Assembly (NCBI GenBank): GCA_026986575.1
Contig: JALSOH010000006.1
Coordinates: forward strand, 62,001-126,000
Reading direction: 5' to 3'
Source: Thermoproteota archaeon
GTDB lineage: Archaea > Korarchaeota > Korarchaeia > Korarchaeales > Korarchaeaceae
Length of the DNA: 64,000 nucleotides
Shown: positions 1-64,000 of the stretch, piece after piece
Position numbering within the stretch: position 1 is the stretch's first letter
Layout of the letters: every line of letters begins with the position of its first letter
Translations under genes and position numbers: made by a program
Notes under the pieces: generated by a model
Told to the model about the DNA's origin: nothing
The model's database searches: none
What the model saw: only the letters and a program-made list of their open reading frames with translations

Positions 1-1
1 T

Positions 2-805
2 ATCCACGAGAAGAGGGCGGAGAACCTGAGGATAGCTATCAGAATACTCTCAAAAATGCCGACCATAATGGCCTACTTCCACAGGATGAGAGAGGGTAAA
101 GAAATAGTGCATCCGAGGACCGACCTTAGCCACGCTGCGAACTTCCTCTACATGATGTGGGGTAGGGAGCCCAAGGATATAGAAGCAAAGCTAATGGATG
201 TGGCCCTCATACTGCACGCCGACCACGGATTTAATGCATCAACCTTCGCATGCTTGGTTACGGCATCAACCCTCTCTGACCTCTATTCCGCGGTGGTGAC
301 AGGTATATCGACCCTAAAAGGCCCGCTTCATGGAGGAGCCAACGAGCAGGCATTGAAAATGTTGATGGAGATAGGATCCCCAGATAGAGCCAGAGACTAC
401 GTTAAGGCCAAGCTTGAGAGGAAAGAGAGGATAATGGGATTCGGGCACAGGGTATACAAGGCTTATGACCCAAGGGCTAGAATACTCAAGAAGTACGCGG
501 AGATGCTCGCGAAGGAAACGGGTCAGGAAAACCTATTCAATACCGCCTTGGAAGTGGAGAAGGTGATGATCGAGCTCCTCGGGAAGAAAGGCATATTCCC
601 GAATGTGGACTTCTACTCCGGTCAGGTATATCACATGTTAGGGGTTCCCACCGATATCTTCACTCCCATATTCGCTATCTCTAGAACCTCCGGATGGATA
701 GGGCATGTGTTCGAGTACTGGGAGGAGAATGTCCTGATAAGGCCAAGAGCCCTGTACGTGGGTCCGATGGAGGCCAAGTACATACCATTGGATGAGAGGT
801 TATAG
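2..805 (+). CDS. citrate synthase, C-terminal part (cut by window start)
   Basis: This is the C-terminal part of citrate synthase, which condenses acetyl-CoA and oxaloacetate to citrate. The frame is open from base 2, so the gene begins upstream of the window. The catalytic set is visible: the first histidine in GPLHGGANEQ, the second in GFGHRVYKAYDP, the aspartate in NVDFYSG, and the late arginine in RPRALYVG. About 267 residues are present, against roughly 370-380 for a full archaeal enzyme, so about the N-terminal quarter is missing. It ends 24 bases before a T-run and is followed by a 180-base spacer. A 2-methylcitrate synthase role cannot be excluded from sequence alone. Confidence 0.95.
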   Translation: MHEKRAENLRIAIRILSKMPTIMAYFHRMREGKEIVHPRTDLSHAANFLYMMWGREPKDIEAKLMDVALILHADHGFNASTFACLVTASTLSDLYSAVVTGISTLKGPLHGGANEQALKMLMEIGSPDRARDYVKAKLERKERIMGFGHRVYKAYDPRARILKKYAEMLAKETGQENLFNTALEVEKVMIELLGKKGIFPNVDFYSGQVYHMLGVPTDIFTPIFAISRTSGWIGHVFEYWEENVLIRPRALYVGPMEAKYIPLDERL

Positions 806-828
806 GGTCGAGAGCGGAACTCCCTCCA

Positions 829-834
829 TTTTTT
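829..834 (+). terminator. T-run terminator after citrate synthase
   Basis: Six T residues follow the citrate synthase stop codon by 24 bases. Archaeal RNA polymerase terminates at such runs without needing a hairpin. No convincing stem precedes it. Confidence 0.5.
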
Positions 835-910
835 GTTAAAATGATTTCTATTTTTACGCAAATATTGCTCATCTTATGAGGTAGAATTCCAGTAATAGAG
901 TAATATTACA

Positions 911-927
911 GGTGAAACGGTTTCACC
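911..927. promoter_or_regulatory. perfect inverted repeat, candidate operator
   Basis: The arms GGTGAAAC (911-918) and GTTTCACC (920-927) are perfectly complementary around a single central G. The site lies about 30 bases upstream of the TATA box of the PKD-domain gene, a normal place for an archaeal regulator. It could bind a dimeric winged-helix factor. The regulator is unknown. Confidence 0.45.
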
Positions 928-955
928 AGTAAATCAGAAGTTTATCCGCATCAAT

Positions 956-964
956 CTTTATTTA
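956..964 (+). promoter_or_regulatory. TATA box of the PKD protein gene
   Basis: CTTTATTTA lies 23-31 bases upstream of the ATG at 987. That spacing puts the transcription start at or next to the ATG, so the mRNA is probably leaderless. No Shine-Dalgarno motif precedes the ATG, which agrees. Confidence 0.55.
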
Positions 965-986
965 GGGCTACCAGAGGGATCACCTG

Positions 987-2489
987 ATGAGAGCAACGAA
1001 AATAACACTTATCTCAGCCCTGCTAGTGCTTACGCTAATGACGGTGGCCGTTTCGGCCGATACAGGATGTCCCGCCGTGGACTCCTCAACAGACGTGGCA
1101 CCTAGAGTTGTGGAGATAACGGTATACAGGATTACTGGAAAGACGGTAGAGCTAATAGGAGTAGTAGAGGATCCGGACAGTGGTTTAAGGGAGTGGATCT
1201 GGGATTTCGGCGACGGGACGATCGTGAAGAAGACCGGTGGATGGTCTAAGATCGGGGACTCCACCTACAAGATGATGGTGAAGCACACCTACAGCGATTA
1301 CAGAAGCTACACGGTCAAGCTCCAAGTAACTGATGACTGGCTCAAGGAGTCCAACGTCAAGACAAAGCTGGTCACCATTAAAAAGTCCAACTACAAGCCC
1401 GTGGTGAAACTCAAGAGGGTCTCACCCAATCCAGCCCAGCCCGGTGAAAAGATCGTATTCGAGGTGGAGGGGATAGATCCAGATGGGCATGTGGTGGAGT
1501 ACTATTGGGACTTCGGTGACGGTAAGAAGGCTAAAGGGGCCAATCTAACTAGAGTGACTCACTCATACTCTAAAGAGGGTACGTACGTTGTCAAAGTCAA
1601 AGCAAAGGATGACAAGGGCGCTTACTCCGATGCTGTTACTGAAGAGATCTACATACGCTCTCAGACCAAACCGAAACCGAAGAACAAACCACCAGTTATA
1701 ACCACGGTCAAATTCACTCCAGTGGAACCTTCTGTGGGGGTTTCCGTGACTTTCAGGGCCACCGCCTCCGATCCGGAGGGAGATAGACTCACATTCCAGT
1801 GGAACTTCGGTGACGGTACTATAAAGAATGGAGGTCCGCAGATGGCTCATATATACAAGAAGGAAGGGGCCTACACTGTTAAGGTGAGAGCTGTAGATTC
1901 TAAGGGTGCCTCTTCCCCGTACTACACGGTTAGCGTGGCTGTAAAGGGTAATAAGCCGCCCCAAGCATCTATAGTCGAGGTAAGAACTAGGGATAATATT
2001 ACCTTCCTATTCCAAGGTATGGGTGTGGACCCCGATGGCCAAGTGGTAGCCTATGAATGGGACTTCGGCGACGGTAAGAAGTTCAGGGGAGAGCTGGAGG
2101 GAAACTCCATTCCCCATAAGTTCATCAATCACACTTACACCTCTAGCGGCAACTACACCGTGAAGTTCAGGGTCAAGGACAATAAGGGCGCTTGGTCTCC
2201 TTGGATCTCCAAGAGGATCACGGCATTCATCCCAGAGAAAGTCAGCTCGGCCTCATGGGCTGGCTCCGAATTCGGTAACTTAGAGATAGCCGCCGGTGTG
2301 GGTACCCTAATAGTGGTAGGGGCCGGTTACCTAGCCTATAGGGAGTCCAAGAGCAACGCCTTCGTAGAGAGGTCTAGGGAGAGGGCTAGGAGATCCCGTA
2401 AGGTGGCAGTGAAAAAATCCACTAGAAGGAGACCAAGAAACGGATCTAATACTGCGAGAAGGAGAAGGAAACCTTGGCCAACCTCCTAA
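987..2489 (+). CDS. secreted PKD-repeat protein with C-terminal membrane anchor
   Basis: A cell-surface protein of 500 residues. Residues 1-25 form a signal peptide (short basic start, hydrophobic run, AVSA before the mature part). Four PKD domains follow, at about 35-125, 130-225, 235-325 and 325-420, each marked by WDFGDG or WNFGDG. One transmembrane helix lies near residues 434-452. The last 45 residues are extremely rich in Arg and Lys and would sit in the cytoplasm. PKD repeats are beta-sandwich modules of archaeal envelope proteins, often involved in adhesion or polymer binding. No catalytic domain is visible. The basic tail is unusual and may contact nucleic acid or acidic partners. 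The gene is monocistronic. Confidence 0.85.
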   Translation: MRATKITLISALLVLTLMTVAVSADTGCPAVDSSTDVAPRVVEITVYRITGKTVELIGVVEDPDSGLREWIWDFGDGTIVKKTGGWSKIGDSTYKMMVKHTYSDYRSYTVKLQVTDDWLKESNVKTKLVTIKKSNYKPVVKLKRVSPNPAQPGEKIVFEVEGIDPDGHVVEYYWDFGDGKKAKGANLTRVTHSYSKEGTYVVKVKAKDDKGAYSDAVTEEIYIRSQTKPKPKNKPPVITTVKFTPVEPSVGVSVTFRATASDPEGDRLTFQWNFGDGTIKNGGPQMAHIYKKEGAYTVKVRAVDSKGASSPYYTVSVAVKGNKPPQASIVEVRTRDNITFLFQGMGVDPDGQVVAYEWDFGDGKKFRGELEGNSIPHKFINHTYTSSGNYTVKFRVKDNKGAWSPWISKRITAFIPEKVSSASWAGSEFGNLEIAAGVGTLIVVGAGYLAYRESKSNAFVERSRERARRSRKVAVKKSTRRRPRNGSNTARRRRKPWPTS

Positions 2490-2494
2490 TACCT

Positions 2495-3094
2495 TTATCG
2501 GTCTCTTCTTCCTCCCTTTGATCTCCTTCTCCTGTACTCCTTCACCAAAGATACCGCTTCTCTGAATTTTGGATGCCCCGAGCTGCCTAGAAGCTCGTAC
2601 GCAACGGACTCCGAGGTCGTTACGTAAATGCCCTCTTGAAGCAGTCTTGCCAGTGTCGCCTCCTTATCCTCGGGAAATGTCGACCCAGTGGCATCACTGA
2701 CCAAGTGTACCTCCAGACCGTGGGCGACAGCGCTAAGTGCGGTCTGGAGTATGCATATATGGGTTTCTATTCCGGTCAACAGGACCTTTTTCCTTCCAAG
2801 GCCGAGCAGCCTCTCTTTAATCCTCCTATCCTTGAACGCATCAAATGAAGCCTTCTCCATTTTCACATCCAGCAGTTCATCTACTTCTCGGACGGTCCTG
2901 CCCAGTTTCTCGGGGGCCTGCTCAGTCCCCACCACAGGCATGCTTAGGAGCTTAGACGTCTTGGCTAGCAAGGTTATGGAGCTTACTATAGAATCAAACT
3001 CCTTGATTACCTTGGAGAAAGGCTCTTGCATGTCTATAACAAGCAGAAAGGTGTTCTTAGGGTCTAACCTCCCGGGTAAATGGCCTCCAGACAT
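2495..3094 (-). CDS. isochorismatase-family cysteine hydrolase
   Basis: A member of the isochorismatase-like fold, which includes nicotinamidases and N-carbamoyl hydrolases. The triad is present: Asp in VIDMQ, Lys in MEKASFDAF and Cys in GIETHICILQTA. The substrate cannot be told from sequence. I chose the ATG at 3094, which starts shortly before the core fold. An in-frame codon at 3133 would add 13 residues and enlarge the overlap with the upstream methyltransferase gene. The stop lies just after the convergent PKD gene. This is the last gene of a four-gene minus-strand cluster. Confidence is high for family and low for substrate. Confidence 0.8.
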   Translation of the reverse strand: MSGGHLPGRLDPKNTFLLVIDMQEPFSKVIKEFDSIVSSITLLAKTSKLLSMPVVGTEQAPEKLGRTVREVDELLDVKMEKASFDAFKDRRIKERLLGLGRKKVLLTGIETHICILQTALSAVAHGLEVHLVSDATGSTFPEDKEATLARLLQEGIYVTTSESVAYELLGSSGHPKFREAVSLVKEYRRRRSKGGRRDR

Positions 3095-3657
3095 AAGAAG
3101 TTCGGGACTCCCTCTTCTATTAAGGTGTGGCATTCGCCCATTGGGAGAAAGCCGCCCCCTCTGAGGAGGGAGAGTAGTTCTTCTCTGCTGAGAAACCTAG
3201 CGTAAGAGTAAATGGATCCAGATCTTCCCTTCTCGGAGTATAATCTCCCCAGAGGAGAGTCCGAGGGGATCACACATACGTAGAGGCGACCCCTCCTCCT
3301 AAGGATCCTAGCAATCTCTTTGATGGCCGCATCTCTATCCTCGAGGAAGCATAGAGTGACCACTAGAATGACGCATGAGAACGATGAGTCTCTGAAAGGG
3401 AGTGACTCCGCCTTACCTTGAACGACCTCCAAGCCCCTCCTCTTTGCCAGCAACAGGGGAGAGTAGGCAGCGTCCAGCCCTACATCCACTTGGAGGGGTC
3501 CCGCGAACCTCCCAGTCCCGACACCTATCTCCAAGCACGGACCGTCCTTCCTAACCAAGCTCTCTAAACAGGAGAGTTCAGCCAAGTAGATATCCTTATT
3601 CTCCTCGTACCACTTGTCGTATCGCTCAGCTATCCTTTCGAAAGCCTTCCAGCTCAT
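3064..3657 (-). CDS. class I SAM-dependent methyltransferase
   Basis: A 197-residue methyltransferase of the UbiE/Methyltransf_11 type. Motif I is LEIGVGTGRFAG, motif II includes VVQGKAESLPF, and motif IV is the hydrophobic strand SFSCVILVVTLCF. An arginine-rich ILRRRGRLYV follows, as usual for this family. The substrate is unknown. Its start overlaps the upstream winged-helix regulator gene by 32 bases and its end overlaps the hydrolase gene, so all three are translated from one mRNA. The context with a winged-helix regulator suggests methylation of a small molecule or metal(loid), but nothing in the sequence proves this. Confidence 0.8.
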   Translation of the reverse strand: MSWKAFERIAERYDKWYEENKDIYLAELSCLESLVRKDGPCLEIGVGTGRFAGPLQVDVGLDAAYSPLLLAKRRGLEVVQGKAESLPFRDSSFSCVILVVTLCFLEDRDAAIKEIARILRRRGRLYVCVIPSDSPLGRLYSEKGRSGSIYSYARFLSREELLSLLRGGGFLPMGECHTLIEEGVPNFLCLEAIYPGG

Positions 3658-3919
3658 GGGGCACCAGACACCTCAGTATGGCTCTGACCTCCCTCCTCCC
3701 TGATAGCCTATATATCCTGACCCTACCCAGCCTCACCTCCTCCAGTATTCCCGCCGACTTCAAGGCTTCTAAGTTCCTCTCGGCTGAACTATACGATATA
3801 TTGAGAGTTCTAGCTATCCTGCTTATGTTCATTCCTCCTCCCGATGAGGACAGGAGCCTGAGGATCCCCACTCTGATCCTATTCGAGAAGGCCTCAATCA
3901 AGAGATCGTCCCAGTTCAA
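3626..3919 (-). CDS. ArsR-type winged-helix transcription regulator
   Basis: A 97-residue winged-helix protein. The recognition region is MNISRIARTLNISYSSAER followed by LEALKSAGILEEV and a beta wing LGRVRIYRL. No clear cysteine pair for metal sensing is present, so it is not an obvious metal sensor. It lies 9 bases after the radical SAM gene and overlaps the methyltransferase gene, so it probably autoregulates the cluster. Confidence 0.75.
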   Translation of the reverse strand: MNWDDLLIEAFSNRIRVGILRLLSSSGGGMNISRIARTLNISYSSAERNLEALKSAGILEEVRLGRVRIYRLSGRREVRAILRCLVPHELEGFRKDS

Positions 3920-3928
3920 GCGATCACC

Positions 3929-5005
3929 TTATGGGATTATCTCCGTGGTGTTATCGTAGGGAGGATAATATATCTCATCCCGCTTCACCACACCTTCCTC
4001 CATGAGCGACCTTATTTCGCTCACTCTCGACAAGACCTCATCTATAGTCGCTTTGGTAACTGAACACACCTCTCTGAAACCCTCCTCACCCCAATATCTC
4101 TCCATGTAGGTATAGAGGCACCTCCCTCCACAGTACTTGAAGTAGCTGCAGCTCGTACAGGGCTCTCCTATGACGACCTTCCTTAGAACACCGCTCCTCA
4201 CATCTCCTACAACTGCCCACTCGGAGTCAACAGCTATAGGACATGCCACTACCCTCCCATCTGGGAGTAGAGTGAAGGTCTCATAGCCCGCACCACAGGG
4301 AGGGCTTCTCCACTCACCGAAGAGGGCCACTTTGGCTATCCCCAGAAACGGGACTATTCCGAGAATCTCTCCCTGCCTCATCCTCTCAACCCACAGAGAG
4401 ACCAACCTCCTTATTCCAGGAAGATATGAGCTATCAGCCCATTTTCTGAAGTCCCACGGCTCGGTCCATATCACATTCAATTGCCAGTGAACATGGTCGA
4501 ACAAACCCAGCTCGAGCAAATGAGTTACCTCCTCGAATATGTCACTGCGATCCCAGACAGCCATCCTGGCTATTAGGTCACCGCCGTACCCGAGCTCCCT
4601 CAGGCGCCTGGCCGTTTTCAACACGATATCGTAGTTCCCCTTAACCCTGTAGTGGTCGTTGACCTCTCTCCTGCCATCTATGGAGAGGAGTATGGCGTCG
4701 AACCTCAACCAATAATCCTCCGGTAGGTTATCGAAGAGTGTACCATTGGTTTGAATTATGTAACGCCTCCTAGGTCCCAAGGCATCCATGACATTCTCGA
4801 TCAGTTCGGGATTGATCAGTGGCTCTCCGCCGTAAAAAGCTACATCCGCGTCTAAGCTCCTGACTAGGGCCACCAGATCCTCCAGCTCGTACTGCTCCTT
4901 CGGGGGAACCAAATGGGGAGGGAAGCTGCCCCCGCAGTAGGAGCACTTCAGATTACAGAGTCCAGTTGTGGTCACTATTAGGAGTGTCATAATCGAACGC
5001 TCCAA
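3929..5005 (-). CDS. radical SAM/SPASM-domain enzyme
   Basis: A 358-residue radical SAM protein. The iron-sulfur motif CNLKCSYC (CX3CX2C) is near residue 17, followed by FYGGEPLINPE, the usual GGEP SAM-binding segment. The C-terminal half has a SPASM-like cysteine set (CGAGYETF, VACPIAV, CTSCSYFKYCGGRCLY, and a late VCSVT) that would hold auxiliary clusters. SPASM enzymes mostly modify peptides or act as anaerobic sulfatase maturases. The look is closest to archaeal families annotated as putative peptide-modifying radical SAM enzymes. No precursor peptide was found next to it. I take the TTG at 5005, preceded by GAGGAGG; an ATG at 4990 is the alternative. It is the first gene of the cluster. 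Confidence 0.82.
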   Translation of the reverse strand: MERSIMTLLIVTTTGLCNLKCSYCGGSFPPHLVPPKEQYELEDLVALVRSLDADVAFYGGEPLINPELIENVMDALGPRRRYIIQTNGTLFDNLPEDYWLRFDAILLSIDGRREVNDHYRVKGNYDIVLKTARRLRELGYGGDLIARMAVWDRSDIFEEVTHLLELGLFDHVHWQLNVIWTEPWDFRKWADSSYLPGIRRLVSLWVERMRQGEILGIVPFLGIAKVALFGEWRSPPCGAGYETFTLLPDGRVVACPIAVDSEWAVVGDVRSGVLRKVVIGEPCTSCSYFKYCGGRCLYTYMERYWGEEGFREVCSVTKATIDEVLSRVSEIRSLMEEGVVKRDEIYYPPYDNTTEIIP

Positions 5006-5020
5006 GTCCTCCTCACATAA

Positions 5021-5030
5021 CTATAAGCTT
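5021..5030 (-). promoter_or_regulatory. TATA box for the SPASM radical SAM cluster
   Basis: On the minus strand the sequence AAGCTTATAG lies about 20 bases upstream of the TTG start at 5005. It is the only TATA-like motif close to the first gene of this cluster. Confidence 0.4.
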
Positions 5031-5191
5031 TTCCTGGCTTTTCGGGGGAAATGGGCTGAATGGATGGTGAAATGATGTACAGCTTACTTTCTAAAAATGA
5101 TTTCGTTTAATGTCCAGATGCCCCTGTTATAAATCGAATTTACCCGTCTATCATATTCTTATTTTGTCAAATTTACGAGATGTAACGAAAA

Positions 5192-5200
5192 TCTTAAATA
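5192..5200 (+). promoter_or_regulatory. TATA/BRE promoter of the hairpin RNA
   Basis: TCTTAAATA preceded by a purine-rich CGAAAA stretch (a BRE-like element) predicts transcription start near 5221-5224. That is exactly where the long hairpin begins. Confidence 0.55.
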
Positions 5201-5220
5201 CAACCTTTGGGTTAATAATC

Positions 5221-5333
5221 ATGGAGGAGGAATGGGGGGTGAGAGGATGATCCCGGGGAGGAGGATCGGGCCTTAGATCCCCTCTCGGGGTGATCCTACC
5301 CTTCCACTCCTCCTCTCTACGGCAGCTTTTTTG
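5221..5333 (+). ncRNA. candidate small RNA, one long imperfect hairpin
   Basis: Bases 5223-5316 fold back almost completely. 5223-5240 pair with 5298-5316 (one bulged C, one A-C mismatch); 5244-5248 pair with 5293-5297; 5250-5257 with 5284-5291; 5259-5261 with 5281-5283; 5263-5267 with 5276-5280; and an 8-base loop lies at 5268-5275. The purine-rich 5' arm carries several GGAGG and GGTGA strings, and the 3' arm carries CTCCTCC. A TATA box sits 20-30 bases upstream and a T6 run follows at 5327-5332, so it looks like an independent transcript of about 105-112 bases. I could not assign it to SRP RNA, RNase P RNA, 5S rRNA or C/D or H/ACA guide RNAs. The SAM synthetase gene downstream has its own TATA box. 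Confidence 0.6.
5327..5332 (+). terminator. T6 run ending the hairpin RNA
   Basis: Six T residues lie 10 bases beyond the base of the long hairpin, as expected for archaeal termination. They precede the TATA box of the next gene by 20 bases. Confidence 0.5.
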
Positions 5334-5351
5334 GTAATGTGGCTGATGGAA

Positions 5352-5360
5352 GATTTATCA
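5352..5360 (+). promoter_or_regulatory. promoter and ribosome site of SAM synthetase
   Basis: GATTTATCA is a TATA-like box about 32-40 bases before the ATG at 5392. GGTGAT at 5383-5388 is a well-placed Shine-Dalgarno motif, so the mRNA has a short leader that does not include the upstream hairpin. Confidence 0.5.
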
Positions 5361-5391
5361 ATTTCTTATCCGGCCCTTAGTAGGTGATTTC

Positions 5392-6594
5392 ATGCTCAAG
5401 GTCTCCAAATGTAGCAAGCTCCCCATGGACAGGCAACCCATTGAGATTGTTGAGAGAAAGGGCAAGGGCCATCCAGATACGATCACTGACGGTATAATGG
5501 AGCGGGTAGCTTTGGAGCTAAATAAGGAGTATCTCAGGAAGTTCGGCGGCATTCTCCACTACAACGCGGATAAGTCGCTACTAGCTGCAGGTGTTACCGA
5601 GCCGCAGTTCGGTGGAGGCAAGGTAATCGAACCCATGTTGATCGTCTTCGGTGACAGGGCCACCGTCTCCTACGCGGGAGAGTCTATAGACTTGGAGAAG
5701 GTCGTCGTGAACGCAGCCAAGAGCTGGATAAGGGAGAACCTCCGGTTCGTCAATCCCGACGAGCATGTCCGCTACCAGATAGAGCTGAAGCAGGGGAGCG
5801 CTGAGCTGACAGACATATTCAGGAGGGGCTCCAAGATAATGGGCGCCAACGATACATCGGCGGCGGTGGGCTACGCTCCGCTCTCCAGAACTGAGAGGGT
5901 GGTCTTGGAGCTGGAGAAGTATCTGAATTCTCCAGAGTTCAAGAAGGAATTCGAGGAGACCGGTGAGGATATAAAGGTCATGGGGAGCCGGCACAACAAC
6001 CACTTGGACCTGACCATAGCGCTCGCTTTCGTGGACAGGTTCGTCCCCAGCGAGTCTGAGTACTTCAGGAGCAAGCAGGAGGTCTTGGACAGGGTCAATT
6101 CCTTTCTGAAGGAGAGGTTCGCGAACGACTTCGATGGGATCGATGTCCACATTAACACGCTAGATGTGGAGGGCAGGGGAGTACACGGTGTGTATCTGAC
6201 CGTCCTAGGCACTTCTGCCGAGGGAGGCGATTCGGGCCAGGTCGGCAGGGGGAACGGGGTCAACGGGGTCATCCCCCTGATGAGACCTAGGAGTTCGGAG
6301 GCAGCTGCCGGGAAGAACCCCATTAGCCATGTGGGTAAGATATACAATGCGTACACCCACGAAATAGCTAGGAAGATAGTTGAGGAAGTGGAGGAAGTTC
6401 AGGAGGTTTACGTCTGGCTGCTGAGCAGGATAGGAAAGCCGATAAATGAGCCAGCGCTGGCCGCGGCGGAGGTGTACACCGAGGCGAACTTCGAGGACAT
6501 AAAGGGACAGATAGAGGAGATCATTGCGTCGGAACTCGATAACATAGGGGAGTTCGTCAACAGGCTCATAGACGGGATGGTTCCTGTCTACTGA
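5392..6594 (+). CDS. mat: archaeal S-adenosylmethionine synthetase
   Basis: Makes S-adenosylmethionine from methionine and ATP. At 400 residues it matches the archaeal-type enzyme, which differs strongly in sequence from bacterial MetK. Recognisable segments are VERKGKGHPDTITDGIMERV near residue 20, the glycine-rich GGDSGQVGRGNGVNG near residue 280, and GKNPISHVGKIYN near residue 310. The ATG at 5392 follows GGTGAT. The product feeds the many SAM-using enzymes of this window. The last 7 bases overlap the convergent helicase gene. Confidence 0.96.
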   Translation: MLKVSKCSKLPMDRQPIEIVERKGKGHPDTITDGIMERVALELNKEYLRKFGGILHYNADKSLLAAGVTEPQFGGGKVIEPMLIVFGDRATVSYAGESIDLEKVVVNAAKSWIRENLRFVNPDEHVRYQIELKQGSAELTDIFRRGSKIMGANDTSAAVGYAPLSRTERVVLELEKYLNSPEFKKEFEETGEDIKVMGSRHNNHLDLTIALAFVDRFVPSESEYFRSKQEVLDRVNSFLKERFANDFDGIDVHINTLDVEGRGVHGVYLTVLGTSAEGGDSGQVGRGNGVNGVIPLMRPRSSEAAAGKNPISHVGKIYNAYTHEIARKIVEEVEEVQEVYVWLLSRIGKPINEPALAAAEVYTEANFEDIKGQIEEIIASELDNIGEFVNRLIDGMVPVY

Positions 6595-9500
6595 CCGCTC
6601 AGCGCCAGGTAGGTGAGGTATAGAGACCTCACTCTATCCTCCACTATTTCTCTGGCCTTCTCCCTCAAGTACTTGGTGTATCTCCTCCAGTCAGCCTCGC
6701 TCCTCTCCTCAATTTTACTCACGGACCTCTTGATCTCAACCAAAGCATCTTTTAAGGAGCGCTTTATCCCCCACATCCTCTTCGCTACCTCTTCCAGAGA
6801 GACGGGCGAGACCCCTAGGAAGTCCTCCACCAATGGTCTCAGCTCAACTACCTTCCCCTCGGATCTCAGTCCCTGAAGCACGTAGACTAGGGTCTTCTGC
6901 CCCAGCATGGTGAGGTCCCTAGTGAGGGATGCGAAGTCCCAGCATACCAGTACGAAACCCTCGTTAACGGCCTTCTCCAACCCAGATAGATCGTAGCTCT
7001 GCCCTTCAAAGAACTCCTTGGCTATCGTCTGGATACCCACGTCCTCACCGTCAAACGCGGCTATCACCCCGAGGGTCACCGCATCGGAGAGGGGCATAAC
7101 CACAGCATCCATCGTCAGGATCTTGTGGGCCCTAGAAGGCTTTGGAACGAAGAACTCCCTTCCCTCTAGGATCACAGGAATTCTTTGCTTCAACAGGAGA
7201 TAGCTAACTGCTCTCTTGGCGAATTTCTTGGCCAGATCCCATCTCAACCCTGAGACCACTAGCTCGTAATGGGCCTGATCGTCTATCAGCATCATCAACA
7301 CTTCAGACAGGTCGTCCGGCCGGAAGTTTTCTACGTCCTTAAGCACAGTTGACCAATCTAACTGCTCGAGAAGACCAGCTGATTCAGGTTCATAGAGAAG
7401 CATGATCTTCTTATCCCCGATATTCGTTACCTCGTAGGCTATCGCATCTATAGGTATCCCCCTCGAGACCCTCATGACCAGTACGAGCGTCGCTAGGCCT
7501 ATCCTCAACCAGGTCAGGTCCTCACCAGGGTCGAGCTCAATCGATAGCCCGTAGGTGTAATCCCTATACACACCTCCGGTGGGTCCTATGACCGGAAGGG
7601 ACCTGCTCTCCCTTATGAACAGGGTCTTACCGTCTAAGGGGACGGGCCTCACCTTGGAGGAGGTCACCCTCCAGTAGACCCTGTTGGGAATCTTCGTCTT
7701 TAGCCCGAACCCATCGGTGGGAGGATCCACCACGCACACTACCTCACTCCCCACCCTTCCCCTGTAGTAATCGTCTATCAAATCCGCTCTCTCTCCCCAC
7801 CCCATCTTGGTCCTCTCGTACTCCTCTATCGCGAAGGCTAGCGGATCAAATGAGTATATCGTGGAGTAGTTGAGGGGTTCCTCTACGATTCCCGTTATGA
7901 CCCTCCCCCTCCTGAGGAAGTCGACCACCACTGAATCGTTGCTGTAGTCTATGGATCCCGGCTGGAATCTCTCGACCAAGTCGCAATGTCCTATGTCCTC
8001 CAGGTATCGTAGACTGCCGTCCTCCCTCAGCGCCCGCTTAAACCCGTAGGGCGGACCGAACTCATAGAAGTTGAGGTTGTCCCAAACCCTCTTCCCACGT
8101 TGAGTGAGACCCGATGGGGAAATGAGCCCTAACTCCTTAAGGAGATCTATCTCCTCCTGATCTAGCTGATCCCGGAGCCTCGGATGGACGAACTTGTAGA
8201 GGCCCTCGAAGAGTATGGAGTACTTGTTCTTCGGGTTAACGAGGGCGACCTCCAAGGGAAGTTGGAGCCATTGCTCCACGGCCTCCACGCCCCTAAGGAG
8301 GAGCTCCTTATCCCATCTGTACATTGGGAAGATCACAGTTTCAGTCCACCCCAGCTCCTCTCTCCTGCCCTTCCTGCCTTCCCTCTGTTTGAATTCGCGA
8401 ACGCTCTCAGGCATACCCAAGTGGACTACCCTCACCACCGTCCCTATGTCCAACCCTTGAGAGAGCGTCCTAGGGCTTATCAGGACCTTGACCCCTCCCC
8501 TCCGGGCTGCCTCTTCTATTTCCTCCCTCTCCTCCTTCGAAACCAGGTGGTGATGCGAGGCGACGTTTTCCAATCCAAATTCCGTTTTAAGCCTCCTTTT
8601 CAGACTTTCCGCAGATCTTATGCCTCTGGTGAAGACCAAAGTGACCCCATCATCCTCGGCGTAATGGTATATCACCTCAGCCGGATCGATCTCGGGCTGG
8701 GGCACTTCAACGCCGACGGATCTCAGGAGTTCGACCACTCGATACACATCCTTCTCAAATCTCTCATAATCAGTAATCGCTTCCCTCAGGTCCTCACCTA
8801 TTGGAAGGCTGAGGAGCTCGTCCCTGTGCCTCTGAACGACCTCCCAGATTCGCTTCATGTTCTTGCCTAGGACGAGGTAGACTTCGTTTCTCACCCTGAA
8901 CGGCTTTCCCCTTATGATCACGGTCTCCCTACCATTTATCGACGTCAAACACTCTGCGAGTTCATCTGGATTCCCTAGCGTCGCGGTGAGGATCACGAAT
9001 TGGGGGGACCTCTCCACCAAGAGGGAAAGTATCCTCATCATGGAGATTATAAGGGCGAGCTCCCTAGGTCCGTAGAAATCGAGCTCATCCACAACCAGCA
9101 GGTCCATACCCCTAATGAAGTCCGATAGATAGGATCCCTTCGTAGCCATCCTCTTCAGATCAGTCATGAGAAAAGCTGGATTCGTGATCAGGAGGTCAAC
9201 ACTCGAGATCTTGGTCCTTAAACCGCTCCTTCCTAGCTCCTTGATTAAAATAGTCCTCCTCCTCGCATCTATCACCTGAGAGCTGATGTCCAGCGCCTTG
9301 GAGTATTCCTCGAGCCTCCTTATCTGGTCGTTGGCTAATGCTAGAGTCGGGTAGATGGCTAACGCCCGCTTGCCCTTAGCGGCGTAAAAGAACCAAGCCT
9401 CGGTCTTGCCGCTACCGGTCCCGGAAATCAGGATGACGTTCTTCCCCTCATCCAGCGCCTTGTGGGCTTCGGCTTGGTGTGAGTAGAGCCTCATGTCAGC

Positions 9501-9653
9501 GATTTCCGAGGGTTTACCCGGATAAGACTTGAGGGAAGGGGCTAGATCCCCGAAAGTGAGGTCAATCCTCTCGGGCTTGACCTCCTCCTCTGAATAAGTC
9601 CTGTAGTTGTAACCTAGGATCTCCAAGAGGGTTGAGGAGGATACGCGGGCCAA
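6588..9653 (-). CDS. large SF2 DEAD/DEAH-type helicase (COG1205-like)
   Basis: A 1021-residue superfamily 2 helicase. Motifs are: a Q-like region before MRLYSHQAEAH, Walker A SGTGSGKTEAW, Ia YPTLALANDQ, motif II VVDELDFYG (DELD), motif III LTATLGNPDE, motif V SPRTLSQGLDIG and motif VI FKQREGRKGRREE. The helicase core occupies about residues 50-450; a winged-helix-like segment (ELGLISPSGLTQRGKRVW) and a long C-terminal region follow. Around residue 840-900 the pattern VIAAFDGEDVG ... VLVCWDFASLTRDL vaguely recalls an RNase H/exonuclease fold, but the acidic set is not clear. The start is TTG at 9653, 5 bases after the hsp20 stop. It is the last gene of the nurA-herA-mre11-rad50-hsp20 run, which suggests a role in DNA end processing. 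Confidence 0.85.
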   Translation of the reverse strand: MARVSSSTLLEILGYNYRTYSEEEVKPERIDLTFGDLAPSLKSYPGKPSEIADMRLYSHQAEAHKALDEGKNVILISGTGSGKTEAWFFYAAKGKRALAIYPTLALANDQIRRLEEYSKALDISSQVIDARRRTILIKELGRSGLRTKISSVDLLITNPAFLMTDLKRMATKGSYLSDFIRGMDLLVVDELDFYGPRELALIISMMRILSLLVERSPQFVILTATLGNPDELAECLTSINGRETVIIRGKPFRVRNEVYLVLGKNMKRIWEVVQRHRDELLSLPIGEDLREAITDYERFEKDVYRVVELLRSVGVEVPQPEIDPAEVIYHYAEDDGVTLVFTRGIRSAESLKRRLKTEFGLENVASHHHLVSKEEREEIEEAARRGGVKVLISPRTLSQGLDIGTVVRVVHLGMPESVREFKQREGRKGRREELGWTETVIFPMYRWDKELLLRGVEAVEQWLQLPLEVALVNPKNKYSILFEGLYKFVHPRLRDQLDQEEIDLLKELGLISPSGLTQRGKRVWDNLNFYEFGPPYGFKRALREDGSLRYLEDIGHCDLVERFQPGSIDYSNDSVVVDFLRRGRVITGIVEEPLNYSTIYSFDPLAFAIEEYERTKMGWGERADLIDDYYRGRVGSEVVCVVDPPTDGFGLKTKIPNRVYWRVTSSKVRPVPLDGKTLFIRESRSLPVIGPTGGVYRDYTYGLSIELDPGEDLTWLRIGLATLVLVMRVSRGIPIDAIAYEVTNIGDKKIMLLYEPESAGLLEQLDWSTVLKDVENFRPDDLSEVLMMLIDDQAHYELVVSGLRWDLAKKFAKRAVSYLLLKQRIPVILEGREFFVPKPSRAHKILTMDAVVMPLSDAVTLGVIAAFDGEDVGIQTIAKEFFEGQSYDLSGLEKAVNEGFVLVCWDFASLTRDLTMLGQKTLVYVLQGLRSEGKVVELRPLVEDFLGVSPVSLEEVAKRMWGIKRSLKDALVEIKRSVSKIEERSEADWRRYTKYLREKAREIVEDRVRSLYLTYLALSGQ

Positions 9654-9658
9654 GGGAT

Positions 9659-10135
9659 CTACCTTTTGGAGATCCTCACCTCTAAGATGCCATTCCTGTA
9701 GGTGGCCTTTGTTCTCTTGGGATCTATCTCGATGGGAAGCTGGAACTTCTTGTGTAGATCACCAGCCCTTATGGTGATCTCCCTTCCCTTCACCCTGACC
9801 GAAATGTCCTCCTTTCTTATGCCTGGGACATCAGCAACTATTATTATCTCCTCATCAAGCTCGATCACATCAACCCTCTGCTCCTCCAGCTCCAAAGGAG
9901 CACCTCCCCCCTCAACACTCTCACCACCGAGATCACCCATATCGGAGGGGTATCCCACATCGAACCCCCCTGAGGGGAGATCCTCGTTCCAGCCAGATAC
10001 ATCGCCGTTGACGAATCTTGAGAGATCTTCATCCATCTTCTTGAGTAGATCTATCATGTCTTTTATGAAGTAATCGAAGGGATCGTCGTAAGGCTTCTTC
10101 TTTTTTTCGTCGCCCAAGGGATTCCCCGCCAACAA
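9659..10135 (-). CDS. Hsp20/alpha-crystallin small heat-shock protein
   Basis: A 158-residue small heat-shock protein. Residues 1-70 are acidic and glycine-rich and look disordered. The alpha-crystallin domain follows (VIELDEEIIIVADVPGIRKE, then VRVKGREITIRAG and the terminal YRNGILEV). The protein stops four residues after that strand, so the usual C-terminal I-X-I tail used for large oligomers is missing. It sits 17 bases after rad50 and 5 bases before the helicase gene. A chaperone inside a double-strand-break repair operon is odd; it may protect the repair complex or act as a scaffold. Confidence 0.82.
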   Translation of the reverse strand: MLAGNPLGDEKKKKPYDDPFDYFIKDMIDLLKKMDEDLSRFVNGDVSGWNEDLPSGGFDVGYPSDMGDLGGESVEGGGAPLELEEQRVDVIELDEEIIIVADVPGIRKEDISVRVKGREITIRAGDLHKKFQLPIEIDPKRTKATYRNGILEVRISKR

Positions 10136-10152
10136 TGAGCCGGAGGACCTAT

Positions 10153-12870
10153 TTAATCACTAACATGGGCACCCTCATCAACGACCTCAACTGACGACAC
10201 CTCTCCAGACTTGCTGACCAGTATGGAGTGGGAAGCTATGTCCCTGAACCTAGGAGAGTGCGTGACTACTATCAGCTGAGGTACGTTGAGGGAGGACATG
10301 GTCTCAACCAGCGCACTGATCCTCTCTTCGTCCAGATGGATGGTTGGCTCGTCTAGGAGGAACGTCTCGACCTTCGACATCATGAGAAATCGGGCTATCG
10401 CTAGTCTTAACGCTAGGGCGAGGGATATCTTCTCCCCACCGCTCAACCTGTCGAAAGAGAACACCGTTCTGCCCCGCCTCAGGCTGGGCGTGAAGTCATC
10501 ATCCAGCGTCACGGAGTCGTAGTCGAAGTTGAACGAGCTGAATATGATGTTAAGTTCCTCCTCCACGGCGGGCCTCGCCCTGTCCCTTATCAGGGGCTGG
10601 ATCCCCCTATCCCTGCTGAAGACCTCCCTGACCTTCAGGATCTTCGACCTGAAGACCTCTAACGACTCTTTCTTCCCCATCAACTCCCTCAATCTGGATT
10701 CCTTCTTCCTGAGGATCTCCATCCTCCTATCTATCTCCTCGATCTTCCCCTGAATCTTGCTCCTCTTCTGTGTGAGGGAGTTAAGCCTACTCTTCAGATA
10801 GTCTATCTCTCTCTTGATGGTCTCAAGCTCGGAGGGATCGAAGGAAAGCCCCTCTATCTCCCTCTGGAGGGACAAGAGTTCTTCTTCCAATTCAAGCTTC
10901 CTCTTCTCCAGTTCTTTCACCTCAGAGGCAATTCCGTCCTTAGTGGACAGGATACCTCTGAGTCTCTGCACCTCCTTCACAGCGGAAAGGGCCTCCCTGT
11001 ATTCCCTCTCAACAGACTCCAGTTCCAAGCCCAAGGACGTGAGTTTCTCTTCCAAATTCTTCTTGAGCCTCTCCAACTTATCTCTCAATTTATTCACGTC
11101 TCTTTCACCTAGCTCATCTTTAATCTCCTCTATCCTGCTTAGCAGGGCTTCCCTTTCCGCGAGATCCCTCCTGAGGGACTCGAGCTCAGCCCTCATCCCG
11201 CTCAGGCGAGACACCTTCTCCCTCAGCGGGACTATCTTCTCCTTAAGGGAGGCAATCTGATCTCTGATCTCGGATACCTCCCTCTCCAAGGACTCCAGCT
11301 CACTCTCCTTGGCGACGATCCCCTCCAAGTTGAAGGAGCTCAGCCCCTTGTATTTCGATAAGATGTTTTCCCTTCTCTCCCTGATGGACCTCAGCCCCCT
11401 CTCCTTATCCATTATCAGGGAATCTACTTCCTTTATCTCGCGCCTCATCTCATCCTTCAACCTCTCCACAGAATCAGGATCCAGCTTGGACCCGCAGAGA
11501 GGACATCTATCCACATCTCCCTCCAGATCTGATAAATACCGGGATGCCTGTTCCCTCCTCTGAAGCAATCTGGACCTCTCCTCAGTGATTTTGCTTAATT
11601 CTCTGTCCAAGTAGTCCAGCTCATTCTCTAACTTGGAAAGTTCCTCGGCGAGGACCCTTCCACCCTCCTCCGCATCCTCTATCCACCTGCCAAGCAGCTC
11701 GGACAGGCTTGAGAGGGCCTCCTTGATCTCACGCCTGTACTCTGCCATCCTGCGCTCTAGCTGAGATCTCTTACTCTCTAGCTGCCTAAGGCGTTCCTCC
11801 ATGCTGGCTAGGAGGACCTCCTCCTGCTGGAGCCTTTCAATTTCCCTGCTGAGTTGGGACACCTTCTCCCTCAGGATGCTCAAAGAGGAGATCCTCTCCT
11901 TATACTTCGAGAGTTCCTGTCGCATCTTCTCTAAACGCCTGACCTCCTCTTCCAGCGGAACTATCTCAGCCAAGAGACCCCTCACGTACTCGAGCTCCTC
12001 GTACTTGGAGGCCTTGATCTCCAGATCTCTCATTCGAAGGAGCTCACGCTCCAGATCCATCAATCTCCTCTTCTTAACATCGAGCTGGTTCGATACCTCG
12101 CTGAGTCTCCTCCTCAAGGACTCTTCCTTGGCCTTGAGCTCCCTGTACCTGAGGTTCTTGTGTTCCAATTCCTCTCTAGTTTTCTCCAGCCTCTCCATCT
12201 CCTTATTCAGGAGTTCCCCCTCCCTCGAGGTTTTCTGAAGTTCCTCCAGCAGTTCCTCCCTCTCGGATTCTAGGGACGCTCTTTCTTTGAAGACATCCCC
12301 GATACCCTTGATCTCACTATCTATCGACTGGAGATCAGCGTTCAAGCGACTTATCACATCTCTCAGCTCCTCCCATATCCTCTCCAGCATCTCTATGCCG
12401 AGAAGCCTCCCCACCAACTCCTTCCTTCTCGAAGGAGTCTGTTCGAGGAGCTGGGCTATCTCGCCCTGCCTGACGTAGATGGCTTGGAGGAATGTCTCCC
12501 TGCTTATGCCCAGCAGGGCCTCGATCTGCCTGTTCACCTTACTTTGATCCCTCTGGAGGAGCCTTCTCCCATCGGTCACATCGTATATGGAGGCCGATGA
12601 AATTCCACCCCTTTCCCTCTCCCTGATCAGGAGGTATCTCCGGCCGCCCAGCTCGAACTCGAGTTGAACCCTCATCCTGCGCGCGCCGGATCTGATCAGG
12701 TTCTCCTGCTTGCCCACGCTCTTGGGATACAGGGCATAGGCTATTGCCTCTAGTATGGTCGTTTTACCCGCGCCGTTCTCTCCTATTATCGCATTTATCC
12801 CCTCAGAGAACGTCACCTCCGTCTTCTCGTGCGAACCGAAGTTCTCCAGTACCAAACACTTTATCCTCAT
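10153..12870 (-). CDS. rad50: Rad50 SMC-like ATPase
   Basis: ATPase partner of Mre11 in DNA end binding and resection. The N-terminal Walker A is GENGAGKTT; a long heptad-rich coiled coil runs from about residue 170 to 730, broken by the zinc-hook CPLC in DVDRCPLCGSKLD. The C-terminal half has the signature LSGGEKISLALAL and Walker B TFLLDEPTIHLDEE. I place the start at the ATG at 12870, giving 905 residues and a 4-base overlap with the mre11 stop. An upstream in-frame codon at 12939 would add a basic stretch without family similarity. Its length is typical for archaeal Rad50. Confidence 0.97.
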   Translation of the reverse strand: MRIKCLVLENFGSHEKTEVTFSEGINAIIGENGAGKTTILEAIAYALYPKSVGKQENLIRSGARRMRVQLEFELGGRRYLLIRERERGGISSASIYDVTDGRRLLQRDQSKVNRQIEALLGISRETFLQAIYVRQGEIAQLLEQTPSRRKELVGRLLGIEMLERIWEELRDVISRLNADLQSIDSEIKGIGDVFKERASLESEREELLEELQKTSREGELLNKEMERLEKTREELEHKNLRYRELKAKEESLRRRLSEVSNQLDVKKRRLMDLERELLRMRDLEIKASKYEELEYVRGLLAEIVPLEEEVRRLEKMRQELSKYKERISSLSILREKVSQLSREIERLQQEEVLLASMEERLRQLESKRSQLERRMAEYRREIKEALSSLSELLGRWIEDAEEGGRVLAEELSKLENELDYLDRELSKITEERSRLLQRREQASRYLSDLEGDVDRCPLCGSKLDPDSVERLKDEMRREIKEVDSLIMDKERGLRSIRERRENILSKYKGLSSFNLEGIVAKESELESLEREVSEIRDQIASLKEKIVPLREKVSRLSGMRAELESLRRDLAEREALLSRIEEIKDELGERDVNKLRDKLERLKKNLEEKLTSLGLELESVEREYREALSAVKEVQRLRGILSTKDGIASEVKELEKRKLELEEELLSLQREIEGLSFDPSELETIKREIDYLKSRLNSLTQKRSKIQGKIEEIDRRMEILRKKESRLRELMGKKESLEVFRSKILKVREVFSRDRGIQPLIRDRARPAVEEELNIIFSSFNFDYDSVTLDDDFTPSLRRGRTVFSFDRLSGGEKISLALALRLAIARFLMMSKVETFLLDEPTIHLDEERISALVETMSSLNVPQLIVVTHSPRFRDIASHSILVSKSGEVSSVEVVDEGAHVSD

Positions 12871-14054
12871 GATCCCTCCTCCATGAGGCCGAGGACTCCT
12901 TTGACGAACGCCTCTCCCCTCTTGCCCTCTCTGTACCACAGATCGAAGATTCTCAGGGCCAGAGATCGTACCTCTTGGTCCAGATCTAGGGATGCTATGG
13001 CGTTCTGGACCAGCTCCTCCAGACCGACCCCGGTGAGGAGGCCCTTCTCCTCATCCTCCTCCGTGATCCTGCTCTCCCTGATGATCACGTAGAGGGAGAG
13101 GTCCATCAGGGCCCTCCTGATCTCGAGGGTGGGTACGCCCGGCCTCACGTCCTCCTTCAATGAGAGCTTTCCATATACCACGGGCCTCTCATCGAACTCT
13201 TGGGACGATAACTGCTTTTTCAATCTCTCTATCAGGACGTATAGGTCTTGGATATTGCTCAGGGTCTCGGAGAAGTAGATGAATGGCCTAGTCCTCAACC
13301 TCAGCTCCTCCACATCGATGCCGTCCCTGTCTATCTCCACGGAGAGCACGTACTTCCCCTCTCCAGCCAGAGGGATCTCCCTAGTCTCTATGACCTCCGT
13401 GGATCCCGAGTAGGCGAACACTCTGTTGCCGCTCCTCCTGACCACCTTGTTGTGATAGTGGCCCATGGCCACATAGTCGAAGGAACTCTTGGCTATCTCG
13501 GAGAAATCGACCTCCGGGTAGATGGCCTTTATCATCCCCTTCACACCCTGATGGAGCATCAAAACCTTGGGACAGCTCTCGCAGAGACTCTTGGCTTTCC
13601 TGTCCAGGCTCTCCACCGTGTCAGCTATCTTGACTCCCTTGCTGGCGTAGGGGGCACCGGCCACCACTATATCACCGATCCTGACCGCGCCGGGCCCCAA
13701 CCTCACGAAAAGCTTCCCGTACCCCAACCTCTCGAAGAGCTTCCTCAGGTTTATCAGAGGTGAGGTCATCCTCCTCCTGACGGTATCCGGTCCCAGCTCG
13801 TGATTTCCCTCTATTATCGCGATAGGGATGCCCTTCTCCACTATCCTCAGCAGGCCCTCAAAGGCCCTCACGAAGGCCCTGGGATGGGGCCTGTAGCTGT
13901 CGAAGAGGTCCCCGGTATGTATCACCAGATCGGGATCCTGCTGGAGCGCCAGATTCACAGCCATGTCGAACGCCTTGTAGAGGTCCTCCTCCCTCTCGGC
14001 CAGATGGAACTGGGCCTTCCCGAGGTGGTTATCGGACATGTGGACGATCCTCAA
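12867..14054 (-). CDS. mre11: Mre11 nuclease
   Basis: Manganese-dependent nuclease of the Mre11-Rad50 complex. All phosphoesterase motifs are visible: MSDNHLG, HTGDLFD, EGNHE, MLHQG and MGHYHNK. The family always begins with the beta strand just before SDxHLG, here LRIVHMSDNHLG. No ATG or GTG fits that point, but a TTG at 14054 does, preceded by GGGGGG and placed 2 bases beyond the herA stop. This gives 395 residues. A longer reading from 14126 would run into herA and lacks family support. It overlaps rad50 by 4 bases. Confidence 0.95.
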   Translation of the reverse strand: MRIVHMSDNHLGKAQFHLAEREEDLYKAFDMAVNLALQQDPDLVIHTGDLFDSYRPHPRAFVRAFEGLLRIVEKGIPIAIIEGNHELGPDTVRRRMTSPLINLRKLFERLGYGKLFVRLGPGAVRIGDIVVAGAPYASKGVKIADTVESLDRKAKSLCESCPKVLMLHQGVKGMIKAIYPEVDFSEIAKSSFDYVAMGHYHNKVVRRSGNRVFAYSGSTEVIETREIPLAGEGKYVLSVEIDRDGIDVEELRLRTRPFIYFSETLSNIQDLYVLIERLKKQLSSQEFDERPVVYGKLSLKEDVRPGVPTLEIRRALMDLSLYVIIRESRITEEDEEKGLLTGVGLEELVQNAIASLDLDQEVRSLALRIFDLWYREGKRGEAFVKGVLGLMEEGS

Positions 14055-14056
14055 GT

Positions 14057-15658
14057 TTACCCCCCTATGGAGTCGTAGTACTCGTCGGGAGATGCGCTCA
14101 ACCTCTTCTTCAGACCTTCCCTCCACATCTCATAGGCCTTCATGCTCTCCCCTCCCCTCTTCCCCTCGAACAGCCTCACCTTGACCAGCGCCGGTATCCT
14201 CACCATCGGCCCCACCACCACGGCCTCACCGACATCGAGGGAGGGGAGGTATGAGACCATCTCCTCACTCAGGAATTCGGTGGCCCTCCTCACGTATGCT
14301 TGGTCCTCGGGTTCCACGACCCTCAGTATGATCTTGTTGACCATCTGGGAGAGGACATCGGAGTTGAGCCTCTTGGGCCTCTGGCTGACGAGGCAGAGAC
14401 CGACTCCGAACTTCCTGCCTTCCTTGGCTATGGATGCTGCTGCTGACGACGTGTAGGTATGCTCTACCGATGGTATGAGGGCGTGAGCCTCCTCCAAGAC
14501 CGCGAAGACTGGAGTTGGGAAGTCCTCGTACCCCCTTCCTATCCTCTTCAGCTTCGCCCTCATGAGGATGGTGTACAGCGTCTTCCCCACCACGATGTCG
14601 GTGAGATCCGAATCCAACTGACCCAGATCCACTATCACCAACTTCCCGTAGTTCAGGTGGTCCACCAACTCGCCAGCAGCCGGTCTGAGGACCCTCCCGT
14701 ACTTCGACCTCACGAAGTCCACCTTAGCCAAAAGGCTCTCAATGCTCCCTCTGTCATTGCTCGGAAATGCTATGAGGAATCTGTCATCGGAATCCTTCTC
14801 CCTTAGGGACAGCTGTATTATGGCCTGCATGCCGGCCAAGAGGTCATCCATCTCAGCTTCGATCTCAGTCCTCCTAAGGTACTCTCCAAGCCTCTCCCTG
14901 ATGAGGAGCTCCTTGGCCCTCCTGTAAGCGGCCTTCAGGTAGATGAACTGCTTGGGTGCATTATCGTAGGTAACTCCCAGCAGACTACCAAGCTCCTCGA
15001 CTGTAAGAGTGTTGGGATCAAGGACGGGATCCACAGTCTCTACCTCGCAGTGGGGACATCCTAACGTCATGCCCGTGTACTCCGAATGCACATCGAACAG
15101 TATGGCCACGCCACCCATCCTGACTATCTCCTCCAAGATCACGGCCACCGAGTTGGACTTACCGCCACCAGTAACGGCCAGCACGGCTAGATGCCTCGAG
15201 ATAAGCTCATCTGGATCCAAATGGACGACTACATCGCCCCTCGTGAGGAGCTTCCCCAGCTTTATCCCCTCTCTACCCTCAGGCGGGGCGAAGATCCTCC
15301 TCAAGAGGTCTGCTGGGGCCTTCCTCACGAGAGCCCCCGTTGGAGGAGGCGCCCTGGGGAGGCCAGCTAACTCGCTCCTCGAGAGCACCCCTATCATCCT
15401 TATAGTCGCCTTCAACCAGTCGGATGGTGATCCTACCACTTCTAGTATCGTATCGTAATAATTTGCTTGGAGGAGATCGCTCCTAGCTAGCTCCAACGCC
15501 CCCCTAACCACGTTACTGACCATGCCTAGCAACTGGGACTCCTCGCTGTCTATCACAACGTAGTCCCCCACCTTAGGCACCACACCAGCATAGGCTATCA
15601 TCTCGGCCTGCACGGGCGTGGAGTTGGGGGCAATTCTTCCCAAAACGTCACTCTCCAA
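14057..15658 (-). CDS. herA: HerA bipolar DNA helicase/translocase
   Basis: Hexameric HerA-FtsK ATPase that works with NurA to generate 3' ends for recombination. The N-terminal HAS barrel (DVLGRIAP ... VGDYVVIDS) precedes Walker A VTGGGKSNS near residue 170, Walker B VFAVLEEAHALIPS and a late arginine-finger region with LVSQRPKRL. Length, about 533 residues, is typical. The start is either TTG at 15658, with GGGAGGGAG upstream, or GTG at 15673; I prefer the TTG because its ribosome site is better spaced and the product then starts at the barrel. It overlaps nurA by 11 bases. Confidence 0.96.
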   Translation of the reverse strand: MESDVLGRIAPNSTPVQAEMIAYAGVVPKVGDYVVIDSEESQLLGMVSNVVRGALELARSDLLQANYYDTILEVVGSPSDWLKATIRMIGVLSRSELAGLPRAPPPTGALVRKAPADLLRRIFAPPEGREGIKLGKLLTRGDVVVHLDPDELISRHLAVLAVTGGGKSNSVAVILEEIVRMGGVAILFDVHSEYTGMTLGCPHCEVETVDPVLDPNTLTVEELGSLLGVTYDNAPKQFIYLKAAYRRAKELLIRERLGEYLRRTEIEAEMDDLLAGMQAIIQLSLREKDSDDRFLIAFPSNDRGSIESLLAKVDFVRSKYGRVLRPAAGELVDHLNYGKLVIVDLGQLDSDLTDIVVGKTLYTILMRAKLKRIGRGYEDFPTPVFAVLEEAHALIPSVEHTYTSSAAASIAKEGRKFGVGLCLVSQRPKRLNSDVLSQMVNKIILRVVEPEDQAYVRRATEFLSEEMVSYLPSLDVGEAVVVGPMVRIPALVKVRLFEGKRGGESMKAYEMWREGLKKRLSASPDEYYDSIGG

Positions 15659-16775
15659 GCCTCTCCCTCCCACTCACCTCTGGAACTAGGAGGTTCCTCG
15701 CTAGGTGGGACATGAGATCCCTTCCTATCTTGGCGAGCTCGTGTACCCTCCTCAGGTGGTAAGGATAGCCCCTCACCGAGTACTTGGCCAGAGAACCCAG
15801 CAACTCTTCCAAGAACGATTCATCAGCATCCCCGACCACCTCCACCCTCAAGGGGTTGGTGGCCGTCTCGAGCCTAGCGTAGGTCAGCATGATCCGGTAG
15901 GTATCATCGATTCCTGAGTACTGCGGAAATCGAAGTTCAGCCGACTTTGGACTCAGATAACCTGATTCCAGGCTGGTATACCTCCTCACGACCTCCATAT
16001 CGGGTAGGCGCGAGTTAAAGTACAGCCTGCTACCTGACCTCTTCGCCACAGCCACCAGAGTCCCCCTTCCCCTTCTCAGGAGTTCGTTCAGGCTGGAGAG
16101 AACCTCGTACCTCTCTATGAAGGCCATCGCCCTCTTAACCTCGTCCCTCTCGGGTGGCCTCCCCTTCTCATCCTCCAACACCGAGCTCACGATCTCTTCT
16201 ATTCTGCTCGAGATGTCCATGAGGTGCGTGTGGGAGACCAGTCCTTGGGTGAGGTCCACCCCTAAGGCCGACTCAACCTCCCTCAAGATCCTCCTCATGG
16301 GGTAGGGTACCTTCTGACCGTAAGGGGTGGACCACAAACCCCTGTCGACCATAGCCAAGAAGGAGCCGTCCATGAGCAGGATTTCCGGCTCGAGCTCCAA
16401 GGATCTGAGAGCCATCTTGACCTCCATGGTCTCCCGGCAGAAGGAGACCCTCTCCCTGTAGTGATAATCGTCCATCACCCCTATCTGGTACTTCCTAGCG
16501 ACCACGGGCTCGCTATCCTTCATGAAGAGGGAAGCTGAGACCACGAAGATGATCTGGCCTAGGGTGAAGTAGTCGCTGTTGTTGCTCCCATCGATGGCAG
16601 CTATCCTCTCTATCTCCCCCCGCCCTATACCGCCCCTCCACTCCCTCCTTATCACCGAGAGCAGGGCATCACCTTCCACTCCGCTTTTTGGGAAGAGAAA
16701 GGAGGACACCCGTGATCTGGCCTCGATTACTGCCTCCTCTATCGACTCAAAGGGCAGTCCTGACTCAACCACCAT
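15648..16775 (-). CDS. nurA: NurA 5'-3' nuclease
   Basis: NurA is the nuclease partner of HerA in DNA end resection. The RNase H-like core shows the catalytic IAAIDGSNNSDYF near residue 62, a second acidic strand ILLMDGSFL near residue 133, and the C-terminal VRGYPYHLRRVHELAKI segment seen across the family. Length is 375 residues. It is the first gene of the operon. The ATG at 16775 lies about 25 bases from an AT box at 16796-16805, so the mRNA is likely leaderless. Confidence 0.95.
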   Translation of the reverse strand: MVVESGLPFESIEEAVIEARSRVSSFLFPKSGVEGDALLSVIRREWRGGIGRGEIERIAAIDGSNNSDYFTLGQIIFVVSASLFMKDSEPVVARKYQIGVMDDYHYRERVSFCRETMEVKMALRSLELEPEILLMDGSFLAMVDRGLWSTPYGQKVPYPMRRILREVESALGVDLTQGLVSHTHLMDISSRIEEIVSSVLEDEKGRPPERDEVKRAMAFIERYEVLSSLNELLRRGRGTLVAVAKRSGSRLYFNSRLPDMEVVRRYTSLESGYLSPKSAELRFPQYSGIDDTYRIMLTYARLETATNPLRVEVVGDADESFLEELLGSLAKYSVRGYPYHLRRVHELAKIGRDLMSHLARNLLVPEVSGRERLGE

Positions 16776-16795
16776 TCCAGCTAACTTACGACTGC

Positions 16796-16805
16796 TAAAT
16801 TTTAA
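16796..16805. promoter_or_regulatory. shared AT box between nurA operon and acyl-CoA synthetase gene
   Basis: TAAATTTTAA can be read as a TATA box in both directions. It lies about 25 bases from the nurA ATG on the minus strand, and predicts a plus-strand start near 16828, just before the GGGGGG ribosome site of the acyl-CoA synthetase gene. One box therefore appears to serve both transcripts. Confidence 0.45.
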
Positions 16806-16835
16806 CGTGTTCCCGTGATTACCCGGGGGGATAAT

Positions 16836-18218
16836 TTGGGAGAGCTGGACGTCTTCTTCAAGCCGAGGTCAGTGGCTGTCATAGGCGCATCGAGGAACCC
16901 TGAGAGAGTTGGACACGTCATTCTGAAGAGGCTGATAGAGATAGGGTTCCCGGGGAGGATATATCCCGTGAATCCGAAGGCGGACGAGATACTGGGGCTC
17001 AAGTGCTACCCTAGGGTCTCGGACATACCTGACGACATCGACCTGGCGGTCATAGCTCTGAGGGCCGACCTCACCCCCTCCGCTCTAGAAGAAGCGGCTG
17101 AGAAGGGAGCCAAGGGCGCTATCGTGGTGTCAGGGGGATTCTCCGAGATAGGGAATGAGTACTTGGAGAGGGAACTGCTGGAGGTGGCCAAGAAGCATGG
17201 AGTGAGGGTGATAGGCCCGAACTGCTTGGGGGTCTTCGACCCCAAGGACAGGATAGATACTCTATTCTTACCTGAGGAGGTCATACCCCGGCCACGCCCC
17301 GGGGAGGTCTCAATAATCACGCAAAGCGGAAGCTTGGGGAGCACCCTCCTCACGATGATCAGGAAGGAGGGGAGAGGGATAAGCAAGTTCGTGAGCTACG
17401 GCAACAGGCTGGATGTGGATGAGGGGGATCTGATCCTGTACCTAGCAGAGGACGATGACACCAAGGTCATCGCGGCCTACATAGAGGGTGTAGCCGACGG
17501 GAGGAAGTTCATGGACTCCATAAGGAAGGCTTCGAAGAGGAAACCCGTGGTCGTTCTCAAGGGAGGGAGGACCTCGTCCGGAGATAGGGCCGTGAGGAGC
17601 CACACGGGATCCCTTGCTGGGAGGAGCGATATATTCCAGGCAGCGGTTCTCCAGAGCGGCGGGATCTTGGTCAGCACTTTGAACGAGTTCGTGGACGTTC
17701 CGGTGGCCTTGGCGACCCAGCCACCCATGTTCGGGGACAGAGTAGCAGTACTGACGAACGGGGGCGGATTCGGGATACTGGCAGTGGATGCCTTGGAGAT
17801 GAGGGGCTTCAGGGTGACTCCCCCCTCTGAACAGTTGATGAGGAAATTGAGGGAAATGCTCCCCCCATACTACCCCGTGGGCAATCCGACGGACCTTACC
17901 GGCGACTCTACACCGGAGCAGTTCTTAGAGACCGGACTAGCCTTTGTTGAGAGCGGTGAATATGATGCCCTGTTCCTCATACCCCTGTTCGGGGTTCCCG
18001 GGATGGTTCCGGACAAGACTGAGAGGCTATTGCTAGAGTTGGTTGAGAGATCCAACATACCCGTGGTGGCCACTACAGTCCCTACAACCTCTGAAGTCGA
18101 GGAGGTACTTCACAGGATGGAGAAGAGAGGGCTACCGATCTACCCGACTCCAGAGAGGGCAGCTGCCGCACTTTACGGGCTCAGGCAGTACGGTCGCTCG
18201 GTAGCCCGATCTCGATGA
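16836..18218 (+). CDS. acyl-CoA synthetase (ADP-forming), alpha subunit
   Basis: Alpha subunit of ADP-forming acetyl/acyl-CoA synthetase, which converts acyl-CoA, ADP and phosphate to acid, CoA and ATP during peptide or sugar fermentation. The CoA-binding Rossmann domain starts at RSVAVIGASRNPERVG; GPNCLG and TQSGSLG mark the succinyl-CoA-synthetase-like domain; the phosphorylated histidine is in RSHTGSLAG. No beta (ATP-grasp) subunit gene is next to it. The TTG at 16836 has a GGGGGG ribosome site and lies after the predicted transcription start, whereas a GTG at 16815 would lie before it. Length is about 460 residues, as in the family. A degenerate paralogue is at 58191-59510. Confidence 0.9.
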   Translation: MGELDVFFKPRSVAVIGASRNPERVGHVILKRLIEIGFPGRIYPVNPKADEILGLKCYPRVSDIPDDIDLAVIALRADLTPSALEEAAEKGAKGAIVVSGGFSEIGNEYLERELLEVAKKHGVRVIGPNCLGVFDPKDRIDTLFLPEEVIPRPRPGEVSIITQSGSLGSTLLTMIRKEGRGISKFVSYGNRLDVDEGDLILYLAEDDDTKVIAAYIEGVADGRKFMDSIRKASKRKPVVVLKGGRTSSGDRAVRSHTGSLAGRSDIFQAAVLQSGGILVSTLNEFVDVPVALATQPPMFGDRVAVLTNGGGFGILAVDALEMRGFRVTPPSEQLMRKLREMLPPYYPVGNPTDLTGDSTPEQFLETGLAFVESGEYDALFLIPLFGVPGMVPDKTERLLLELVERSNIPVVATTVPTTSEVEEVLHRMEKRGLPIYPTPERAAAALYGLRQYGRSVARSR

Positions 18219-18259
18219 ACAAATTTTTTATCCCGTCCCTCGGGGATTCACGGTGATGC

Positions 18260-18970
18260 ATGTTGCCTAGTTTTTGGGAGAGGCTCAAGACGAGCATTGA
18301 GGCCAAGTTGAATAAGCTATTGGACAACTTCGAAGACCCCCGAGAGCAGCTGGATTATGCGTACGACAAGCTCGTGCAGCAGCTCCACGATGTGGAGATG
18401 GCCCTGTCTAGGGCGATCACCGCTAGGAAGAAGCTGGAGTTCGAGCTGGAGAGGATAGATGAGAAGATAGAGGACCTCGATGATAAGGCCAAGAGAGCCC
18501 TCAAGGCCGGTAGGGAAGATCTGGCCAGGAAGGCCCTCGAGAGGAAGCTCGTACTGGTCAGACAGAAGAAGATACTAGAAGAAAGGATAGCTGACATGAA
18601 GGAAGACGAGGAGAAACTGCTGGAGGTGAGGGACAAGCTCAAGACGAAGATAGACCTGTTCAAGGCAAAGAAGGAGCAGCTCAAGGCGGAATACGAGGCC
18701 TCCAAGGCTCAAGTGGAAGTTCAGGAGATGGTCACCGGGCTGTCCGAGGACTTCACATCGGCAGCCGAGATAATAGAGAGGGCCGAGGACAAGGTCAACG
18801 AGATGAAGGCCAGGGCCGCAGCTCTGGACGAGCTGGTTGCTACTGGAGGGGCCCTCGACGTCTTGGAGCCGGAGGAGAAGGACGAGATCGAGAGGGAACT
18901 GGGTAAGATCGAGCTCCAGAGCGAGCTCGAGGAAGAATTGAGGAGGTTGAAGGAGGAAGTTGGGAGCTGA
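18260..18970 (+). CDS. PspA/IM30 (Vipp1) family protein
   Basis: A 236-residue, almost wholly alpha-helical protein of the PspA/IM30 family, which coats and stabilises membranes under stress. It has the N-terminal amphipathic segment (SFWERLKTSIEAKLNKLLDN), then EDPREQLDYAYDKLVQQL and long charged heptads. The ATG at 18260 follows GGTGAT. It is 6 bases upstream of a small membrane winged-helix gene, so both are co-transcribed. No PspF or PspBC homologue is near; the membrane winged-helix partner may take that role. Confidence 0.85.
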   Translation: MLPSFWERLKTSIEAKLNKLLDNFEDPREQLDYAYDKLVQQLHDVEMALSRAITARKKLEFELERIDEKIEDLDDKAKRALKAGREDLARKALERKLVLVRQKKILEERIADMKEDEEKLLEVRDKLKTKIDLFKAKKEQLKAEYEASKAQVEVQEMVTGLSEDFTSAAEIIERAEDKVNEMKARAAALDELVATGGALDVLEPEEKDEIERELGKIELQSELEEELRRLKEEVGS

Positions 18971-18976
18971 TCCCAG

Positions 18977-19384
18977 TTGCCCTCCCTCAGGGATTTTTTA
19001 GCTTACGGAGCAGGAGCTATCCTGATTTTCTTCGGCCTGATCTTCCTGATAGCAAGTTCCTACAACCCCTCTAGGATCGTGCCCGGATTTGCCATGCTGC
19101 TCTTGGGAGGAGCGGCCATATACGCTAATATGATGGTTAAAAGGGCCCAAGCATCCGAGAAACTCCTCGAGGCGAAGGTGATAAGGCTCGCTAGGAGGAA
19201 AGGAGGGTACGTGACCGTCGCAGATGTGGCAGCTGACCTGAACCTCCCAGTCGACACGGCCAAGCAGGTCTTGGAGAGGCTAGAGAGGAAGGGCCTAGCA
19301 TTTCTGGACTTCAAAAGGATAGGAGATGAAGGGGTGGAGGTGTACAGGATACTGGGCACCAGCAGTTCCGATGAGGAATCATGA
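18977..19384 (+). CDS. membrane-anchored winged-helix protein, PspA partner
   Basis: A 135-residue protein with two transmembrane helices (about residues 8-27 and 35-52) and a cytoplasmic winged-helix DNA-binding domain (YVTVADVAADLNLPVDTAKQ then LERLERKGLAFLDF). The start is TTG at 18977, 6 bases after the pspA stop. A DNA-binding domain tied to the membrane next to PspA suggests a one-component envelope-stress sensor, but this is inference. The last 6 bases overlap the convergent tRNA-binding protein gene. Confidence 0.65.
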   Translation: MPSLRDFLAYGAGAILIFFGLIFLIASSYNPSRIVPGFAMLLLGGAAIYANMMVKRAQASEKLLEAKVIRLARRKGGYVTVADVAADLNLPVDTAKQVLERLERKGLAFLDFKRIGDEGVEVYRILGTSSSDEES

Positions 19385-19708
19385 GACCGGGGTGCCCGGC
19401 GGGACCCTCTTCTCAGGGGTCAACAGGACGGGCCTGCCCTCCCCCACCACCGCAGCGAGAAGCATACCCTGCGACTCCACGCCCATGAACTTCCTCGGTT
19501 GCAGGTTCGTCACGACGACTATCTGCTTACCCACGAGGCTCTCGGGCTCGTAGTACTCTGCTAAGCCCGCGACCAGCTGCCTTCGTTCATTGCCTAAATC
19601 CACTATCAGCTTTACGAGCTTCCTGCTGCCTTCAACTCTCTCCGCCTCTACTATCTCTCCTACCCTCAAATCCAGCTTTTTAAAGTCCGAAAACGAGACA
19701 TAACCCAT
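19379..19708 (-). CDS. stand-alone tRNA-binding OB-fold protein (MetRS beta/CsaA-like)
   Basis: A protein of about 109 residues formed by one EMAP-II/Arc1p-like tRNA-binding domain: FKKLDLRVGEIVEAERVEGS, then LVAGLAEYYEP and VVVTNLQPRKFMGVESQGM. In many archaea the C-terminal tRNA-binding domain of methionyl-tRNA synthetase is a separate chain. The MetRS of this window (49531-51210) lacks that domain, so this is probably its beta subunit. The start is taken as the ATG at 19708 with GGGTGGG upstream; a GTG at 19717 is the alternative. Confidence 0.85.
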   Translation of the reverse strand: MGYVSFSDFKKLDLRVGEIVEAERVEGSRKLVKLIVDLGNERRQLVAGLAEYYEPESLVGKQIVVVTNLQPRKFMGVESQGMLLAAVVGEGRPVLLTPEKRVPPGTPVS

Positions 19709-19737
19709 GGAACCCACCCACTCTACGTGAAAGGTAC

Positions 19738-19748
19738 TATTTTTAAAT
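19738..19748. promoter_or_regulatory. shared AT box for the tRNA-binding protein and aCPSF2-like genes
   Basis: TATTTTTAAAT can serve both directions. On the minus strand it is about 30 bases from the ATG at 19708; on the plus strand it predicts a start near 19770, giving the nuclease gene a leader of about 45 bases. Confidence 0.4.
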
Positions 19749-19775
19749 CAGTAAGAAGGACGTTACTCCTGTAAA

Positions 19776-19794
19776 GGACCGCTAGAGACGGTCC
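19776..19794 (+). promoter_or_regulatory. leader hairpin before the aCPSF2-like gene
   Basis: GGACCG and CGGTCC pair around the loop CTAGAGA, in the predicted 5' leader and about 10 bases before the ribosome site GAGGTGAG. It may be a simple stability hairpin or a site of self-regulation by the encoded nuclease. Confidence 0.35.
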
Positions 19795-19816
19795 GAGATA
19801 AGAGGTGAGAAAGGGA

Positions 19817-21088
19817 ATGGGAAAGATATCCGTGACTGCGCTGGGTGGAACCCGTGAAGTAGGCAAGAGCGCACTCTTGCTTGAGGCAGGAGGTACGAGG
19901 GTGCTGCTGGATTACGGCATGAAGCTAATACCCAAGGAGCACCCGGAGTTCCCTCCCATACCTGAGAAAGTGGATGCCGTCTTACTGACTCACGCGCACT
20001 TGGATCACTCCGGATCGCTGCCCAGGCTGGTTAGCCATGGACACGATGTACCCATCTACGGGATAGACATTACTAGGGAGTACTCCGAGCTCCTGCTTTA
20101 TGATGCCATAAAGGTGGCGAAACTGAAGGGCCATCACATAGGGTACGGACCGAAAGAGGTGAGGAGGACCCTGAACAACTTCAGGCCTGTGGAATTCAAC
20201 GTTCCCTTCAGGGTGGGCGACTTGGAGGTCACCGCCATAAATGCTGGCCACATACCCGGCAGCGCCATGTTCCACATGAAGTACGACGGGACGAGCGTCC
20301 TGTACACGGGAGACTTCAATACAGTACCTTCTAGGCTGATGCCTCCAGCTAGCATCGATGATATACCTCCAGTGGATATACTCATAACGGAATCCACCTA
20401 TGCGAGGAAAGAGCACCCGCCCAGAGCGAAGCAGGAATTTCTCCTCAAGGAGATAGTGATAGAAACCCTTAAGTCCGGCGGGACAGCCATAGTCGCTGGA
20501 TTCGCGATAGGCAGGCTTCTGGAGGTCGCCATGGCTCTGAGGGCTAGGGGGTTCAAGGGAAAGCTCTTCCTAGATGGGATGGCCCGGAAGAGTACTGAGA
20601 TAACGGAGTACTTCTCGAACAGGGTGAGGGACGCCGACGACCTGAAGCTGGCCGTGAGGACCATAACTTCCGTGAGGAACTGGCACATGAGGAAGAAGAT
20701 AACCAAGAGGCCCAATGTGGTGTTGACCACGTCAGGTATGCTCGAGGGCGGCCCAGTGCATTACTACATGAAAGAGAGGAAGGAGGACGAGAACAGCACC
20801 ATAACCCTGACAGGCTATCAGGTGGACGGAACCGAGGGAAGGAGGCTGATAGAGGAGGGCAAGATGGAGATAGAGGGAGAAGAAACGTGGGTAATGATGA
20901 AGGTGAACCAGCTCAACTTCTCTGCCCACGTCAGTAGGTCCGGTATACTCAAGCTCATCAGAGAACTGAAGCCGGAGAGCATAATGGTGGTCCACGGGGA
21001 GGAATCGGAAGAGTTCGCCAATGAGTTAGAGGATAAGATGGGGATGGCGGCCTTCTCTCCAGAGCTAGGTGAGGAGATCATATTCTAA
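19817..21088 (+). CDS. beta-CASP metallo-beta-lactamase ribonuclease (aCPSF2-like)
   Basis: A 423-residue RNA-cleaving enzyme of the archaeal CPSF2 group without KH domains. Metallo-beta-lactamase motifs are LTHAHLDHSG, the motif-3 histidine in NAGHIPGS and TGDF. The beta-CASP part has ESTYA, GFAIGR, TTSGMLEGG and the late NFSAHVSR. Such enzymes act in mRNA decay or 3' end processing. The ATG at 19817 follows GAGGTGAG; a GTG at 19805 is too close to that site. Confidence 0.92.
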   Translation: MGKISVTALGGTREVGKSALLLEAGGTRVLLDYGMKLIPKEHPEFPPIPEKVDAVLLTHAHLDHSGSLPRLVSHGHDVPIYGIDITREYSELLLYDAIKVAKLKGHHIGYGPKEVRRTLNNFRPVEFNVPFRVGDLEVTAINAGHIPGSAMFHMKYDGTSVLYTGDFNTVPSRLMPPASIDDIPPVDILITESTYARKEHPPRAKQEFLLKEIVIETLKSGGTAIVAGFAIGRLLEVAMALRARGFKGKLFLDGMARKSTEITEYFSNRVRDADDLKLAVRTITSVRNWHMRKKITKRPNVVLTTSGMLEGGPVHYYMKERKEDENSTITLTGYQVDGTEGRRLIEEGKMEIEGEETWVMMKVNQLNFSAHVSRSGILKLIRELKPESIMVVHGEESEEFANELEDKMGMAAFSPELGEEIIF

Positions 21089-21099
21089 ATTCCTAAAAA

Positions 21100-21351
21100 T
21101 CACATCTTTATCCCCACTATCCTAACCCTAGCCTCCTTCACCCCCTCAACGCTTTCCGCCGCCTTCTTTATTGCTAACGCGAGAAGATCGGCATAAGGGC
21201 AGAAAGGAGTTGTGAGAGTAAACTCCACCGTCACCACACCACCCTTCTCCTCTACCTTCTTTATCAGGCCAGCATCCACCATGCTCACCTTGAGCTCCGG
21301 ATCCCTGACCTTCCTCAAAGCCTCCCATACCTTCCTCTCAATCTCCCTCAC
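21100..21351 (-). CDS. DUF59/MIP18-family iron-sulfur assembly protein
   Basis: An 83-residue single-domain protein of the MIP18/PaaD/SufT type. The family pattern is clear: DPELKVSMVDAGLI, then VTVEFTLTTPFCPYADLL with its conserved cysteine. Relatives help insert iron-sulfur clusters. It overlaps the upstream radical SAM gene by 14 bases, which fits a role in maturing that protein. Confidence 0.88.
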   Translation of the reverse strand: MREIERKVWEALRKVRDPELKVSMVDAGLIKKVEEKGGVVTVEFTLTTPFCPYADLLALAIKKAAESVEGVKEARVRIVGIKM

Positions 21352-22426
21352 TCCTCCTCATCTCCCTCAGGATGAAATTGAGGGGGAAGATCTGCAGCAC
21401 CTTCCTGTCATCTGTGGGCATGACCTCCACCAGCCTCCCATTCAAACCGAGTTCCCGAACTTCCTTGGCGATCTCTTGGAAGATGTATGGATCTATGAGG
21501 AGCTTACCTCCGGAGATCGTACCCCCGTACTTGGTCGAGAGATATAGGAGAGCCTCCTCCGGACCTTCGATCTCCCCGTAGATAAGGGTGCCCTCATCAG
21601 TCGGCTCTTCGTACTCCTTTGCGACATTCTTGGCCCTTCTAGCCCACCTCATCCTCACCTGATATTCCTTCTGGAGGGCCGGGCAATAGTAACCCATGAT
21701 GCCCGTCTCCCTCTCGACGAACTCCAGCACCTCCCTTGCAGCCTCCGCACTTCCCCGAACAGCCACCTCGCTGTCCATCTTGGGCTTGAAACCCATCTTT
21801 AGCAATCTATTCCTATTCGATGGCGTGAACTCCAGCTCGTTGAGGTTTATGAAGCTGGCGCCTATCCTGTCTAGGTAGGAAGCGAGTTCCTTCAGCTTAG
21901 ATACCCAGGGCTCGCCAGGTATGGAGGGCATCTCCGCGCCCACGATGAACCCCTCGTCTAGGGCTAGTACCATCTTCTCCCAGATCCTCCTATCCCAGCT
22001 GTGAAATCTGATCTCATCCAACCCAGCATCTCTCAGAACGGACAGACTTCTCTCATCTATTCTAACGGCGTTGGTGTACATGTGCGTATGGAAAGATTCG
22101 CCGAACCTGTCCTTCAAGATCCGGACGTAGCGGGCCACTTTGTCCACTACTAGCGAGGGCTCTCCGCCAGTGATCCCCGCACCTAAGGCGGAAATGAGTT
22201 CCGCCTCCCTGATCACATCCTCATCGCTAGATACTGGGTTCTCGTCCACCAGCACTAAGTCCTTGTCGCGGCGCCATTCGGAGATCGTGCAGTATGGACA
22301 GGACTCGTAGAGGGGACACTTGCCAGTCACGAATAAGACTACCTTAGCTCCTTCCCAGCAGAGCCCGCAGCCCCTGCTCCATCCCCTGACCCTGAGTGCA
22401 CCTAAGGGAAGTTCCTCCATGGTCAT
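21338..22426 (-). CDS. radical SAM protein of COG2108 type, unusual cysteine spacing
   Basis: A 362-residue radical SAM protein related to pyruvate-formate-lyase activases but of unknown function. The cluster motif reads [10 protein letters not shown], i.e. CX5CX2C instead of CX3CX2[10 protein letters not shown] is the SAM-binding GGEP segment. Extra cysteines occur at RGCGLCWEG near the N terminus and YYCPALQ later. It overlaps the SAH hydrolase gene by 4 bases (ATGA) and the DUF59 gene by 14 bases, so all three form one operon. SAH hydrolase as first gene hints at a methyl-transfer reaction. Confidence 0.82.
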
Positions 22427-23661
22427 CCACGCCAGCTCTCTAGGTATCTCTCCTGCTCTTCCGTTAGGGTATCTATCTCTATTCCCATGGACGCCAGCTT
22501 GAGCCTGGCCACCTCCTCATCTATGCTCCTTGGAACTGGGTGCACCCCTGGCTTGAGGTTCCTCCCCTCCCTGATCAGGTATTCGACAGCTAGGGCCTGA
22601 TTGGAGAAGCTCATGTCCATGACCTCGCTTGGATGCCCCTCCGCAGCAACCAGATTCACAAGTCTGCCCTCCGCCAACAGGTAGATCCTCCTCCCATTTG
22701 GTAAGAGGTACTCCTTCACGTTGTCCCTCATCTCCCTCTTGGAGAGGGCCATTAGCTCCAAGTCCCTGACCGACACCTCCACATCGAAATGTCCTGCATT
22801 AGCCAGAATGGCTCCATCCTTCATCAAGCTTATGTGCTCCGCTTTGATCACATCTTTATTTCCTGTGGCGGTTACGAAGATGTCCCCTACCTTAGCCGCC
22901 TCCTTCATTGGCATAACTAGGTAGCCGTCCATGGCAGCCATCAGGGCCTTTATTGGATCGATCTCCGTCACTATGACCTTGGCGCCCATTCCGCGGGCCC
23001 TCATGGCTATTCCCCGACCGACATGTCCGTATCCGGCTATCACGAAGTATTTACCGGCTATCATAACATTTGTCGCCCTCAGGATGCCGTCGATCGTACT
23101 CTGGCCGGTCCCATAAACGTTATCGAAGTTCCACTTAGTCTCCGCGTTGTTAACCGCTATAACCGGGTACTTGAGCGCCCCATCCCTAGCTAGGGACTCT
23201 ATCCTAAGGACACCAGTGGTGGTCTCTTCGGTCCCGCCGATCACACCGTCAGCGAATCCCTTCTCATGGGCCATCACCGTAATGTCCCCACCATCGTCCA
23301 TCGTGATGTGAGGTTTGCAGCTCAACGCTTTCTCTATAGCCCAGAAATACTCGTCCTCGCTCATCCCCCTCCAAGCGTACACATCTATTCCCTCCTCTGA
23401 GAGGGCCGCCGCGACGTCATCCTGAGTTGAGAGGGGGTTCGATGCCGACAGGCAGACCTCCGCCCCACCCTTCTTCAGTGTCAATACTAAGACGGCCGTT
23501 TCCTTGGTAACATGGAGGCACGCAGCTATTCTGATGCCCTCTAAGGGCCTCTCCTTAGAGAATCTCTCCGATATTGTACCCAACACGGGCATATGGGCCT
23601 TGGCCCATTCTATCTTCAACGCGCCCTTCTCAGATAGGCCGTGATCCTTGACTCTAGGCAT
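22423..23661 (-). CDS. ahcY: S-adenosylhomocysteine hydrolase
   Basis: Splits S-adenosylhomocysteine to adenosine and homocysteine and so keeps methyltransferases active. The 412-residue protein has [19 protein letters not shown], the nucleotide-binding region DDGGDITV, and the NAD-binding [18 protein letters not shown] near residue 215, with VTEIDP closing the second strand. The C-terminal Lys-Tyr tail of eukaryotic enzymes is absent, which is normal in archaea. It is the first gene of an operon with a radical SAM protein and DUF59. Confidence 0.96.
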
Positions 23662-23697
23662 GGCGCATCGCTTAGCTAGTAGTTGAGGAAATAAAAA

Positions 23698-23919
23698 TCA
23701 CTCCCTCTTTGCTATCTGGACCAGCCAGTGATCCCCTCTCTTCACGACGGCCTTTAATATGTGACCAGTTCTCTTTATCCAGTCGTAAACTTCATCTACC
23801 GATTCCTTATCATCGATGAGAAAGTTTACCGTCTCACTCGGGGAGGCCTTCTTCACGGTCTTCGCTATCTGTATTATCGGATAGGGGCTCCTTTTACCCC
23901 TCAGATCGATGGTCCTCAT
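23698..23919 (-). CDS. TusA/SirA-like protein lacking the active cysteine
   Basis: A 73-residue protein with the TusA/SirA fold pattern. The start DLRGKRSPYPIIQIAKTVKK matches the family line LRGxxCPxPxxxxxxxL, but the sulfur-carrying cysteine is replaced by serine, and the whole protein has no cysteine. The C-terminal half also fits (VDEVYDWIKRTGHIL). It therefore cannot act as a sulfur relay in the known way. It overlaps the upstream acetyltransferase gene by 4 bases. Confidence 0.75.
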   Translation of the reverse strand: MRTIDLRGKRSPYPIIQIAKTVKKASPSETVNFLIDDKESVDEVYDWIKRTGHILKAVVKRGDHWLVQIAKRE

Positions 23920-24446
23920 ATTCTCACAACCCTCTTCCCCAGCACCTCCTCAACGAGGGCCTCCTCCACTTCCTCATCTAACATCTTGTACATCAGGTAG
24001 GCATCCTCCCCATCAGCATAGTAGGCTGGAATTATCCCGAGCTTCTTGTAGCCCAGATCATCGTACAGTTTTATCGCGGGCTCGTTGGAGACCCTTACCT
24101 CGAGGTAAACCGCGTCAGCTCCATACCCCTTCAGACCTTTCTCTGCTCTCTCCATTAGTGCCTTGCCTATACCCTTCCTCCTGTGCTTCTTGCTCACAGC
24201 TATGGAGAGGACGTGGCCAAGCAGGATAGTCTGATCCCTAGCGTAATAGCTTTCTACCCTGCACATCACGTATCCAACGACATTACCGTCGTTGTCTTCC
24301 GCCACTAAAAAGCTGTTTGGGAACCTCCTGTAGTTCTCTATGAAGAAGTAACTAGGGTAGTTCTCGGGCAGGAAGACCCTGTTGATGCGCTCAACCTCCT
24401 CTAAGTCCTCGGGCTTGAAGGGTCTTATCCTGTAGCCTTGGAGCAT
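23916..24446 (-). CDS. GNAT N-terminal acetyltransferase (RimI/Ard1-like)
   Basis: An acetyl-CoA-dependent acetyltransferase close to archaeal Ard1/RimI enzymes that acetylate protein N termini. The acetyl-CoA loop is SKKHRRKGIGKALM; LEVRVSNEPAIKLYDDLGY is the usual motif B. The first core strand YRIRPFKPEDLEEV begins after the ATG at 24446, which lies about 30 bases from an AT box. An ATG at 24470 would fall too close to that box. Confidence 0.88.
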   Translation of the reverse strand: MLQGYRIRPFKPEDLEEVERINRVFLPENYPSYFFIENYRRFPNSFLVAEDNDGNVVGYVMCRVESYYARDQTILLGHVLSIAVSKKHRRKGIGKALMERAEKGLKGYGADAVYLEVRVSNEPAIKLYDDLGYKKLGIIPAYYADGEDAYLMYKMLDEEVEEALVEEVLGKRVVRI

Positions 24447-24470
24447 CACATGGAATTTCAACGGGATCAT

Positions 24471-24482
24471 ATATTTTAAACG
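24471..24482. promoter_or_regulatory. shared AT box, acetyltransferase and site-2 protease genes
   Basis: ATATTTTAAACG serves both strands. On the plus strand it is about 25 bases before the ATG at 24501, so that mRNA should be leaderless; on the minus strand it supports the 24446 start. Confidence 0.45.
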
Positions 24483-24500
24483 AATGGTGCAGGATCTCCT

Positions 24501-25571
24501 ATGTCGAAAATACCACCCTCAGTGGAGGATGTAGTGACCGAGAGTTTCGAAGTGAAAGATGTGGTCTACTACGAGGATAAGGTGGAGTTCTCACTGCAGG
24601 AGATAAGCCCCGTCGAGACCGGCCCCCTTTTCAAAGGTCTGTATATGAAGTTGACCGGAATGGGCCTTCTTCCCAAGCTATTTCACGATGGGGAGGATCT
24701 CAAGTTGCTCATATTCTCCATGCCCGGAAGACTGGGTGTCAGTGATAAGCTGAGGTACGCTCTCTCCGCGGTTACCGCAGCTACCGTCCTGTTCTCTGCT
24801 TGGATTATCTCGAATGGAACCGCTTCCCTCCTGGGAGAATTAGGGATGCAAGTAGATGTACTCGGCCCTACAATCCTCCACTCGCTCGGGATACTGGCCT
24901 TCCTGCTGGTGCATGAGCTGGGCCACTCGCTCAGGTGGGAGGGCAGGTACAAGGTGGACCTGATGATCCCAGCGCCTCCCCCTCCCTTCGGATTCGGTAC
25001 CTTGGGCGACCTACTCGTGAGGGACAGGCCCTTCATCAACAGGGAGGAGCAGCTGGATGTTGCGCTTTATGGTTTACTGGCGGGCCTCTCGGCTGGTTTA
25101 ATAATCTCCCTCTTGGGGCTCCTCCAATCGGTTCCCATCCCATCGGATGTAGCTTCAACTTGGATAGAGGAGGGGAAGGCCGGGATGCTACCGACTCCCC
25201 TCATATTCCTGCTGATGGAGATCGCCCTCTCTCCTAGCGGCGGGAACATGTTTCTGCTGTCGCCCCTGGCGCTCGCTGGTTTGGGTGCCCTGCTGATATC
25301 CTTCTTCCTGTCAATGCCCGTCCTTCCATGGGACGGAGGTCATGTGGCCAGTTCACTCGCCGGAGGCAGGGTGAGATGGCTCGAGTGGATAGCGGTCTTG
25401 GGAATGATATTCATCAACCCACTACTGGGCGCCCTAATGTTGGTAGCTAAGTTGATACCAGCCTATCCTGCGGTATTGGATGAGTATAGTGAGGTACCAC
25501 AGAGGAAGAAGAGGAGAGGATTATTCCTTTACCTGCTAATATTAATGATCTCAGTGCCCGTCCTCCAATAA
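24501..25571 (+). CDS. site-2 protease family membrane metalloprotease (M50)
   Basis: A 356-residue intramembrane zinc protease. After a soluble segment of about 100 residues, transmembrane helices begin. The zinc motif HELGHSL lies in a hydrophobic helix near residue 138, and the third ligand motif is LPWDGGH near residue 278. Between them is APPPPFGFGTLGDLL, a loop typical of archaeal and chloroplast-type S2P relatives. Such proteases cut membrane-bound regulators. Nothing next door is an obvious substrate, though a membrane winged-helix protein is encoded at 18977-19384. Confidence 0.88.
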   Translation: MSKIPPSVEDVVTESFEVKDVVYYEDKVEFSLQEISPVETGPLFKGLYMKLTGMGLLPKLFHDGEDLKLLIFSMPGRLGVSDKLRYALSAVTAATVLFSAWIISNGTASLLGELGMQVDVLGPTILHSLGILAFLLVHELGHSLRWEGRYKVDLMIPAPPPPFGFGTLGDLLVRDRPFINREEQLDVALYGLLAGLSAGLIISLLGLLQSVPIPSDVASTWIEEGKAGMLPTPLIFLLMEIALSPSGGNMFLLSPLALAGLGALLISFFLSMPVLPWDGGHVASSLAGGRVRWLEWIAVLGMIFINPLLGALMLVAKLIPAYPAVLDEYSEVPQRKKRRGLFLYLLILMISVPVLQ

Positions 25572-25603
25572 ATTAAAAACTAACTTTCCACAGGCAGAGT
25601 TGG

Positions 25604-26419
25604 ATGGACCACGAAGATTACGATGAGAAGCTAGCTGAGAAGGAAGAGCTAGAGGAGAGGATAACCGAGCTCAGGGATCTAGTCACCAAATTGAGTGCCG
25701 AGACCGAGAAGCTAAATACGAGACATGAGACCCTCCTAAAGGGTATAGAGGACCTCCAGAGAAGGAAACTATCATTGGAGGACGAGATAACAAGGAGAAG
25801 GGCTGAGCTGAGCCATCTAGAGTCTCAGATAGAGGAGTTGGAGAGGGACTTGGATGTTCTCAAGGAGGGGAGGGAGAGGCTCAGGGCCGAGTACAACTCC
25901 TTGGAGTCAAGAAAATCAGTGCTGGAATCGGAGGTCTCTTCGCTTGGGGCTAAAATAGAATCCATGAGGAGAGAGGAATCCTCCCTGAAGGAGAGGATAG
26001 AGGGGCTAAGAAACCAAGTGAGGAAGCTTGAGAGTCAGAAGACTGTCCTGATGGGAGAGATAGAGGAACTCAGAAACATAAGGAACGACCTAGCCGAGGA
26101 TATCAGGAAGATGGCTGAGCATGTCAAGGAAGCCGCCCTAAACCTTACATCAGGCAGTGGACCACTGATAGAGGAGCTCAGGAAGATGTCCGACACGCTC
26201 AGGGACTGCAAATTCGGGCTGAGTGGTCTGTCAGAGGAGTTGAGGGACCTCTCGTCCTTCCTATCCAATCTCGAGTCTAGGCAGAGGTTATTAGAAACTC
26301 TGGATAGGGAAATCGAGGCGAGAAGAGCTAGGATAGACCTACTAAGGGCGGAAGAGGAGAGGTTGAGGAGATCCATATCCCAACTGGGCGGGCACAGATC
26401 CGAGCCCCAGGAGGGATAA
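25604..26419 (+). CDS. coiled-coil protein of unknown function
   Basis: A 271-residue protein made almost entirely of heptad-rich coiled coil (for example LEERITELRDLVTKLSAE). No catalytic motif, membrane segment or Walker motif is visible. A less charged break near residue 180 (NLTSGSGPLIEEL) may be a hinge. It follows the site-2 protease by 32 bases and precedes ribosomal protein S25e by 39. Smc-like annotation would reflect the coiled coil only. Confidence 0.6.
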   Translation: MDHEDYDEKLAEKEELEERITELRDLVTKLSAETEKLNTRHETLLKGIEDLQRRKLSLEDEITRRRAELSHLESQIEELERDLDVLKEGRERLRAEYNSLESRKSVLESEVSSLGAKIESMRREESSLKERIEGLRNQVRKLESQKTVLMGEIEELRNIRNDLAEDIRKMAEHVKEAALNLTSGSGPLIEELRKMSDTLRDCKFGLSGLSEELRDLSSFLSNLESRQRLLETLDREIEARRARIDLLRAEEERLRRSISQLGGHRSEPQEG

Positions 26420-26458
26420 GTTAAAAATGGGGCATCCGACTAACACGGGGTATCTGCT

Positions 26459-26716
26459 ATGAGCGCGGAGAAGGCAGAGAAGATAATCAGGGAAATAGAG
26501 GTTAAACCCTCCGTCCTAGAGCAGATCAAGAAGGAGGTCCAGAGATCCAAGGTGGTCACGCCTCAATCCCTCGCCCTGAAGTATAACATCCGGGTGAGTG
26601 TCGCTAGGAGGCTACTGCGCGAGTTCGAGAAGGAGGGGCTCGTAATGTATGTTGATGGCAATTCGAAGATAAGGATTTATAGGGGAACCAAGGCTAAGGC
26701 CCCGAAGGAGGGGTGA
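26459..26716 (+). CDS. rps25e: 30S ribosomal protein S25e
   Basis: An 85-residue winged-helix ribosomal protein of the small subunit. The pattern KVVTPQSLALKYNIRVSVAR and LLREFEKEGLVMYV matches S25e, which is found in eukaryotes and in Crenarchaeota, Korarchaeota and Thaumarchaeota. The N-terminal basic tail is short. It is a useful clue to lineage. Confidence 0.85.
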   Translation: MSAEKAEKIIREIEVKPSVLEQIKKEVQRSKVVTPQSLALKYNIRVSVARRLLREFEKEGLVMYVDGNSKIRIYRGTKAKAPKEG

Positions 26717-26733
26717 GCTCTTAACCCTTCTTT

Positions 26734-27153
26734 GTGAATTTTCCCTCCTCGGGGGTGAAACCATATTTGAGGAATAGATCGGAAGGGGTAGAGAAGTATC
26801 TTATATACATCAGATCTGGCGGCTTACTAAAAGAAGTTTCCATAGAATTCCTGAGGCACCTCTCCCCTATAACGATAGAGAGACTCTACAGGAGCCTCCC
26901 ACTGCAGGGCATGGTGGTGAGGGACAACAACCTGATATACATCTCAGCCCCCATAGATACGAGGCTGGAGAAACCGAGGAACCGATTGAGGAAAGGGCAT
27001 GTAGCCTATTCTCCCTCTAAGAAGATGATAGTGATAGCATTGGAGGATGTTAGGCTCAATGAAAACGTTAACTCGCTCGGTAGAGTAGTCGAGGGGCTGG
27101 AAGAGCTTGAAAAACTGAGAACTGGCCATATGGTGAGGTTGGAGAGGGAATGA
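26734..27153 (+). CDS. cyclophilin-like fold protein (DUF369-type)
   Basis: A protein of about 130 residues resembling the archaeal/thermophile cyclophilin-like family (TM1367 type). Supporting segments are LRKGHVAYSPSKKMIVIAL and NSLGRVVEGLEELEKL, which match the family's beta-barrel core. It is not a proven prolyl isomerase. The start is uncertain: GTG at 26734, GTG at 26755 or TTG at 26767; the last has the best ribosome site (GGGGGTGA). It overlaps the next gene by 4 bases (ATGA). Confidence 0.6.
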   Translation: MNFPSSGVKPYLRNRSEGVEKYLIYIRSGGLLKEVSIEFLRHLSPITIERLYRSLPLQGMVVRDNNLIYISAPIDTRLEKPRNRLRKGHVAYSPSKKMIVIALEDVRLNENVNSLGRVVEGLEELEKLRTGHMVRLERE

Positions 27154-27803
27154 TCTCCTTTCTCTGGAAGGGATGCTCGGCGATTCTGCTCAGGGTGCAG
27201 GATCTCAACCTGCTGATGGATCCAGGCAATCACTTCACCATAGATGAGCTACACAGCATCACTGAGCGGGTAGATGCCGTATTCTATACCCACGAGCACA
27301 CCGGGCACTTCGATCCGGATTTCCTCAGCTCCTTGATAAAAGGATTTTCCCCGTACATGATCGTGAATAAGGGGGTCTTCAGGACCATAAGGAGGTGGGT
27401 GGACTGGGATCGTCTGATCAAGCTGAAGGAAGGAGAGAGTACCGAGGTTCTAGGGATGAGGGTTCACGCGCTCAGGGCCGTTCATCCCGGTGTTCATCCC
27501 GTGGTGTTCCTGCTGGAGATCGGAGGTAAAGCAATATTTCACGGCGATAGCTCGGGATTCTCCCACATGTTCGAGGCCTTCTCCCCTGTTGATCTAGCCT
27601 TCATACCCTCGGGGAGTCCCTCGCCCAATGCCAATCCGAAGGAGGCGGTGAGGATGATCAGGGCTCTAGTGCCCAGAGTAGTAGTACCCTTCCACGGGGA
27701 CTCCTCGGAACTCCAAGAGGTGGAGAGGAGGGTGAGGTTGGCGAACCTCAACACTAAAGTGGTCTTGCCCGAGCCCGGCGAGCTGATCACTCTCGAGATT
27801 TGA
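27150..27803 (+). CDS. metallo-beta-lactamase fold hydrolase (UlaG-like)
   Basis: A 217-residue metal-dependent hydrolase of the UlaG/COG2220 type. The metal motif reads THEHTGHFDP, so the usual aspartate of HxHxDH is glycine here. Further ligands are LRAVHPGVHP, FHGDSSGFS (the HxGD segment) and VVPFHGDSS. Loss of the aspartate would weaken the second metal site. The reaction is unknown. The 3' end overlaps the convergent thiL gene by 17 bases. Confidence 0.75.
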   Translation: MISFLWKGCSAILLRVQDLNLLMDPGNHFTIDELHSITERVDAVFYTHEHTGHFDPDFLSSLIKGFSPYMIVNKGVFRTIRRWVDWDRLIKLKEGESTEVLGMRVHALRAVHPGVHPVVFLLEIGGKAIFHGDSSGFSHMFEAFSPVDLAFIPSGSPSPNANPKEAVRMIRALVPRVVVPFHGDSSELQEVERRVRLANLNTKVVLPEPGELITLEI

Positions 27804-28758
27804 AGTGTTCCCATCCCCCTTCCTCAACTTCCTCTATCTTACCATCCAGTTTCACGAAGACCCCTCTACCCTCCACCACTTTACCGATCCTGATTAGGGA
27901 GAGGCCCTTCTCGGAGAATTCCTTCTCTAGATAGTAGACCCTATCTTGAGGAACGGAGAACACTATCTCATACTCCTCTCCTCCATGAAAAGCTACCTCC
28001 ACTGGATCGATCCTTCCCTTAGAAGCAAGCAACTCCGCCATTGGGTGGAGAGGGATCCTCTCAACTAGGAATCCAAACCCACTCGCTCTAGAGAGTTCCT
28101 CGAGCGACCAATAGAGCCCGTCACTGCTATCAACCGATGATGAGGCATAAGCTGATGCAGTGATGCCTTCTTGGATTCGAGCTATCGGTTCGTAAGCCGC
28201 CTTCAAGGCTTCGACCCTCACATCGCTTGGAAGATCCATGTCCCCGAGGAGGTGCTGGAAGGCCAGCCATGTGAGCCCGAACCAACCCGTGGTGAACAGC
28301 ACATCCCCCGGCTTTGCTCCAGATCTCTTTACCAAGTTCCTCTCGATTTTACCCACTGCGAAGCCTGCAATCACGAGCTCTCTCGATTCTCCAAGATCCC
28401 CACCGACGAAATAAGCGCCGAATTCCCTCGATCCCTCCTCCAATCCCTCCACTAGGGAGATAAACTCTTCGTCACTCATACTCCTGCTTAGCCCAGCAGA
28501 GGCCATGAAGAAGAGAGGTTTAGCTCCCTTAGCAGCCAGATCGGAGAAGTTGGAGACCACGCACTTCCTAGCCAGCTGCCTGAGGCTCATCCCCGGTAAT
28601 AGATCGGTCGTCTCCGCCACCATGTCGGTGTTAAACACATAGATCCCGTCGGCCAGCCTCCTAGCTGAAGCATCATCTCTGCCGGGTTCTAGAAGCTCCT
28701 CAGGATCTCTGCTGACGATCTCTCTAATCAGATCGATGAGTTCCCTCTCCGGTCTCAC
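27787..28758 (-). CDS. thiL: thiamine-monophosphate kinase
   Basis: Phosphorylates thiamine monophosphate to the active diphosphate. The N-terminal Asp-rich GRDDASAR, FNTDMVAETTDLLPG, VVSNFSDLAAKGAKP and the GGDLGES segment are all typical of ThiL. The frame stays open to 28929, into the divergent gene, but the GTG at 28758 lies about 28 bases from a TATA box and begins just before the conserved domain (RPERELIDLIREIV). This gives 323 residues, the normal length, and a leaderless mRNA. Confidence 0.9.
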   Translation of the reverse strand: MRPERELIDLIREIVSRDPEELLEPGRDDASARRLADGIYVFNTDMVAETTDLLPGMSLRQLARKCVVSNFSDLAAKGAKPLFFMASAGLSRSMSDEEFISLVEGLEEGSREFGAYFVGGDLGESRELVIAGFAVGKIERNLVKRSGAKPGDVLFTTGWFGLTWLAFQHLLGDMDLPSDVRVEALKAAYEPIARIQEGITASAYASSSVDSSDGLYWSLEELSRASGFGFLVERIPLHPMAELLASKGRIDPVEVAFHGGEEYEIVFSVPQDRVYYLEKEFSEKGLSLIRIGKVVEGRGVFVKLDGKIEEVEEGGWEHFKSRE

Positions 28759-28779
28759 GATACGAAGGCCCCAGCTAAA

Positions 28780-28790
28780 TGTTAAATCTC
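28780..28790. promoter_or_regulatory. AT box between thiL and the GTPase gene
   Basis: TGTTAAATCTC reads as a TATA box (AGATTTAACA) for thiL, 25-30 bases before its GTG, and as TTAAAT for the plus-strand GTPase gene, whose ATG at 28819 follows GGTGAT. Confidence 0.4.
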
Positions 28791-28818
28791 TTTCCCAATG
28801 AGGAGGCTCGGTGATCGC

Positions 28819-30141
28819 ATGGTTAGGAAGGTCGTCATAATGGGGGCCGCAGGCCGCGATTTCCACAACTTCAACGTCTTCTTCCGGGACAATGAGGATT
28901 ACCGGGTGGTCGCCTTCACGGCGGCCCAACTACCCGATATAGCAGGTAGGATATACCCGCCCGAGCTAGCGGGTAGGCTTTACCCGGAAGGTATACCCAT
29001 AGTGCCGGAGGAGGACCTGCCCAAGCTGATAAGGGAGCAGGGAGTTGATCTAGTCGTCTTCTCCTACAGCGATGTCTCTCACCAGTACCTGATGGAAAGG
29101 GCCGCGGTAGCCCAAGCCAATGGCGCCGATTTCATGCTGTTAGGCCTCAAGAGCACCATGCTTGAGTCGGAGAAGCCCGTCATCGCTGTTACAGCCGTCA
29201 GAACGGGAGCCGGGAAGAGCCCAACCAGCCGGAGGATATCCAAGATACTGAAACAGAGGGGACTCAGGGTAGCGGTAGTCAGACATCCCATGCCCTACGG
29301 GGACCTGAGGAAGCAGGTGGTCCAGAAGTTCACCTCCTTGGAGGACCTAGACAGGTATAACGCCACTATCGAGGAGAGAGAGGACTACGAACCTCATCTG
29401 AAGCTGGGCAACGTGGTTCTGGCTGGAGTGGACTACGAAAAAGTGCTGAAAGAGGCGGAGAAGGAGGGAGATGTAATCCTGTGGGACGGTGGAAACAATG
29501 ACTTCCCGTTCTTCAAGCCGGACTTGATGATCACGGTAGCAGATCCCCTCAGAGCGGGACATGAGCTCACGTACTGGCCTGGCAGCGTGAACATCAGAAT
29601 GGCGGATGTGATTATAGTAAACAAGGTAGATACGGCAAGCTACACTCAAGTGAACGAAGTTCTCGAGAACATAGAGAGGGTCAACCCCAAGGCTAGGGTG
29701 ATCACCGCCGCCATGCCCTACATGGTCGAGGAGCCCGAGCTGGTGGAGGGCCGGAGGGTAGTGGTGGTGGAGGATGGCCCAACGGTCACACACGGCGAGA
29801 TGGGCTACGGTGCCGGATACCTAATGGCTAAGAGGCTTCATGCCGAGATAATCGATCCCAGACCATACGCAGTCGGATCCATAAAGGAGGCATACGAGAA
29901 GTACCCTCATCTGGGGCCTGTGCTACCGGCAATGGGATACAGTGAGAGGCAGATGCGTGAGCTGGAGAAGACGATAAACGCAATACCTGCAGAAGCGGTC
30001 GTCCTAGGAACGCCAACTGACTTGAGCAGGTATCTGAAGATAGACAAGCCAACGGCCCACGTGAAGTACGAGCTACAGGAGATAGGGCCGCTAACCTTGG
30101 AGAAAATAATCGACGACTTCCTGAAGAGGGTGGGACTTTGA
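28819..30141 (+). CDS. cyclic 2,3-diphosphoglycerate synthetase-like GTPase (COG2403)
   Basis: A protein of about 440 residues related to cyclic 2,3-diphosphoglycerate synthetase of thermophilic methanogens. An N-terminal Rossmann-like domain (VVIMGAAGRDFHNFNVFFRD) precedes a P-loop domain with RTGAGKSPTSR near residue 140, VILWDGGNNDFPFF and the nucleotide-specificity motif VNKVD. Homologues are widespread in archaea and in bacteria without the solute, so the function may be broader. The ATG at 28819 follows GGTGAT. The stop overlaps the next start by 4 bases. Confidence 0.8.
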   Translation: MVRKVVIMGAAGRDFHNFNVFFRDNEDYRVVAFTAAQLPDIAGRIYPPELAGRLYPEGIPIVPEEDLPKLIREQGVDLVVFSYSDVSHQYLMERAAVAQANGADFMLLGLKSTMLESEKPVIAVTAVRTGAGKSPTSRRISKILKQRGLRVAVVRHPMPYGDLRKQVVQKFTSLEDLDRYNATIEEREDYEPHLKLGNVVLAGVDYEKVLKEAEKEGDVILWDGGNNDFPFFKPDLMITVADPLRAGHELTYWPGSVNIRMADVIIVNKVDTASYTQVNEVLENIERVNPKARVITAAMPYMVEEPELVEGRRVVVVEDGPTVTHGEMGYGAGYLMAKRLHAEIIDPRPYAVGSIKEAYEKYPHLGPVLPAMGYSERQMRELEKTINAIPAEAVVLGTPTDLSRYLKIDKPTAHVKYELQEIGPLTLEKIIDDFLKRVGL

Positions 30142-30890
30142 ACGGAAGGGAGAGGAGGATCTGGTTCCTCACTTGGAAGGAGTTTAAAGAAGCCTTGGAG
30201 GATACGGATCTAGTTATACTACCCATGGGCGTCAGCGAAGCCCATGGAAACCACCTACCTCTGGGCACTGACTTCATTATACCGGAGTGGATCGCGGAGC
30301 GGCTAGCCGAGGAGCTGAACGCACTGATAGCCCCTCCTATAAGATACGGTGTAGTTACTGGCCTCTCTGGGTACTGGGGCTCTATGAGCGTGAGCGAGAG
30401 TACCTTGGAGGCGCTCACTTACGAAGTACTGACTGAACTCTCTAACAACGGATTCGAGAGGGTGATAATCCTCAATGGTCACGGCGGTTCAGGTCAAGTT
30501 AGGGCGATCACCAATGCTATGAAGAGGGCATGGAGAGAATTGGGCCTCAAGAGTCTGATGGTAATGTGGTGGGAGCTCTCCTCAGACATCACGGAGGAAC
30601 TGCTCGGTGGTAGTGGCGGACACGCGGGTGTCGATGAGACCGCAATGGTGATGGCCGTTGATCCTAACCTAGTGAAGGGGGAGATGGAGAAGGAGGAGAT
30701 ATACAGGTTGAGGAAGGGCATATCCCCCACGCCATTGCCCGGATCCATACTATCATATGACGACGGGTTCGCCGATGCTATCCCGTCTCCCGACAAAGCT
30801 GAAGAGTTCGCTAAGAAGCTACTTGAGAGGATAAAGGAGGAAATAGAGAAGATCTTGGATGGATGGGACAGACAGGACATTCTGGTATGA
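30138..30890 (+). CDS. creatininase-family amidohydrolase
   Basis: A 250-residue protein of the creatinine amidohydrolase family, which in archaea includes the formamide hydrolase ArfB of riboflavin and F420 synthesis. The metal-binding pattern is VSEAHGNHLPLGTDFIIP, NGHGGSGQV and GGHAGVDETAMVM. A typical family member has SxEQHG, so the start of the motif is slightly changed. The TTG at 30138 overlaps the preceding stop (TTGA). The precise substrate is not decided. Confidence 0.82.
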   Translation: MNGRERRIWFLTWKEFKEALEDTDLVILPMGVSEAHGNHLPLGTDFIIPEWIAERLAEELNALIAPPIRYGVVTGLSGYWGSMSVSESTLEALTYEVLTELSNNGFERVIILNGHGGSGQVRAITNAMKRAWRELGLKSLMVMWWELSSDITEELLGGSGGHAGVDETAMVMAVDPNLVKGEMEKEEIYRLRKGISPTPLPGSILSYDDGFADAIPSPDKAEEFAKKLLERIKEEIEKILDGWDRQDILV

Positions 30891-30898
30891 ACACAGCT

Positions 30899-31615
30899 CT
30901 AGATCAAACTATTCCTCCAATTTTTGGCCCTGAGAACTATTCTCCTGATAATAGCAGTTTCGAACATTCTCCTCTCATCGGGGTATAGCATCAGGTAGGG
31001 TGTATCTTCCCTCAGCCCAGGGATCACTCTATGGAGGGGCCTGCTGTCAGAAGTGTGTACAGCCACGCCAACAAGCTTCCTATGGGCTAATATGCTGGCT
31101 GGAGTATGCTCGTGAAGGTACACGACGCCCAACCTTGGATCTGCTAGTCTATCCGCTATTTCCTTGGAATTACTACCAATCAGCTCGAACGCCGCGTACT
31201 GACCCCTACCCAACCTAGTCACTAAGGCTTGGAGCTTCCTTGCGGCGACCAATGGATTTCCCTCGTAAGGTCTCTGGGACGGTCTGATGACTAGGAAATC
31301 CGCATTTATGGAGTAAGCTAGCCTCATAGCCTCCTCAACACTCTTCATGGAGGCCTCCGCTATATGAGGGTTTGTGCTGAACACATTCACATCGCTCACA
31401 GGGGATCTTACTGCTACTATCGTGTCCAGTTCCCTCACAACCGTCCTCAGGTGGGATATGACTGATCTATGAAGCAATGACGGTAGGTAGTGCGGGGGCT
31501 CTGTGGAGACCACGATACCCTCGCATCCAGACCTGACCAGTAGCCTGACCACCTCAGGGAGCTCGGCCCCCCACATGAAGTCAGTCGAACACAGAAGCCT
31601 CAAACCCTTCGTCAA
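30899..31615 (-). CDS. TIM-barrel protein of the sugar isomerase/AP endonuclease 2 superfamily
   Basis: A 238-residue protein with alternating strands and helices of a TIM barrel (for example GCEGIVVST, ADFLVIRPS, AAFELIGSN, LGVVYLHEH, LVGVAVHTSD). The general look is that of xylose-isomerase-like barrels, but few classical metal ligands are visible (E in FELIG, H in YLHEH). It may be a divergent or non-catalytic member. It lies 8 bases from the convergent creatininase gene; upstream is the long AT-rich spacer. Confidence 0.5.
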   Translation of the reverse strand: MTKGLRLLCSTDFMWGAELPEVVRLLVRSGCEGIVVSTEPPHYLPSLLHRSVISHLRTVVRELDTIVAVRSPVSDVNVFSTNPHIAEASMKSVEEAMRLAYSINADFLVIRPSQRPYEGNPLVAARKLQALVTRLGRGQYAAFELIGSNSKEIADRLADPRLGVVYLHEHTPASILAHRKLVGVAVHTSDSRPLHRVIPGLREDTPYLMLYPDERRMFETAIIRRIVLRAKNWRNSLI

Positions 31616-32156
31616 GATTACCCCCTACGCTTCTGGGTAGAATTTCGATCCCTTTGGGTATATAATTTTGATCTCAAATATGCAAGATTTACCCGTCTCT
31701 GTCCCCAACGGTTCGAGATATCTTTTTCAAAACGATGATTTACTGAAAATTATTCTGAGACAGTTATTCATAGATCTTACAACCAATCTGTCATGATATA
31801 GGGGCTTTCATCGGGAGGGAAAGGTTATTATACAGCTATAGAAGATGGAAGGTTACAGCATAGACTTGTTCTAAGATACCCCAAGTATTCTATCTCCTTA
31901 CAGGTTACCAAATCCGGTTATGCTATCATCAATAATATATAATATTAAATTCAAATAAGCTAGTAAATTAAACTAAAAACAAATTATTTAATGTAAAAAG
32001 AATAATTATGCAGTATTATGTTTATATTCTTTCGGAGCGTTAGGAACCCTTCTATCATTTACTGGATTGTCGAGGGATACCATACCACTAATAAGGCTAT
32101 CGAGACATAGGCAATCACCTTGATCGATCGATTCTTCGCCGAGAAAATAGAAAAGC
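31616..32156. other. long AT-rich intergenic spacer
   Basis: This is the longest stretch without a convincing gene. It becomes very AT-rich at about 31920-32030. I see no tRNA, no repeat array and no Orc1/Cdc6 gene nearby. A 66-codon reading frame on the minus strand (32006-32206) lacks any family pattern and covers the histone promoter, so I do not call it. The spacer may hold regulatory sites for the histone gene or a diffuse origin, but I cannot support either. Confidence 0.5.
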
Positions 32157-32166
32157 TTATATTTAA
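32157..32166 (+). promoter_or_regulatory. histone gene promoter
   Basis: TTATATTTAA is a strong TATA box. It predicts transcription start near 32190, a leader of about 30 bases and a ribosome site AGAGGTGAG at 32206-32214 ahead of the ATG at 32220. Confidence 0.6.
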
Positions 32167-32219
32167 TCTTCCGTTGTTTGAATACGGCCCTATAAGGGTT
32201 TGTCAAGAGGTGAGACTAT

Positions 32220-32450
32220 ATGCCTCAGAAGCCTGCCAAGCATCTACCCCTTGCCCCTGTATACCGGATCATAAAGGAGGCCGGCGCTGAGAGAGTCAGC
32301 GACGACGCTAAGGCCAGGCTAGCCTACTATCTCGAGAAGTTCGCTTACGAGGTAGGCAAGTACGCCGTTGACCTGGCCAGACACGCCAAGAGGAAGACCG
32401 TCACCGACAGGGACATCGAGCTGGCCGTAGAGGCCATCTGGAAGAAGTAA
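32220..32450 (+). CDS. archaeal histone
   Basis: A 76-residue histone-fold protein that wraps DNA as dimers or longer polymers. The pattern LPLAPVYRIIKEAGAERVSD, the central YYLEKFAYEVGKYAVDLARH and the end KRKTVTDRDIELAVEAIWKK match archaeal HMf-type histones; RKTVTDRDI is the loop 2 DNA contact. It has a short N-terminal extension (MPQKPAKH) before the fold. Histones are absent from most Crenarchaeota, so this argues for another archaeal lineage. The promoter is strong and an upstream AT-rich region may help regulate it. Confidence 0.97.
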   Translation: MPQKPAKHLPLAPVYRIIKEAGAERVSDDAKARLAYYLEKFAYEVGKYAVDLARHAKRKTVTDRDIELAVEAIWKK

Positions 32451-32468
32451 GCCGGCCTCCCTAACCCT

Positions 32469-32478
32469 CTTTTCTTTT
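32469..32478 (+). terminator. T-rich terminator after histone
   Basis: TTTTCTTTT-type pyrimidine run about 18 bases after the histone stop codon, consistent with archaeal termination. Confidence 0.4.
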
Positions 32479-32550
32479 GACTCGATTCTACAGCCTCATC
32501 GGAGCTGGGACTACTCCTATCATGATGGTTTAACTAGTTCAACTGTTAAA

Positions 32551-32625
32551 CGGGCCCGGGGGGACTTGAACCCCCGACCTGCGGCTCCGAAGGCCGCCGC
32601 TCTATCCTTGCTGAGCTACGGGCCC
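32551..32625 (-). tRNA. tRNA-Arg (anticodon TCG)
   Basis: The minus strand folds as a standard cloverleaf of 75 bases. The acceptor GGGCCCG pairs with CGGGCCC, the D arm is GCTC/GAGC, the anticodon stem GCGGC/GCCGC holds the loop CTTCGGA with anticodon TCG, and the T arm is GGGGG-TTCAAGT-CCCCC. No intron and no encoded CCA. A TATA-like CTATTAAGC lies about 25 bases upstream (around 32646-32654). Confidence 0.96.
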
Positions 32626-32669
32626 CCAGAGGATGGGATCCTTCGGGCTTAATAGTGTATGCCTTCTAG

Positions 32670-33857
32670 TCACTTCTCCTCCCCATCCTTAATCACCTGC
32701 CTACTGAAGAAGTAGGCCCCCACTAGCAGCATCACCACCGATATCAAGAGCAAGGTCCAATCACCCTCGGCCAGCCTGGCTCCGACTAGACCGAAGAATG
32801 TAGCCCTCGGGACGATTGCCAGTACATTTGCCAATACGAAGACGAGGAAATTCATTCCGACAGCTCCGGCCACGTAAGAGGTGACATCTAAGGGAAGGAA
32901 TGGGATAAGCCTAGTTATGAAGACTAGCCAGCCGCCCCACCTGTCGAACCATAAGTAGACCTTCCTCAGCAGGTCCTCCCTTATGTAGTATTCTAGGATC
33001 CTCTTCCCCAAAGCCCTAGCGATGAAGTAGTTGATGATCGAGCCGACAGCAATACCCATACCACCATATATCCCCACCTCAACTGGACTCATGCCCAAAG
33101 CTCCTGCGGCGACTAGGACAGCATCCGCAGGTATGGGCGAGATCACGGCTTGGAGGATCATCGCAGCGAAGAGACCTATAGCCCCATATCTCCTGACGAA
33201 AGAAGAGATCTCCTCTGCTATGGCTTGGTAATGTCTCAAATGCTCTCCTATGAACCTGATTTGGTACACATTACCGAGAAGGGCTGAGGAAATGAGGAAG
33301 CCAAAGCTACTAGGCCTCATATTCAGTTTACTCAGGAGAATAACGAACACAAATCCCTCCAGCAAGTAGAGTCCCCAAAATGGAGAGGGAGTTTCAGTAA
33401 TCAGTTGAGCCAGTACGGGGGGTAGGGAGGCTATCGAGGAGATCGTTATGGCTCCTCTAATGGAGACACCAGATGATGTCAGCAAGGCTAGGGAGAGGCC
33501 ACTTCCCCCGAACCCTATCGAGCTCACGCCTTGAGCGAATCCAGATACGAAACCATCCATAGCATCAGGATTCCTACCTTCTTCTACCGCGAGAAGTCCC
33601 CACCTGAGGAAAGCTACAGCTAAAAGTCCGATGAATGAGAGACCAGCTACTATTAACCCACCTATAACAGGATCGACGTAGTTGAGCCATCCTCTCAGTA
33701 AGAAGGTTAGCAGCGAGGAGGTCACCAAGGCAGATACCGCCGCCTTGGGCTCCAACCCCTCCCTAGCTATATATATTCCTGGTACTCCAGCAAGGTGTCC
33801 CGAGGGAAGGGGCCATACGGGTATCCACTCTAGGAGCCCGGCGGCGTACTCCAGCAT
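32670..33857 (-). CDS. fusion of a UppP/BacA-like domain with a DedA (VTT) domain
   Basis: A 395-residue polytopic membrane protein. Residues 1-200 resemble undecaprenyl-pyrophosphate phosphatase: GLLEWIPVWPLPSGHLAG matches the family's first motif, and GFAQGVSSIGFGGSGLSLAL matches the second, except that the RSG arginine is lost. Residues 215-395 are a DedA/SNARE-associated domain: YGAIGLFAAMILQAVISPIP, then ALGKRILEYYI, and FITRLIPFLPLDVTSYVAG. DedA proteins are linked to recycling of polyprenyl-phosphate carriers across the membrane. The fusion suggests one protein for lipid-carrier handling, with the phosphatase half probably impaired. The ATG at 33857 is clear. Confidence 0.75.
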   Translation of the reverse strand: MLEYAAGLLEWIPVWPLPSGHLAGVPGIYIAREGLEPKAAVSALVTSSLLTFLLRGWLNYVDPVIGGLIVAGLSFIGLLAVAFLRWGLLAVEEGRNPDAMDGFVSGFAQGVSSIGFGGSGLSLALLTSSGVSIRGAITISSIASLPPVLAQLITETPSPFWGLYLLEGFVFVILLSKLNMRPSSFGFLISSALLGNVYQIRFIGEHLRHYQAIAEEISSFVRRYGAIGLFAAMILQAVISPIPADAVLVAAGALGMSPVEVGIYGGMGIAVGSIINYFIARALGKRILEYYIREDLLRKVYLWFDRWGGWLVFITRLIPFLPLDVTSYVAGAVGMNFLVFVLANVLAIVPRATFFGLVGARLAEGDWTLLLISVVMLLVGAYFFSRQVIKDGEEK

Positions 33858-33903
33858 ATGTAGGATGATTAAGTTTCAAATATTAATAGTGGTTGGTGGA
33901 TCG

Positions 33904-34704
33904 ATGGCCGACTTCACCTACGGGGGAATGAATAACCCCCATAGAGACCTGATGGAGGAGATAGAATCCATCTTGGAGCTCGGTTTGGATTACGTGGAAA
34001 TAACGGTCGAATGGCCTTACTCATGGGTCGACACGATTCTAAATCATATAGTCGAGCTGAATGATCTGGCCAGCTCTCACAACTCCTTTTACCTGATACA
34101 CTCCCCTTGGTACTTGGAGGTAGGCCATCCCTACGATGAAGTGAGGAAGGGGGCCCTCAAGGAGGCTTTCAAGGTCTTAGATATCGCCGCCAGACTGGAA
34201 TCCCCCTACGCAACCTTTCACCCTTTCACCCCCGGATGGCTAGCCGCCATCAGGGAGAAGGCTAGGGAGTTCAATGTAGTAGGTTTCAGGGAGCTGGTTG
34301 CATATTCCAAGGAGAAGGGGGTTCAGGTACTGGTCGAGAACGTGGATCACGGCGCCTTCAGGTCGCCCTCCGATATAAGGTACCTAGTGGATAACGTTCC
34401 AGAGCTGTTCGTCACTCTCGATATCGGACACACCTTCCTCAATGGAGGTGTGGATAAGTTGAGATCCTACATAAACAAGCTCGGCAGCGAGATCATGCAC
34501 CTGCACGCCCACGACAATGATCTCAACAGAGATCTCCACCTCCCTATAGGGGCTGGCAGAATACCGTGGAACGAGGCTGTTGAGGAGATTAGGTCCTGGG
34601 GATACAAGGGTACGGTGACATTGGAGCCTCACGTATCGGACATTGACTACTTAAGGATATCTAGGGACAAGCTCTCATCCCTACTTGAGGCTCCAAGCCA
34701 CTAA
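33904..34704 (+). CDS. sugar phosphate isomerase/epimerase-like TIM barrel
   Basis: A 266-residue xylose-isomerase-like TIM barrel. Typical segments are YVEITVEWPYSW, FYLIHSPWYLEVG, ATFHPFTPG, VLVENVDHGAF, FVTLDIGHTFL, IMHLHAHDND and VTLEPHV. These supply the usual metal ligands (Glu in LVENVD, Asp/His in LDIGH, His in LHAHDND, Glu in LEPH). The substrate is unknown. The ATG at 33904 follows GGTGG. The frame extends upstream into the divergent fusion gene, but nothing there is family-like. It lies between two membrane proteins of polyprenyl-phosphate type. Confidence 0.8.
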   Translation: MADFTYGGMNNPHRDLMEEIESILELGLDYVEITVEWPYSWVDTILNHIVELNDLASSHNSFYLIHSPWYLEVGHPYDEVRKGALKEAFKVLDIAARLESPYATFHPFTPGWLAAIREKAREFNVVGFRELVAYSKEKGVQVLVENVDHGAFRSPSDIRYLVDNVPELFVTLDIGHTFLNGGVDKLRSYINKLGSEIMHLHAHDNDLNRDLHLPIGAGRIPWNEAVEEIRSWGYKGTVTLEPHVSDIDYLRISRDKLSSLLEAPSH

Positions 34705-35247
34705 GCATGTGGCAGAGGTTATCAGAACGGAAACCACTATGCCCAGCAGGATCTGACCAAAGGTGTGGGAGCCCGATCTCCACCTAGACCAAGCTAAAAC
34801 GGGGACTAGGGCCATCAGCAACACTCCTAGAGGATAATTCCCTAAGATCATCAAGAAGGCGGCCGGACCAGCCAGACCCGCCATGTGAACACTAACCTTG
34901 GTGGCGCAGTGGTTAATCACGGCTACTGCTAGGGTGACCGCCAGATAGGATAGGGAGAGAACGGCCATCGGACATGAGCCCAGTGAAGTAAGCACCACAG
35001 TGGCTACCGAATAGCAGGCTATGGCCTGAGCGAAGAAGGGGCCTCTAGCGTACCTATCCGGGACAAGGATGTCCATCTCCCCCGAGAGGGACTTCCTCAC
35101 AACATTGGCCACGGGACAGATGACGATCAACAAGAAGGACACTATAAGGCTCAAGAGATCTGGGTACATGGCATAGACTCCTAGAGACGAGATGGCTGCT
35201 ATGGTCACCGGTGACAGCAGCAGGGCTATGGCTCTGTGAGTGTCCAT
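34681..35247 (-). CDS. PAP2-like membrane phosphatase, partly degenerate
   Basis: A 188-residue membrane protein with about five or six transmembrane helices. Two PAP2 superfamily motifs are visible: VSVHMAGLAG (the PSGH-like segment) and WSRWRSGSHTFGQILLG (SRX5HX3D, with Gln for the final Asp). The first KX6RP motif may be PDRYARGPF. It may dephosphorylate polyprenyl or other lipid phosphates, or be inactive. It overlaps the 3' end of the TIM-barrel gene by 24 bases. Confidence 0.62.
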   Translation of the reverse strand: MDTHRAIALLLSPVTIAAISSLGVYAMYPDLLSLIVSFLLIVICPVANVVRKSLSGEMDILVPDRYARGPFFAQAIACYSVATVVLTSLGSCPMAVLSLSYLAVTLAVAVINHCATKVSVHMAGLAGPAAFLMILGNYPLGVLLMALVPVLAWSRWRSGSHTFGQILLGIVVSVLITSATCLVAWSLK

Positions 35248-35298
35248 CGGTGGCCAATCCTAGGTTGATTTAAAAAAGAGTTTCCCCGCCTAAAACCT

Positions 35299-36153
35299 AT
35301 GAAAACGAAGGTTTCCCTCCTTTACTCACTGAGAGATCCAGCAGGCAGGAACATGGCCTCCAAGATAAGTGAGAGGTTGGGAGAGCAATTCGATTTAAGA
35401 GAGAAGGACATAGAGTTGGTCAGTTTCGAGAGGGAGATTCTCTATGTAAGGAGCTGTGAGGAGCTTGGAGTCTCCGATTTTGACTACGTAGTGGTCCTCT
35501 CTAGGCATAGCGGTACCCCTCACAGACCCATACTCACTGCTCACGTCCCCGGGAACTTCGGTCGGGCTAAGTACGGGGGAGAGTCCTTCAAGCTGGGCGT
35601 AGCAATACCCTCCCTCATGAAGGAGTACCTGATGGCCGCCTCTAAGAGGGTGGATGGGACGGGATATTCTGTGGGATTCGAGCCGACCCACCATGGTCCC
35701 ACCATCGAAAAGCCCATAGCCTTCTTGGAGATAGGCTGTGATGAGAAAGCTTGGAACGACCCTAATGGAATAAAAATGGCAGCGGAATCCGTAATAGAGG
35801 CGCTGGAGAACTGGACCACGGGAAAATACATCCCGACAATAGCCTTTGGTGGTCCACATGTGAACGACCACTTCACTAGGGTGGAACTCACGACTAAGTA
35901 TGCGATCGGCCACACAGCGAGGAAGCTAGATGCTGGCTGGGTTGACATCACCATGGTGAGGCAGGCGATCGAGAGGAATGGAGAATCGCCTGAAATTGCC
36001 ATAGTCGATAACAAGGGTTTGAAGGGAGAGGATCGGGAGAGGATAGAGGCGGCTTTAAGGGAGATCGGGCTGAGGACGGTCAGGGTAAAGAAGCTCCTGA
36101 GGGAGGGAGTTGAGGTCGAGGAAGCGCAGGGGGGTCAGGAGGAAGAGGTATAG
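35299..36153 (+). CDS. dtdA: D-aminoacyl-tRNA deacylase, archaeal type
   Basis: Removes D-amino acids wrongly attached to tRNA. The 284-residue protein has the DtdA/GEK1 pattern: SRHSGTPHRPILTAHVPGN, GFEPTHHGP and IAFGGPHVNDHF, with conserved histidines that bind zinc. The last 44 bases overlap a small basic protein gene. Confidence 0.93.
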   Translation: MKTKVSLLYSLRDPAGRNMASKISERLGEQFDLREKDIELVSFEREILYVRSCEELGVSDFDYVVVLSRHSGTPHRPILTAHVPGNFGRAKYGGESFKLGVAIPSLMKEYLMAASKRVDGTGYSVGFEPTHHGPTIEKPIAFLEIGCDEKAWNDPNGIKMAAESVIEALENWTTGKYIPTIAFGGPHVNDHFTRVELTTKYAIGHTARKLDAGWVDITMVRQAIERNGESPEIAIVDNKGLKGEDRERIEAALREIGLRTVRVKKLLREGVEVEEAQGGQEEEV

Positions 36154-36472
36154 AACCCCCTTCTTCTTCGATAGAACGGTCCCTAGAGACCTCTATTTCT
36201 CCATACAGAGGAGACTGAACTATCTAGGATATGGAGCCGTCTGGCAGCCAAGAAGCGCGGTTAAGGGCAGGAATAGGGATATAAGGGAGATACTAGACTA
36301 CTGCGTGGCTAGGGGGATTAAACTCTACATCACGTTTTCAAGGAGAATTACCATTCCACCCGAATATGAAAATAAAATAAAAATAATTAGGCTTAAAGGT
36401 GGTAAAAAGAAAACTGTAAATAAGATTTTAGCTATATTATTTATGGAGCTTGCTTCTAGGGAAAAGAATTAA
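36110..36472 (+). CDS. small basic protein, possibly PIN-like (DUF5615/Mut7-C-like)
   Basis: A 120-residue protein with a very basic first 16 residues. The rest resembles the small PIN-like nuclease fold: FFFDRTVPRDLYFSIQRRL with an early Asp, GRNRDIREILDYCVARG with a second Asp, then LYITFSRRI where the third acidic group would be but is absent. It may be an inactive or divergent member. The start is TTG at 36110 after GAGGGAG. From about 36355 the DNA becomes strikingly AT-rich, unlike neighbouring genes. The similarity is weak. Confidence 0.4.
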   Translation: MRSRKRRGVRRKRYRTPFFFDRTVPRDLYFSIQRRLNYLGYGAVWQPRSAVKGRNRDIREILDYCVARGIKLYITFSRRITIPPEYENKIKIIRLKGGKKKTVNKILAILFMELASREKN

Positions 36473-36512
36473 TAAACCGATGGCCCATTGAGCTTGGGGA
36501 GGATATAGGGAA

Positions 36513-36827
36513 TTGCTGAGTTTCCGGCCTTCCGAAGATGAGGAAGGTGAAAGTAGACGTATCGTAGTCAGGAGACTTGTATTGGATGTAGTAAAGCCAC
36601 ACAACCCTAACATAGTCGACATGGCCGAAGGGCTCTCCGAACTGAAGGGAGTCAAGAAGGTGGATATAGAGGTGAAGGATTACGACTCCACGATCGAGAG
36701 GCTGAAGATAATCTTGGAAGGAGACGACCTAGACTACGATGAGATAGTGAAGGTGATTAGGTACTACGGGGGGAATGTGGCGAGCCTCGATGGGGTTACG
36801 GTCGAGACCGAGTCTGGATCGGAGTGA
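36513..36827 (+). CDS. DUF211 archaeal protein
   Basis: A protein of about 104 residues of the DUF211 family (ferredoxin-like fold, archaeal and a few bacterial members, function unknown). The core is RRLVLDVVKPHNPNIVDMAE, then VKKVDIEVKDYDSTIERL and YYGGNVASLDGVTV. The start is TTG at 36513 after GGGAGG; a later start is possible because the first 17 residues are outside the family. It overlaps the methylthiotransferase gene. Confidence 0.85.
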   Translation: MLSFRPSEDEEGESRRIVVRRLVLDVVKPHNPNIVDMAEGLSELKGVKKVDIEVKDYDSTIERLKIILEGDDLDYDEIVKVIRYYGGNVASLDGVTVETESGSE

Positions 36828-38142
36828 GTTCAGGTTCTATCTGGAGACCCACGGCTGCTCAATGAACAGATCAGACTCTCAAATAATGGAGAGCCTACTC
36901 AGGAGAGCGGGCTGGGCTAGAGTGGATAGACCAGAGGAAGCTGACATTCTCATTCTGAACACCTGCAACGTGAAGACGCCCACGGAGCAGAGGATGCTTC
37001 ACAGGGCCAAGGTACTATCCAAGTATGGTCCCCTCATAGCGGCGGGATGCATGGCTAAGTCTCAACCCGAGCTGCTTAGGCCTTACTCTAAGGTCTTGGT
37101 GGCACCCAGATCCATAGACAGCATTGTAGAGGCCGCACTCTTAGCTCTAGAGGGGAGAGAGGGGGAGTTCTTGGAGTGGAAGAGGCTAGATAAGGCCTCA
37201 TATGATAGGGACCCCGCGGACCTAATCGGAATAGTTCCCATCGCCGAGGGCTGCCTAGGTTCCTGCACCTACTGCATAACTGAGCTGGCTAGGGGAGGAC
37301 TGACGAGCTTTCCCAAGGAGAGCATTATCGACAGGGTCTTGGACTTCCTGAGCAAGGGTGCAGTGGAGATCTGGTTGACCGCGGAGGACACAGGAGTGTA
37401 TGGTTGGGACATAGGGACCGATCTACCGGATCTGTTGGACGGCGTCACCTCGCTTGAGGGGGAGTTCAGGATCAGGGTTGGAATGATGACCCCTAACTCC
37501 ACCCTGAGGATTGTTGATAGACTGCTTGACTCATTCGAGAGCCCTAAACTGTACAAATTCTTCCATTTACCGGTTCAGAGCGGCTCAAACAGGATCCTCA
37601 GATTGATGGGGAGGGACTATACGGTAGAGGAGTTCATCTCCCTGGTGAAGCTCATAAGGAAGCGGTACGAGGACTCTACCATAAGCACTGACATCATAGT
37701 TGGATTTCCGGGGGAGATGGAGGACGACTTCCAGCAGACTCTGAGGCTCTTGGAGGAGATAGAGCCGGACTTGGTAAACCTGAGCAGGTTCGGGCCTAGA
37801 CCCAAGACGAAGGCCGCCTCATTACCCCAACTCCCCGCTAGCGTGATCAAGAGGAGAAGCAAGGTGGCGATGAGACTGATAGAGGAGATAAAGGAGAGGA
37901 GGAACGAGAGGTTTTTGGGGAGGAATATGGTAGTACTCGCCTCAGAGATAACTCCCAAGGGGACTCAGGGCAGGACCCCTTCATACAAACCTGTGGCCTT
38001 GGGGCAGGTTGAACCCGGGTACTTCTATGAAGTCATCATCGAGGGCTTCAGGGGCAACTACCTGCAGGGACGGGTTATAAGGAGACTAGAGAGAGCAGGC
38101 CTCGACTTTAACGTCCAAGTCGAGGGGTGCCCGCATAGATAA
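36790..38142 (+). CDS. tRNA t6A37 methylthiotransferase (CDKAL1/MtaB type)
   Basis: Radical SAM enzyme adding a methylthio group to t6A37 of tRNA. The N-terminal UPF0004 domain has three cluster cysteines (THGCSMNRSDSQ, LNTCNVKTPTEQ, AAGCMAKSQP). The radical SAM motif is GCLGSCTYC. A TRAM domain occupies about the last 60 residues. The protein is about 450 residues. The start may be ATG 36790 or 36775, both within the DUF211 gene. The closest relatives by pattern are archaeal and eukaryotic CDKAL1-like enzymes, not bacterial MiaB. Confidence 0.92.
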   Translation: MGLRSRPSLDRSEFRFYLETHGCSMNRSDSQIMESLLRRAGWARVDRPEEADILILNTCNVKTPTEQRMLHRAKVLSKYGPLIAAGCMAKSQPELLRPYSKVLVAPRSIDSIVEAALLALEGREGEFLEWKRLDKASYDRDPADLIGIVPIAEGCLGSCTYCITELARGGLTSFPKESIIDRVLDFLSKGAVEIWLTAEDTGVYGWDIGTDLPDLLDGVTSLEGEFRIRVGMMTPNSTLRIVDRLLDSFESPKLYKFFHLPVQSGSNRILRLMGRDYTVEEFISLVKLIRKRYEDSTISTDIIVGFPGEMEDDFQQTLRLLEEIEPDLVNLSRFGPRPKTKAASLPQLPASVIKRRSKVAMRLIEEIKERRNERFLGRNMVVLASEITPKGTQGRTPSYKPVALGQVEPGYFYEVIIEGFRGNYLQGRVIRRLERAGLDFNVQVEGCPHR

Positions 38143-38167
38143 GTCCCGTGAAAAAGTAGATGGAGGA

Positions 38168-38536
38168 TCAAGACCTGTCTAACCCACTCTTCACCTCCAC
38201 CGCATTTTGCTGCTTGGGCTTAAACAGCTTGACTAGGGCTTTGTACACATTCCAAGCCCACGTCTCATCTGAGAACCCTACCACATTGACGGTGGCGTAA
38301 GAGTGCTCCGGCCATGTGTGTATGGCCACGTAACCCTTCCTCATCATGAGGAAGCCGCTTACGCCGTACGGCTCGAACTCATGTACGTGCACGTGTACGC
38401 TCTCCTCTCCGACCTCCTCAGCTAACCCCCTCAGCATCTCCTCCATGAGGGAGGGGGAATCCAGTATCTCCCTATCCTCTACATCGTAGAGCTCCGCGAT
38501 CACCTGCGTCTCCTTGGGCTTCACTTCAGAGTTCAT
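38168..38536 (-). CDS. SpeD-like (AdoMet decarboxylase fold) protein lacking the cleavage serine
   Basis: A 122-residue homologue of prokaryotic S-adenosylmethionine decarboxylase. Family segments EPYGVSGFLMM and AIHTWPEHSYATVNV are clear. In true SpeD the motif before IHTWPE is ESH, whose serine self-cleaves to the pyruvoyl cofactor; here it is RKGY, with Gly at that point. The later catalytic cysteine (TCG) is also gone (VVGFS). So it should not cleave or decarboxylate. It may bind SAM or a relative as a regulator. It overlaps the upstream hydrolase gene by 11 bases. Confidence 0.8.
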   Translation of the reverse strand: MNSEVKPKETQVIAELYDVEDREILDSPSLMEEMLRGLAEEVGEESVHVHVHEFEPYGVSGFLMMRKGYVAIHTWPEHSYATVNVVGFSDETWAWNVYKALVKLFKPKQQNAVEVKSGLDRS

Positions 38537-39197
38537 AGCTCTCTCCCGGTTTCAGAGCTATCACTTCGCAGTCCAAACCCTTCTCCCTGAGCAACTCCTT
38601 CAGTTCCTCTGGCCTGCCCTTGAGGACCGGGAATGTCTCGTAGTGCATAGGAATAACCTTCTTCACTCCTAGGAGCTCGATAGCCTTGGCTGCCTCGAGG
38701 GGTCCCATCACGAAGTGACCGCCTATGGGCAGAAGCGCCAGATCTGGCTTGTAAAGCTCACCTATCAGCTTCATGTCGTAGAAGACTCCCGTGTCGCCAG
38801 CGTGATAGATCCTCTTGCCGTCTAACTCTACCACGACCCCAGTAGGGGCTCCAACGGGACTGCTATGGATGGCGGTCGTCAGGGCGATCTTCACTCCATC
38901 CACCTCGAAGAATCCGCCTATGTTAGCTCCTACGGTCTTCTCAACCCCCTTGTTCCCGGCCTCCATAGCGATCTCGTAGATGCTCACTATCGTCCCTCCA
39001 TGGGATTTCGCCAACTTAACGGCGTCGTCTAGACCGTGATCCCCATGAGCGTGCGTCACTACGTAGATGTCAGCTCCCTTACACTGATCTATTGATATAG
39101 GGGATTGAGGATTGCCCTCTATCCACGGATCTATGAGCACCCTCTTACTGCCCTCCAGCAGGAAGGCCGAGTGCCCCAAGAATGTGACCTTGACCAT
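38526..39197 (-). CDS. UPF0173 metal-dependent hydrolase
   Basis: A 223-residue metallo-beta-lactamase fold protein of the UPF0173 family. Motifs are VTFLGHSAFLLEG, the complete THAHGDHGLDD, TAIHSSPVGAPTG, HAGDTGVFYDM and PMHYETFPVLKG. Function is unknown across the family. It forms a two-gene operon with the SpeD-like gene, which starts inside it. Confidence 0.9.
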   Translation of the reverse strand: MVKVTFLGHSAFLLEGSKRVLIDPWIEGNPQSPISIDQCKGADIYVVTHAHGDHGLDDAVKLAKSHGGTIVSIYEIAMEAGNKGVEKTVGANIGGFFEVDGVKIALTTAIHSSPVGAPTGVVVELDGKRIYHAGDTGVFYDMKLIGELYKPDLALLPIGGHFVMGPLEAAKAIELLGVKKVIPMHYETFPVLKGRPEELKELLREKGLDCEVIALKPGESYEL

Positions 39198-39237
39198 CTT
39201 ACCACCCCGCTGGGAGTCCCACGGAAAGAGATAACTC

Positions 39238-39894
39238 TTACTCCCGCCAACCCATCGCGCGCTTCAGCCTCTCTAGGATGCCTCTCCTCCTCTCCCTATT
39301 AGTATCTCTCTCTACCCTCGAGAGGGCTGTGAGGATTTTCGTCCTTATGGAACTCCTCTTCTCAACCCTCAGCATCCCCGCTAGGAAGGCGAAGACGTCG
39401 TCCTTAGACGCGTTCTTTGAGAGGGAAGTTACGAGGGCCTCCCTGACCTTAGGCGATGGATCCTCCCTGAATGTCCTTAGCAGCTCTAAGGGAGCCTCAC
39501 CCTCGTCGAAAAGCTTAGACGCGCACTTGATATATGCCATCCTCACCTCAGGGTTGGGATCCTCGGCCCAGCTCTTCAACAATTCAATGGTCTTCCTGTC
39601 ACATATCTCGCGAAGAACCAGCAGAGTGAGATCCCTTAAGGCTCCATCGATGAGCTGCTCCCTCAGTATATTGAGAAGAGCTTCCTCAGTTAGCTGCTTT
39701 GTAATGTATCCTTCGAGGGCCTCAGCCAATCTGAGCATTTCGGAGACCACGCGCTCGTCACAGACACCTTCCCTCTCACATTCTCTTATAATCTTCAGAA
39801 TAACATCCATCCCATTATCTAAATCTCCGGATAACAAGCGTGAAATTGAATTATACAACACTTGAACGTAATGCTCAAACCTTTCTGAAGCCAT
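39238..39894 (-). CDS. HEAT-repeat protein
   Basis: A 218-residue helical-repeat protein. Repeats of HEAT type are visible from about residue 90 on, with the pattern DPNPEVRMAYIKCASKLF and DPSPKVREALVTSLSKN. Such proteins are scaffolds for protein binding. The partner is unknown. Its ATG lies about 25 bases from a shared AT box, so the mRNA is likely leaderless. Confidence 0.7.
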   Translation of the reverse strand: MASERFEHYVQVLYNSISRLLSGDLDNGMDVILKIIRECEREGVCDERVVSEMLRLAEALEGYITKQLTEEALLNILREQLIDGALRDLTLLVLREICDRKTIELLKSWAEDPNPEVRMAYIKCASKLFDEGEAPLELLRTFREDPSPKVREALVTSLSKNASKDDVFAFLAGMLRVEKRSSIRTKILTALSRVERDTNRERRRGILERLKRAMGWRE

Positions 39895-39913
39895 CTAACC
39901 TAACTGGCGCAAG

Positions 39914-39925
39914 CGTTTATTATAA
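39914..39925. promoter_or_regulatory. shared AT box, tes operon and HEAT gene
   Basis: CGTTTATTATAA reads as a TATA box on both strands. On the plus strand the ribosome site GCGGTGAT lies at 39944-39951; on the minus strand the HEAT-protein ATG at 39894 is about 25 bases away. Confidence 0.42.
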
Positions 39926-39956
39926 GTTGACTCTCACTATCCTGCGGTGATAAAAG

Positions 39957-41699
39957 GTGGTTGTGGAAATACCGGCGCCGCGGTTCATCGAAGTCGATGG
40001 TAGGAAGATTGCAATAGGCGGTCCGCGGCCGAAGCTCAGGGAAGGGGAGAAATTACTCAGACACACATCATCGGTATGTCCCGTTTGCTATAGATTACTG
40101 CCCGCGATCATATTCGAGAGAGATGGGGCCGTCTACATAAGGAAGGAGTGCCCCGAGCACGGAGAGTTCGAGGATCTCTACTGGGGAGATGCTGAGATGT
40201 TCAAGAGGGCCATGGAGTTCGAGGTCCCCGGAAGGGGGATCTATCCCCCCCACACTGAACTCCTCGCCCCATGTCCCTTCTCCTGCGGCATATGCCCAGC
40301 CCACCAGAACACGACGGCCCTAGCGAACCTAGTAGTGACCAACAGGTGTAATCTCGATTGCTGGTACTGCTTCTTCTACGCCGAGAAGGCCGGTTACGTA
40401 TACGAGCCCACCTTGGAGGAGATTGATAGGATGGTAGATCTCCTCATAAAGGAGAAGCCAGCCCATGGGAATGCCATCCAGATAACGGGCGGAGAGCCCA
40501 CCCTGAGGGAGGATCTAGTTGAGATAGTTAAGCTCCTCAGGAGAAAGGGTATCACACACATACAACTCAACACCCAGGGCATCATCTTCGTGGAGAAACC
40601 CGAGCTCATGAGGGAGCTGAGGGAAGCGGGGGTCAATACGATATACATGAGCTTTGATGGGGTCACTCCCGAGGCCAACCCCAAGAACCACTGGGAGATC
40701 CCGTACATACTAGAGGCCGCCAGGAAGGCTGGCATGACGAGTTTAGTGCTCGTTCCCACCGTGATAAAGGGAATAAACGATCACGAGGTAGGTGACATGG
40801 TCAGGTTCGCCGCCTACAATATAGATGTCGTCAGAGGAGTGAACTATCAGCCGGTCTCCCTCACCGGACAGATGCCAAAGGCCGAGAGGGAGAAGTACAG
40901 GATAACTATCCCAGATGTCATAAGGAAGATAGAGGAACAGACAGATGGACAGATATATAGGGAGGCTTGGTATCCGGTTCCGTTCACCGTGGCCGTGAGC
41001 GAGTTCATCGAAGCCGTGACCGGCGAGCCCAAACTCATGATGACCAATCATCCGGCCTGTGGAATGGCTACCTACGTCTTCCCGGTATTCGAGAGGGTCG
41101 ATGGTAAGAAGAGGGTAACCAGATTCATCCCGATAACGGACTTCGTCGATGTAGATGGCTTCTATCAGTTCCTCAAGGAGAAGGCTAGGGAGATCAAGGA
41201 GGAGCGCAAGAATAGGTGGCTCACCCTCCTCAAGGTGGTCGCTAAACTCCCAAGTTTCATTGAGAAGGACAAGCAACCCCCTGGGATAAACCTCATCGGA
41301 ATACTCAGGAAGATAATACTCCAGAGGAGCTATAAGGCGCTAGGGGAGTTTCACTACAAGTCGCTCTTCTTGGGAATGATGCACTTCATGGACCTGTACA
41401 ACTACGATGTCCAGAGGGTGATGAGGTGTGACATACACTACCTCTCTCCTGATGGCAGGGTAATACCCTTCTGCACGTATAACGTGCTCTCCGACCTCTA
41501 CAGGGACAAAATAATCAAGGAGTACTCAATGAGCTTCGAGGAATACGAGCGCAAGTACGGAAAGGGATTGATAGGCGCTGAGAGTAAGTACAGGAGGGAC
41601 ATTCCAAAGCTGGAGAACACTGAGATATACGTAAGGACCTACGAGCCTTTCTTCCACAAGTTCAGAAGGCTCCCCGCCATAGTGAAGAAATCCCAGTGA
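39957..41699 (+). CDS. tes: tetraether synthase-type radical SAM enzyme
   Basis: A 580-residue radical SAM protein of COG1964, the group that includes the GDGT/tetraether lipid synthase Tes of methanogens. Tes joins two archaeol tails through a carbon-carbon bond to make membrane-spanning lipids. The N-terminal part has CPVCYRLLPA and CPEHGEFEDLYW, then LAPCPFSCGICPAHQ; the SAM cluster motif is CNLDCWYC, with QITGGEPTLRE after it; further cysteines (HPACGM, MRCDIH, PFCTYN) may bind auxiliary clusters. The start is GTG at 39957. A geranylgeranyl reductase gene follows 6 bases later, which supports the lipid role. Other COG1964 activities are possible. Confidence 0.82.
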   Translation: MVVEIPAPRFIEVDGRKIAIGGPRPKLREGEKLLRHTSSVCPVCYRLLPAIIFERDGAVYIRKECPEHGEFEDLYWGDAEMFKRAMEFEVPGRGIYPPHTELLAPCPFSCGICPAHQNTTALANLVVTNRCNLDCWYCFFYAEKAGYVYEPTLEEIDRMVDLLIKEKPAHGNAIQITGGEPTLREDLVEIVKLLRRKGITHIQLNTQGIIFVEKPELMRELREAGVNTIYMSFDGVTPEANPKNHWEIPYILEAARKAGMTSLVLVPTVIKGINDHEVGDMVRFAAYNIDVVRGVNYQPVSLTGQMPKAEREKYRITIPDVIRKIEEQTDGQIYREAWYPVPFTVAVSEFIEAVTGEPKLMMTNHPACGMATYVFPVFERVDGKKRVTRFIPITDFVDVDGFYQFLKEKAREIKEERKNRWLTLLKVVAKLPSFIEKDKQPPGINLIGILRKIILQRSYKALGEFHYKSLFLGMMHFMDLYNYDVQRVMRCDIHYLSPDGRVIPFCTYNVLSDLYRDKIIKEYSMSFEEYERKYGKGLIGAESKYRRDIPKLENTEIYVRTYEPFFHKFRRLPAIVKKSQ

Positions 41700-41705
41700 G
41701 TCAAA

Positions 41706-42863
41706 TTGTACGACGTGGCTGTGGTGGGTGCTGGCCCTACTGGGGCCGCCCTATCTCATTTCCTGACCTCTAAAGGGCTCAAGGTACTCGTCATAGAGAA
41801 GGATCCACAGCCCGGGATTAGAACCATCTGTGGCGAGTATCTGCCCGATCCAAGTTCACTCAGGTTGGAGGGAGACATCGCCTCAGCTTATTTGGGCTTT
41901 TTCGAACCGTTTATCGTACACAGAATGGAAAGGATAGTGATGGAGATAGGGAGCAGGGAATTCGAGACCAATTATGCGGGATACTCTGTCGATAGGAGGG
42001 AGATGATCATCTCTAGGCTAGAGGAGTCCTTGGCGGAGGGAGCCGTCCTCAAAACTGGGGAGGCGTTCATCACGGCTCGGCCCGTGGATGATGTTTACGA
42101 GGTGAGGACATCCAAGGACAAGTACAGGGCGAGGTACTTGGTGGGGGCGGATGGATTCGATAGCAGAGTTGCCAAGCTGATAAACAGAAGTACAGCACTC
42201 AGGTGCGACGATCTTGCGTTAGCCTTCTCCGCTGAGGTCACGATGGAGGTGAACGAGCCTGACGTGATGAGGTTAGTGATAAGCGAGTCTTTGGCACCGG
42301 GTACTTACGCTTGGGTCATCCCTAGGTCCGAGAGTACTGCAAACGTTGGGATTGGTGTCAGGCTCAATATGATCAACGGGTTTGACCCCAAGAGAGCTCT
42401 CAAGGAGCATCTTGCTAGGCTGAATGTAACGGTCGAACCTGAGCTCAGGGGGAGATACGTCCCGGCCGGGGGCATGCTAGGCAAGGTCCAAGAAGGAGGA
42501 ATTTTCATCGCAGGAGACGCGGCCGGCATGACGATTCCCTCCAACGGCGGGGGGATGCATACGGGCATAATAGCCGCATATCTCCTTGCCAGATCGCTGG
42601 CGGATGACAAACCGGAAAACTACGTGCCCTCCGTCGACAGGATAGTTAAGCCGATGGTGGACACGGGCCTCATCCACAGGAGGGCCGCTGACTTCCTGCT
42701 GAGAACTGGTCTCCTGTGGAGGACTCTGAAGTTTCTGCCCCACTCCTTGGTCGAGGAGGTGATAAGGGTGGAGCGCGGGCCCTATTACCCCCTGCTCAAA
42801 CTCCTTTCCTCGCTCTACGGACGGATAAGGGGCAAAGTCTATAGCTATCCAGCTTGTAGATAG
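41706..42863 (+). CDS. geranylgeranyl reductase-family flavoprotein
   Basis: A 385-residue FAD-dependent reductase that saturates isoprenoid double bonds of archaeal lipids. The Rossmann FAD site is VAVVGAGPTGAALSHFL; the CGEYLP segment with its cysteine, VGADGFDSRVAK and IFIAGDAAGMTIPSNGGG are typical of geranylgeranyl reductases. The TTG at 41706 is 6 bases after the tes stop. The pair would give saturation and cross-linking of lipid tails. The 3' end overlaps a convergent gene by 68 bases. Confidence 0.9.
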   Translation: MYDVAVVGAGPTGAALSHFLTSKGLKVLVIEKDPQPGIRTICGEYLPDPSSLRLEGDIASAYLGFFEPFIVHRMERIVMEIGSREFETNYAGYSVDRREMIISRLEESLAEGAVLKTGEAFITARPVDDVYEVRTSKDKYRARYLVGADGFDSRVAKLINRSTALRCDDLALAFSAEVTMEVNEPDVMRLVISESLAPGTYAWVIPRSESTANVGIGVRLNMINGFDPKRALKEHLARLNVTVEPELRGRYVPAGGMLGKVQEGGIFIAGDAAGMTIPSNGGGMHTGIIAAYLLARSLADDKPENYVPSVDRIVKPMVDTGLIHRRAADFLLRTGLLWRTLKFLPHSLVEEVIRVERGPYYPLLKLLSSLYGRIRGKVYSYPACR

Positions 42864-43914
42864 GATCCTCGCACTCATCACATACCAAGACTACATCGAA
42901 CTCGCTGGAATATACCAGAGAGTCCTCAACCGACGTGATTATCCCTCCTCCTCTCCTCAAGGAAGAGATGAGCCATCTGATCTCGTCCTTTATCTGATAT
43001 GGCGCCCTCTCCTCCGTGAGAGGGCTTAGCAAGGGAGCGATAACCACGAAATCCCTCCTCTCGTAGGTGATTGATTGGAGCAAGGTCATCAGGGAGATCG
43101 CATCCTTGCCAGCGGTCGGTAACCTTGAGACATCTATTATCAGGACCCCTGCCACTTCGGGCAGTGCCTCATGCAGCAAGGATCCATCCTCACCGAACAG
43201 CTGTTGCAGCATAGATCTCCCTGGCTCCGAAATCCTAATGTCATCTAGCAGTGAGACTTCACCTGTCTTCAGGACCTCACTTATAACGGAGGGATCCACT
43301 CCGCTCAAGTAAGAGAGGAGGAGAGATGCCGTCATGTAATAGGATGGCCCGAGACCACCAGCATGACCGAATCTGAGATCTCCTGGCCCAGCGATCTTGA
43401 TCTCGGCGTTTTTCAGCCTATCAGCAGCGTCACCGTTCCAGTCGACCAAGATCACCCTCCTATTCGTGGAGATTATGGAGGCCAGCGATATCGCTAGGGA
43501 ACCTGCTAGACCTACGGATTTGCAGACAGTTAGTACCGACTTGAACGAGAGAGACAACAGGTCCTGCCCACTCTGACGCTCGTCCTCCTCCCTCACCTCA
43601 TCCTTGGAGATAGGCATCGTGGAGATGAAGGTGAGCAGCAACAACAGGGGGAATAACAGCGATCCCAGAGCTAGAGGGATGTAGTACCTCAGATCAACGT
43701 TACCTCTGATCCTAAAACCCAAATAGAAGAGAAAACTCGCTATGGAGATGTTGATCAATCTCTGAGGCATCCTCGCAGGCCAGATCCTAACAATCTCCAC
43801 AGAAAGGAACAGGAATCCGAGTATCAGGAGTAAGAGGGATAGCACGCCTTCAGGTCCCTTGAAGATCCTCTTGAGGAGGGAGAGTAAGGAGATCACGCCC
43901 CCAACTCTCCCCAT
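42796..43914 (-). CDS. membrane protein with degenerate P-loop-like ATPase domain
   Basis: A 372-residue protein not assigned to a family. Three hydrophobic stretches (about residues 20-42, 50-66 and 76-95) form a membrane anchor. The cytoplasmic part begins with SVGLAGSLAISLASIIS, then RRVILVDWNGDAADRL, which recalls the Walker A helix and following strand of HerA/FtsK/VirD4 ATPases but without the GKS/T lysine. VAGVLIIDVSRLP looks like a Walker B strand. It may be an inactive, membrane-tethered relative. It overlaps the upstream PEP-synthase-like gene by 22 bases, so the two probably work together. Confidence 0.5.
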   Translation of the reverse strand: MGRVGGVISLLSLLKRIFKGPEGVLSLLLLILGFLFLSVEIVRIWPARMPQRLINISIASFLFYLGFRIRGNVDLRYYIPLALGSLLFPLLLLLTFISTMPISKDEVREEDERQSGQDLLSLSFKSVLTVCKSVGLAGSLAISLASIISTNRRVILVDWNGDAADRLKNAEIKIAGPGDLRFGHAGGLGPSYYMTASLLLSYLSGVDPSVISEVLKTGEVSLLDDIRISEPGRSMLQQLFGEDGSLLHEALPEVAGVLIIDVSRLPTAGKDAISLMTLLQSITYERRDFVVIAPLLSPLTEERAPYQIKDEIRWLISSLRRGGGIITSVEDSLVYSSEFDVVLVCDECEDPIYKLDSYRLCPLSVRRARKGV

Positions 43915-45557
43915 TCGGATAGGAGTAGCTCTAGGTATCTGAGTTTCTCGAGGAGATGCCTCATCTCAGCCCGGTGAATGACTCTCACTTGCTCCTCCAC
44001 AGACTCAACGCCTAGCAGGAAGCCCTCCACCCCAGCGGACAGAGCCTTGCGTATTAGATCAACTGAAGGAACTTCCTCCTTCAGATCTACCATGAGATGA
44101 TCGAAGCGGGAAGCTATAGAGAGGGATGCACTGAACCCCTCGAGATTCACTGGCAGTACGGCGCCATCGTAGATGTCAGACAGCTCATCAGACATCAGCA
44201 CCAATTCTGCCTTTCCTAGGTAGATCAAGAACTTTGAGCTCGGAGAGGACGCTGCAATGGAAGATAGCTTTTCCTTAGCTTCCTTCGGGTTATCTGCCTC
44301 CACTAACACCTTAACCTCACCCAGATCTCCTACGTTTGAGGGATCCCTTAGAATGACGATGTGGTCGCCTGGTCCTACTCTGCTCAGCTCGTCTACTTCC
44401 ACGATGCTGCCGTCCACTAACCCCCTCGGGAGTTCCACCGGGTACCTGATGTAGATCTTGGATGCAACCAATGCGACTTGGGAGACCTCAACCTCTCTCA
44501 GAGTTACCTTCTCGGGGCGAGTAGGGATCTCTACCTCCTTCACCACCTCTCTTAATTTTTCCTCCTTAATTTCCCTGACTTCTCTCCTCTCCTCCAACCA
44601 ATTCATGATCTTCCTCTCCAACGGCTTAACGGGCGGTCTTTCAGGCTCCTTGTGGGCCTGTATCACGAATAGAACGTCCGTGCCCTCCTGAATTATCCAC
44701 TCCATGAGGGTGGGGGTCCCCAAGATCAGTGAGAGATCGGAGGAGGTTCTAGCTATCTCCTCTATCTCTCCCCCACTCACCGAGGGCTCCATCCATAGAT
44801 GATGGGGGACCTCCACCTCCCGAATGCCCTGAGGGCTGGGTACGAGCTTAATCTTCTTCTCACTCAGCTCGCTCTCTACGACCTCCATGAGGTCCATGCT
44901 GATCCTGAACCTGTCCTTCGGAACTCCATTCATCGATCCCCAAGTCGACTCAACTAGGATTTCATTTCTCCTCCTAGAGGGGCAGCAGATGGCGATCCCA
45001 CTCGATCTCGGAAAGATGACCTTCTGTATCATTATCGCTAGGTCCAGATCCTCTGGATATACGCCGAGATCCATCATCCTAGCTATGGCCTTAAGTGAGA
45101 AGGAGCCGCTTAACACCCTCTGGATGGACCTCACAATCCCCTTTTTCGTTGGCTCATCGTACCACACGCCCATCCTGCCTTTGAGGTCCCCGTCGACGAG
45201 CTCGGATGCGTAGGGAGACGGTCTAGCGACTATCATTTTCTCGACATTACCGGCGATGGAATCCATTATACCATCCAACAGGTCCTCGGGAATCGGTAGA
45301 GAGTTTATCTTGGATCTGATCTCCTTCTCGAGTTCAAAGGCCTTCCCCGGGCTGTCCGAGTCCATCACTATCCTAGAGAGCTTGAAGATGTCATGCCTTA
45401 TCCCGGACCCCGACATCAACTGGGATATCACATCGCTGGGTATGATGACGGTGAAAGGAACCTTAGCACCGGTGGCCTTCACCTTGGATAGGTTCCAAGC
45501 CTTCAATCCTACCTCCATCTCGGTGTGCTTGGGAACATCGTCCAAACCGATTAGCAA
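43893..45557 (-). CDS. PEP synthase/PPDK N-domain-like protein, divergent
   Basis: A protein of about 554 residues. Residues 1-310 resemble the ATP-binding domain of phosphoenolpyruvate synthase: GLKAWNLSKVKATGAKVPFT at the start, IMIQKVIFPRSSGIAICCPS in the middle, and a TPTLMEWIIQEGTDVLFVIQ segment matching the family's DIEWA...ILQ end. The swivelling domain with the phospho-histidine (GGxxSHxA) is absent. The C-terminal part (IYIRYPVELPRGL ... AGVEGFLLGVES) may be a shortened barrel. So it is not a normal PEP synthase. I take the TTG at 45557, after GGTGGAGGTGAT and 4 bases past the previous stop; an ATG at 45596 is the alternative. Confidence 0.5.
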   Translation of the reverse strand: MLIGLDDVPKHTEMEVGLKAWNLSKVKATGAKVPFTVIIPSDVISQLMSGSGIRHDIFKLSRIVMDSDSPGKAFELEKEIRSKINSLPIPEDLLDGIMDSIAGNVEKMIVARPSPYASELVDGDLKGRMGVWYDEPTKKGIVRSIQRVLSGSFSLKAIARMMDLGVYPEDLDLAIMIQKVIFPRSSGIAICCPSRRRNEILVESTWGSMNGVPKDRFRISMDLMEVVESELSEKKIKLVPSPQGIREVEVPHHLWMEPSVSGGEIEEIARTSSDLSLILGTPTLMEWIIQEGTDVLFVIQAHKEPERPPVKPLERKIMNWLEERREVREIKEEKLREVVKEVEIPTRPEKVTLREVEVSQVALVASKIYIRYPVELPRGLVDGSIVEVDELSRVGPGDHIVILRDPSNVGDLGEVKVLVEADNPKEAKEKLSSIAASSPSSKFLIYLGKAELVLMSDELSDIYDGAVLPVNLEGFSASLSIASRFDHLMVDLKEEVPSVDLIRKALSAGVEGFLLGVESVEEQVRVIHRAEMRHLLEKLRYLELLLSEWGELGA

Positions 45558-45561
45558 GACA

Positions 45562-46332
45562 TCACCTCCACCTGAACTCAATACTGTCACCCACATCGAC
45601 CCCTAGGAAGTTGGCGGCGCTGCCCCTAGCTAACGAGAGCTCCAACAGATCAGTGCTCCCCCTAATCATCAGGAGGCCTTTACCCCCGTAATGGGTGGAT
45701 CTCATAGCCCTGGCCCACGAATGCGATGTAATCACTTCGATCTTCTCCGCGCCCACCTTACTCCATCTCACGTTAGTTATCACGTTCCCGAAGCCATCCA
45801 CGTTGAGCACTTCCCCCTTAAGGTATCTGTCTCCCTCCTCCACCTTCCACAGATCCAAAATCTCCATGGATCTCTTCCTAAATCCCAAGTCGTCGGGAGA
45901 CTTGCCGCATGCTAACATCGCGGACACAGGAGCGAAGATATCTCTCCCGTCGAAGGTGCCCGTCCTCCTCTCGGCGAGACCCGTCCCCCTCATGTCTATC
46001 TTGAAGATCTCGTACTCTCCCATTTCTTGAACCACTGGCCAAAAGAGACCGTTATCCGGACCCACAAAGGTGAGAGGACCGGCCTTCACTATTATTGGAT
46101 CCCTAGCAGTTCCCACCCCGGGATCCACGACTCCCAAGACGATGGATCCCCTTTCTATCCAACGATGCGCCTGCCAGAGGACGAATGCCCCATGCTTTAT
46201 GTTGAACTTCCTGACCCCGTGAGATATATCGACTAGATCGACCTTGGGGCACCGGGTGCGGATCACTCCTTTCATTGCCCCTACGTAATAGTCTTCGGTA
46301 CCGAAATCAGTGATGAGGTATATCGAGGTCAT
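45562..46332 (-). CDS. SAM hydroxide adenosyltransferase (DUF62)
   Basis: A 256-residue member of the family of SAM-dependent chlorinase/fluorinase; most archaeal members split SAM to adenosine and methionine using water. The pattern is ITDFGTEDYYVGAMKG, GVVDPGVGTARDP, FVGPDNGLFWPVV and FDGRDIFAPVSA, then the C-terminal NVDGFGNVITNV. It is the first gene of a run with the PEP-synthase-like and membrane proteins. Confidence 0.92.
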   Translation of the reverse strand: MTSIYLITDFGTEDYYVGAMKGVIRTRCPKVDLVDISHGVRKFNIKHGAFVLWQAHRWIERGSIVLGVVDPGVGTARDPIIVKAGPLTFVGPDNGLFWPVVQEMGEYEIFKIDMRGTGLAERRTGTFDGRDIFAPVSAMLACGKSPDDLGFRKRSMEILDLWKVEEGDRYLKGEVLNVDGFGNVITNVRWSKVGAEKIEVITSHSWARAMRSTHYGGKGLLMIRGSTDLLELSLARGSAANFLGVDVGDSIEFRWR

Positions 46333-46385
46333 CGATTAGAAGGGATACCATCCTTTTTAATTATGATATGGATTGACGGAGTGCT

Positions 46386-46586
46386 ATGAGCCTAAAGGGT
46401 CTGCTGTTCTGGCTTGCTGGATCTCTAGCGCTCCTCCTATCCCTGTTCACGCTAGTTGCCGATGAGTCTACTCTCTTATTGATATTGAGATGTCTATCAT
46501 TCGTTTTCCTGTTAGGAGTCGGAGTTCTGCTCCTTATAATCGCTAAGAAGTTGCTTACTCTATCCCCACCTCCTCCCGCTGCCTAA
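46386..46586 (+). CDS. small membrane protein, two transmembrane helices
   Basis: A 66-residue hydrophobic protein with two helices (about residues 5-25 and 31-52) and a Pro-rich tail. A TATA-like TTTTTAATTA lies about 20-25 bases upstream, so the mRNA would be leaderless. No family was recognised. The tail overlaps the convergent thpR gene by 32 bases. Confidence 0.5.
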   Translation: MSLKGLLFWLAGSLALLLSLFTLVADESTLLLILRCLSFVFLLGVGVLLLIIAKKLLTLSPPPPAA

Positions 46587-47139
46587 GCTTGATGCCGTAT
46601 AGTGTCTCGTATATTGGTCCCTGCGGAGTGAGGGTGCTTTTCTTGAACCTCACCTCCTCGACATCTATGAATCCTATATCAACATCCGAGATCCTCCTAA
46701 TTATCTCAGGCAGATCGCCGGAGTAGCCTTTGACCCTAGCGATGGTTAGGTGGGGCTCGAATCCCTTGGTCTCCCTCTTAAAGCCTAACTTGGCTAAGGA
46801 CCTGTCAAGCTCCTTGGCCATCTCGATGAAGACATCTCTTCCCTCATCCACACCTATCCACACGACGTTTGGCCTGCTCACCCTAGGAAAGGCGCCAACT
46901 CCCTTGAGGTGCATGGGAAAGGGGTCAAAGGATCCGAGTACCTCTCTCATGGTGGAAACCACCAGTTCTATCCTCGATTCCTCGACATTACCCAAGAACT
47001 TCAAGGTAAAGTGGAGGTTCTGCCTCTCCACGGGTCTCAGCCTGGCGCTAGAGGAGAGGATCTCCTCCTGAACCCTGACTATCTTGGACACTATCTCGGG
47101 GTCTTCGACATCTATGGCGATGAAGCTGCGTATCCCCAC
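46555..47139 (-). CDS. thpR: RNA 2',3'-cyclic phosphodiesterase
   Basis: A 194-residue 2H phosphoesterase (also called 2'-5' RNA ligase). The two catalytic motifs are LHFTLKFLG near residue 43 and PHLTIARVKG near residue 128. The family opens RNA 2',3'-cyclic phosphates and can join tRNA halves in vitro. It is followed on the same mRNA by no clear partner; the cupin gene lies 13 bases upstream. Confidence 0.94.
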   Translation of the reverse strand: MGIRSFIAIDVEDPEIVSKIVRVQEEILSSSARLRPVERQNLHFTLKFLGNVEESRIELVVSTMREVLGSFDPFPMHLKGVGAFPRVSRPNVVWIGVDEGRDVFIEMAKELDRSLAKLGFKRETKGFEPHLTIARVKGYSGDLPEIIRRISDVDIGFIDVEEVRFKKSTLTPQGPIYETLYGIKLRQREEVGIE

Positions 47140-47152
47140 TATCTTCCCTCCT

Positions 47153-47509
47153 TCACCTTAGCTCAGGAGGAACGCCCTCGTTAGGTATCATGCAAAGGAA
47201 CAGAATTTCATCGTAAGCGAAATATTCGTGAGGAAGATCGGGAGGTACGTATATGGCATTTCCCTCCTTGACTTCGAATTCCTGATCCCCGATCCTTATC
47301 TTCCCCCTTCCCTTCAGTACAAGGATCTCGTGCTCCCACGGGTGGCTGTGCTCAGGTATGTGCCCTCCAGCCTCCACCCTGAATATCCTCATCGAGAAGT
47401 TGGGTGCTCCGTCCTTAGGGGAGAACACCCACTTGATGTAGGTCTTCTCAGCTTGAGGGACCGGTTTGAACGGGATGGAATCGACATCCTTGATCACGGG
47501 CCGGGACAT
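47153..47509 (-). CDS. cupin-domain protein
   Basis: A 118-residue single cupin. Metal ligands are in HIPEHSHPWEHEILVLKG (two His, Glu, with a third His in the second motif PPDLPHEYF). Ligand and function are unknown. The ATG at 47509 precedes the fold; a longer frame to 47569 is not supported. Confidence 0.85.
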   Translation of the reverse strand: MSRPVIKDVDSIPFKPVPQAEKTYIKWVFSPKDGAPNFSMRIFRVEAGGHIPEHSHPWEHEILVLKGRGKIRIGDQEFEVKEGNAIYVPPDLPHEYFAYDEILFLCMIPNEGVPPELR

Positions 47510-47613
47510 ATGTCTCAGGGTCAGTGCAACGTATAAAGATGGGGGCTCAGTCCTAAAGCGTATAATCACCCCTCATAGATCACCTCCGACATCATCGCCC
47601 CGTCTAATGGACA

Positions 47614-48537
47614 TTAAACCGTTATTAACTCGAACTCCATCCTAGACCCCACTATGGCGAGCAGGTCCTCCATCCTCGAGGGCATTATCAACGCACCTGC
47701 GGCGTTTCTGTGGCCGCCCCCTCCCAATCTCTCAGCTACTTCCAGGGCCGAGAGCGGAGAATCTTCTCGACTCCTTAAGGAGAGCCTCAGAGCCCCATCC
47801 GATCCGGTGGTAATGGTCCCAAAGAACCTATATCTCTTAGCCACTAGTTGTATGACGGGCACTAGGTAGGATGGGAGGCTCTCTATTCTCACCAAGAGAG
47901 CTTCTCCTCCCTCCAAAGATAGTAACTCTTTCAATCGGTCCCCGTACTCCCTCCCTATGAGATCTACTTCCCTCTTCACCGCAGGAAGGTTAATCAGCTC
48001 ATCACTTGTCGTGGGAGGATGTAACAAGAGATCCCTCGCAACTTTGATGAGATCAGACCTCTTTCTCTTGAAGATCTTCCTGATGGCGGCCGTGAAGAGG
48101 GCGGAGGACAGATCTAGGTTACCCGTATCTGTCAGATCTACCAGATCGACAGTATGGGAGAGATCCTCCACTTGAGGTTCGCACTCCCTCAGTATGTCAT
48201 ACAGGAGTCTCGCCGTGGACGGATATTCCGGCCTAAGGAAGGCCGTCCCCGCCCTGTCAAGGAGGTTGAGGTTGGACTCGTGATGGTCCACGAGTATTCT
48301 AGTACCGCCCCTCGGGGGAGGCAGGTCTAGGACAATATCGAAGCTCTCCAGCGACTCCCTTATCTCGTAGGGCGCGGTGAAATGGATCACAAGGTCCTCC
48401 GGATGTATCAATGCGATGAGGGAGGCTGAGAATATACCGTCTAGGTCCTCCCCGTGGCTAGCTACCTTGAGCCTTCCACCCTTCGAGACCAGTTCGAACA
48501 TTTCACCGGCTCTCCCCTTCTCGAGTCCATCGCGCAT
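47614..48537 (-). CDS. DHH-family phosphoesterase (RecJ/NrnA-like)
   Basis: A 307-residue DHH/DHHA1 protein that probably cleaves single-stranded nucleic acid or small nucleotides. Motifs are SHGEDLDGIFSAS, the namesake VDHHESN near residue 91, VDLTDTG, and the DHHA1 glycine motif LGGGGHRNAAG near the C terminus. Archaea carry several such proteins (GAN, RecJ-like, NrnA-like). It lacks GINS-binding features that I can see. The start may lie slightly downstream of the ATG at 48537. Confidence 0.85.
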   Translation of the reverse strand: MRDGLEKGRAGEMFELVSKGGRLKVASHGEDLDGIFSASLIALIHPEDLVIHFTAPYEIRESLESFDIVLDLPPPRGGTRILVDHHESNLNLLDRAGTAFLRPEYPSTARLLYDILRECEPQVEDLSHTVDLVDLTDTGNLDLSSALFTAAIRKIFKRKRSDLIKVARDLLLHPPTTSDELINLPAVKREVDLIGREYGDRLKELLSLEGGEALLVRIESLPSYLVPVIQLVAKRYRFFGTITTGSDGALRLSLRSREDSPLSALEVAERLGGGGHRNAAGALIMPSRMEDLLAIVGSRMEFELITV

Positions 48538-48578
48538 ATCGAATTTAAAACATTAACAGGGAGGATGCGTAGAGAGTG

Positions 48579-49046
48579 ATGGGACGCAGGGTCTTAGTGG
48601 CCGGCACGTTCGACCTGATTCACGAGGGTCATATCAAGATGCTATGGGAAGCTAAGAAACTCGCTGGCAAAGATGGGGAGCTCGTGGTGGTCATTGCGAG
48701 AGATGATAATGTGAAGAGGTTCAAGGGAAGATTCCCTGTGATAAGAGAGTCATCTAGGGCCTACATTGTGAAAAACCTGAAACCGGTCGACCGTGTCGTT
48801 CTGGGTGAGAAAGAACCTTTAGATTCCATAGTGAAGATAAGACCGGATGTAATAGCCCTAGGATACGATCAATGGGCTGAGGAGAGATGGCTTAAGGAAG
48901 AATTGAGGAAGAGAGGTATGGAGATCGAGGTGGTGAGGCTTCCTAGGTTCGGGGACAGCTCGAGTTCCTCGATAATCGATAAGATACTGAGACTGTTCTG
49001 TTCAGACAAGGAGCCTCGAAATGGCGGAGGAGAGTCTGAGAGCTAG
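48579..49046 (+). CDS. ribL: archaeal FAD synthetase (RibL-like cytidylyltransferase family)
   Basis: A 155-residue nucleotidyltransferase. The motifs are VAGTFDLIHEGHIKML (HxGH) and the late GDSSSSSIIDKI (the family's SSS/T motif). In methanogens, this family (RibL) makes FAD from FMN and ATP or CTP. VVVIARDDNVKRFKG is the usual second region. The ATG at 48579 is chosen over 48576. The 3' end overlaps the convergent gene by 45 bases. Confidence 0.82.
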   Translation: MGRRVLVAGTFDLIHEGHIKMLWEAKKLAGKDGELVVVIARDDNVKRFKGRFPVIRESSRAYIVKNLKPVDRVVLGEKEPLDSIVKIRPDVIALGYDQWAEERWLKEELRKRGMEIEVVRLPRFGDSSSSSIIDKILRLFCSDKEPRNGGGESES

Positions 49047-49466
49047 AGCCTCTGCTTCTCTTCTGTCGACCAAACCATTTTCCACATCTAGCTTGGTCCA
49101 CAGCTCCGCCCCAATTTCCTTGACCTCCTCGCTCCCCCTCCACCTCCTCATGAGGGAGAAGGCTAGATCTATGAGATCCCTAGCTATTCCACACGCGGTC
49201 TCCTGAACTCCATCCTCCGTGTCGTAACACAACCCGACTCCCAGCGGTATCAGGTAAGACAGGCCGCACACCAATGTCTTGAGGTCGCCACCTTTCCAAT
49301 CCCTCAGGTGACCTACTAGCTCGAAGAATAGGTACCTGAGATAGCCCTCGGCCCTGCTTAACTTTCTCACCCTCTCCTTCGGGTCCTCCTCCCTCAAGAG
49401 GTCCTCGACGTAGGAGAGAAATTCCTCGTTCACCTCGTAGACGCAGGAGTTCACATCTTCAACCAT
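49002..49466 (-). CDS. helical protein of unknown function
   Basis: A protein of about 154 residues predicted to be all alpha-helical (EEFLSYVEDLLREEDPKERV, LRYLFFELVGHLRDW, ACGIARDLIDLAFSLMRR). I recognise no family. It may be a HEPN-like or archaeal-specific bundle but has no Rx4-6H motif. The ATG at 49466 is preferred because the residues before it would overlap the divergent metG region. The end overlaps ribL by 45 bases. Confidence 0.5.
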   Translation of the reverse strand: MVEDVNSCVYEVNEEFLSYVEDLLREEDPKERVRKLSRAEGYLRYLFFELVGHLRDWKGGDLKTLVCGLSYLIPLGVGLCYDTEDGVQETACGIARDLIDLAFSLMRRWRGSEEVKEIGAELWTKLDVENGLVDRREAEALALRLSSAISRLLV

Positions 49467-49530
49467 GGTGATCCATGCTGAATTGAGCACAGGCTTAAAA
49501 TTCTTGATAGCGCCATTTGCGGGAGCGGAT

Positions 49531-51210
49531 ATGAGGTGGATAGTGGCCTCGGCTTGGCCCTACATAAATGCTGTGCCCCATCTGGGCACCCTCATCCAAG
49601 TCCTCTCTTCCGATGTGTACGCTAGGTACAGGAGGAAGAAAGGGGACTCAGTGGTCTTCGTATCAGGTTCCGACGAGCACGGAACTCCCATAGAAATAGA
49701 GGCTATAAGGAAAGGAATAAGTCCGAAGGAGCTCACGGACAAGATGCACTCCTACGTCTCGGATCTCTTCAATAGGTTCGGAATAAGCTACGACAACTAC
49801 ACGAGAACGGAGAGCCCCACTCATGTGAAGTTCGTTCAGGAGTTCTACATGAGGATCTACGAGAACGGGCACATCTTCGAGAAAGAGACGGAACAGCTTT
49901 ACTGCCCCAACGACAAGATGTTCCTGCCAGACAGGTTCGTGATCGGGACATGCCCCTACTGCGGATACGAGAAAGCCCACGGCGACCAGTGCGATAAGTG
50001 CGGGAGGCTTCTGAACCCGACCGACTTGATCAACCCGAGGTGTGCCATATGCGGTGCTGAACCGGAACTTAGGAGAACGAAGCACTGGTTCTTCGATCTA
50101 CCCAAATTCTCCGATAAACTCAAGGAGTACATAGAGTCGAACGAGCAGCTTCCAGATAACGCGAGGTCCATGTCCCTCTCAATGATAGAGGACGGACTGA
50201 AACCCAGATCAATAACTAGGGACAACAAGTGGGGTATCCCAGCTCCCTTCCCAGGAGCCGAGGGAAAGACGATCTACGTGTGGATGGAGGCGGTGTTGGG
50301 CTACGTCTCAGCGGTGAAGGAGCACTTCGAGAGACTCGACAAACCGGAGGAGTTCGACGAGTTCTGGAAGGGAAAAGACACCAAATCGATCTACTTCATA
50401 GGGAAGGACAATATACCCTTCCATACCCTGATATTCCCAGCGCTGCTAATGGCCAGTGAAGGAGGGTACGTCCTGCCCTATAATGTGGCCTCCACGGAAT
50501 TCCTCCTCTTCGAAGGGGAGAAATTCTCCAAGAGGGAGAGGATAGGTATATGGCTGGACGAGGCGCTAGCCCTGCTTCCCGCTGATTACTGGCGTTTCTA
50601 CATGATATACATAAGGCCGGAGACAAAGGACGCCAACTTCTCTTGGGACGATATGGTGGCCAAGATCAACGACGAGTTGAATGATACCTTGGGCAATTTG
50701 ATCCACAGAGTACTCTCCTTCATCAAATCGAGGTACAATGGGATCGTTCCAAATGCCCAGCTCGACGAGGAGTCTGAGGAGATGCTGAAGGAAGCTAAGG
50801 AGATAGCTGGTAGGATTGAGGATAACTTAGAGAGGGTCAAGTTGAGGGACGCTCTCAAGGAATTCCTCGAGATGGCGCGGCTCGGAAACAGGTTCTTCAA
50901 CAGCAGGGAGCCTTGGAGGGATATAAAGGAGAACAAACCACGCGCTGACTCCACTGTGGTCGCCTCATTCAATCTGCTGAAGGCGATGGCCTCGTACATG
51001 CACATATTCATGCCCTTCTCGGCTGAGAAGCTATGGAGGATGATGGGTCTTGATGGTGAGCCTGCGCCCTTCTCTGATGCATTCAACATCGTAACCGAGA
51101 TACAGCTGAGAGAAGTGGAGCCATTGTTCCATAAGGTCAATAAGGAGGAGTTGCAGGAAAGGCTGGAGGAGATCCGAGAGAAGGGAGAGGTTCTCTCGGC
51201 TAGAGAATGA
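49531..51210 (+). CDS. metG: methionyl-tRNA synthetase
   Basis: A 559-residue class I aminoacyl-tRNA synthetase that charges tRNA-Met. The HIGH-like motif is VPHLGTL, the zinc knuckles are CPYCGYEKAHGDQCDKC and CAICG, and the KMSKS equivalent is KFSKRE. The anticodon-binding helices follow, and the C-terminal tRNA-binding domain is missing; it is probably supplied by the separate protein at 19379-19708. The ATG at 49531 starts right before WIVASAWPYINAVPHLG. Confidence 0.96.
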   Translation: MRWIVASAWPYINAVPHLGTLIQVLSSDVYARYRRKKGDSVVFVSGSDEHGTPIEIEAIRKGISPKELTDKMHSYVSDLFNRFGISYDNYTRTESPTHVKFVQEFYMRIYENGHIFEKETEQLYCPNDKMFLPDRFVIGTCPYCGYEKAHGDQCDKCGRLLNPTDLINPRCAICGAEPELRRTKHWFFDLPKFSDKLKEYIESNEQLPDNARSMSLSMIEDGLKPRSITRDNKWGIPAPFPGAEGKTIYVWMEAVLGYVSAVKEHFERLDKPEEFDEFWKGKDTKSIYFIGKDNIPFHTLIFPALLMASEGGYVLPYNVASTEFLLFEGEKFSKRERIGIWLDEALALLPADYWRFYMIYIRPETKDANFSWDDMVAKINDELNDTLGNLIHRVLSFIKSRYNGIVPNAQLDEESEEMLKEAKEIAGRIEDNLERVKLRDALKEFLEMARLGNRFFNSREPWRDIKENKPRADSTVVASFNLLKAMASYMHIFMPFSAEKLWRMMGLDGEPAPFSDAFNIVTEIQLREVEPLFHKVNKEELQERLEEIREKGEVLSARE

Positions 51211-51915
51211 TCAGCTCCCCTTCTCCACCCTCACCCTTATCTTGACCTCTCCAGAGGCTATGGGATGTCCCGGCTTCATCGCCTGCACCACTACGATATA
51301 GGTAGTGTTTTCGGTCACATTGGCGCTCCAATCCAAGACGGCCCTGCCCCCGGAATCGGTGTGAGTCACGGAGGTCACTGTGGCGTTTGGGCCCATGGTG
51401 ATGGCTATGAGCTTGGCCCCCTCGACGGGTTTCCCTTCCATCGTTACGGTAGCATATACCTTACTGGAGACGGTGGCGTACTGCTTCTCAGCCGTCACAT
51501 TGATGAAGGCGGACAGGTTTTCCTCCGTCTCTAGGGTAATGTCCAAAGGAGCGCCCCCGAAAACATTGAAGTATGCATCTTCCTCGACGGTACCACCGAG
51601 ATTCGCCACCACTTTCAGTGAATAGTGGCCTATTCTGTACCTTCCTTCATCGATTGAGATGATAGCGCTCACTACTTTGCCCGGCTGCAGGCTCCTGGAC
51701 TCTATGGTCATGTTCCTCTCGAGATCCACAATGTCCACCCTGACGGATGATGGAGGACTGGGAAAAGACAACGTGAACCGTAGTTCTCCCCCTAGGGGGA
51801 CCGTATCCTCGTCAAGAGAGATCTTGAACTTGGGTGCCGTTATCACAGGCCAGGATAGGAGCAGAGCGACAAAGACGAGATTGAGCAGTAGCACTATCTT
51901 GGTCTTGGTCTCCAT
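51211..51915 (-). CDS. secreted or membrane-anchored Ig-like protein
   Basis: A 234-residue protein with an N-terminal hydrophobic helix (residues 7-26, IVLLLNLVFVALLLSWP). The rest is beta-rich with two probable Ig-like or carboxypeptidase-regulatory-like domains: one near residues 35-125, one near 130-232 (YATVTMEGKPVEGAKLIAIT, then DSGGRAVLDWSANVT). Several NxT/S sites suggest a surface location. Function is unknown. The stop abuts the metG stop. Confidence 0.65.
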   Translation of the reverse strand: METKTKIVLLLNLVFVALLLSWPVITAPKFKISLDEDTVPLGGELRFTLSFPSPPSSVRVDIVDLERNMTIESRSLQPGKVVSAIISIDEGRYRIGHYSLKVVANLGGTVEEDAYFNVFGGAPLDITLETEENLSAFINVTAEKQYATVSSKVYATVTMEGKPVEGAKLIAITMGPNATVTSVTHTDSGGRAVLDWSANVTENTTYIVVVQAMKPGHPIASGEVKIRVRVEKGS

Positions 51916-52001
51916 TCTTCGGTCCCATGGTAGGGAAACCTCCCTTAATTAATGGTTATCGTTCCCACGAACTTTTATTTTCCTCCAGCCGTTTCACCCA
52001 G

Positions 52002-53099
52002 GTGCGTGGTGAACTGATCTCAGGCAAGGGACTGGAAAAGATAGAGAGCCCAAGATACATCATTTTCGGGCCGAATGCTCTGGGAAGGACAGCTGAAATA
52101 CTGAACAGCTTGGGTCTCACCGGGACGGCCGTGGTGGTCAGCGGATCCAGCGTGACGGCCGATGTGGCTAGGGACCTTATCGACATGTTGGAGGGCGACA
52201 TGAAGGTTTACCACGTCGTAGCCCGTCAGGGAGGGATAGACGACGTCCTACATGTTATCAAGGAGGCGGAAGAGAGAAACGCCGACTTCCTAATAGGGGT
52301 GGGAGGCGGTAAACCTCTGGATGTCACTAAGCTAGCAGCAGCTAAGCTGGGGGTTAGATACGCCGTGGTCCCCACCTCAGCGAGTCACGACGGAATCGCA
52401 TCGCCTGCGGTGAATTTCTCCCTGTCAAAACAGGCTGAAACCAGATTTGGTGGGGTTAGAGGGATGGAAGCACCCACAGCGGTGATTGCTGACACTCGAG
52501 TGATAAATAAGGCCCCTCCCGAGACATTCAAATCAGGATTCGGCGACTTGGTGGCCAAGTTCACGGCTGTGAGAGATTGGGAATTGGCTCATAAGCTGAA
52601 GGATGAACCATACAGCGAGTATGCTGCCTCGATGTCACTGCTCAGCGCCAAGATAGCGACAGATCACGCCTCAGAGATAAAGTCGGGATTGGAGGAGTCC
52701 ACTAGGATCTTGGTAAAAGCATTGATAGGCAGTGGCGTGGCCATAAGCATAGCCGGGAGCTCGAGGCCTGCCAGCGGCAGTGAACACATGTTCAGCCACG
52801 CCTTAGATAAGATAGCTGCCAAGGAGGGCGTCAAACCTGCGCCCCACGGGATACAGGTAGCCTTGGGAACGATAATGATGGCCTACCTCCAGGGTCAGGA
52901 CTGGAAATGGATAAGGGAAAAGCTCAGAGAGGCGAGTGTACCAACAACAGCGGAAGAAGCTGGCTTAAGACCTGATCTCGTGGTAAAAGCCCTTACAGTG
53001 GCTCACAGGATAAGGGACAGGTACACCATACTCGGGGTGACTGGGCTCACCCCAACAGCGGCCGAAAAGCTGGCTAGAGCAACTGGAGTAATACGATGA
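52002..53099 (+). CDS. egsA: sn-glycerol-1-phosphate dehydrogenase
   Basis: Makes the glycerol-1-phosphate backbone of archaeal lipids from dihydroxyacetone phosphate. The NAD(P) site includes GVGGGKPLDVTKLA, then VPTSASHDGIASP; zinc ligands are in ATDHASEIKSG, GSEHMFSHALD and APHGIQVALG. The GTG at 52002 lies 23-30 bases after CTTTTATTTT, which suggests a leaderless mRNA of 365 codons. The frame continues upstream to 51927 but without family support. Confidence 0.95.
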   Translation: MRGELISGKGLEKIESPRYIIFGPNALGRTAEILNSLGLTGTAVVVSGSSVTADVARDLIDMLEGDMKVYHVVARQGGIDDVLHVIKEAEERNADFLIGVGGGKPLDVTKLAAAKLGVRYAVVPTSASHDGIASPAVNFSLSKQAETRFGGVRGMEAPTAVIADTRVINKAPPETFKSGFGDLVAKFTAVRDWELAHKLKDEPYSEYAASMSLLSAKIATDHASEIKSGLEESTRILVKALIGSGVAISIAGSSRPASGSEHMFSHALDKIAAKEGVKPAPHGIQVALGTIMMAYLQGQDWKWIREKLREASVPTTAEEAGLRPDLVVKALTVAHRIRDRYTILGVTGLTPTAAEKLARATGVIR

Positions 53100-53751
53100 T
53101 GATAGAGATCAGGACGCTTATCAGAATTATGGAACCCACGAAGGCTGAGGTGAATTTGAGCGAGTACTTGAGGGCATTCTCCCTCTCCAGTCCAATGGTC
53201 ACGGCGTGCACTCTGTAGGAGAGATAGGTGAACCAGCCAAGGGAAGCTAGGGCCAATACTAGGGAGATTATCGGCGGGAAAGACACCAAATACGAGAATA
53301 TCTCTGAAAATACGGTTAATAGGAGACTTCTCCAAGTGGAACCCTCGCATGAGATGACCCTGCCGGGCGATATCATCAGCACCAATGTATTGAGGACTCC
53401 TACAATGGTGAGCGGAAGGGAGCAGAGGGCCATCAGGTAGTGGTATTTCCTGAGCCTCATCCTAGCCCTCCTAGCTACGGAGATTCCCGTGACTACTGAA
53501 GATATCCCCCAGCTCACTGCCGTTATGATCCACATGTAGAGGAGCAGGAGCTGTTTCACATGGATGAACATCGCCACCCTCTCCGTCATGACAGAGGATG
53601 AACAGGCTATCCTCACCCCCAATGTCGATAGAGCCAGAGCATTCACAACCAAGAAGAGGAGGAGAGAGATGGTTGCTGGCAGTAAGCTGGCGTTTAATCC
53701 AAGATCCCTTAACTCCTCCCTCTTGCCTAGCAGGAACCCGAGCAGATTCAT
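53074..53751 (-). CDS. multi-spanning membrane protein, Yip1-like
   Basis: A 225-residue protein with five probable transmembrane helices (about residues 25-45, 68-92, 105-128, 150-172, 200-224). The arrangement is like archaeal Yip1-domain proteins, but no diagnostic motif is visible. It is the last gene of the iorA-iorB-abce1 run, overlapping abce1 by 4 bases, and it overlaps egsA at the 3' end by 26 bases. Confidence 0.5.
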   Translation of the reverse strand: MNLLGFLLGKREELRDLGLNASLLPATISLLLFLVVNALALSTLGVRIACSSSVMTERVAMFIHVKQLLLLYMWIITAVSWGISSVVTGISVARRARMRLRKYHYLMALCSLPLTIVGVLNTLVLMISPGRVISCEGSTWRSLLLTVFSEIFSYLVSFPPIISLVLALASLGWFTYLSYRVHAVTIGLERENALKYSLKFTSAFVGSIILISVLISIIIVLLQLL

Positions 53752-55526
53752 GGGTAGTACCTCCCTGTTGCCCTCGCCAGCTGGTCCATCTTGGAGCCAG
53801 GCTTGTTGACCCTAGGTCTGCCTGTGTCGGGATCACGCCTGAAGGTGACATCGACATCCTTTAGGAACTCGTTAAGTCCTTCTCTTGGATCCATGGGCCT
53901 GCTGGCGTGACCCTCAACCCCAGGTTGCCCAGAGAAGACCATAATCCTATCAGCCACCGCCTCTATTGTAAGGAGGTCATGCTCCACGACGATCACAGCC
54001 TTATTCTCCCCTTGAATCCTCCTCCTGATGGACTTCGCTGCCGCGAACCTAGCTTCTACATCTAGGAAAGCACTGGGCTCGTCTATCAGGTAGATATCGG
54101 CCTCTCTACCCAAGCAAGCTGCGATGGCGACCTTCTGAAGCTCCCCACCGCTGAGCTCATCCAAGTACCTGTCCAGCAGCCTCTCTATTCCCAGCCTCTT
54201 AACCACCTCCGCTCTGAAGTACGGGCTTGAGTAGCTAGATCCAGCCACCTTGCGCAGGAGGGACTCCACGGTGCCCTCATATGTAGGCTTCACGTGCTGA
54301 GGCTTGTACGAGACCTTTATGCCCTCGGTCATTACGGTACCCTGATCCGGACTGAGCTCACCCGCTAGCATCCTCACGAAGGTGGTCTTCCCTATTCCAT
54401 TGGGGCCAACCGCCACGACCACCTCTCCGGCGTATACTTCCCCCTCCTCAACGTGGAGGCTGAATCCGTTCAACCTCTTCTCCAAATTGGTGTACACTAC
54501 AACGGGGTTCTCCGAGATCTCGGGGCTGCCTACCCTAGGCAGGAAGGAGATAGGCTCTTCCCTGAATCTGACGTTGTCGTCAGGGAGGTACCCGTCCAAG
54601 AAGATGTTTATTCCCTCCCTAGTGGAATGGGGATGGCTGACCACTCCGTAAACACCGGGTTCTCCGTAAAGTATGTGGACGTAGTCGCTGAGGTAATCCA
54701 ACACCGCCAGATCATGCTCCACCAGCATAACAGATTTACCATCTTCTTGGAGCCTCCTTATCAGCTTAGCGGCCCTCATCCTCTGATAGACATCCAAGTA
54801 GTTGGTCGGCTCGTCCAACACATAGACATCGGCATCCCTCACGTAGGCCGCCGCTAAAGCTAGTCTCTGGAGCTCACCACCGCTCAACCCTCCCACTTCC
54901 CTATCCTTGAGCTTACCCAACCCTAGAATGTCCATCGCTTCATCTAGGACCCCTCTCTCATTCACCTTCTCGAGGACTTCGATGACCCTTCCCTTCACGA
55001 CCCGAGGTATCTTATCTATCCTCTCGGGCTTGTTCACGACCCTTATCTGACCATCAGCGAGTCTCTTCAGATAGTCTTGGAGTTCGGAACCCCTGAAATG
55101 CCTTATCACCTCGTCCCAGTCAGGTTCATCGTCTACCCTGCCTAGGTTGGGCTTTATCCTACCAGATAGAATGGATATGGAGGTGGTCTTGCCCACCCCA
55201 TTCGGACCCACGAGACCCACGATCTTGCTTGGCCTCACTATAGGTAGCCTGAAGAGAGTGAACCCATTCACCCCGTACCTGTGTACTTCCTCACCCTCCA
55301 CTGGGGCAGGTAGGTTAACGACGGAGATGGCGGAGAACGGGCACTTCTTGACGCATATCCCACATCCCGTGCATAGCTCCTCATCTATAACTAGGAGACC
55401 ATCCTCCAGCCTGATGGTCTCCTCAACACCCATTCTGACCTCTGGACAGTACTTTATGCACTCCAAGCCGCACTTGCGCGGGTTACACCTGTCCCTATCT
55501 ACTACGGCTATCCTCCTAGCGGGCAA
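53748..55526 (-). CDS. ABCE1/Rli1 ribosome-recycling ATPase
   Basis: Splits ribosomes after termination. The 592-residue protein has an N-terminal two-cluster ferredoxin domain (CNPRKCGLECIKYCP, then CTGCGICVKKCPF), nucleotide-binding domain 1 (GPNGVGKTT, GLSGGELQR, LDEPTNYLD) and domain 2 (GPNGIGKTT, ELSGGELQK, IDEPSAFLD). The start is TTG at 55526, with GAGGTGAT 6 bases ahead. It lies 4 bases after iorB, an unusual partner. Confidence 0.97.
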   Translation of the reverse strand: MPARRIAVVDRDRCNPRKCGLECIKYCPEVRMGVEETIRLEDGLLVIDEELCTGCGICVKKCPFSAISVVNLPAPVEGEEVHRYGVNGFTLFRLPIVRPSKIVGLVGPNGVGKTTSISILSGRIKPNLGRVDDEPDWDEVIRHFRGSELQDYLKRLADGQIRVVNKPERIDKIPRVVKGRVIEVLEKVNERGVLDEAMDILGLGKLKDREVGGLSGGELQRLALAAAYVRDADVYVLDEPTNYLDVYQRMRAAKLIRRLQEDGKSVMLVEHDLAVLDYLSDYVHILYGEPGVYGVVSHPHSTREGINIFLDGYLPDDNVRFREEPISFLPRVGSPEISENPVVVYTNLEKRLNGFSLHVEEGEVYAGEVVVAVGPNGIGKTTFVRMLAGELSPDQGTVMTEGIKVSYKPQHVKPTYEGTVESLLRKVAGSSYSSPYFRAEVVKRLGIERLLDRYLDELSGGELQKVAIAACLGREADIYLIDEPSAFLDVEARFAAAKSIRRRIQGENKAVIVVEHDLLTIEAVADRIMVFSGQPGVEGHASRPMDPREGLNEFLKDVDVTFRRDPDTGRPRVNKPGSKMDQLARATGRYYP

Positions 55527-55530
55527 AAAA

Positions 55531-56139
55531 TCACCTCGGGGGGGATACAGATTCCCTCCCGAGGTCGAAGGCTCTCAAATTTAAATCCCTATATCTGGAG
55601 GGAGAGACCTCCTCCAAGGCTTCCCTGAGGACCCCTTCCGGGAAAGGCAGCACCCCGGTGGCCTGAGCGGCTCCTAGCATCACGGTATTCGCGACTATAT
55701 AATCGCCAGCCTTTTTCGCTATGTCGTATGCATTCAGCACCATTATCTTCTTGGGATTGAGGCTCCTCATTAGCTCCAAGATCTCATCAAAGCTTGGTAT
55801 GGGAAATCTCTCCAAGTACGCCCCCACCGGGGGTATAACATGGTTGTTCATAACCACCGTGGTCCTTTCCGAGATGTATGGTGACTGCCTGAGTCCCTCG
55901 AGCGGTTCCAAGGCTATCAGCAGGTCGAGCGTTCCCTCTAGTATAAGGGGGCTGGATACGTCGCTACCAATCCTTAACTCGGTTCTTATAGACCCGTACC
56001 TCTGAGAGAGACCGTGGACCTCGCTCTGGGCGAAGTTGAGGCCTAGCTTGAGTGCGGCTCTAGCTATCACGTTGGTGGTGAACAGGATACCTTGCCCACC
56101 GACTCCAGCAACTATCACATTGAATTCTCGCACGCTCAT
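55531..56139 (-). CDS. iorB: indolepyruvate:ferredoxin oxidoreductase, beta subunit
   Basis: A 202-residue gamma-type domain of 2-oxoacid:ferredoxin oxidoreductases. The motif VIVAGVGGQGILFTTNVIAR marks the family, followed by EVHGLSQRYGSIRTELRIG. With IorA it oxidises aryl pyruvates from amino acids to aryl-CoA and reduced ferredoxin. It is 4 bases after iorA. Confidence 0.93.
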   Translation of the reverse strand: MSVREFNVIVAGVGGQGILFTTNVIARAALKLGLNFAQSEVHGLSQRYGSIRTELRIGSDVSSPLILEGTLDLLIALEPLEGLRQSPYISERTTVVMNNHVIPPVGAYLERFPIPSFDEILELMRSLNPKKIMVLNAYDIAKKAGDYIVANTVMLGAAQATGVLPFPEGVLREALEEVSPSRYRDLNLRAFDLGRESVSPPR

Positions 56140-56143
56140 GCTC

Positions 56144-58039
56144 TCACACTCCTATCTTCTGCTCCCTCCAATTGAGTGACCCCTCCTGAGGTTCGAAAGC
56201 TCCGTATGGACAGACGGGAACGCAGGCTCCGCAGCCGAAGCATACTGTCGGATCTATCTCTACCAGAGAGCCAGTGTCCACGAAGGCTGGGCAGGCGAAG
56301 GTGTTTATGCAGACCCTGCAGTAAGTGCACTTGTCGGGGTTCACCCTATAAGGGACTATCTTCTGGCCCTGTCTCCTGAGCTTAGCCACTGTGAGTAGGG
56401 CGCATTCCCTCTTGGTTATCACCACAGAGACACCATCATGCTTCAGGGCCTCTCTTATCGCCTTTTCAGTGGCGGCATGATCGTATGGATCTACTACCTT
56501 GACGTAATCGACGCCTATGGATCGAACGATCTTCTCTATATCTATGGCAGGGGCCTCATCACCCACCGCATTGACCTCCGTACCCGGGTGCGGCTGATGC
56601 CCTGTCATGGCCGTTATCCTGTTGTCCATTATCACAACAGTCATCTTCCTCTTGTTGTGGACCGCATTTATCAGCGCTGGTATGCCAGCGTGGAAGAACG
56701 TGGAATCTCCTATCAGCGCGACCACATCCTGATCCGTGGCCACATCTATACCATTAGCCAAGCCTATGGAGGAGCCCATCGCGTGAGTGACGTGTTCCAC
56801 CCTGAACGGCTTCTGGAATAGCAGAGCGTAACACCCTATATCGCCCATGAACGCGGCCCTTCCCGCGGCCCTTCTGAGGGCGTACCCCGTAGACCTGTGG
56901 GGGCATGCAGGGCACAGGACTGGAGGCCTAGGAGGGACTTTCTTAAGTATTTCTGAGCTTCTCCTATCTATCTCAGCGAAGTTAACTGGGGGAGCGACTC
57001 CCAACGCCTTAGACAGTCCCTCTAGTACTGTTCTCATGGTGTACTCTCCGACCCTAGGCATGTGGCCAGTCAACTTGCCTAGGATCTCAACCTCAGGCGC
57101 GTAGTCCTTGGCTATGACCTTCACCCTCATTTCTAGGTAAGGATCCAGCTCCTCCACTATCAGTGCGGTGTTCACGGAGGATAGGAACTCTCCTATAGAC
57201 TTCTTGGGGAGAGGGAAGGTCATTCCCAGCTTCAGGATCTTGGCATCCACATTAACGAGCTTCAGCGCCTCCTTAGCGTGGGCATAGGCGACACCCGAGG
57301 TTATGACCCCGAACTCCGCATCGGAAGCTCCCTCTACTTTAGTGTAGGAGGGTGCGACATCCAAGGATATCTCCTTGAGCTTACCCAAAAGCTCTGCGTG
57401 ATGCTTCCTAGCTATGGCGCCAACTTGGAGGTACCTGTCGGGCTCTGGGGGAACGAACTTCCCCTTGGAGAAGCCAGCCTTTATCTCCCCTAAGCGAACG
57501 GGACCTCTTTGATGGCTGATCCTAGTCGTCGTCCTCACCATTACGGGTATCCTATACCTGCTGGATAGCTCGAAGGCCTCCTTCGTGAAGTCCTTAGCTT
57601 CCTGAGGGTTGGATGGCTCCAACATAGGTAAACCAACTGACTCGCTGTAATGCCTGTTGTCTTGCTCGTTCTGACTACTGTGAGCATGAGGGTCGTCCGC
57701 TGATACTATGACCATGGCGCCAGTCACTCCCGCGTAGGCTAGGGTGAATATGGCATCAGAGGCAACATTGAAGCCCACGTGCTTCATCATGGTCAAGGCC
57801 TTGAGACCGGACCATGCCGCCCCCATCGCAACCTCCGTGGCGACCTTCTCGTTGGCCGACCACTCGAAGTATATACCCACACGCTTGGCTACTTTGGCTA
57901 GGGCCTCACCTATCTCCGTGCTTGGTGTACCAGGATAGGCCGCGGCGACGTTCAGACCAGCCTCCAAGGCACCCCTTGCGACGGCTTCGTTTCCGAGTAG
58001 CACCTCTATGGTGTTGGCTGGGGCGAGCAGATCTCCCAT
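56144..58039 (-). CDS. iorA: indolepyruvate:ferredoxin oxidoreductase, alpha subunit
   Basis: A 631-residue thiamine-diphosphate enzyme subunit. The N-terminal domain I has VAAAYPGTPSTEIGEAL; the thiamine-diphosphate site is GDSTFFHAGIPALINAVHNK; the C-terminus holds two 4Fe-4S clusters (CTYCRVCINTFACPA and CFGCGACVPVCP). It converts indolepyruvate and similar 2-oxoacids to acyl-CoA. It is first in an operon with iorB, abce1 and a membrane protein; a TATA-like ATTATAAG lies about 25-35 bases before the ATG. The acyl-CoA would be used by the synthetase at 16836-18218. Confidence 0.96.
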   Translation of the reverse strand: MGDLLAPANTIEVLLGNEAVARGALEAGLNVAAAYPGTPSTEIGEALAKVAKRVGIYFEWSANEKVATEVAMGAAWSGLKALTMMKHVGFNVASDAIFTLAYAGVTGAMVIVSADDPHAHSSQNEQDNRHYSESVGLPMLEPSNPQEAKDFTKEAFELSSRYRIPVMVRTTTRISHQRGPVRLGEIKAGFSKGKFVPPEPDRYLQVGAIARKHHAELLGKLKEISLDVAPSYTKVEGASDAEFGVITSGVAYAHAKEALKLVNVDAKILKLGMTFPLPKKSIGEFLSSVNTALIVEELDPYLEMRVKVIAKDYAPEVEILGKLTGHMPRVGEYTMRTVLEGLSKALGVAPPVNFAEIDRRSSEILKKVPPRPPVLCPACPHRSTGYALRRAAGRAAFMGDIGCYALLFQKPFRVEHVTHAMGSSIGLANGIDVATDQDVVALIGDSTFFHAGIPALINAVHNKRKMTVVIMDNRITAMTGHQPHPGTEVNAVGDEAPAIDIEKIVRSIGVDYVKVVDPYDHAATEKAIREALKHDGVSVVITKRECALLTVAKLRRQGQKIVPYRVNPDKCTYCRVCINTFACPAFVDTGSLVEIDPTVCFGCGACVPVCPYGAFEPQEGSLNWREQKIGV

Positions 58040-58190
58040 AAAAGCAACCCCATGCAGTAGGCGCTGAGGTAACTTATAATTGTGCGAATACCCTCACACA
58101 TCAGAGTCGGAGTGCATATAACGCTGGAATACAATCAAACTGATGACAGTTTCACGGAATATAGGAAATTGCTTTACTCAATCTAGCCGT

Positions 58191-59510
58191 TTAGGAGGTT
58201 GAAAATAGTGACCATCTTACCAGCGAGTCGGCCGATCTCAGCGCACGGCATGGGGTGGGGTAAGCGGGTATGCCTTTCCTCCTCAAGGAGAGGATAGCCT
58301 CCAAGGCCCTCTTACCACCCATTATCACCGGGATTATCGGCTTATCGTAAAGATCCCAGAGGTCGTATATCATGCTAGCGAACCTCATGGGATCGGAGAG
58401 AGCGGTCTCACAGTGTAGTGCAATGACGCCATCGACATCCCTCCTAGACAGGAGCACATCCAGCACGCCCCTGTAAACATCAGTCCCAGCTCTTCCTGTT
58501 ATGTCCACAGGGTTGGTGGAAAAATTCCCACCTTCTGGTACGAACTGCCTCATCTCCTCAATCAGATCATTGCCAGGCTCGGGTAAGTCAAGAATGGAAT
58601 CAGAAGCCATCCCCTTAAGGAGCTTTCCCGCCCCCCCGCTGTTGGTCACGGCGACGAAGGATCTCCCTCTGATCCTCTTACCGGAAAGTGCCAAGGCCAT
58701 GTCCAAGGCGGTGATCACGTCATCAGTTATCGGTAGACTACCTTGAAGCCCCTTCAACTCATCTATCACCCGATCTGAGGCTGTGAGGATAACTAGGGGC
58801 TTCCTTCGGGCCACCTCTTCGACTGTGGTCTTCAATGAACCGCTATCCTTAACACTCTCGGCATGCAGCACCAAGGACCGGGTGCTCCTATCCTCGGCTA
58901 GATAACTCAGAACTTCCCTCTCGCTGACATCCAGCTTGTCGCCCAGCCCTATCACCGCTGAGAGTCCGACACCTTGGACAGTGGCCAAGCCCATGAGTGC
59001 CATTCCTAGGGTACGGGACTCCGTGACGAGGCCAACTCCTCCCTCAAGCACCTCCATAGGACCCAGTGTGGCGTTGAGTCGGCTCTTGACGTGGAATATA
59101 CCCATAGAGGACGGGCCCAAGATCCTTATCCCGTGTTTCTGGGCTGACTCGTATATATCGTAGGAGGAGGGATCACCTCTCTTCCCAGAAATGACCACGG
59201 CGACCTTAACGCCCTTAGCGCCGAGCTCCCCCATGATCTTCGGGATCCTCTCAACGGGCGACACCAGAATTGCGAGATCTATGTCCTCCGTCACATCTAG
59301 AACCGTTTTATAGCACCTGATGTCGTGGATCTCCGCGTACTTCGGATTTACGGGGAATATGGGCCCGGGAAAACCGTACTTAACCAAGTTGGTGAGGACC
59401 TCGTAACCCATCTTGCCGGGCGTCTTAGACACGCCGATGACCGCAATGGATCTGGGCTCGAAGAGCGTCCTCAGTACATCCTCCTCTCCCAAAGAAATCA
59501 CCTCCCTCAA
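58191..59510 (-). CDS. degenerate ADP-forming acyl-CoA synthetase alpha-like protein
   Basis: A 439-residue paralogue of acyl-CoA synthetase alpha. The CoA-binding domain is intact (RSIAVIGVSKTPGKMGYEVL). Downstream, the family motifs are changed: GPSSMG for GPNCLG, TESRTLG for TQSGSLG, and the loop with the phosphorylated histidine (SHTGS) is missing, replaced by a shortened LKGLQGSLPI. It therefore may not transfer phosphate by the known route. It overlaps the PUA gene by 4 bases and lies 151 bases from iorA. Confidence 0.78.
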   Translation of the reverse strand: MREVISLGEEDVLRTLFEPRSIAVIGVSKTPGKMGYEVLTNLVKYGFPGPIFPVNPKYAEIHDIRCYKTVLDVTEDIDLAILVSPVERIPKIMGELGAKGVKVAVVISGKRGDPSSYDIYESAQKHGIRILGPSSMGIFHVKSRLNATLGPMEVLEGGVGLVTESRTLGMALMGLATVQGVGLSAVIGLGDKLDVSEREVLSYLAEDRSTRSLVLHAESVKDSGSLKTTVEEVARRKPLVILTASDRVIDELKGLQGSLPITDDVITALDMALALSGKRIRGRSFVAVTNSGGAGKLLKGMASDSILDLPEPGNDLIEEMRQFVPEGGNFSTNPVDITGRAGTDVYRGVLDVLLSRRDVDGVIALHCETALSDPMRFASMIYDLWDLYDKPIIPVIMGGKRALEAILSLRRKGIPAYPTPCRALRSADSLVRWSLFSTS

Positions 59511-60031
59511 CCTGATTCAGCGGCAACTGCCCTCCAGATCGCATCTCCGGCATGATGCAGATTCCTCACGGATCTGCCTCTCTCCTTTATCTGGTCCGGC
59601 GGTCTGAGTGCCCTGCCTATGGCTATGGTTGCTCCCAACCTCTCGTCGACCACGACTACCAAGTCTCCCTCGTCGAAGTCATCCATGACCTCCTTGATGC
59701 CCGGTCCCATGACGTGGGCTCCGCTGGCTATCGGTTTAACCGCCCCCAAGTCCACTACCACCCTAGGTAAATCGAGATCGAACTTCTCTACGGCAGTGAG
59801 GAACGGAATGAGGTCATTATCCTCGGTGGGGAGCTCGACGAGCACGGGTTCCCCCTCGTAGTAATAGACTCTGGCCACCTTCCCCCTCCATGGAACCTCG
59901 AGCACTTGGAACGAGATCTTCCTCTTCCTGAAGACGTTACTCATGCCCCTTATCTCCTTGACAGCTCTGTCTATAATGGCCTTACTCTGCTTTACTGTGA
60001 TCGCGTATTTCCTCCCCGGAATTGCCCTCAC
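59507..60031 (-). CDS. archaeal pre-PUA/PUA-domain RNA-binding protein (MCT-1/Tma20-like)
   Basis: A 174-residue protein of COG2016, related to eukaryotic MCT-1/Tma20 that binds tRNA on the small ribosomal subunit during recycling and reinitiation. The N-terminal pre-PUA part is residues 1-85; the PUA domain begins near PRVVVDLGAVKPIASGAHV, with GPGIKEV and VVVVDERLGATIAIGRAL. The start is GTG at 60031. It lies 22 bases downstream of tRNA-Asp on the same strand. Confidence 0.88.
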   Translation of the reverse strand: MRAIPGRKYAITVKQSKAIIDRAVKEIRGMSNVFRKRKISFQVLEVPWRGKVARVYYYEGEPVLVELPTEDNDLIPFLTAVEKFDLDLPRVVVDLGAVKPIASGAHVMGPGIKEVMDDFDEGDLVVVVDERLGATIAIGRALRPPDQIKERGRSVRNLHHAGDAIWRAVAAESG

Positions 60032-60053
60032 CTTTGCGAATATAGTGAAATGG

Positions 60054-60127
60054 CGCCCGGGCCGGGATTTGAACCCGGGTCTGGGGCTCGACAGGCCCCT
60101 ATGCTAACCGGGCTACACCACCCGGGC
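60054..60127 (-). tRNA. tRNA-Asp (anticodon GTC)
   Basis: A 74-base cloverleaf on the minus strand. The acceptor GCCCGGG pairs with CCCGGGC, the anticodon stem GGGGC/GCCCC holds the loop CTGTCGA with anticodon GTC, and the T arm is CCGGG-TTCAAAT-CCCGG. No intron and no encoded CCA. A TATA box (AATATTTATAAT on the minus strand) lies at 60152-60163, about 25-35 bases upstream. Confidence 0.97.
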
Positions 60128-60151
60128 ACCGGAGTAGAGGAGGCAACCATC

Positions 60152-60163
60152 ATTATAAATATT
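60152..60163 (-). promoter_or_regulatory. TATA box for tRNA-Asp
   Basis: AATATTTATAAT on the minus strand sits between the endonuclease IV stop and the tRNA, at the right distance for transcription of the tRNA and possibly of the PUA and CoA-binding genes behind it. Confidence 0.5.
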
Positions 60164-61006
60164 TCACCGTTTCCGCCTCATGCTTTCATAGACCAGCTTC
60201 ATCTTCAAGGCGTCCCTTTCTAACAAGGGGGACTCAGAGATCACCAGCCACCGGACGTCCTTCTCCACCATGAGCTGAGCTAAGGGCTCGAATTCGGGGC
60301 CATAGCCAGAACCCAACTCGTGGTGCATCCTCTCTCCGTAACCCGACTTGGTGGGCTCCACCTCGGTGAAATGCACGACAAGGCCGTCTAATGTGCCCAA
60401 CCTGCCCTCTATCTCATCTAGGATCCTCTCATAGTCTTTCCTACCCCTGATTATGCCTCCATACCTCACGTGTATATGGGCGAAATCCACAGTCGGCACG
60501 ACACTATCAACACTCTCGGCCATGGTGAGCACGTCGTCTAGGGAACCTAGTTGCGAGGGCTTCCCCGTGGTCTCCGGGCCGAGCTCGACTTGGAGTCCTC
60601 TGCCCTTTATCACGCTGTGGAGATGCTTTAGAGCATTTATTGCCATCTTCAGAGCTTCATCTCTTCCGAACTTACCGTAGTACCCTGGATGGAATGTGAT
60701 GTGCTTCGCGCCTATTCTGTGGGCAGCCACGGCCGCGGATATGATTCTCTCAATGCTTGCTTCTCTCTTTTTGGGATCCTCAGATGCCAAGTTTATGGCA
60801 TAGGGTGCGTGAAGTGAGAGCATTACATCGTTTTCCTCCGCCTGCTCCCTTATCCATCTGAGCAGCTCCTTGCTCTTCGGAATAGATCTGACTGCTTGGT
60901 ACTCCATCCCATCCAGCCCTACGCTCCTCAGATATGTGAATGCCTCTTCCTTAGGGGCATCTAATGGGTAACCAGCTAGCCCAAATCGGGTTCTATCGAT
61001 GTCCAT
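60164..61006 (-). CDS. endonuclease IV-like AP endonuclease
   Basis: A 280-residue TIM-barrel nuclease that cuts DNA at abasic sites. Zinc ligands occur in LSLHAPYAIN, ITFHPGYYG, LGPETTGKPSQLG, PTVDFAHIHV, VVHFTEVEP and MHHELGSGYG, with a late Glu in VISESP, all in the order of endonuclease IV. The ATG at 61006 follows GGAAGGG. Confidence 0.88.
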   Translation of the reverse strand: MDIDRTRFGLAGYPLDAPKEEAFTYLRSVGLDGMEYQAVRSIPKSKELLRWIREQAEENDVMLSLHAPYAINLASEDPKKREASIERIISAAVAAHRIGAKHITFHPGYYGKFGRDEALKMAINALKHLHSVIKGRGLQVELGPETTGKPSQLGSLDDVLTMAESVDSVVPTVDFAHIHVRYGGIIRGRKDYERILDEIEGRLGTLDGLVVHFTEVEPTKSGYGERMHHELGSGYGPEFEPLAQLMVEKDVRWLVISESPLLERDALKMKLVYESMRRKR

Positions 61007-61086
61007 CCCTTCCTCGATCTCCCGTACAAGACATTATCCTTACACCCTTCGCCTCCTTTTACTGTTAAAAGTGTTTGATATAGGGT

Positions 61087-61108
61087 GGAAGGGTTATATA
61101 TCCCTTCC
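61087..61108. promoter_or_regulatory. dyad straddling a TATA box, candidate operator
   Basis: Perfect 7-base arms GGAAGGG (61087-61093) and CCCTTCC (61102-61108) flank TTATATAT. The central TATATA is the best TATA box for the plus-strand RNA that begins near 61122. A protein bound here would block TBP, so this looks like a repressor site. The divergent endonuclease IV gene lies on the other side with its own TATA-like site near 61060-61068. Confidence 0.55.
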
Positions 61109-61121
61109 GGTCCTATATAGT

Positions 61122-61262
61122 GGGGTCGCCCGGCCCTTGGCGGGCTTAGCCCGATGTGCGGGCTATGGCCTACCACCGAAGCGGAAGGGGCCCTAAATTG
61201 GCCCCGATCTCGGGCGTCCTCAGGACGCCTCCCTCCGGACACCGTGCCGGGCGACTCCCCGC
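61122..61262 (+). ncRNA. candidate structured RNA or structured mRNA leader
   Basis: A long-range helix joins 61125-61134 with 61246-61255 (10 pairs), extended by 61122-61124 with 61257-61259 across a bulged U. It encloses three perfect hairpins: 61147-61153 with 61159-61165 (loop AUGUG); 61187-61192 with 61200-61205 (7-base loop); and 61213-61219 with 61223-61229 (loop UCA). The predicted start, 25 bases after the TATA box, coincides with the helix base. No T-run follows; the radical SAM start lies 24 bases beyond, after GGTGAT. It could be a leader riboswitch or a separate RNA. I found no RNase P, SRP, 5S or known riboswitch consensus. Confidence 0.6.
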
Positions 61263-61286
61263 ACCTCCACCTCCTTCGGTGATAGC

Positions 61287-62354
61287 ATGGCATGGTTCCT
61301 GAGGCCTGATGCTTTCTCGGCCTTCGAGAACGAGGAGATAAGGGACACGATACCAAGGTACATAAGGGTAGTGAGGAGGGAGGAACCTCCCCTCTTCAGA
61401 CTGACTCAGAGGATCTTCTTGGATGTGGGCGACGATCCTTGGGCCACTCACGACGAGGGACTCCAGATACTCTCTAAATGCGTGGTAGAGGGAGAATGCC
61501 CTAAGGAGAAGAGGGATGGGAGGACCTCCTTGCTCGAACTCAAGGCACTCCTGGCCAAGGATATGCTCCGAGGGTGCAGGCTGTGCGAATGGAAGTGCGG
61601 CGTGAACAGACTTGAGGGGGAGATAGGCGCCTGCAGAGTCCGAGACTCACGGGTGGCGAGCGCCTTCATTCACATGGGAGAGGAAGCCCCTATAACTCCC
61701 TCTGGAACGATATTCTTCGCCGGATGCAACTTCAGGTGCGTATTCTGTCAGAACTGGGATATATCTCAATTCCCCGAATCGGGCAGGCGGGTGGACGAAC
61801 GGGGACTTGCGTCTATTATGGATGAGCTGAGGATGCAGGGCGCCAGGAACATTAATCTGGTCGGAGGGGAGCCTACACCCAACCTCCCCCTGATAATCTC
61901 GTCCCTCAACCTCGTCAGGGAGGACTTCCCCGTTGTGTGGAATTCCAACATGTACATGAGCGAAGAGGCTATGAAGCTCCTGCTCGGTTTGGTGGATCTT
62001 TGGCTGCCTGACTTCAAGTATTGGAACGATGAGTGTGCTAGGAAGTACAGCGGGATTCTTAGTTACAGGGAGACCGTAACTAGGAACTTGAAAATGGCGT
62101 ACGACTATCCGCCCGGGGAGATGGTGCTGAGGCACTTGGTCCTCCCTGGGCACTTGAACTGCTGCACGGAACCCATCCTCAAGTGGATCTCCGATAATAT
62201 CCCCGACATCTTGGTGAACATAATGGACCAATACAGGCCCGAGTACAGAGCCAGCAAGTTCGACGAGATAAACAGAAGGGTGACCACCGAGGAGATGATG
62301 AGGGCCTACAGGCTAGCTGATGAGCTGGGCCTGAGATGGAGGTCGGTCAGCTGA
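61287..62354 (+). CDS. radical SAM protein, PflX/COG1313-like
   Basis: A 355-residue radical SAM protein related to pyruvate-formate-lyase activases. An N-terminal cysteine set CRLCEWKCGVNRLEGEIGAC precedes the cluster motif CNFRCVFC and the SAM-binding VGGEPTPNLP. Later PDFKYWNDECARKYS and HLVLPGHLNCCTEP are typical of COG1313. The substrate is unknown. The ATG at 61287 follows GGTGAT and comes directly after the structured RNA. It overlaps the UPF0200 gene by 8 bases. Confidence 0.88.
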   Translation: MAWFLRPDAFSAFENEEIRDTIPRYIRVVRREEPPLFRLTQRIFLDVGDDPWATHDEGLQILSKCVVEGECPKEKRDGRTSLLELKALLAKDMLRGCRLCEWKCGVNRLEGEIGACRVRDSRVASAFIHMGEEAPITPSGTIFFAGCNFRCVFCQNWDISQFPESGRRVDERGLASIMDELRMQGARNINLVGGEPTPNLPLIISSLNLVREDFPVVWNSNMYMSEEAMKLLLGLVDLWLPDFKYWNDECARKYSGILSYRETVTRNLKMAYDYPPGEMVLRHLVLPGHLNCCTEPILKWISDNIPDILVNIMDQYRPEYRASKFDEINRRVTTEEMMRAYRLADELGLRWRSVS

Positions 62355-62916
62355 TCGTGAGCAGGAGCCTGACGATTTTCCACCTCAAGTCCTCTAGACT
62401 CCCCTCATTCAGGATGAAGTAGTCTGCTGCCGCGATGGCGTCCCCCAGATGGAAGGCCCTTATCTCCTCCCTATCCTCACCCAAGAATTCCTCATAACTT
62501 TCCTTGTCGAAACCCATCCTCTTCCTCTTTAGTTGCCTCAGGAATCTCAGGTTCTTGGATGCCAGTATTGCTATCGTCACCACCTTGTCACCGAATCTAC
62601 GTTCGAACTCTTCTATCTCCTCCAAATTCCTTATACCATTTACTACAAATCCCTTCCCTCCCTCCGTTTCCTCTATCCTCTTTATCACCAACTTAGCGAT
62701 TGCTGAAGGCCCCATCTTACCTCTAAGCTCAATCCCCACCTTTCTCATGTTCTCCCTAGTTACGGAGAGCCCTCTTTTCCTAAGCTCGTCCAGCAATTCA
62801 TCGCTCATCCTCAAAACCTTGAATCCCAGCTCCTCCTCGATTGCCTTGGCTGCCGCGTCTTTCCCGCTTCCGGGAAGTCCCACTATCAGGACTATTCTCC
62901 CACCGATCTTTCCCAT
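62347..62916 (-). CDS. UPF0200 nucleotide kinase-like P-loop protein
   Basis: A 189-residue P-loop NTPase of the dephospho-CoA kinase/adenylate kinase type. Walker A is VGLPGSGKDAAAKA; FVVNGIRNLEEIEEF and KRKRMGFDKESYEEF are typical of the archaeal UPF0200 family. The substrate is not established from sequence. The ATG at 62916 lies about 25 bases from CTTTATATGG (minus strand, 62938-62947), so it is probably leaderless. Confidence 0.85.
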   Translation of the reverse strand: MGKIGGRIVLIVGLPGSGKDAAAKAIEEELGFKVLRMSDELLDELRKRGLSVTRENMRKVGIELRGKMGPSAIAKLVIKRIEETEGGKGFVVNGIRNLEEIEEFERRFGDKVVTIAILASKNLRFLRQLKRKRMGFDKESYEEFLGEDREEIRAFHLGDAIAAADYFILNEGSLEDLRWKIVRLLLTIS

Positions 62917-62985
62917 CTAGGGGCGAGACCTTGGCATCCATATAAAGATCAGCCCATACAGTGTCAGGGTCCATCCGGGGAGAGT

Positions 62986-62995
62986 GGTTTTAAAG
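62986..62995 (+). promoter_or_regulatory. TATA box of cas6
   Basis: GGTTTTAAAG lies 33-42 bases before the ATG at 63028, giving a leader of about 8-10 bases. Confidence 0.45.
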
Positions 62996-63027
62996 AAGAG
63001 CATTTACGGGAAACGGGGATCTAAAAA

Positions 63028-63843
63028 ATGATCTCAGTGATAGAGATAGAGGCCGTAAGTCAGGGTGAGGGTATAGTTCCCTTCACGGGTCCCCCTCTGA
63101 GGCGTGCCCTGTTTAAAGCTCTATCATCTCAGAACCCTCTGCTGGCAAAGGCTTTAGAGATGTCTTCCAACAAGATATTCATTGAAGCCTTCCTCAGGGA
63201 CAGGAGGCAGTTACCGTGCGGCTTTCAAGATGATCTCGTGTATTCGGGATCTGAATATAGGGGATCGGTCATTATATTCGATGATAGGACTCTCGCAGAA
63301 GCTGTGAAGGGGTGGGTTTACAAGAAACCCACCATAAAGATAAGGGATGTGCCATTTAAGGTGGTGGGATACTCTTATCAGGAGATCGAGATAGAGGACT
63401 TCATACAGGATCAGCCTTGCAAGAACTTCAGGATAAGGTTCCTCACTCCCACATGCTTTAGGAGGACATCGACCCCCTATTGCTACTTATATCCGAACTC
63501 CAAGATGGTGGTCTCATCGGCATCCGCGGTCTGGAATGCGCTGTCGCCTAAGAAAGGGCCAGAGACCAGGATAATGTCCATGTGGGCCGATTTGAGTGTC
63601 GTAGAGACCGGATATGAGTTGTGCACAACGAAACCTGTCGAGATAAGTGAGGGCAGGACGTTAGTGGGCTTCATGGGCTGGGTCAATTACAAGGTGGTGG
63701 ATCATCCCGAATGGCACTCCGGCTCCCATGAGGAGATGGCCACATGGCTCAACACCTACCTGAGATTCGCGGAATTGGTGGGAGTCGGATACATGAGAAA
63801 TGCGGGATTCGGTAAGATAAGGTTCGAAGTGAAGAGGAGGTAG
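63028..63843 (+). CDS. cas6: Cas6-family CRISPR RNA endonuclease
   Basis: A 271-residue RAMP-fold protein that processes CRISPR precursor RNA. The N-terminal half has PLRRALFKALSSQNP with a probable early helix; the C-terminal glycine-rich loop VGVGYMRNAGFGKIRFEV is the Cas6 signature. FLTPTCFRRT is the usual C-terminal-domain start. No array or other cas gene lies to its left; the rest of the system, if any, must be beyond the window. The catalytic histidine cannot be picked with certainty (several are possible). Confidence 0.8.
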   Translation: MISVIEIEAVSQGEGIVPFTGPPLRRALFKALSSQNPLLAKALEMSSNKIFIEAFLRDRRQLPCGFQDDLVYSGSEYRGSVIIFDDRTLAEAVKGWVYKKPTIKIRDVPFKVVGYSYQEIEIEDFIQDQPCKNFRIRFLTPTCFRRTSTPYCYLYPNSKMVVSSASAVWNALSPKKGPETRIMSMWADLSVVETGYELCTTKPVEISEGRTLVGFMGWVNYKVVDHPEWHSGSHEEMATWLNTYLRFAELVGVGYMRNAGFGKIRFEVKRR

Positions 63844-63847
63844 CTTG

Positions 63848-64000
63848 TCAGGCGAGGGCCTCCACGGGAAGTCCCTCTATTCTCTCCATGAGCGGGATTC
63901 CGCTCCTCATCTCTATAGCCTTGTGCCTCTTAGCCCTGAAGATTCTCTTCAGCTCAATGAATACCTGCCAGGTACTCTCAGCATCCTTACAGGACGATAT
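63848..64000 (-). CDS. C-terminal fragment of an unidentified gene (cut by window end)
   Basis: An open frame of 50 codons runs from the window edge to a TGA at 63848-63850, 4 bases from the cas6 stop. It is charged and helical (VFIELKRIFRAKRHKAIEMR, then GIPLMERIEGLP). I do not recognise the family. Its convergent position next to cas6 makes a CRISPR link possible but unproven. Confidence 0.5.
   Translation of the reverse strand: MSSCKDAESTWQVFIELKRIFRAKRHKAIEMRSGIPLMERIEGLPVEALA

Follow-up and report, generated by a model that had tools for sequence, protein, structure and literature searches.

A conserved structured RNA ahead of a radical SAM gene in Korarchaeaceae, a candidate for a new archaeal RNA class

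The closest precedent for the RNA described here is a group of 5'UTR-derived ncRNAs of P. abyssi, comprising sRk28, sRk33 (= SscA), sRkB and sRk61 (PMC3124441). In the passages of that paper considered here, a covarying basal P1 stem is described for sRk33, sRkB is shown to mature from longer transcripts, as is proposed for the rest of the group, and the RNA genes are more GC-rich than their surroundings (PMC3124441). The riboswitch classes reported in archaea, according to excerpts of two papers, are crcB and TPP (PMC2864571, PMC3124441). We analysed a stretch of 64,000 nucleotides from a Korarchaeaceae genome (assembly GCA_026986575.1, contig JALSOH010000006.1, positions 62,001 to 126,000; hereafter the window) and its counterparts in relatives. 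As far as the excerpts go, the Korarchaeal RNA resembles the P. abyssi ncRNAs in being a structured leader RNA of a hyperthermophilic archaeon, but lineage, gene and fold are different, and the Korarchaeal RNA is predicted from sequence. With the crcB and TPP riboswitches, as these excerpts present them, it shares the 5' leader position and a compact multi-helix fold; unlike them, it has no Rfam match, shows no base-level pocket common to several genera, and is kept without its gene in one genome (G002). Titles, abstract beginnings and some passages of the open-licence PMC literature contained no description of this RNA, and 'COG1313' gave no paper there. A lineage-specific, covarying RNA that is fixed ahead of a radical SAM enzyme unnamed in NCBIfam, and that was retained after loss of the enzyme in one species, makes a tangible candidate for a new class of archaeal RNA, however the question of cis or trans action falls.

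The original prediction, made from the window sequence, proposed an RNA whose 13-base closing helix (P1) surrounds three hairpins, with the start of a radical SAM gene 24 bases past helix closure. As shown in Table 1, these elements are present as described, and the ATG lies 24 bases past the RNA end. No NCBIfam model exceeded its cut-off on the radical SAM gene. The segment 61112-61286 folded at -90.9 kcal/mol (z -3.98), and none of 200 shuffles was that low. The MFE fold differs from the contiguous P1 in that two bases are bulged and 61120-61125 are paired further out. The possible small hairpin P2c was also present in single-sequence folds of some relatives, e.g. L014, L015, L021 and L134.

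Table 1. Features of the RNA locus and of the flanking genes, in window coordinates
Feature	Position	Strand	Basis or remark
Upstream dyad arm GGAAGGG	61087-61093		
TATA box TTATATAT	61094-61101	+	Sequence; purine-rich BRE-like stretch 5' of box
Downstream dyad arm CCCTTCC	61102-61108		
Whole dyad around TATA box, perfect	61087-61108		Probably incidental; 7-base arms in 5/22 promoters only
Structured RNA, 143 bases	61120-61262	+	Predicted from fold, R1 match, held-out relatives and covariation
P1 closing helix	61122-61134 with 61246-61258	+	13 contiguous pairs, one of them G.U
P2 hairpin UAGCCCG/CGGGCUA	61147-61153/61159-61165	+	98.9% of cells paired in genus
P2c, possible small hairpin CCAC CGAA GCGG	61173-61184	+	One mismatch in window copy; outside scored consensus
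P3 hairpin, 7-base loop CUAAAUU	61187-61192/61200-61205	+	
P4 hairpin	61213-61219/61223-61229	+	100% of cells paired
Radical SAM enzyme gene	61287-62354	+	Pfam PF04055; start ATG at 61287
Divergent endonuclease IV-like / xylose isomerase-like TIM barrel gene	60164-61006	-	PF01261; neighbour in relatives too
Kinase-like P-loop gene	62347-62916	-	AAA_17 in Pfam
Cas6 gene	63028-63843	+	Two genes downstream

The centre of the TATA box lies 22-25 bases before the first bases of the RNA. Archaeal TATA boxes are placed about 27 bases before the transcript start in a published account (PMC5316973), which would put the start of this RNA no more than a few bases from P1; this spacing supports the earlier proposal that the RNA begins near where the box would place transcription. 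In 21 of 22 family members the best TATA-like 8-mer began 30-35 bases upstream of the P1 core, and in L139 it began 42 bases upstream, in a scan that always returns some best match. At least six of the eight positions matched in 17/22 (31-35 bases before the P1 core), and five of eight in L018, L136, L137, L138 and L139. The dyad does bracket the TATA box as had been described, and a regulator bound to it had been suggested to compete with TBP. However, its 7-base arms are kept in so few promoters (Table 1), all from relatives with a radical SAM protein about 89% identical or more, that we rejected it as a conserved operator, and competition with TBP through it is unsupported. Perfect dyads of two 7-base arms separated by 4-16 bases have 94 start positions in the window, and are thus nothing rare.

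A DNA search was made in 101 genomes (the own genome and 100 relatives). Strong matches (E <=6.1e-7) were obtained in 14 of the 15 other genus genomes; some match at E up to 1 was seen in 61/101 genomes, and those outside the strong genus ones were judged to be chance. Twelve sequences, with L015, L021 and L022 left out, were used to construct a covariance model, R1, and it found these three at E values of 2.5e-25, 6e-22 and 5.5e-11, respectively. The window copy, itself part of the model, scored 160.9 bits. Over 29 phylum genomes, R1 detected one strong copy in 15 of the 16 genus genomes, the only one without a match being G013, which is 70% complete. The 13 phylum genomes outside the genus gave two weak R1 matches (E 0.08-0.10), neither of them at the radical SAM locus. 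At the RNA's own place, weak matches were found in L047 (0.006), L050 (0.02, partial) and L048 (0.27, partial), and none in L049. One P3-based pattern was not matched exactly in any viral contig. In relatives, a match of 20 bases some 2.8-3 kb downstream falls within a long open frame; it is 18/20 in the own genome, and was dismissed as chance. The GC content of the RNA was higher than that of its flanks in all 22 sequences, and length differences of the RNA among relatives were not multiples of three, which bears on the idea of a leader peptide.

We then examined covariation. In the 15-sequence alignment 98.7% of cells were paired; this alignment had been fitted to the model and therefore leans towards it, and every slid version of it scored far lower. 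Ten pairs carried changes on both sides, against a shuffled mean of 2.6, and the cells with such changes numbered 19, against 3.2 (0/500 shuffles as high in either case). When L022, the most divergent row, was removed, 5 pairs and 11 cells with both-side changes were left. In P1, 6 of the 13 pairs had changed on both sides, and in P3 one pair had done so within the genus. P4 has three such pairs, but they derive from the single sequence L022, and P2, having no both-side change at all, is without covariation support. A 12-sequence MAFFT alignment gave 3 both-side pairs against 1.3 in shuffles (15/500 as high) and 6 both-side cells against 1.7 (0/500), whilst 'further pair types' did not rise above the shuffles there (162/500).

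Beyond the genus, the radical SAM gene was present in 24 of the 29 phylum genomes at E 1e-40, and P1 together with a P3-like hairpin occurred upstream of it in 7/7 gene-bearing genomes of other genera in the family. Cross-genus MAFFT alignments did not hold P1 in register, and the consensus fold from one of them kept P3 only; hence anchored pairs were counted by script, and no family-wide covariance model was made. Over 22 sequences, 172 of 176 P1 cells (8 hand-anchored pairs) and 131 of 132 P3 cells were paired, and 0/1000 shuffles reached either value. The P1 ends had been anchored by hand and the P3 stems taken by best score, both with pairing in view, and since this choice leans to pairing, the several pair types per position outweigh the percentages. 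In this count the P3 of L139 stood in a shifted register, and L134 and L142 had one P1 mismatch each. The interior of P1 is variable: P2-, P2c- and P4-like hairpins are clear in L134 and L138, as are P3 and P4 in L136 and L137, whereas L135 and L139 have a different arrangement inside P1 in their best folds. Many unpaired bases are invariant in the genus; by eye, most of them are not conserved in other genera, with the exception of the P3 loop. This loop ends in UU in 20/22 sequences (UC in L138, and an 8-base loop ending UUA in L135), as picked by a script that favoured loops of this kind. When the 300 bases upstream were searched for long GC-rich helices, P1 was recovered at 10 of 11 Korarchaeal loci, where L040 failed through one mismatch and the L049 helix was equalled by 1/15 shuffles. 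A helix scoring at least 25 was found in 2 of 66 other radical SAM leaders, three further loci of the 69 (L063, L071, L101) having too little upstream sequence for this search. R1 gave no match up to E 1 over these 69 loci, and outside the family inspection of the G025, G026 and G028 leaders by eye (for G028 with a projected start) revealed no such RNA. Judged by these comparisons, 61120-61262 is a real, conserved RNA family, which appears to be older than the genus and to be conserved in one archaeal family, the heat-loving Korarchaeaceae. The expectation that its structure would be conserved upstream of the radical SAM gene in relatives was supported by the held-out R1 matches, the recurrence of P1 and P3, and the covariation.

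The RNA could in principle be a housekeeping or guide RNA (RNase P, SRP, 5S, C/D or H/ACA) too diverged for Rfam, and its GC-richness, own promoter, single strong copy and helix-sealed ends would suit such an origin. RNase P, SRP and 5S RNA in this genome are likewise single structured RNAs, but all three genes were found at other loci, over the Rfam cut-offs. Moreover, in an Rfam search of 60000-63000 up to E 10 all matches to this RNA were far below gathering scores, and the loci of 7 relatives, searched up to E 1, gave no match to it, just tRNA and a tRNA-overlapping echo. A known RNA family was rejected on these grounds, in line with the original prediction that this is not a known housekeeping RNA. 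A C box (one mismatch allowed) and a D box occurred together in 1/22 sequences and an ACA within the last 20 bases in 0/22, so that neither a C/D nor an H/ACA guide RNA is supported. The diverged housekeeping or guide RNA is therefore already largely refuted and, in our estimate, very unlikely. An element acting at the DNA level, such as a regulator-binding dyad or a DNA hairpin with no RNA role, could also account for the inverted repeats and for the dyad over the TATA box. It is compatible, too, with the folding of the opposite strand of 61112-61286, which is about equal (-95, z -3.72), and on account of which fold energy alone cannot choose the strand. The 15-sequence alignment, however, contains 19 G.U cells against 2 A.C cells, as is expected of an RNA from the + strand and pointing to one, and the dyad is not conserved; we regard a pure DNA element as scarcely credible.

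The order of endonuclease IV-like gene, RNA, radical SAM gene, kinase-like gene and Cas6 gene is common to the family members examined with enough flank, and adjacency alone is for that reason weak evidence of function. At each of the 21 loci where the gene start is intact, the RNA preceded the radical SAM gene and no other gene was seen in between. The distance from the end of the P1 core to the projected start was 20-34 bases in 17 of them and 77-111 in L136-L138, and in L139 the RNA overlaps the projected start. Two natural experiments bear on the relation of RNA and gene, and they disagree. In G001 (L151, L153, L159), RNA and radical SAM gene were found together on contig C20 among other genes, a new place, whereas contig C16 carries Cas6 and, separated by <20 bases, the endonuclease-like and kinase-like genes; the joint position on C20 shows RNA and radical SAM gene to be coupled. 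In G002, by contrast, the RNA outlives the gene: the radical SAM gene is a pseudogene with stops in all three frames, of which only fragments match. Compared with its sister L015, the G002 RNA aligned without gaps at 122/139 identity, and the promoter had 32/35 identities and 2 gap columns, against 523/752 with 324 gap columns for the radical SAM gene, 323/445 with 401 gap columns for the upstream endonuclease-like gene, 44/81 for the spacer beyond the promoter and about 76% for the further flanks. Both genes flanking the RNA in G002 (L021 1165-1410 and 1690-2460) are decaying through large deletions and stops, and the further neighbours are intact.

All 47 of 47 pairs were kept in the G002 RNA, with P 0.00045 under a null built on the fold predicted for just one sequence of the pair, and P 0.0025-0.0052 for 12 changes placed on the G002 branch. 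Of the 17 differences between the RNAs of G014 and G002, 12 were assigned to the G002 branch and none to the other, with 5 ambiguous, against 28:22, with 30 ambiguous, in two intact neighbour proteins; constraint may thus already be relaxed after gene loss. In the G002 RNA the structure is still maintained while sequence change has accelerated, and incipient decay is conceivable. Survival of the RNA beyond its gene is a single case, G002, as the 29 phylum genomes contained no second genome with the RNA but without the radical SAM gene. In G013 and G021 (70-71% complete) neither RNA nor radical SAM gene was found. The endonuclease-like and kinase-like genes were not found in G013 either, and the G021 contig ends just past the kinase-like gene, at the point where a radical SAM gene would be expected next, so that the missing match says little.

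Our best reading, to which we give an even chance, is that the folded 5' portion of the transcript does more than control the radical SAM gene. A dedicated TATA promoter would start transcription at the foot of P1, the first ~143 bases would fold into a multibranch RNA closed by P1, and transcription would read on into the radical SAM gene 24 bases further. The structured domain would most likely persist as a stable, probably processed RNA acting beyond cis control, for example as a ribonucleoprotein core recognised via P3 and its loop, and the radical SAM gene would depend on the promoter of the RNA, so that the two stay together. Of this picture, the sequences themselves establish the structure and its covariation, the strand, the promoter position, the linkage and the single strong copy in genomes of the genus; transcript ends, read-through, processing, stability, action in trans and binding through P3 are inferred. 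As in the 5'UTR-derived ncRNAs of archaea, we found a structured, covarying RNA in a leader with a promoter of its own, the promoter being assigned by sequence and its TATA match being weak in 5/22. That the RNA forms a new stable class specific to Korarchaeaceae, sharing its promoter with the radical SAM gene and acting in trans, is a more tentative proposal, which we put somewhat below an even chance. The radical SAM protein possibly modifies the RNA or assembles with it, which would explain their adjacency, while the RNA itself would have a role that outlives the enzyme.

The main rival is a leader acting purely in cis, in which the fold recognises a metabolite or a protein, possibly the radical SAM protein, and regulates how the mRNA is translated or degraded; we consider it a serious contender, while leaning against it. 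Such a leader would account for the upstream position at every locus with an intact gene start, the spacing of 20-34 bases at 17 of them, the joint position in G001 and the faster evolution of the RNA in G002 after gene loss. It is also in keeping with the lack of a long T-run, by eye, in the linkers between RNA and gene, and with the many unpaired bases invariant in the genus. Yet these bases are mostly not retained in other genera except for the P3 loop, and a ligand pocket of unpaired bases conserved across the family was not seen by eye, again the P3 loop apart. In G002, moreover, RNA and promoter are kept while gene and linker erode, and P1 seems so stable that it would not switch easily. 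A hairpin of 7 bp that covers the Shine-Dalgarno sequence in L016, L017, L018 and L020, and in L019 by its fold, would fit control of translation, but hairpins of at least 4 bp over this sequence are ordinary. Among 49 control genes in the window, of which the radical SAM gene itself may be one, 21 had a Shine-Dalgarno-like motif, with a hairpin of at least 4 bp over it in 16 and of at least 6 bp in 3. Sequestering of the Shine-Dalgarno sequence as a family-wide expression platform is therefore unsupported, the strong hairpin occurring in one clade only. The original prediction had offered either a riboswitch-like leader or a stable RNA processed from the mRNA. Of these the stable RNA is now favoured, though not proven, and the riboswitch-like leader is weakened, because unpaired bases are mostly not kept across genera and the RNA outlives the gene in G002.

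Two further observations concern the coding regions around the RNA. The radical SAM N-terminal frame of L139 (G019, ~2540-2565, minus strand) runs back into the 3' strand of P1, an overlap that may be avoided if a later ATG is the true start. In the window, the kinase-like gene, for which the PRK08356 and adenylate kinase models remained below cut-off, overlaps the end of the radical SAM gene, and the same place is kept in relatives.
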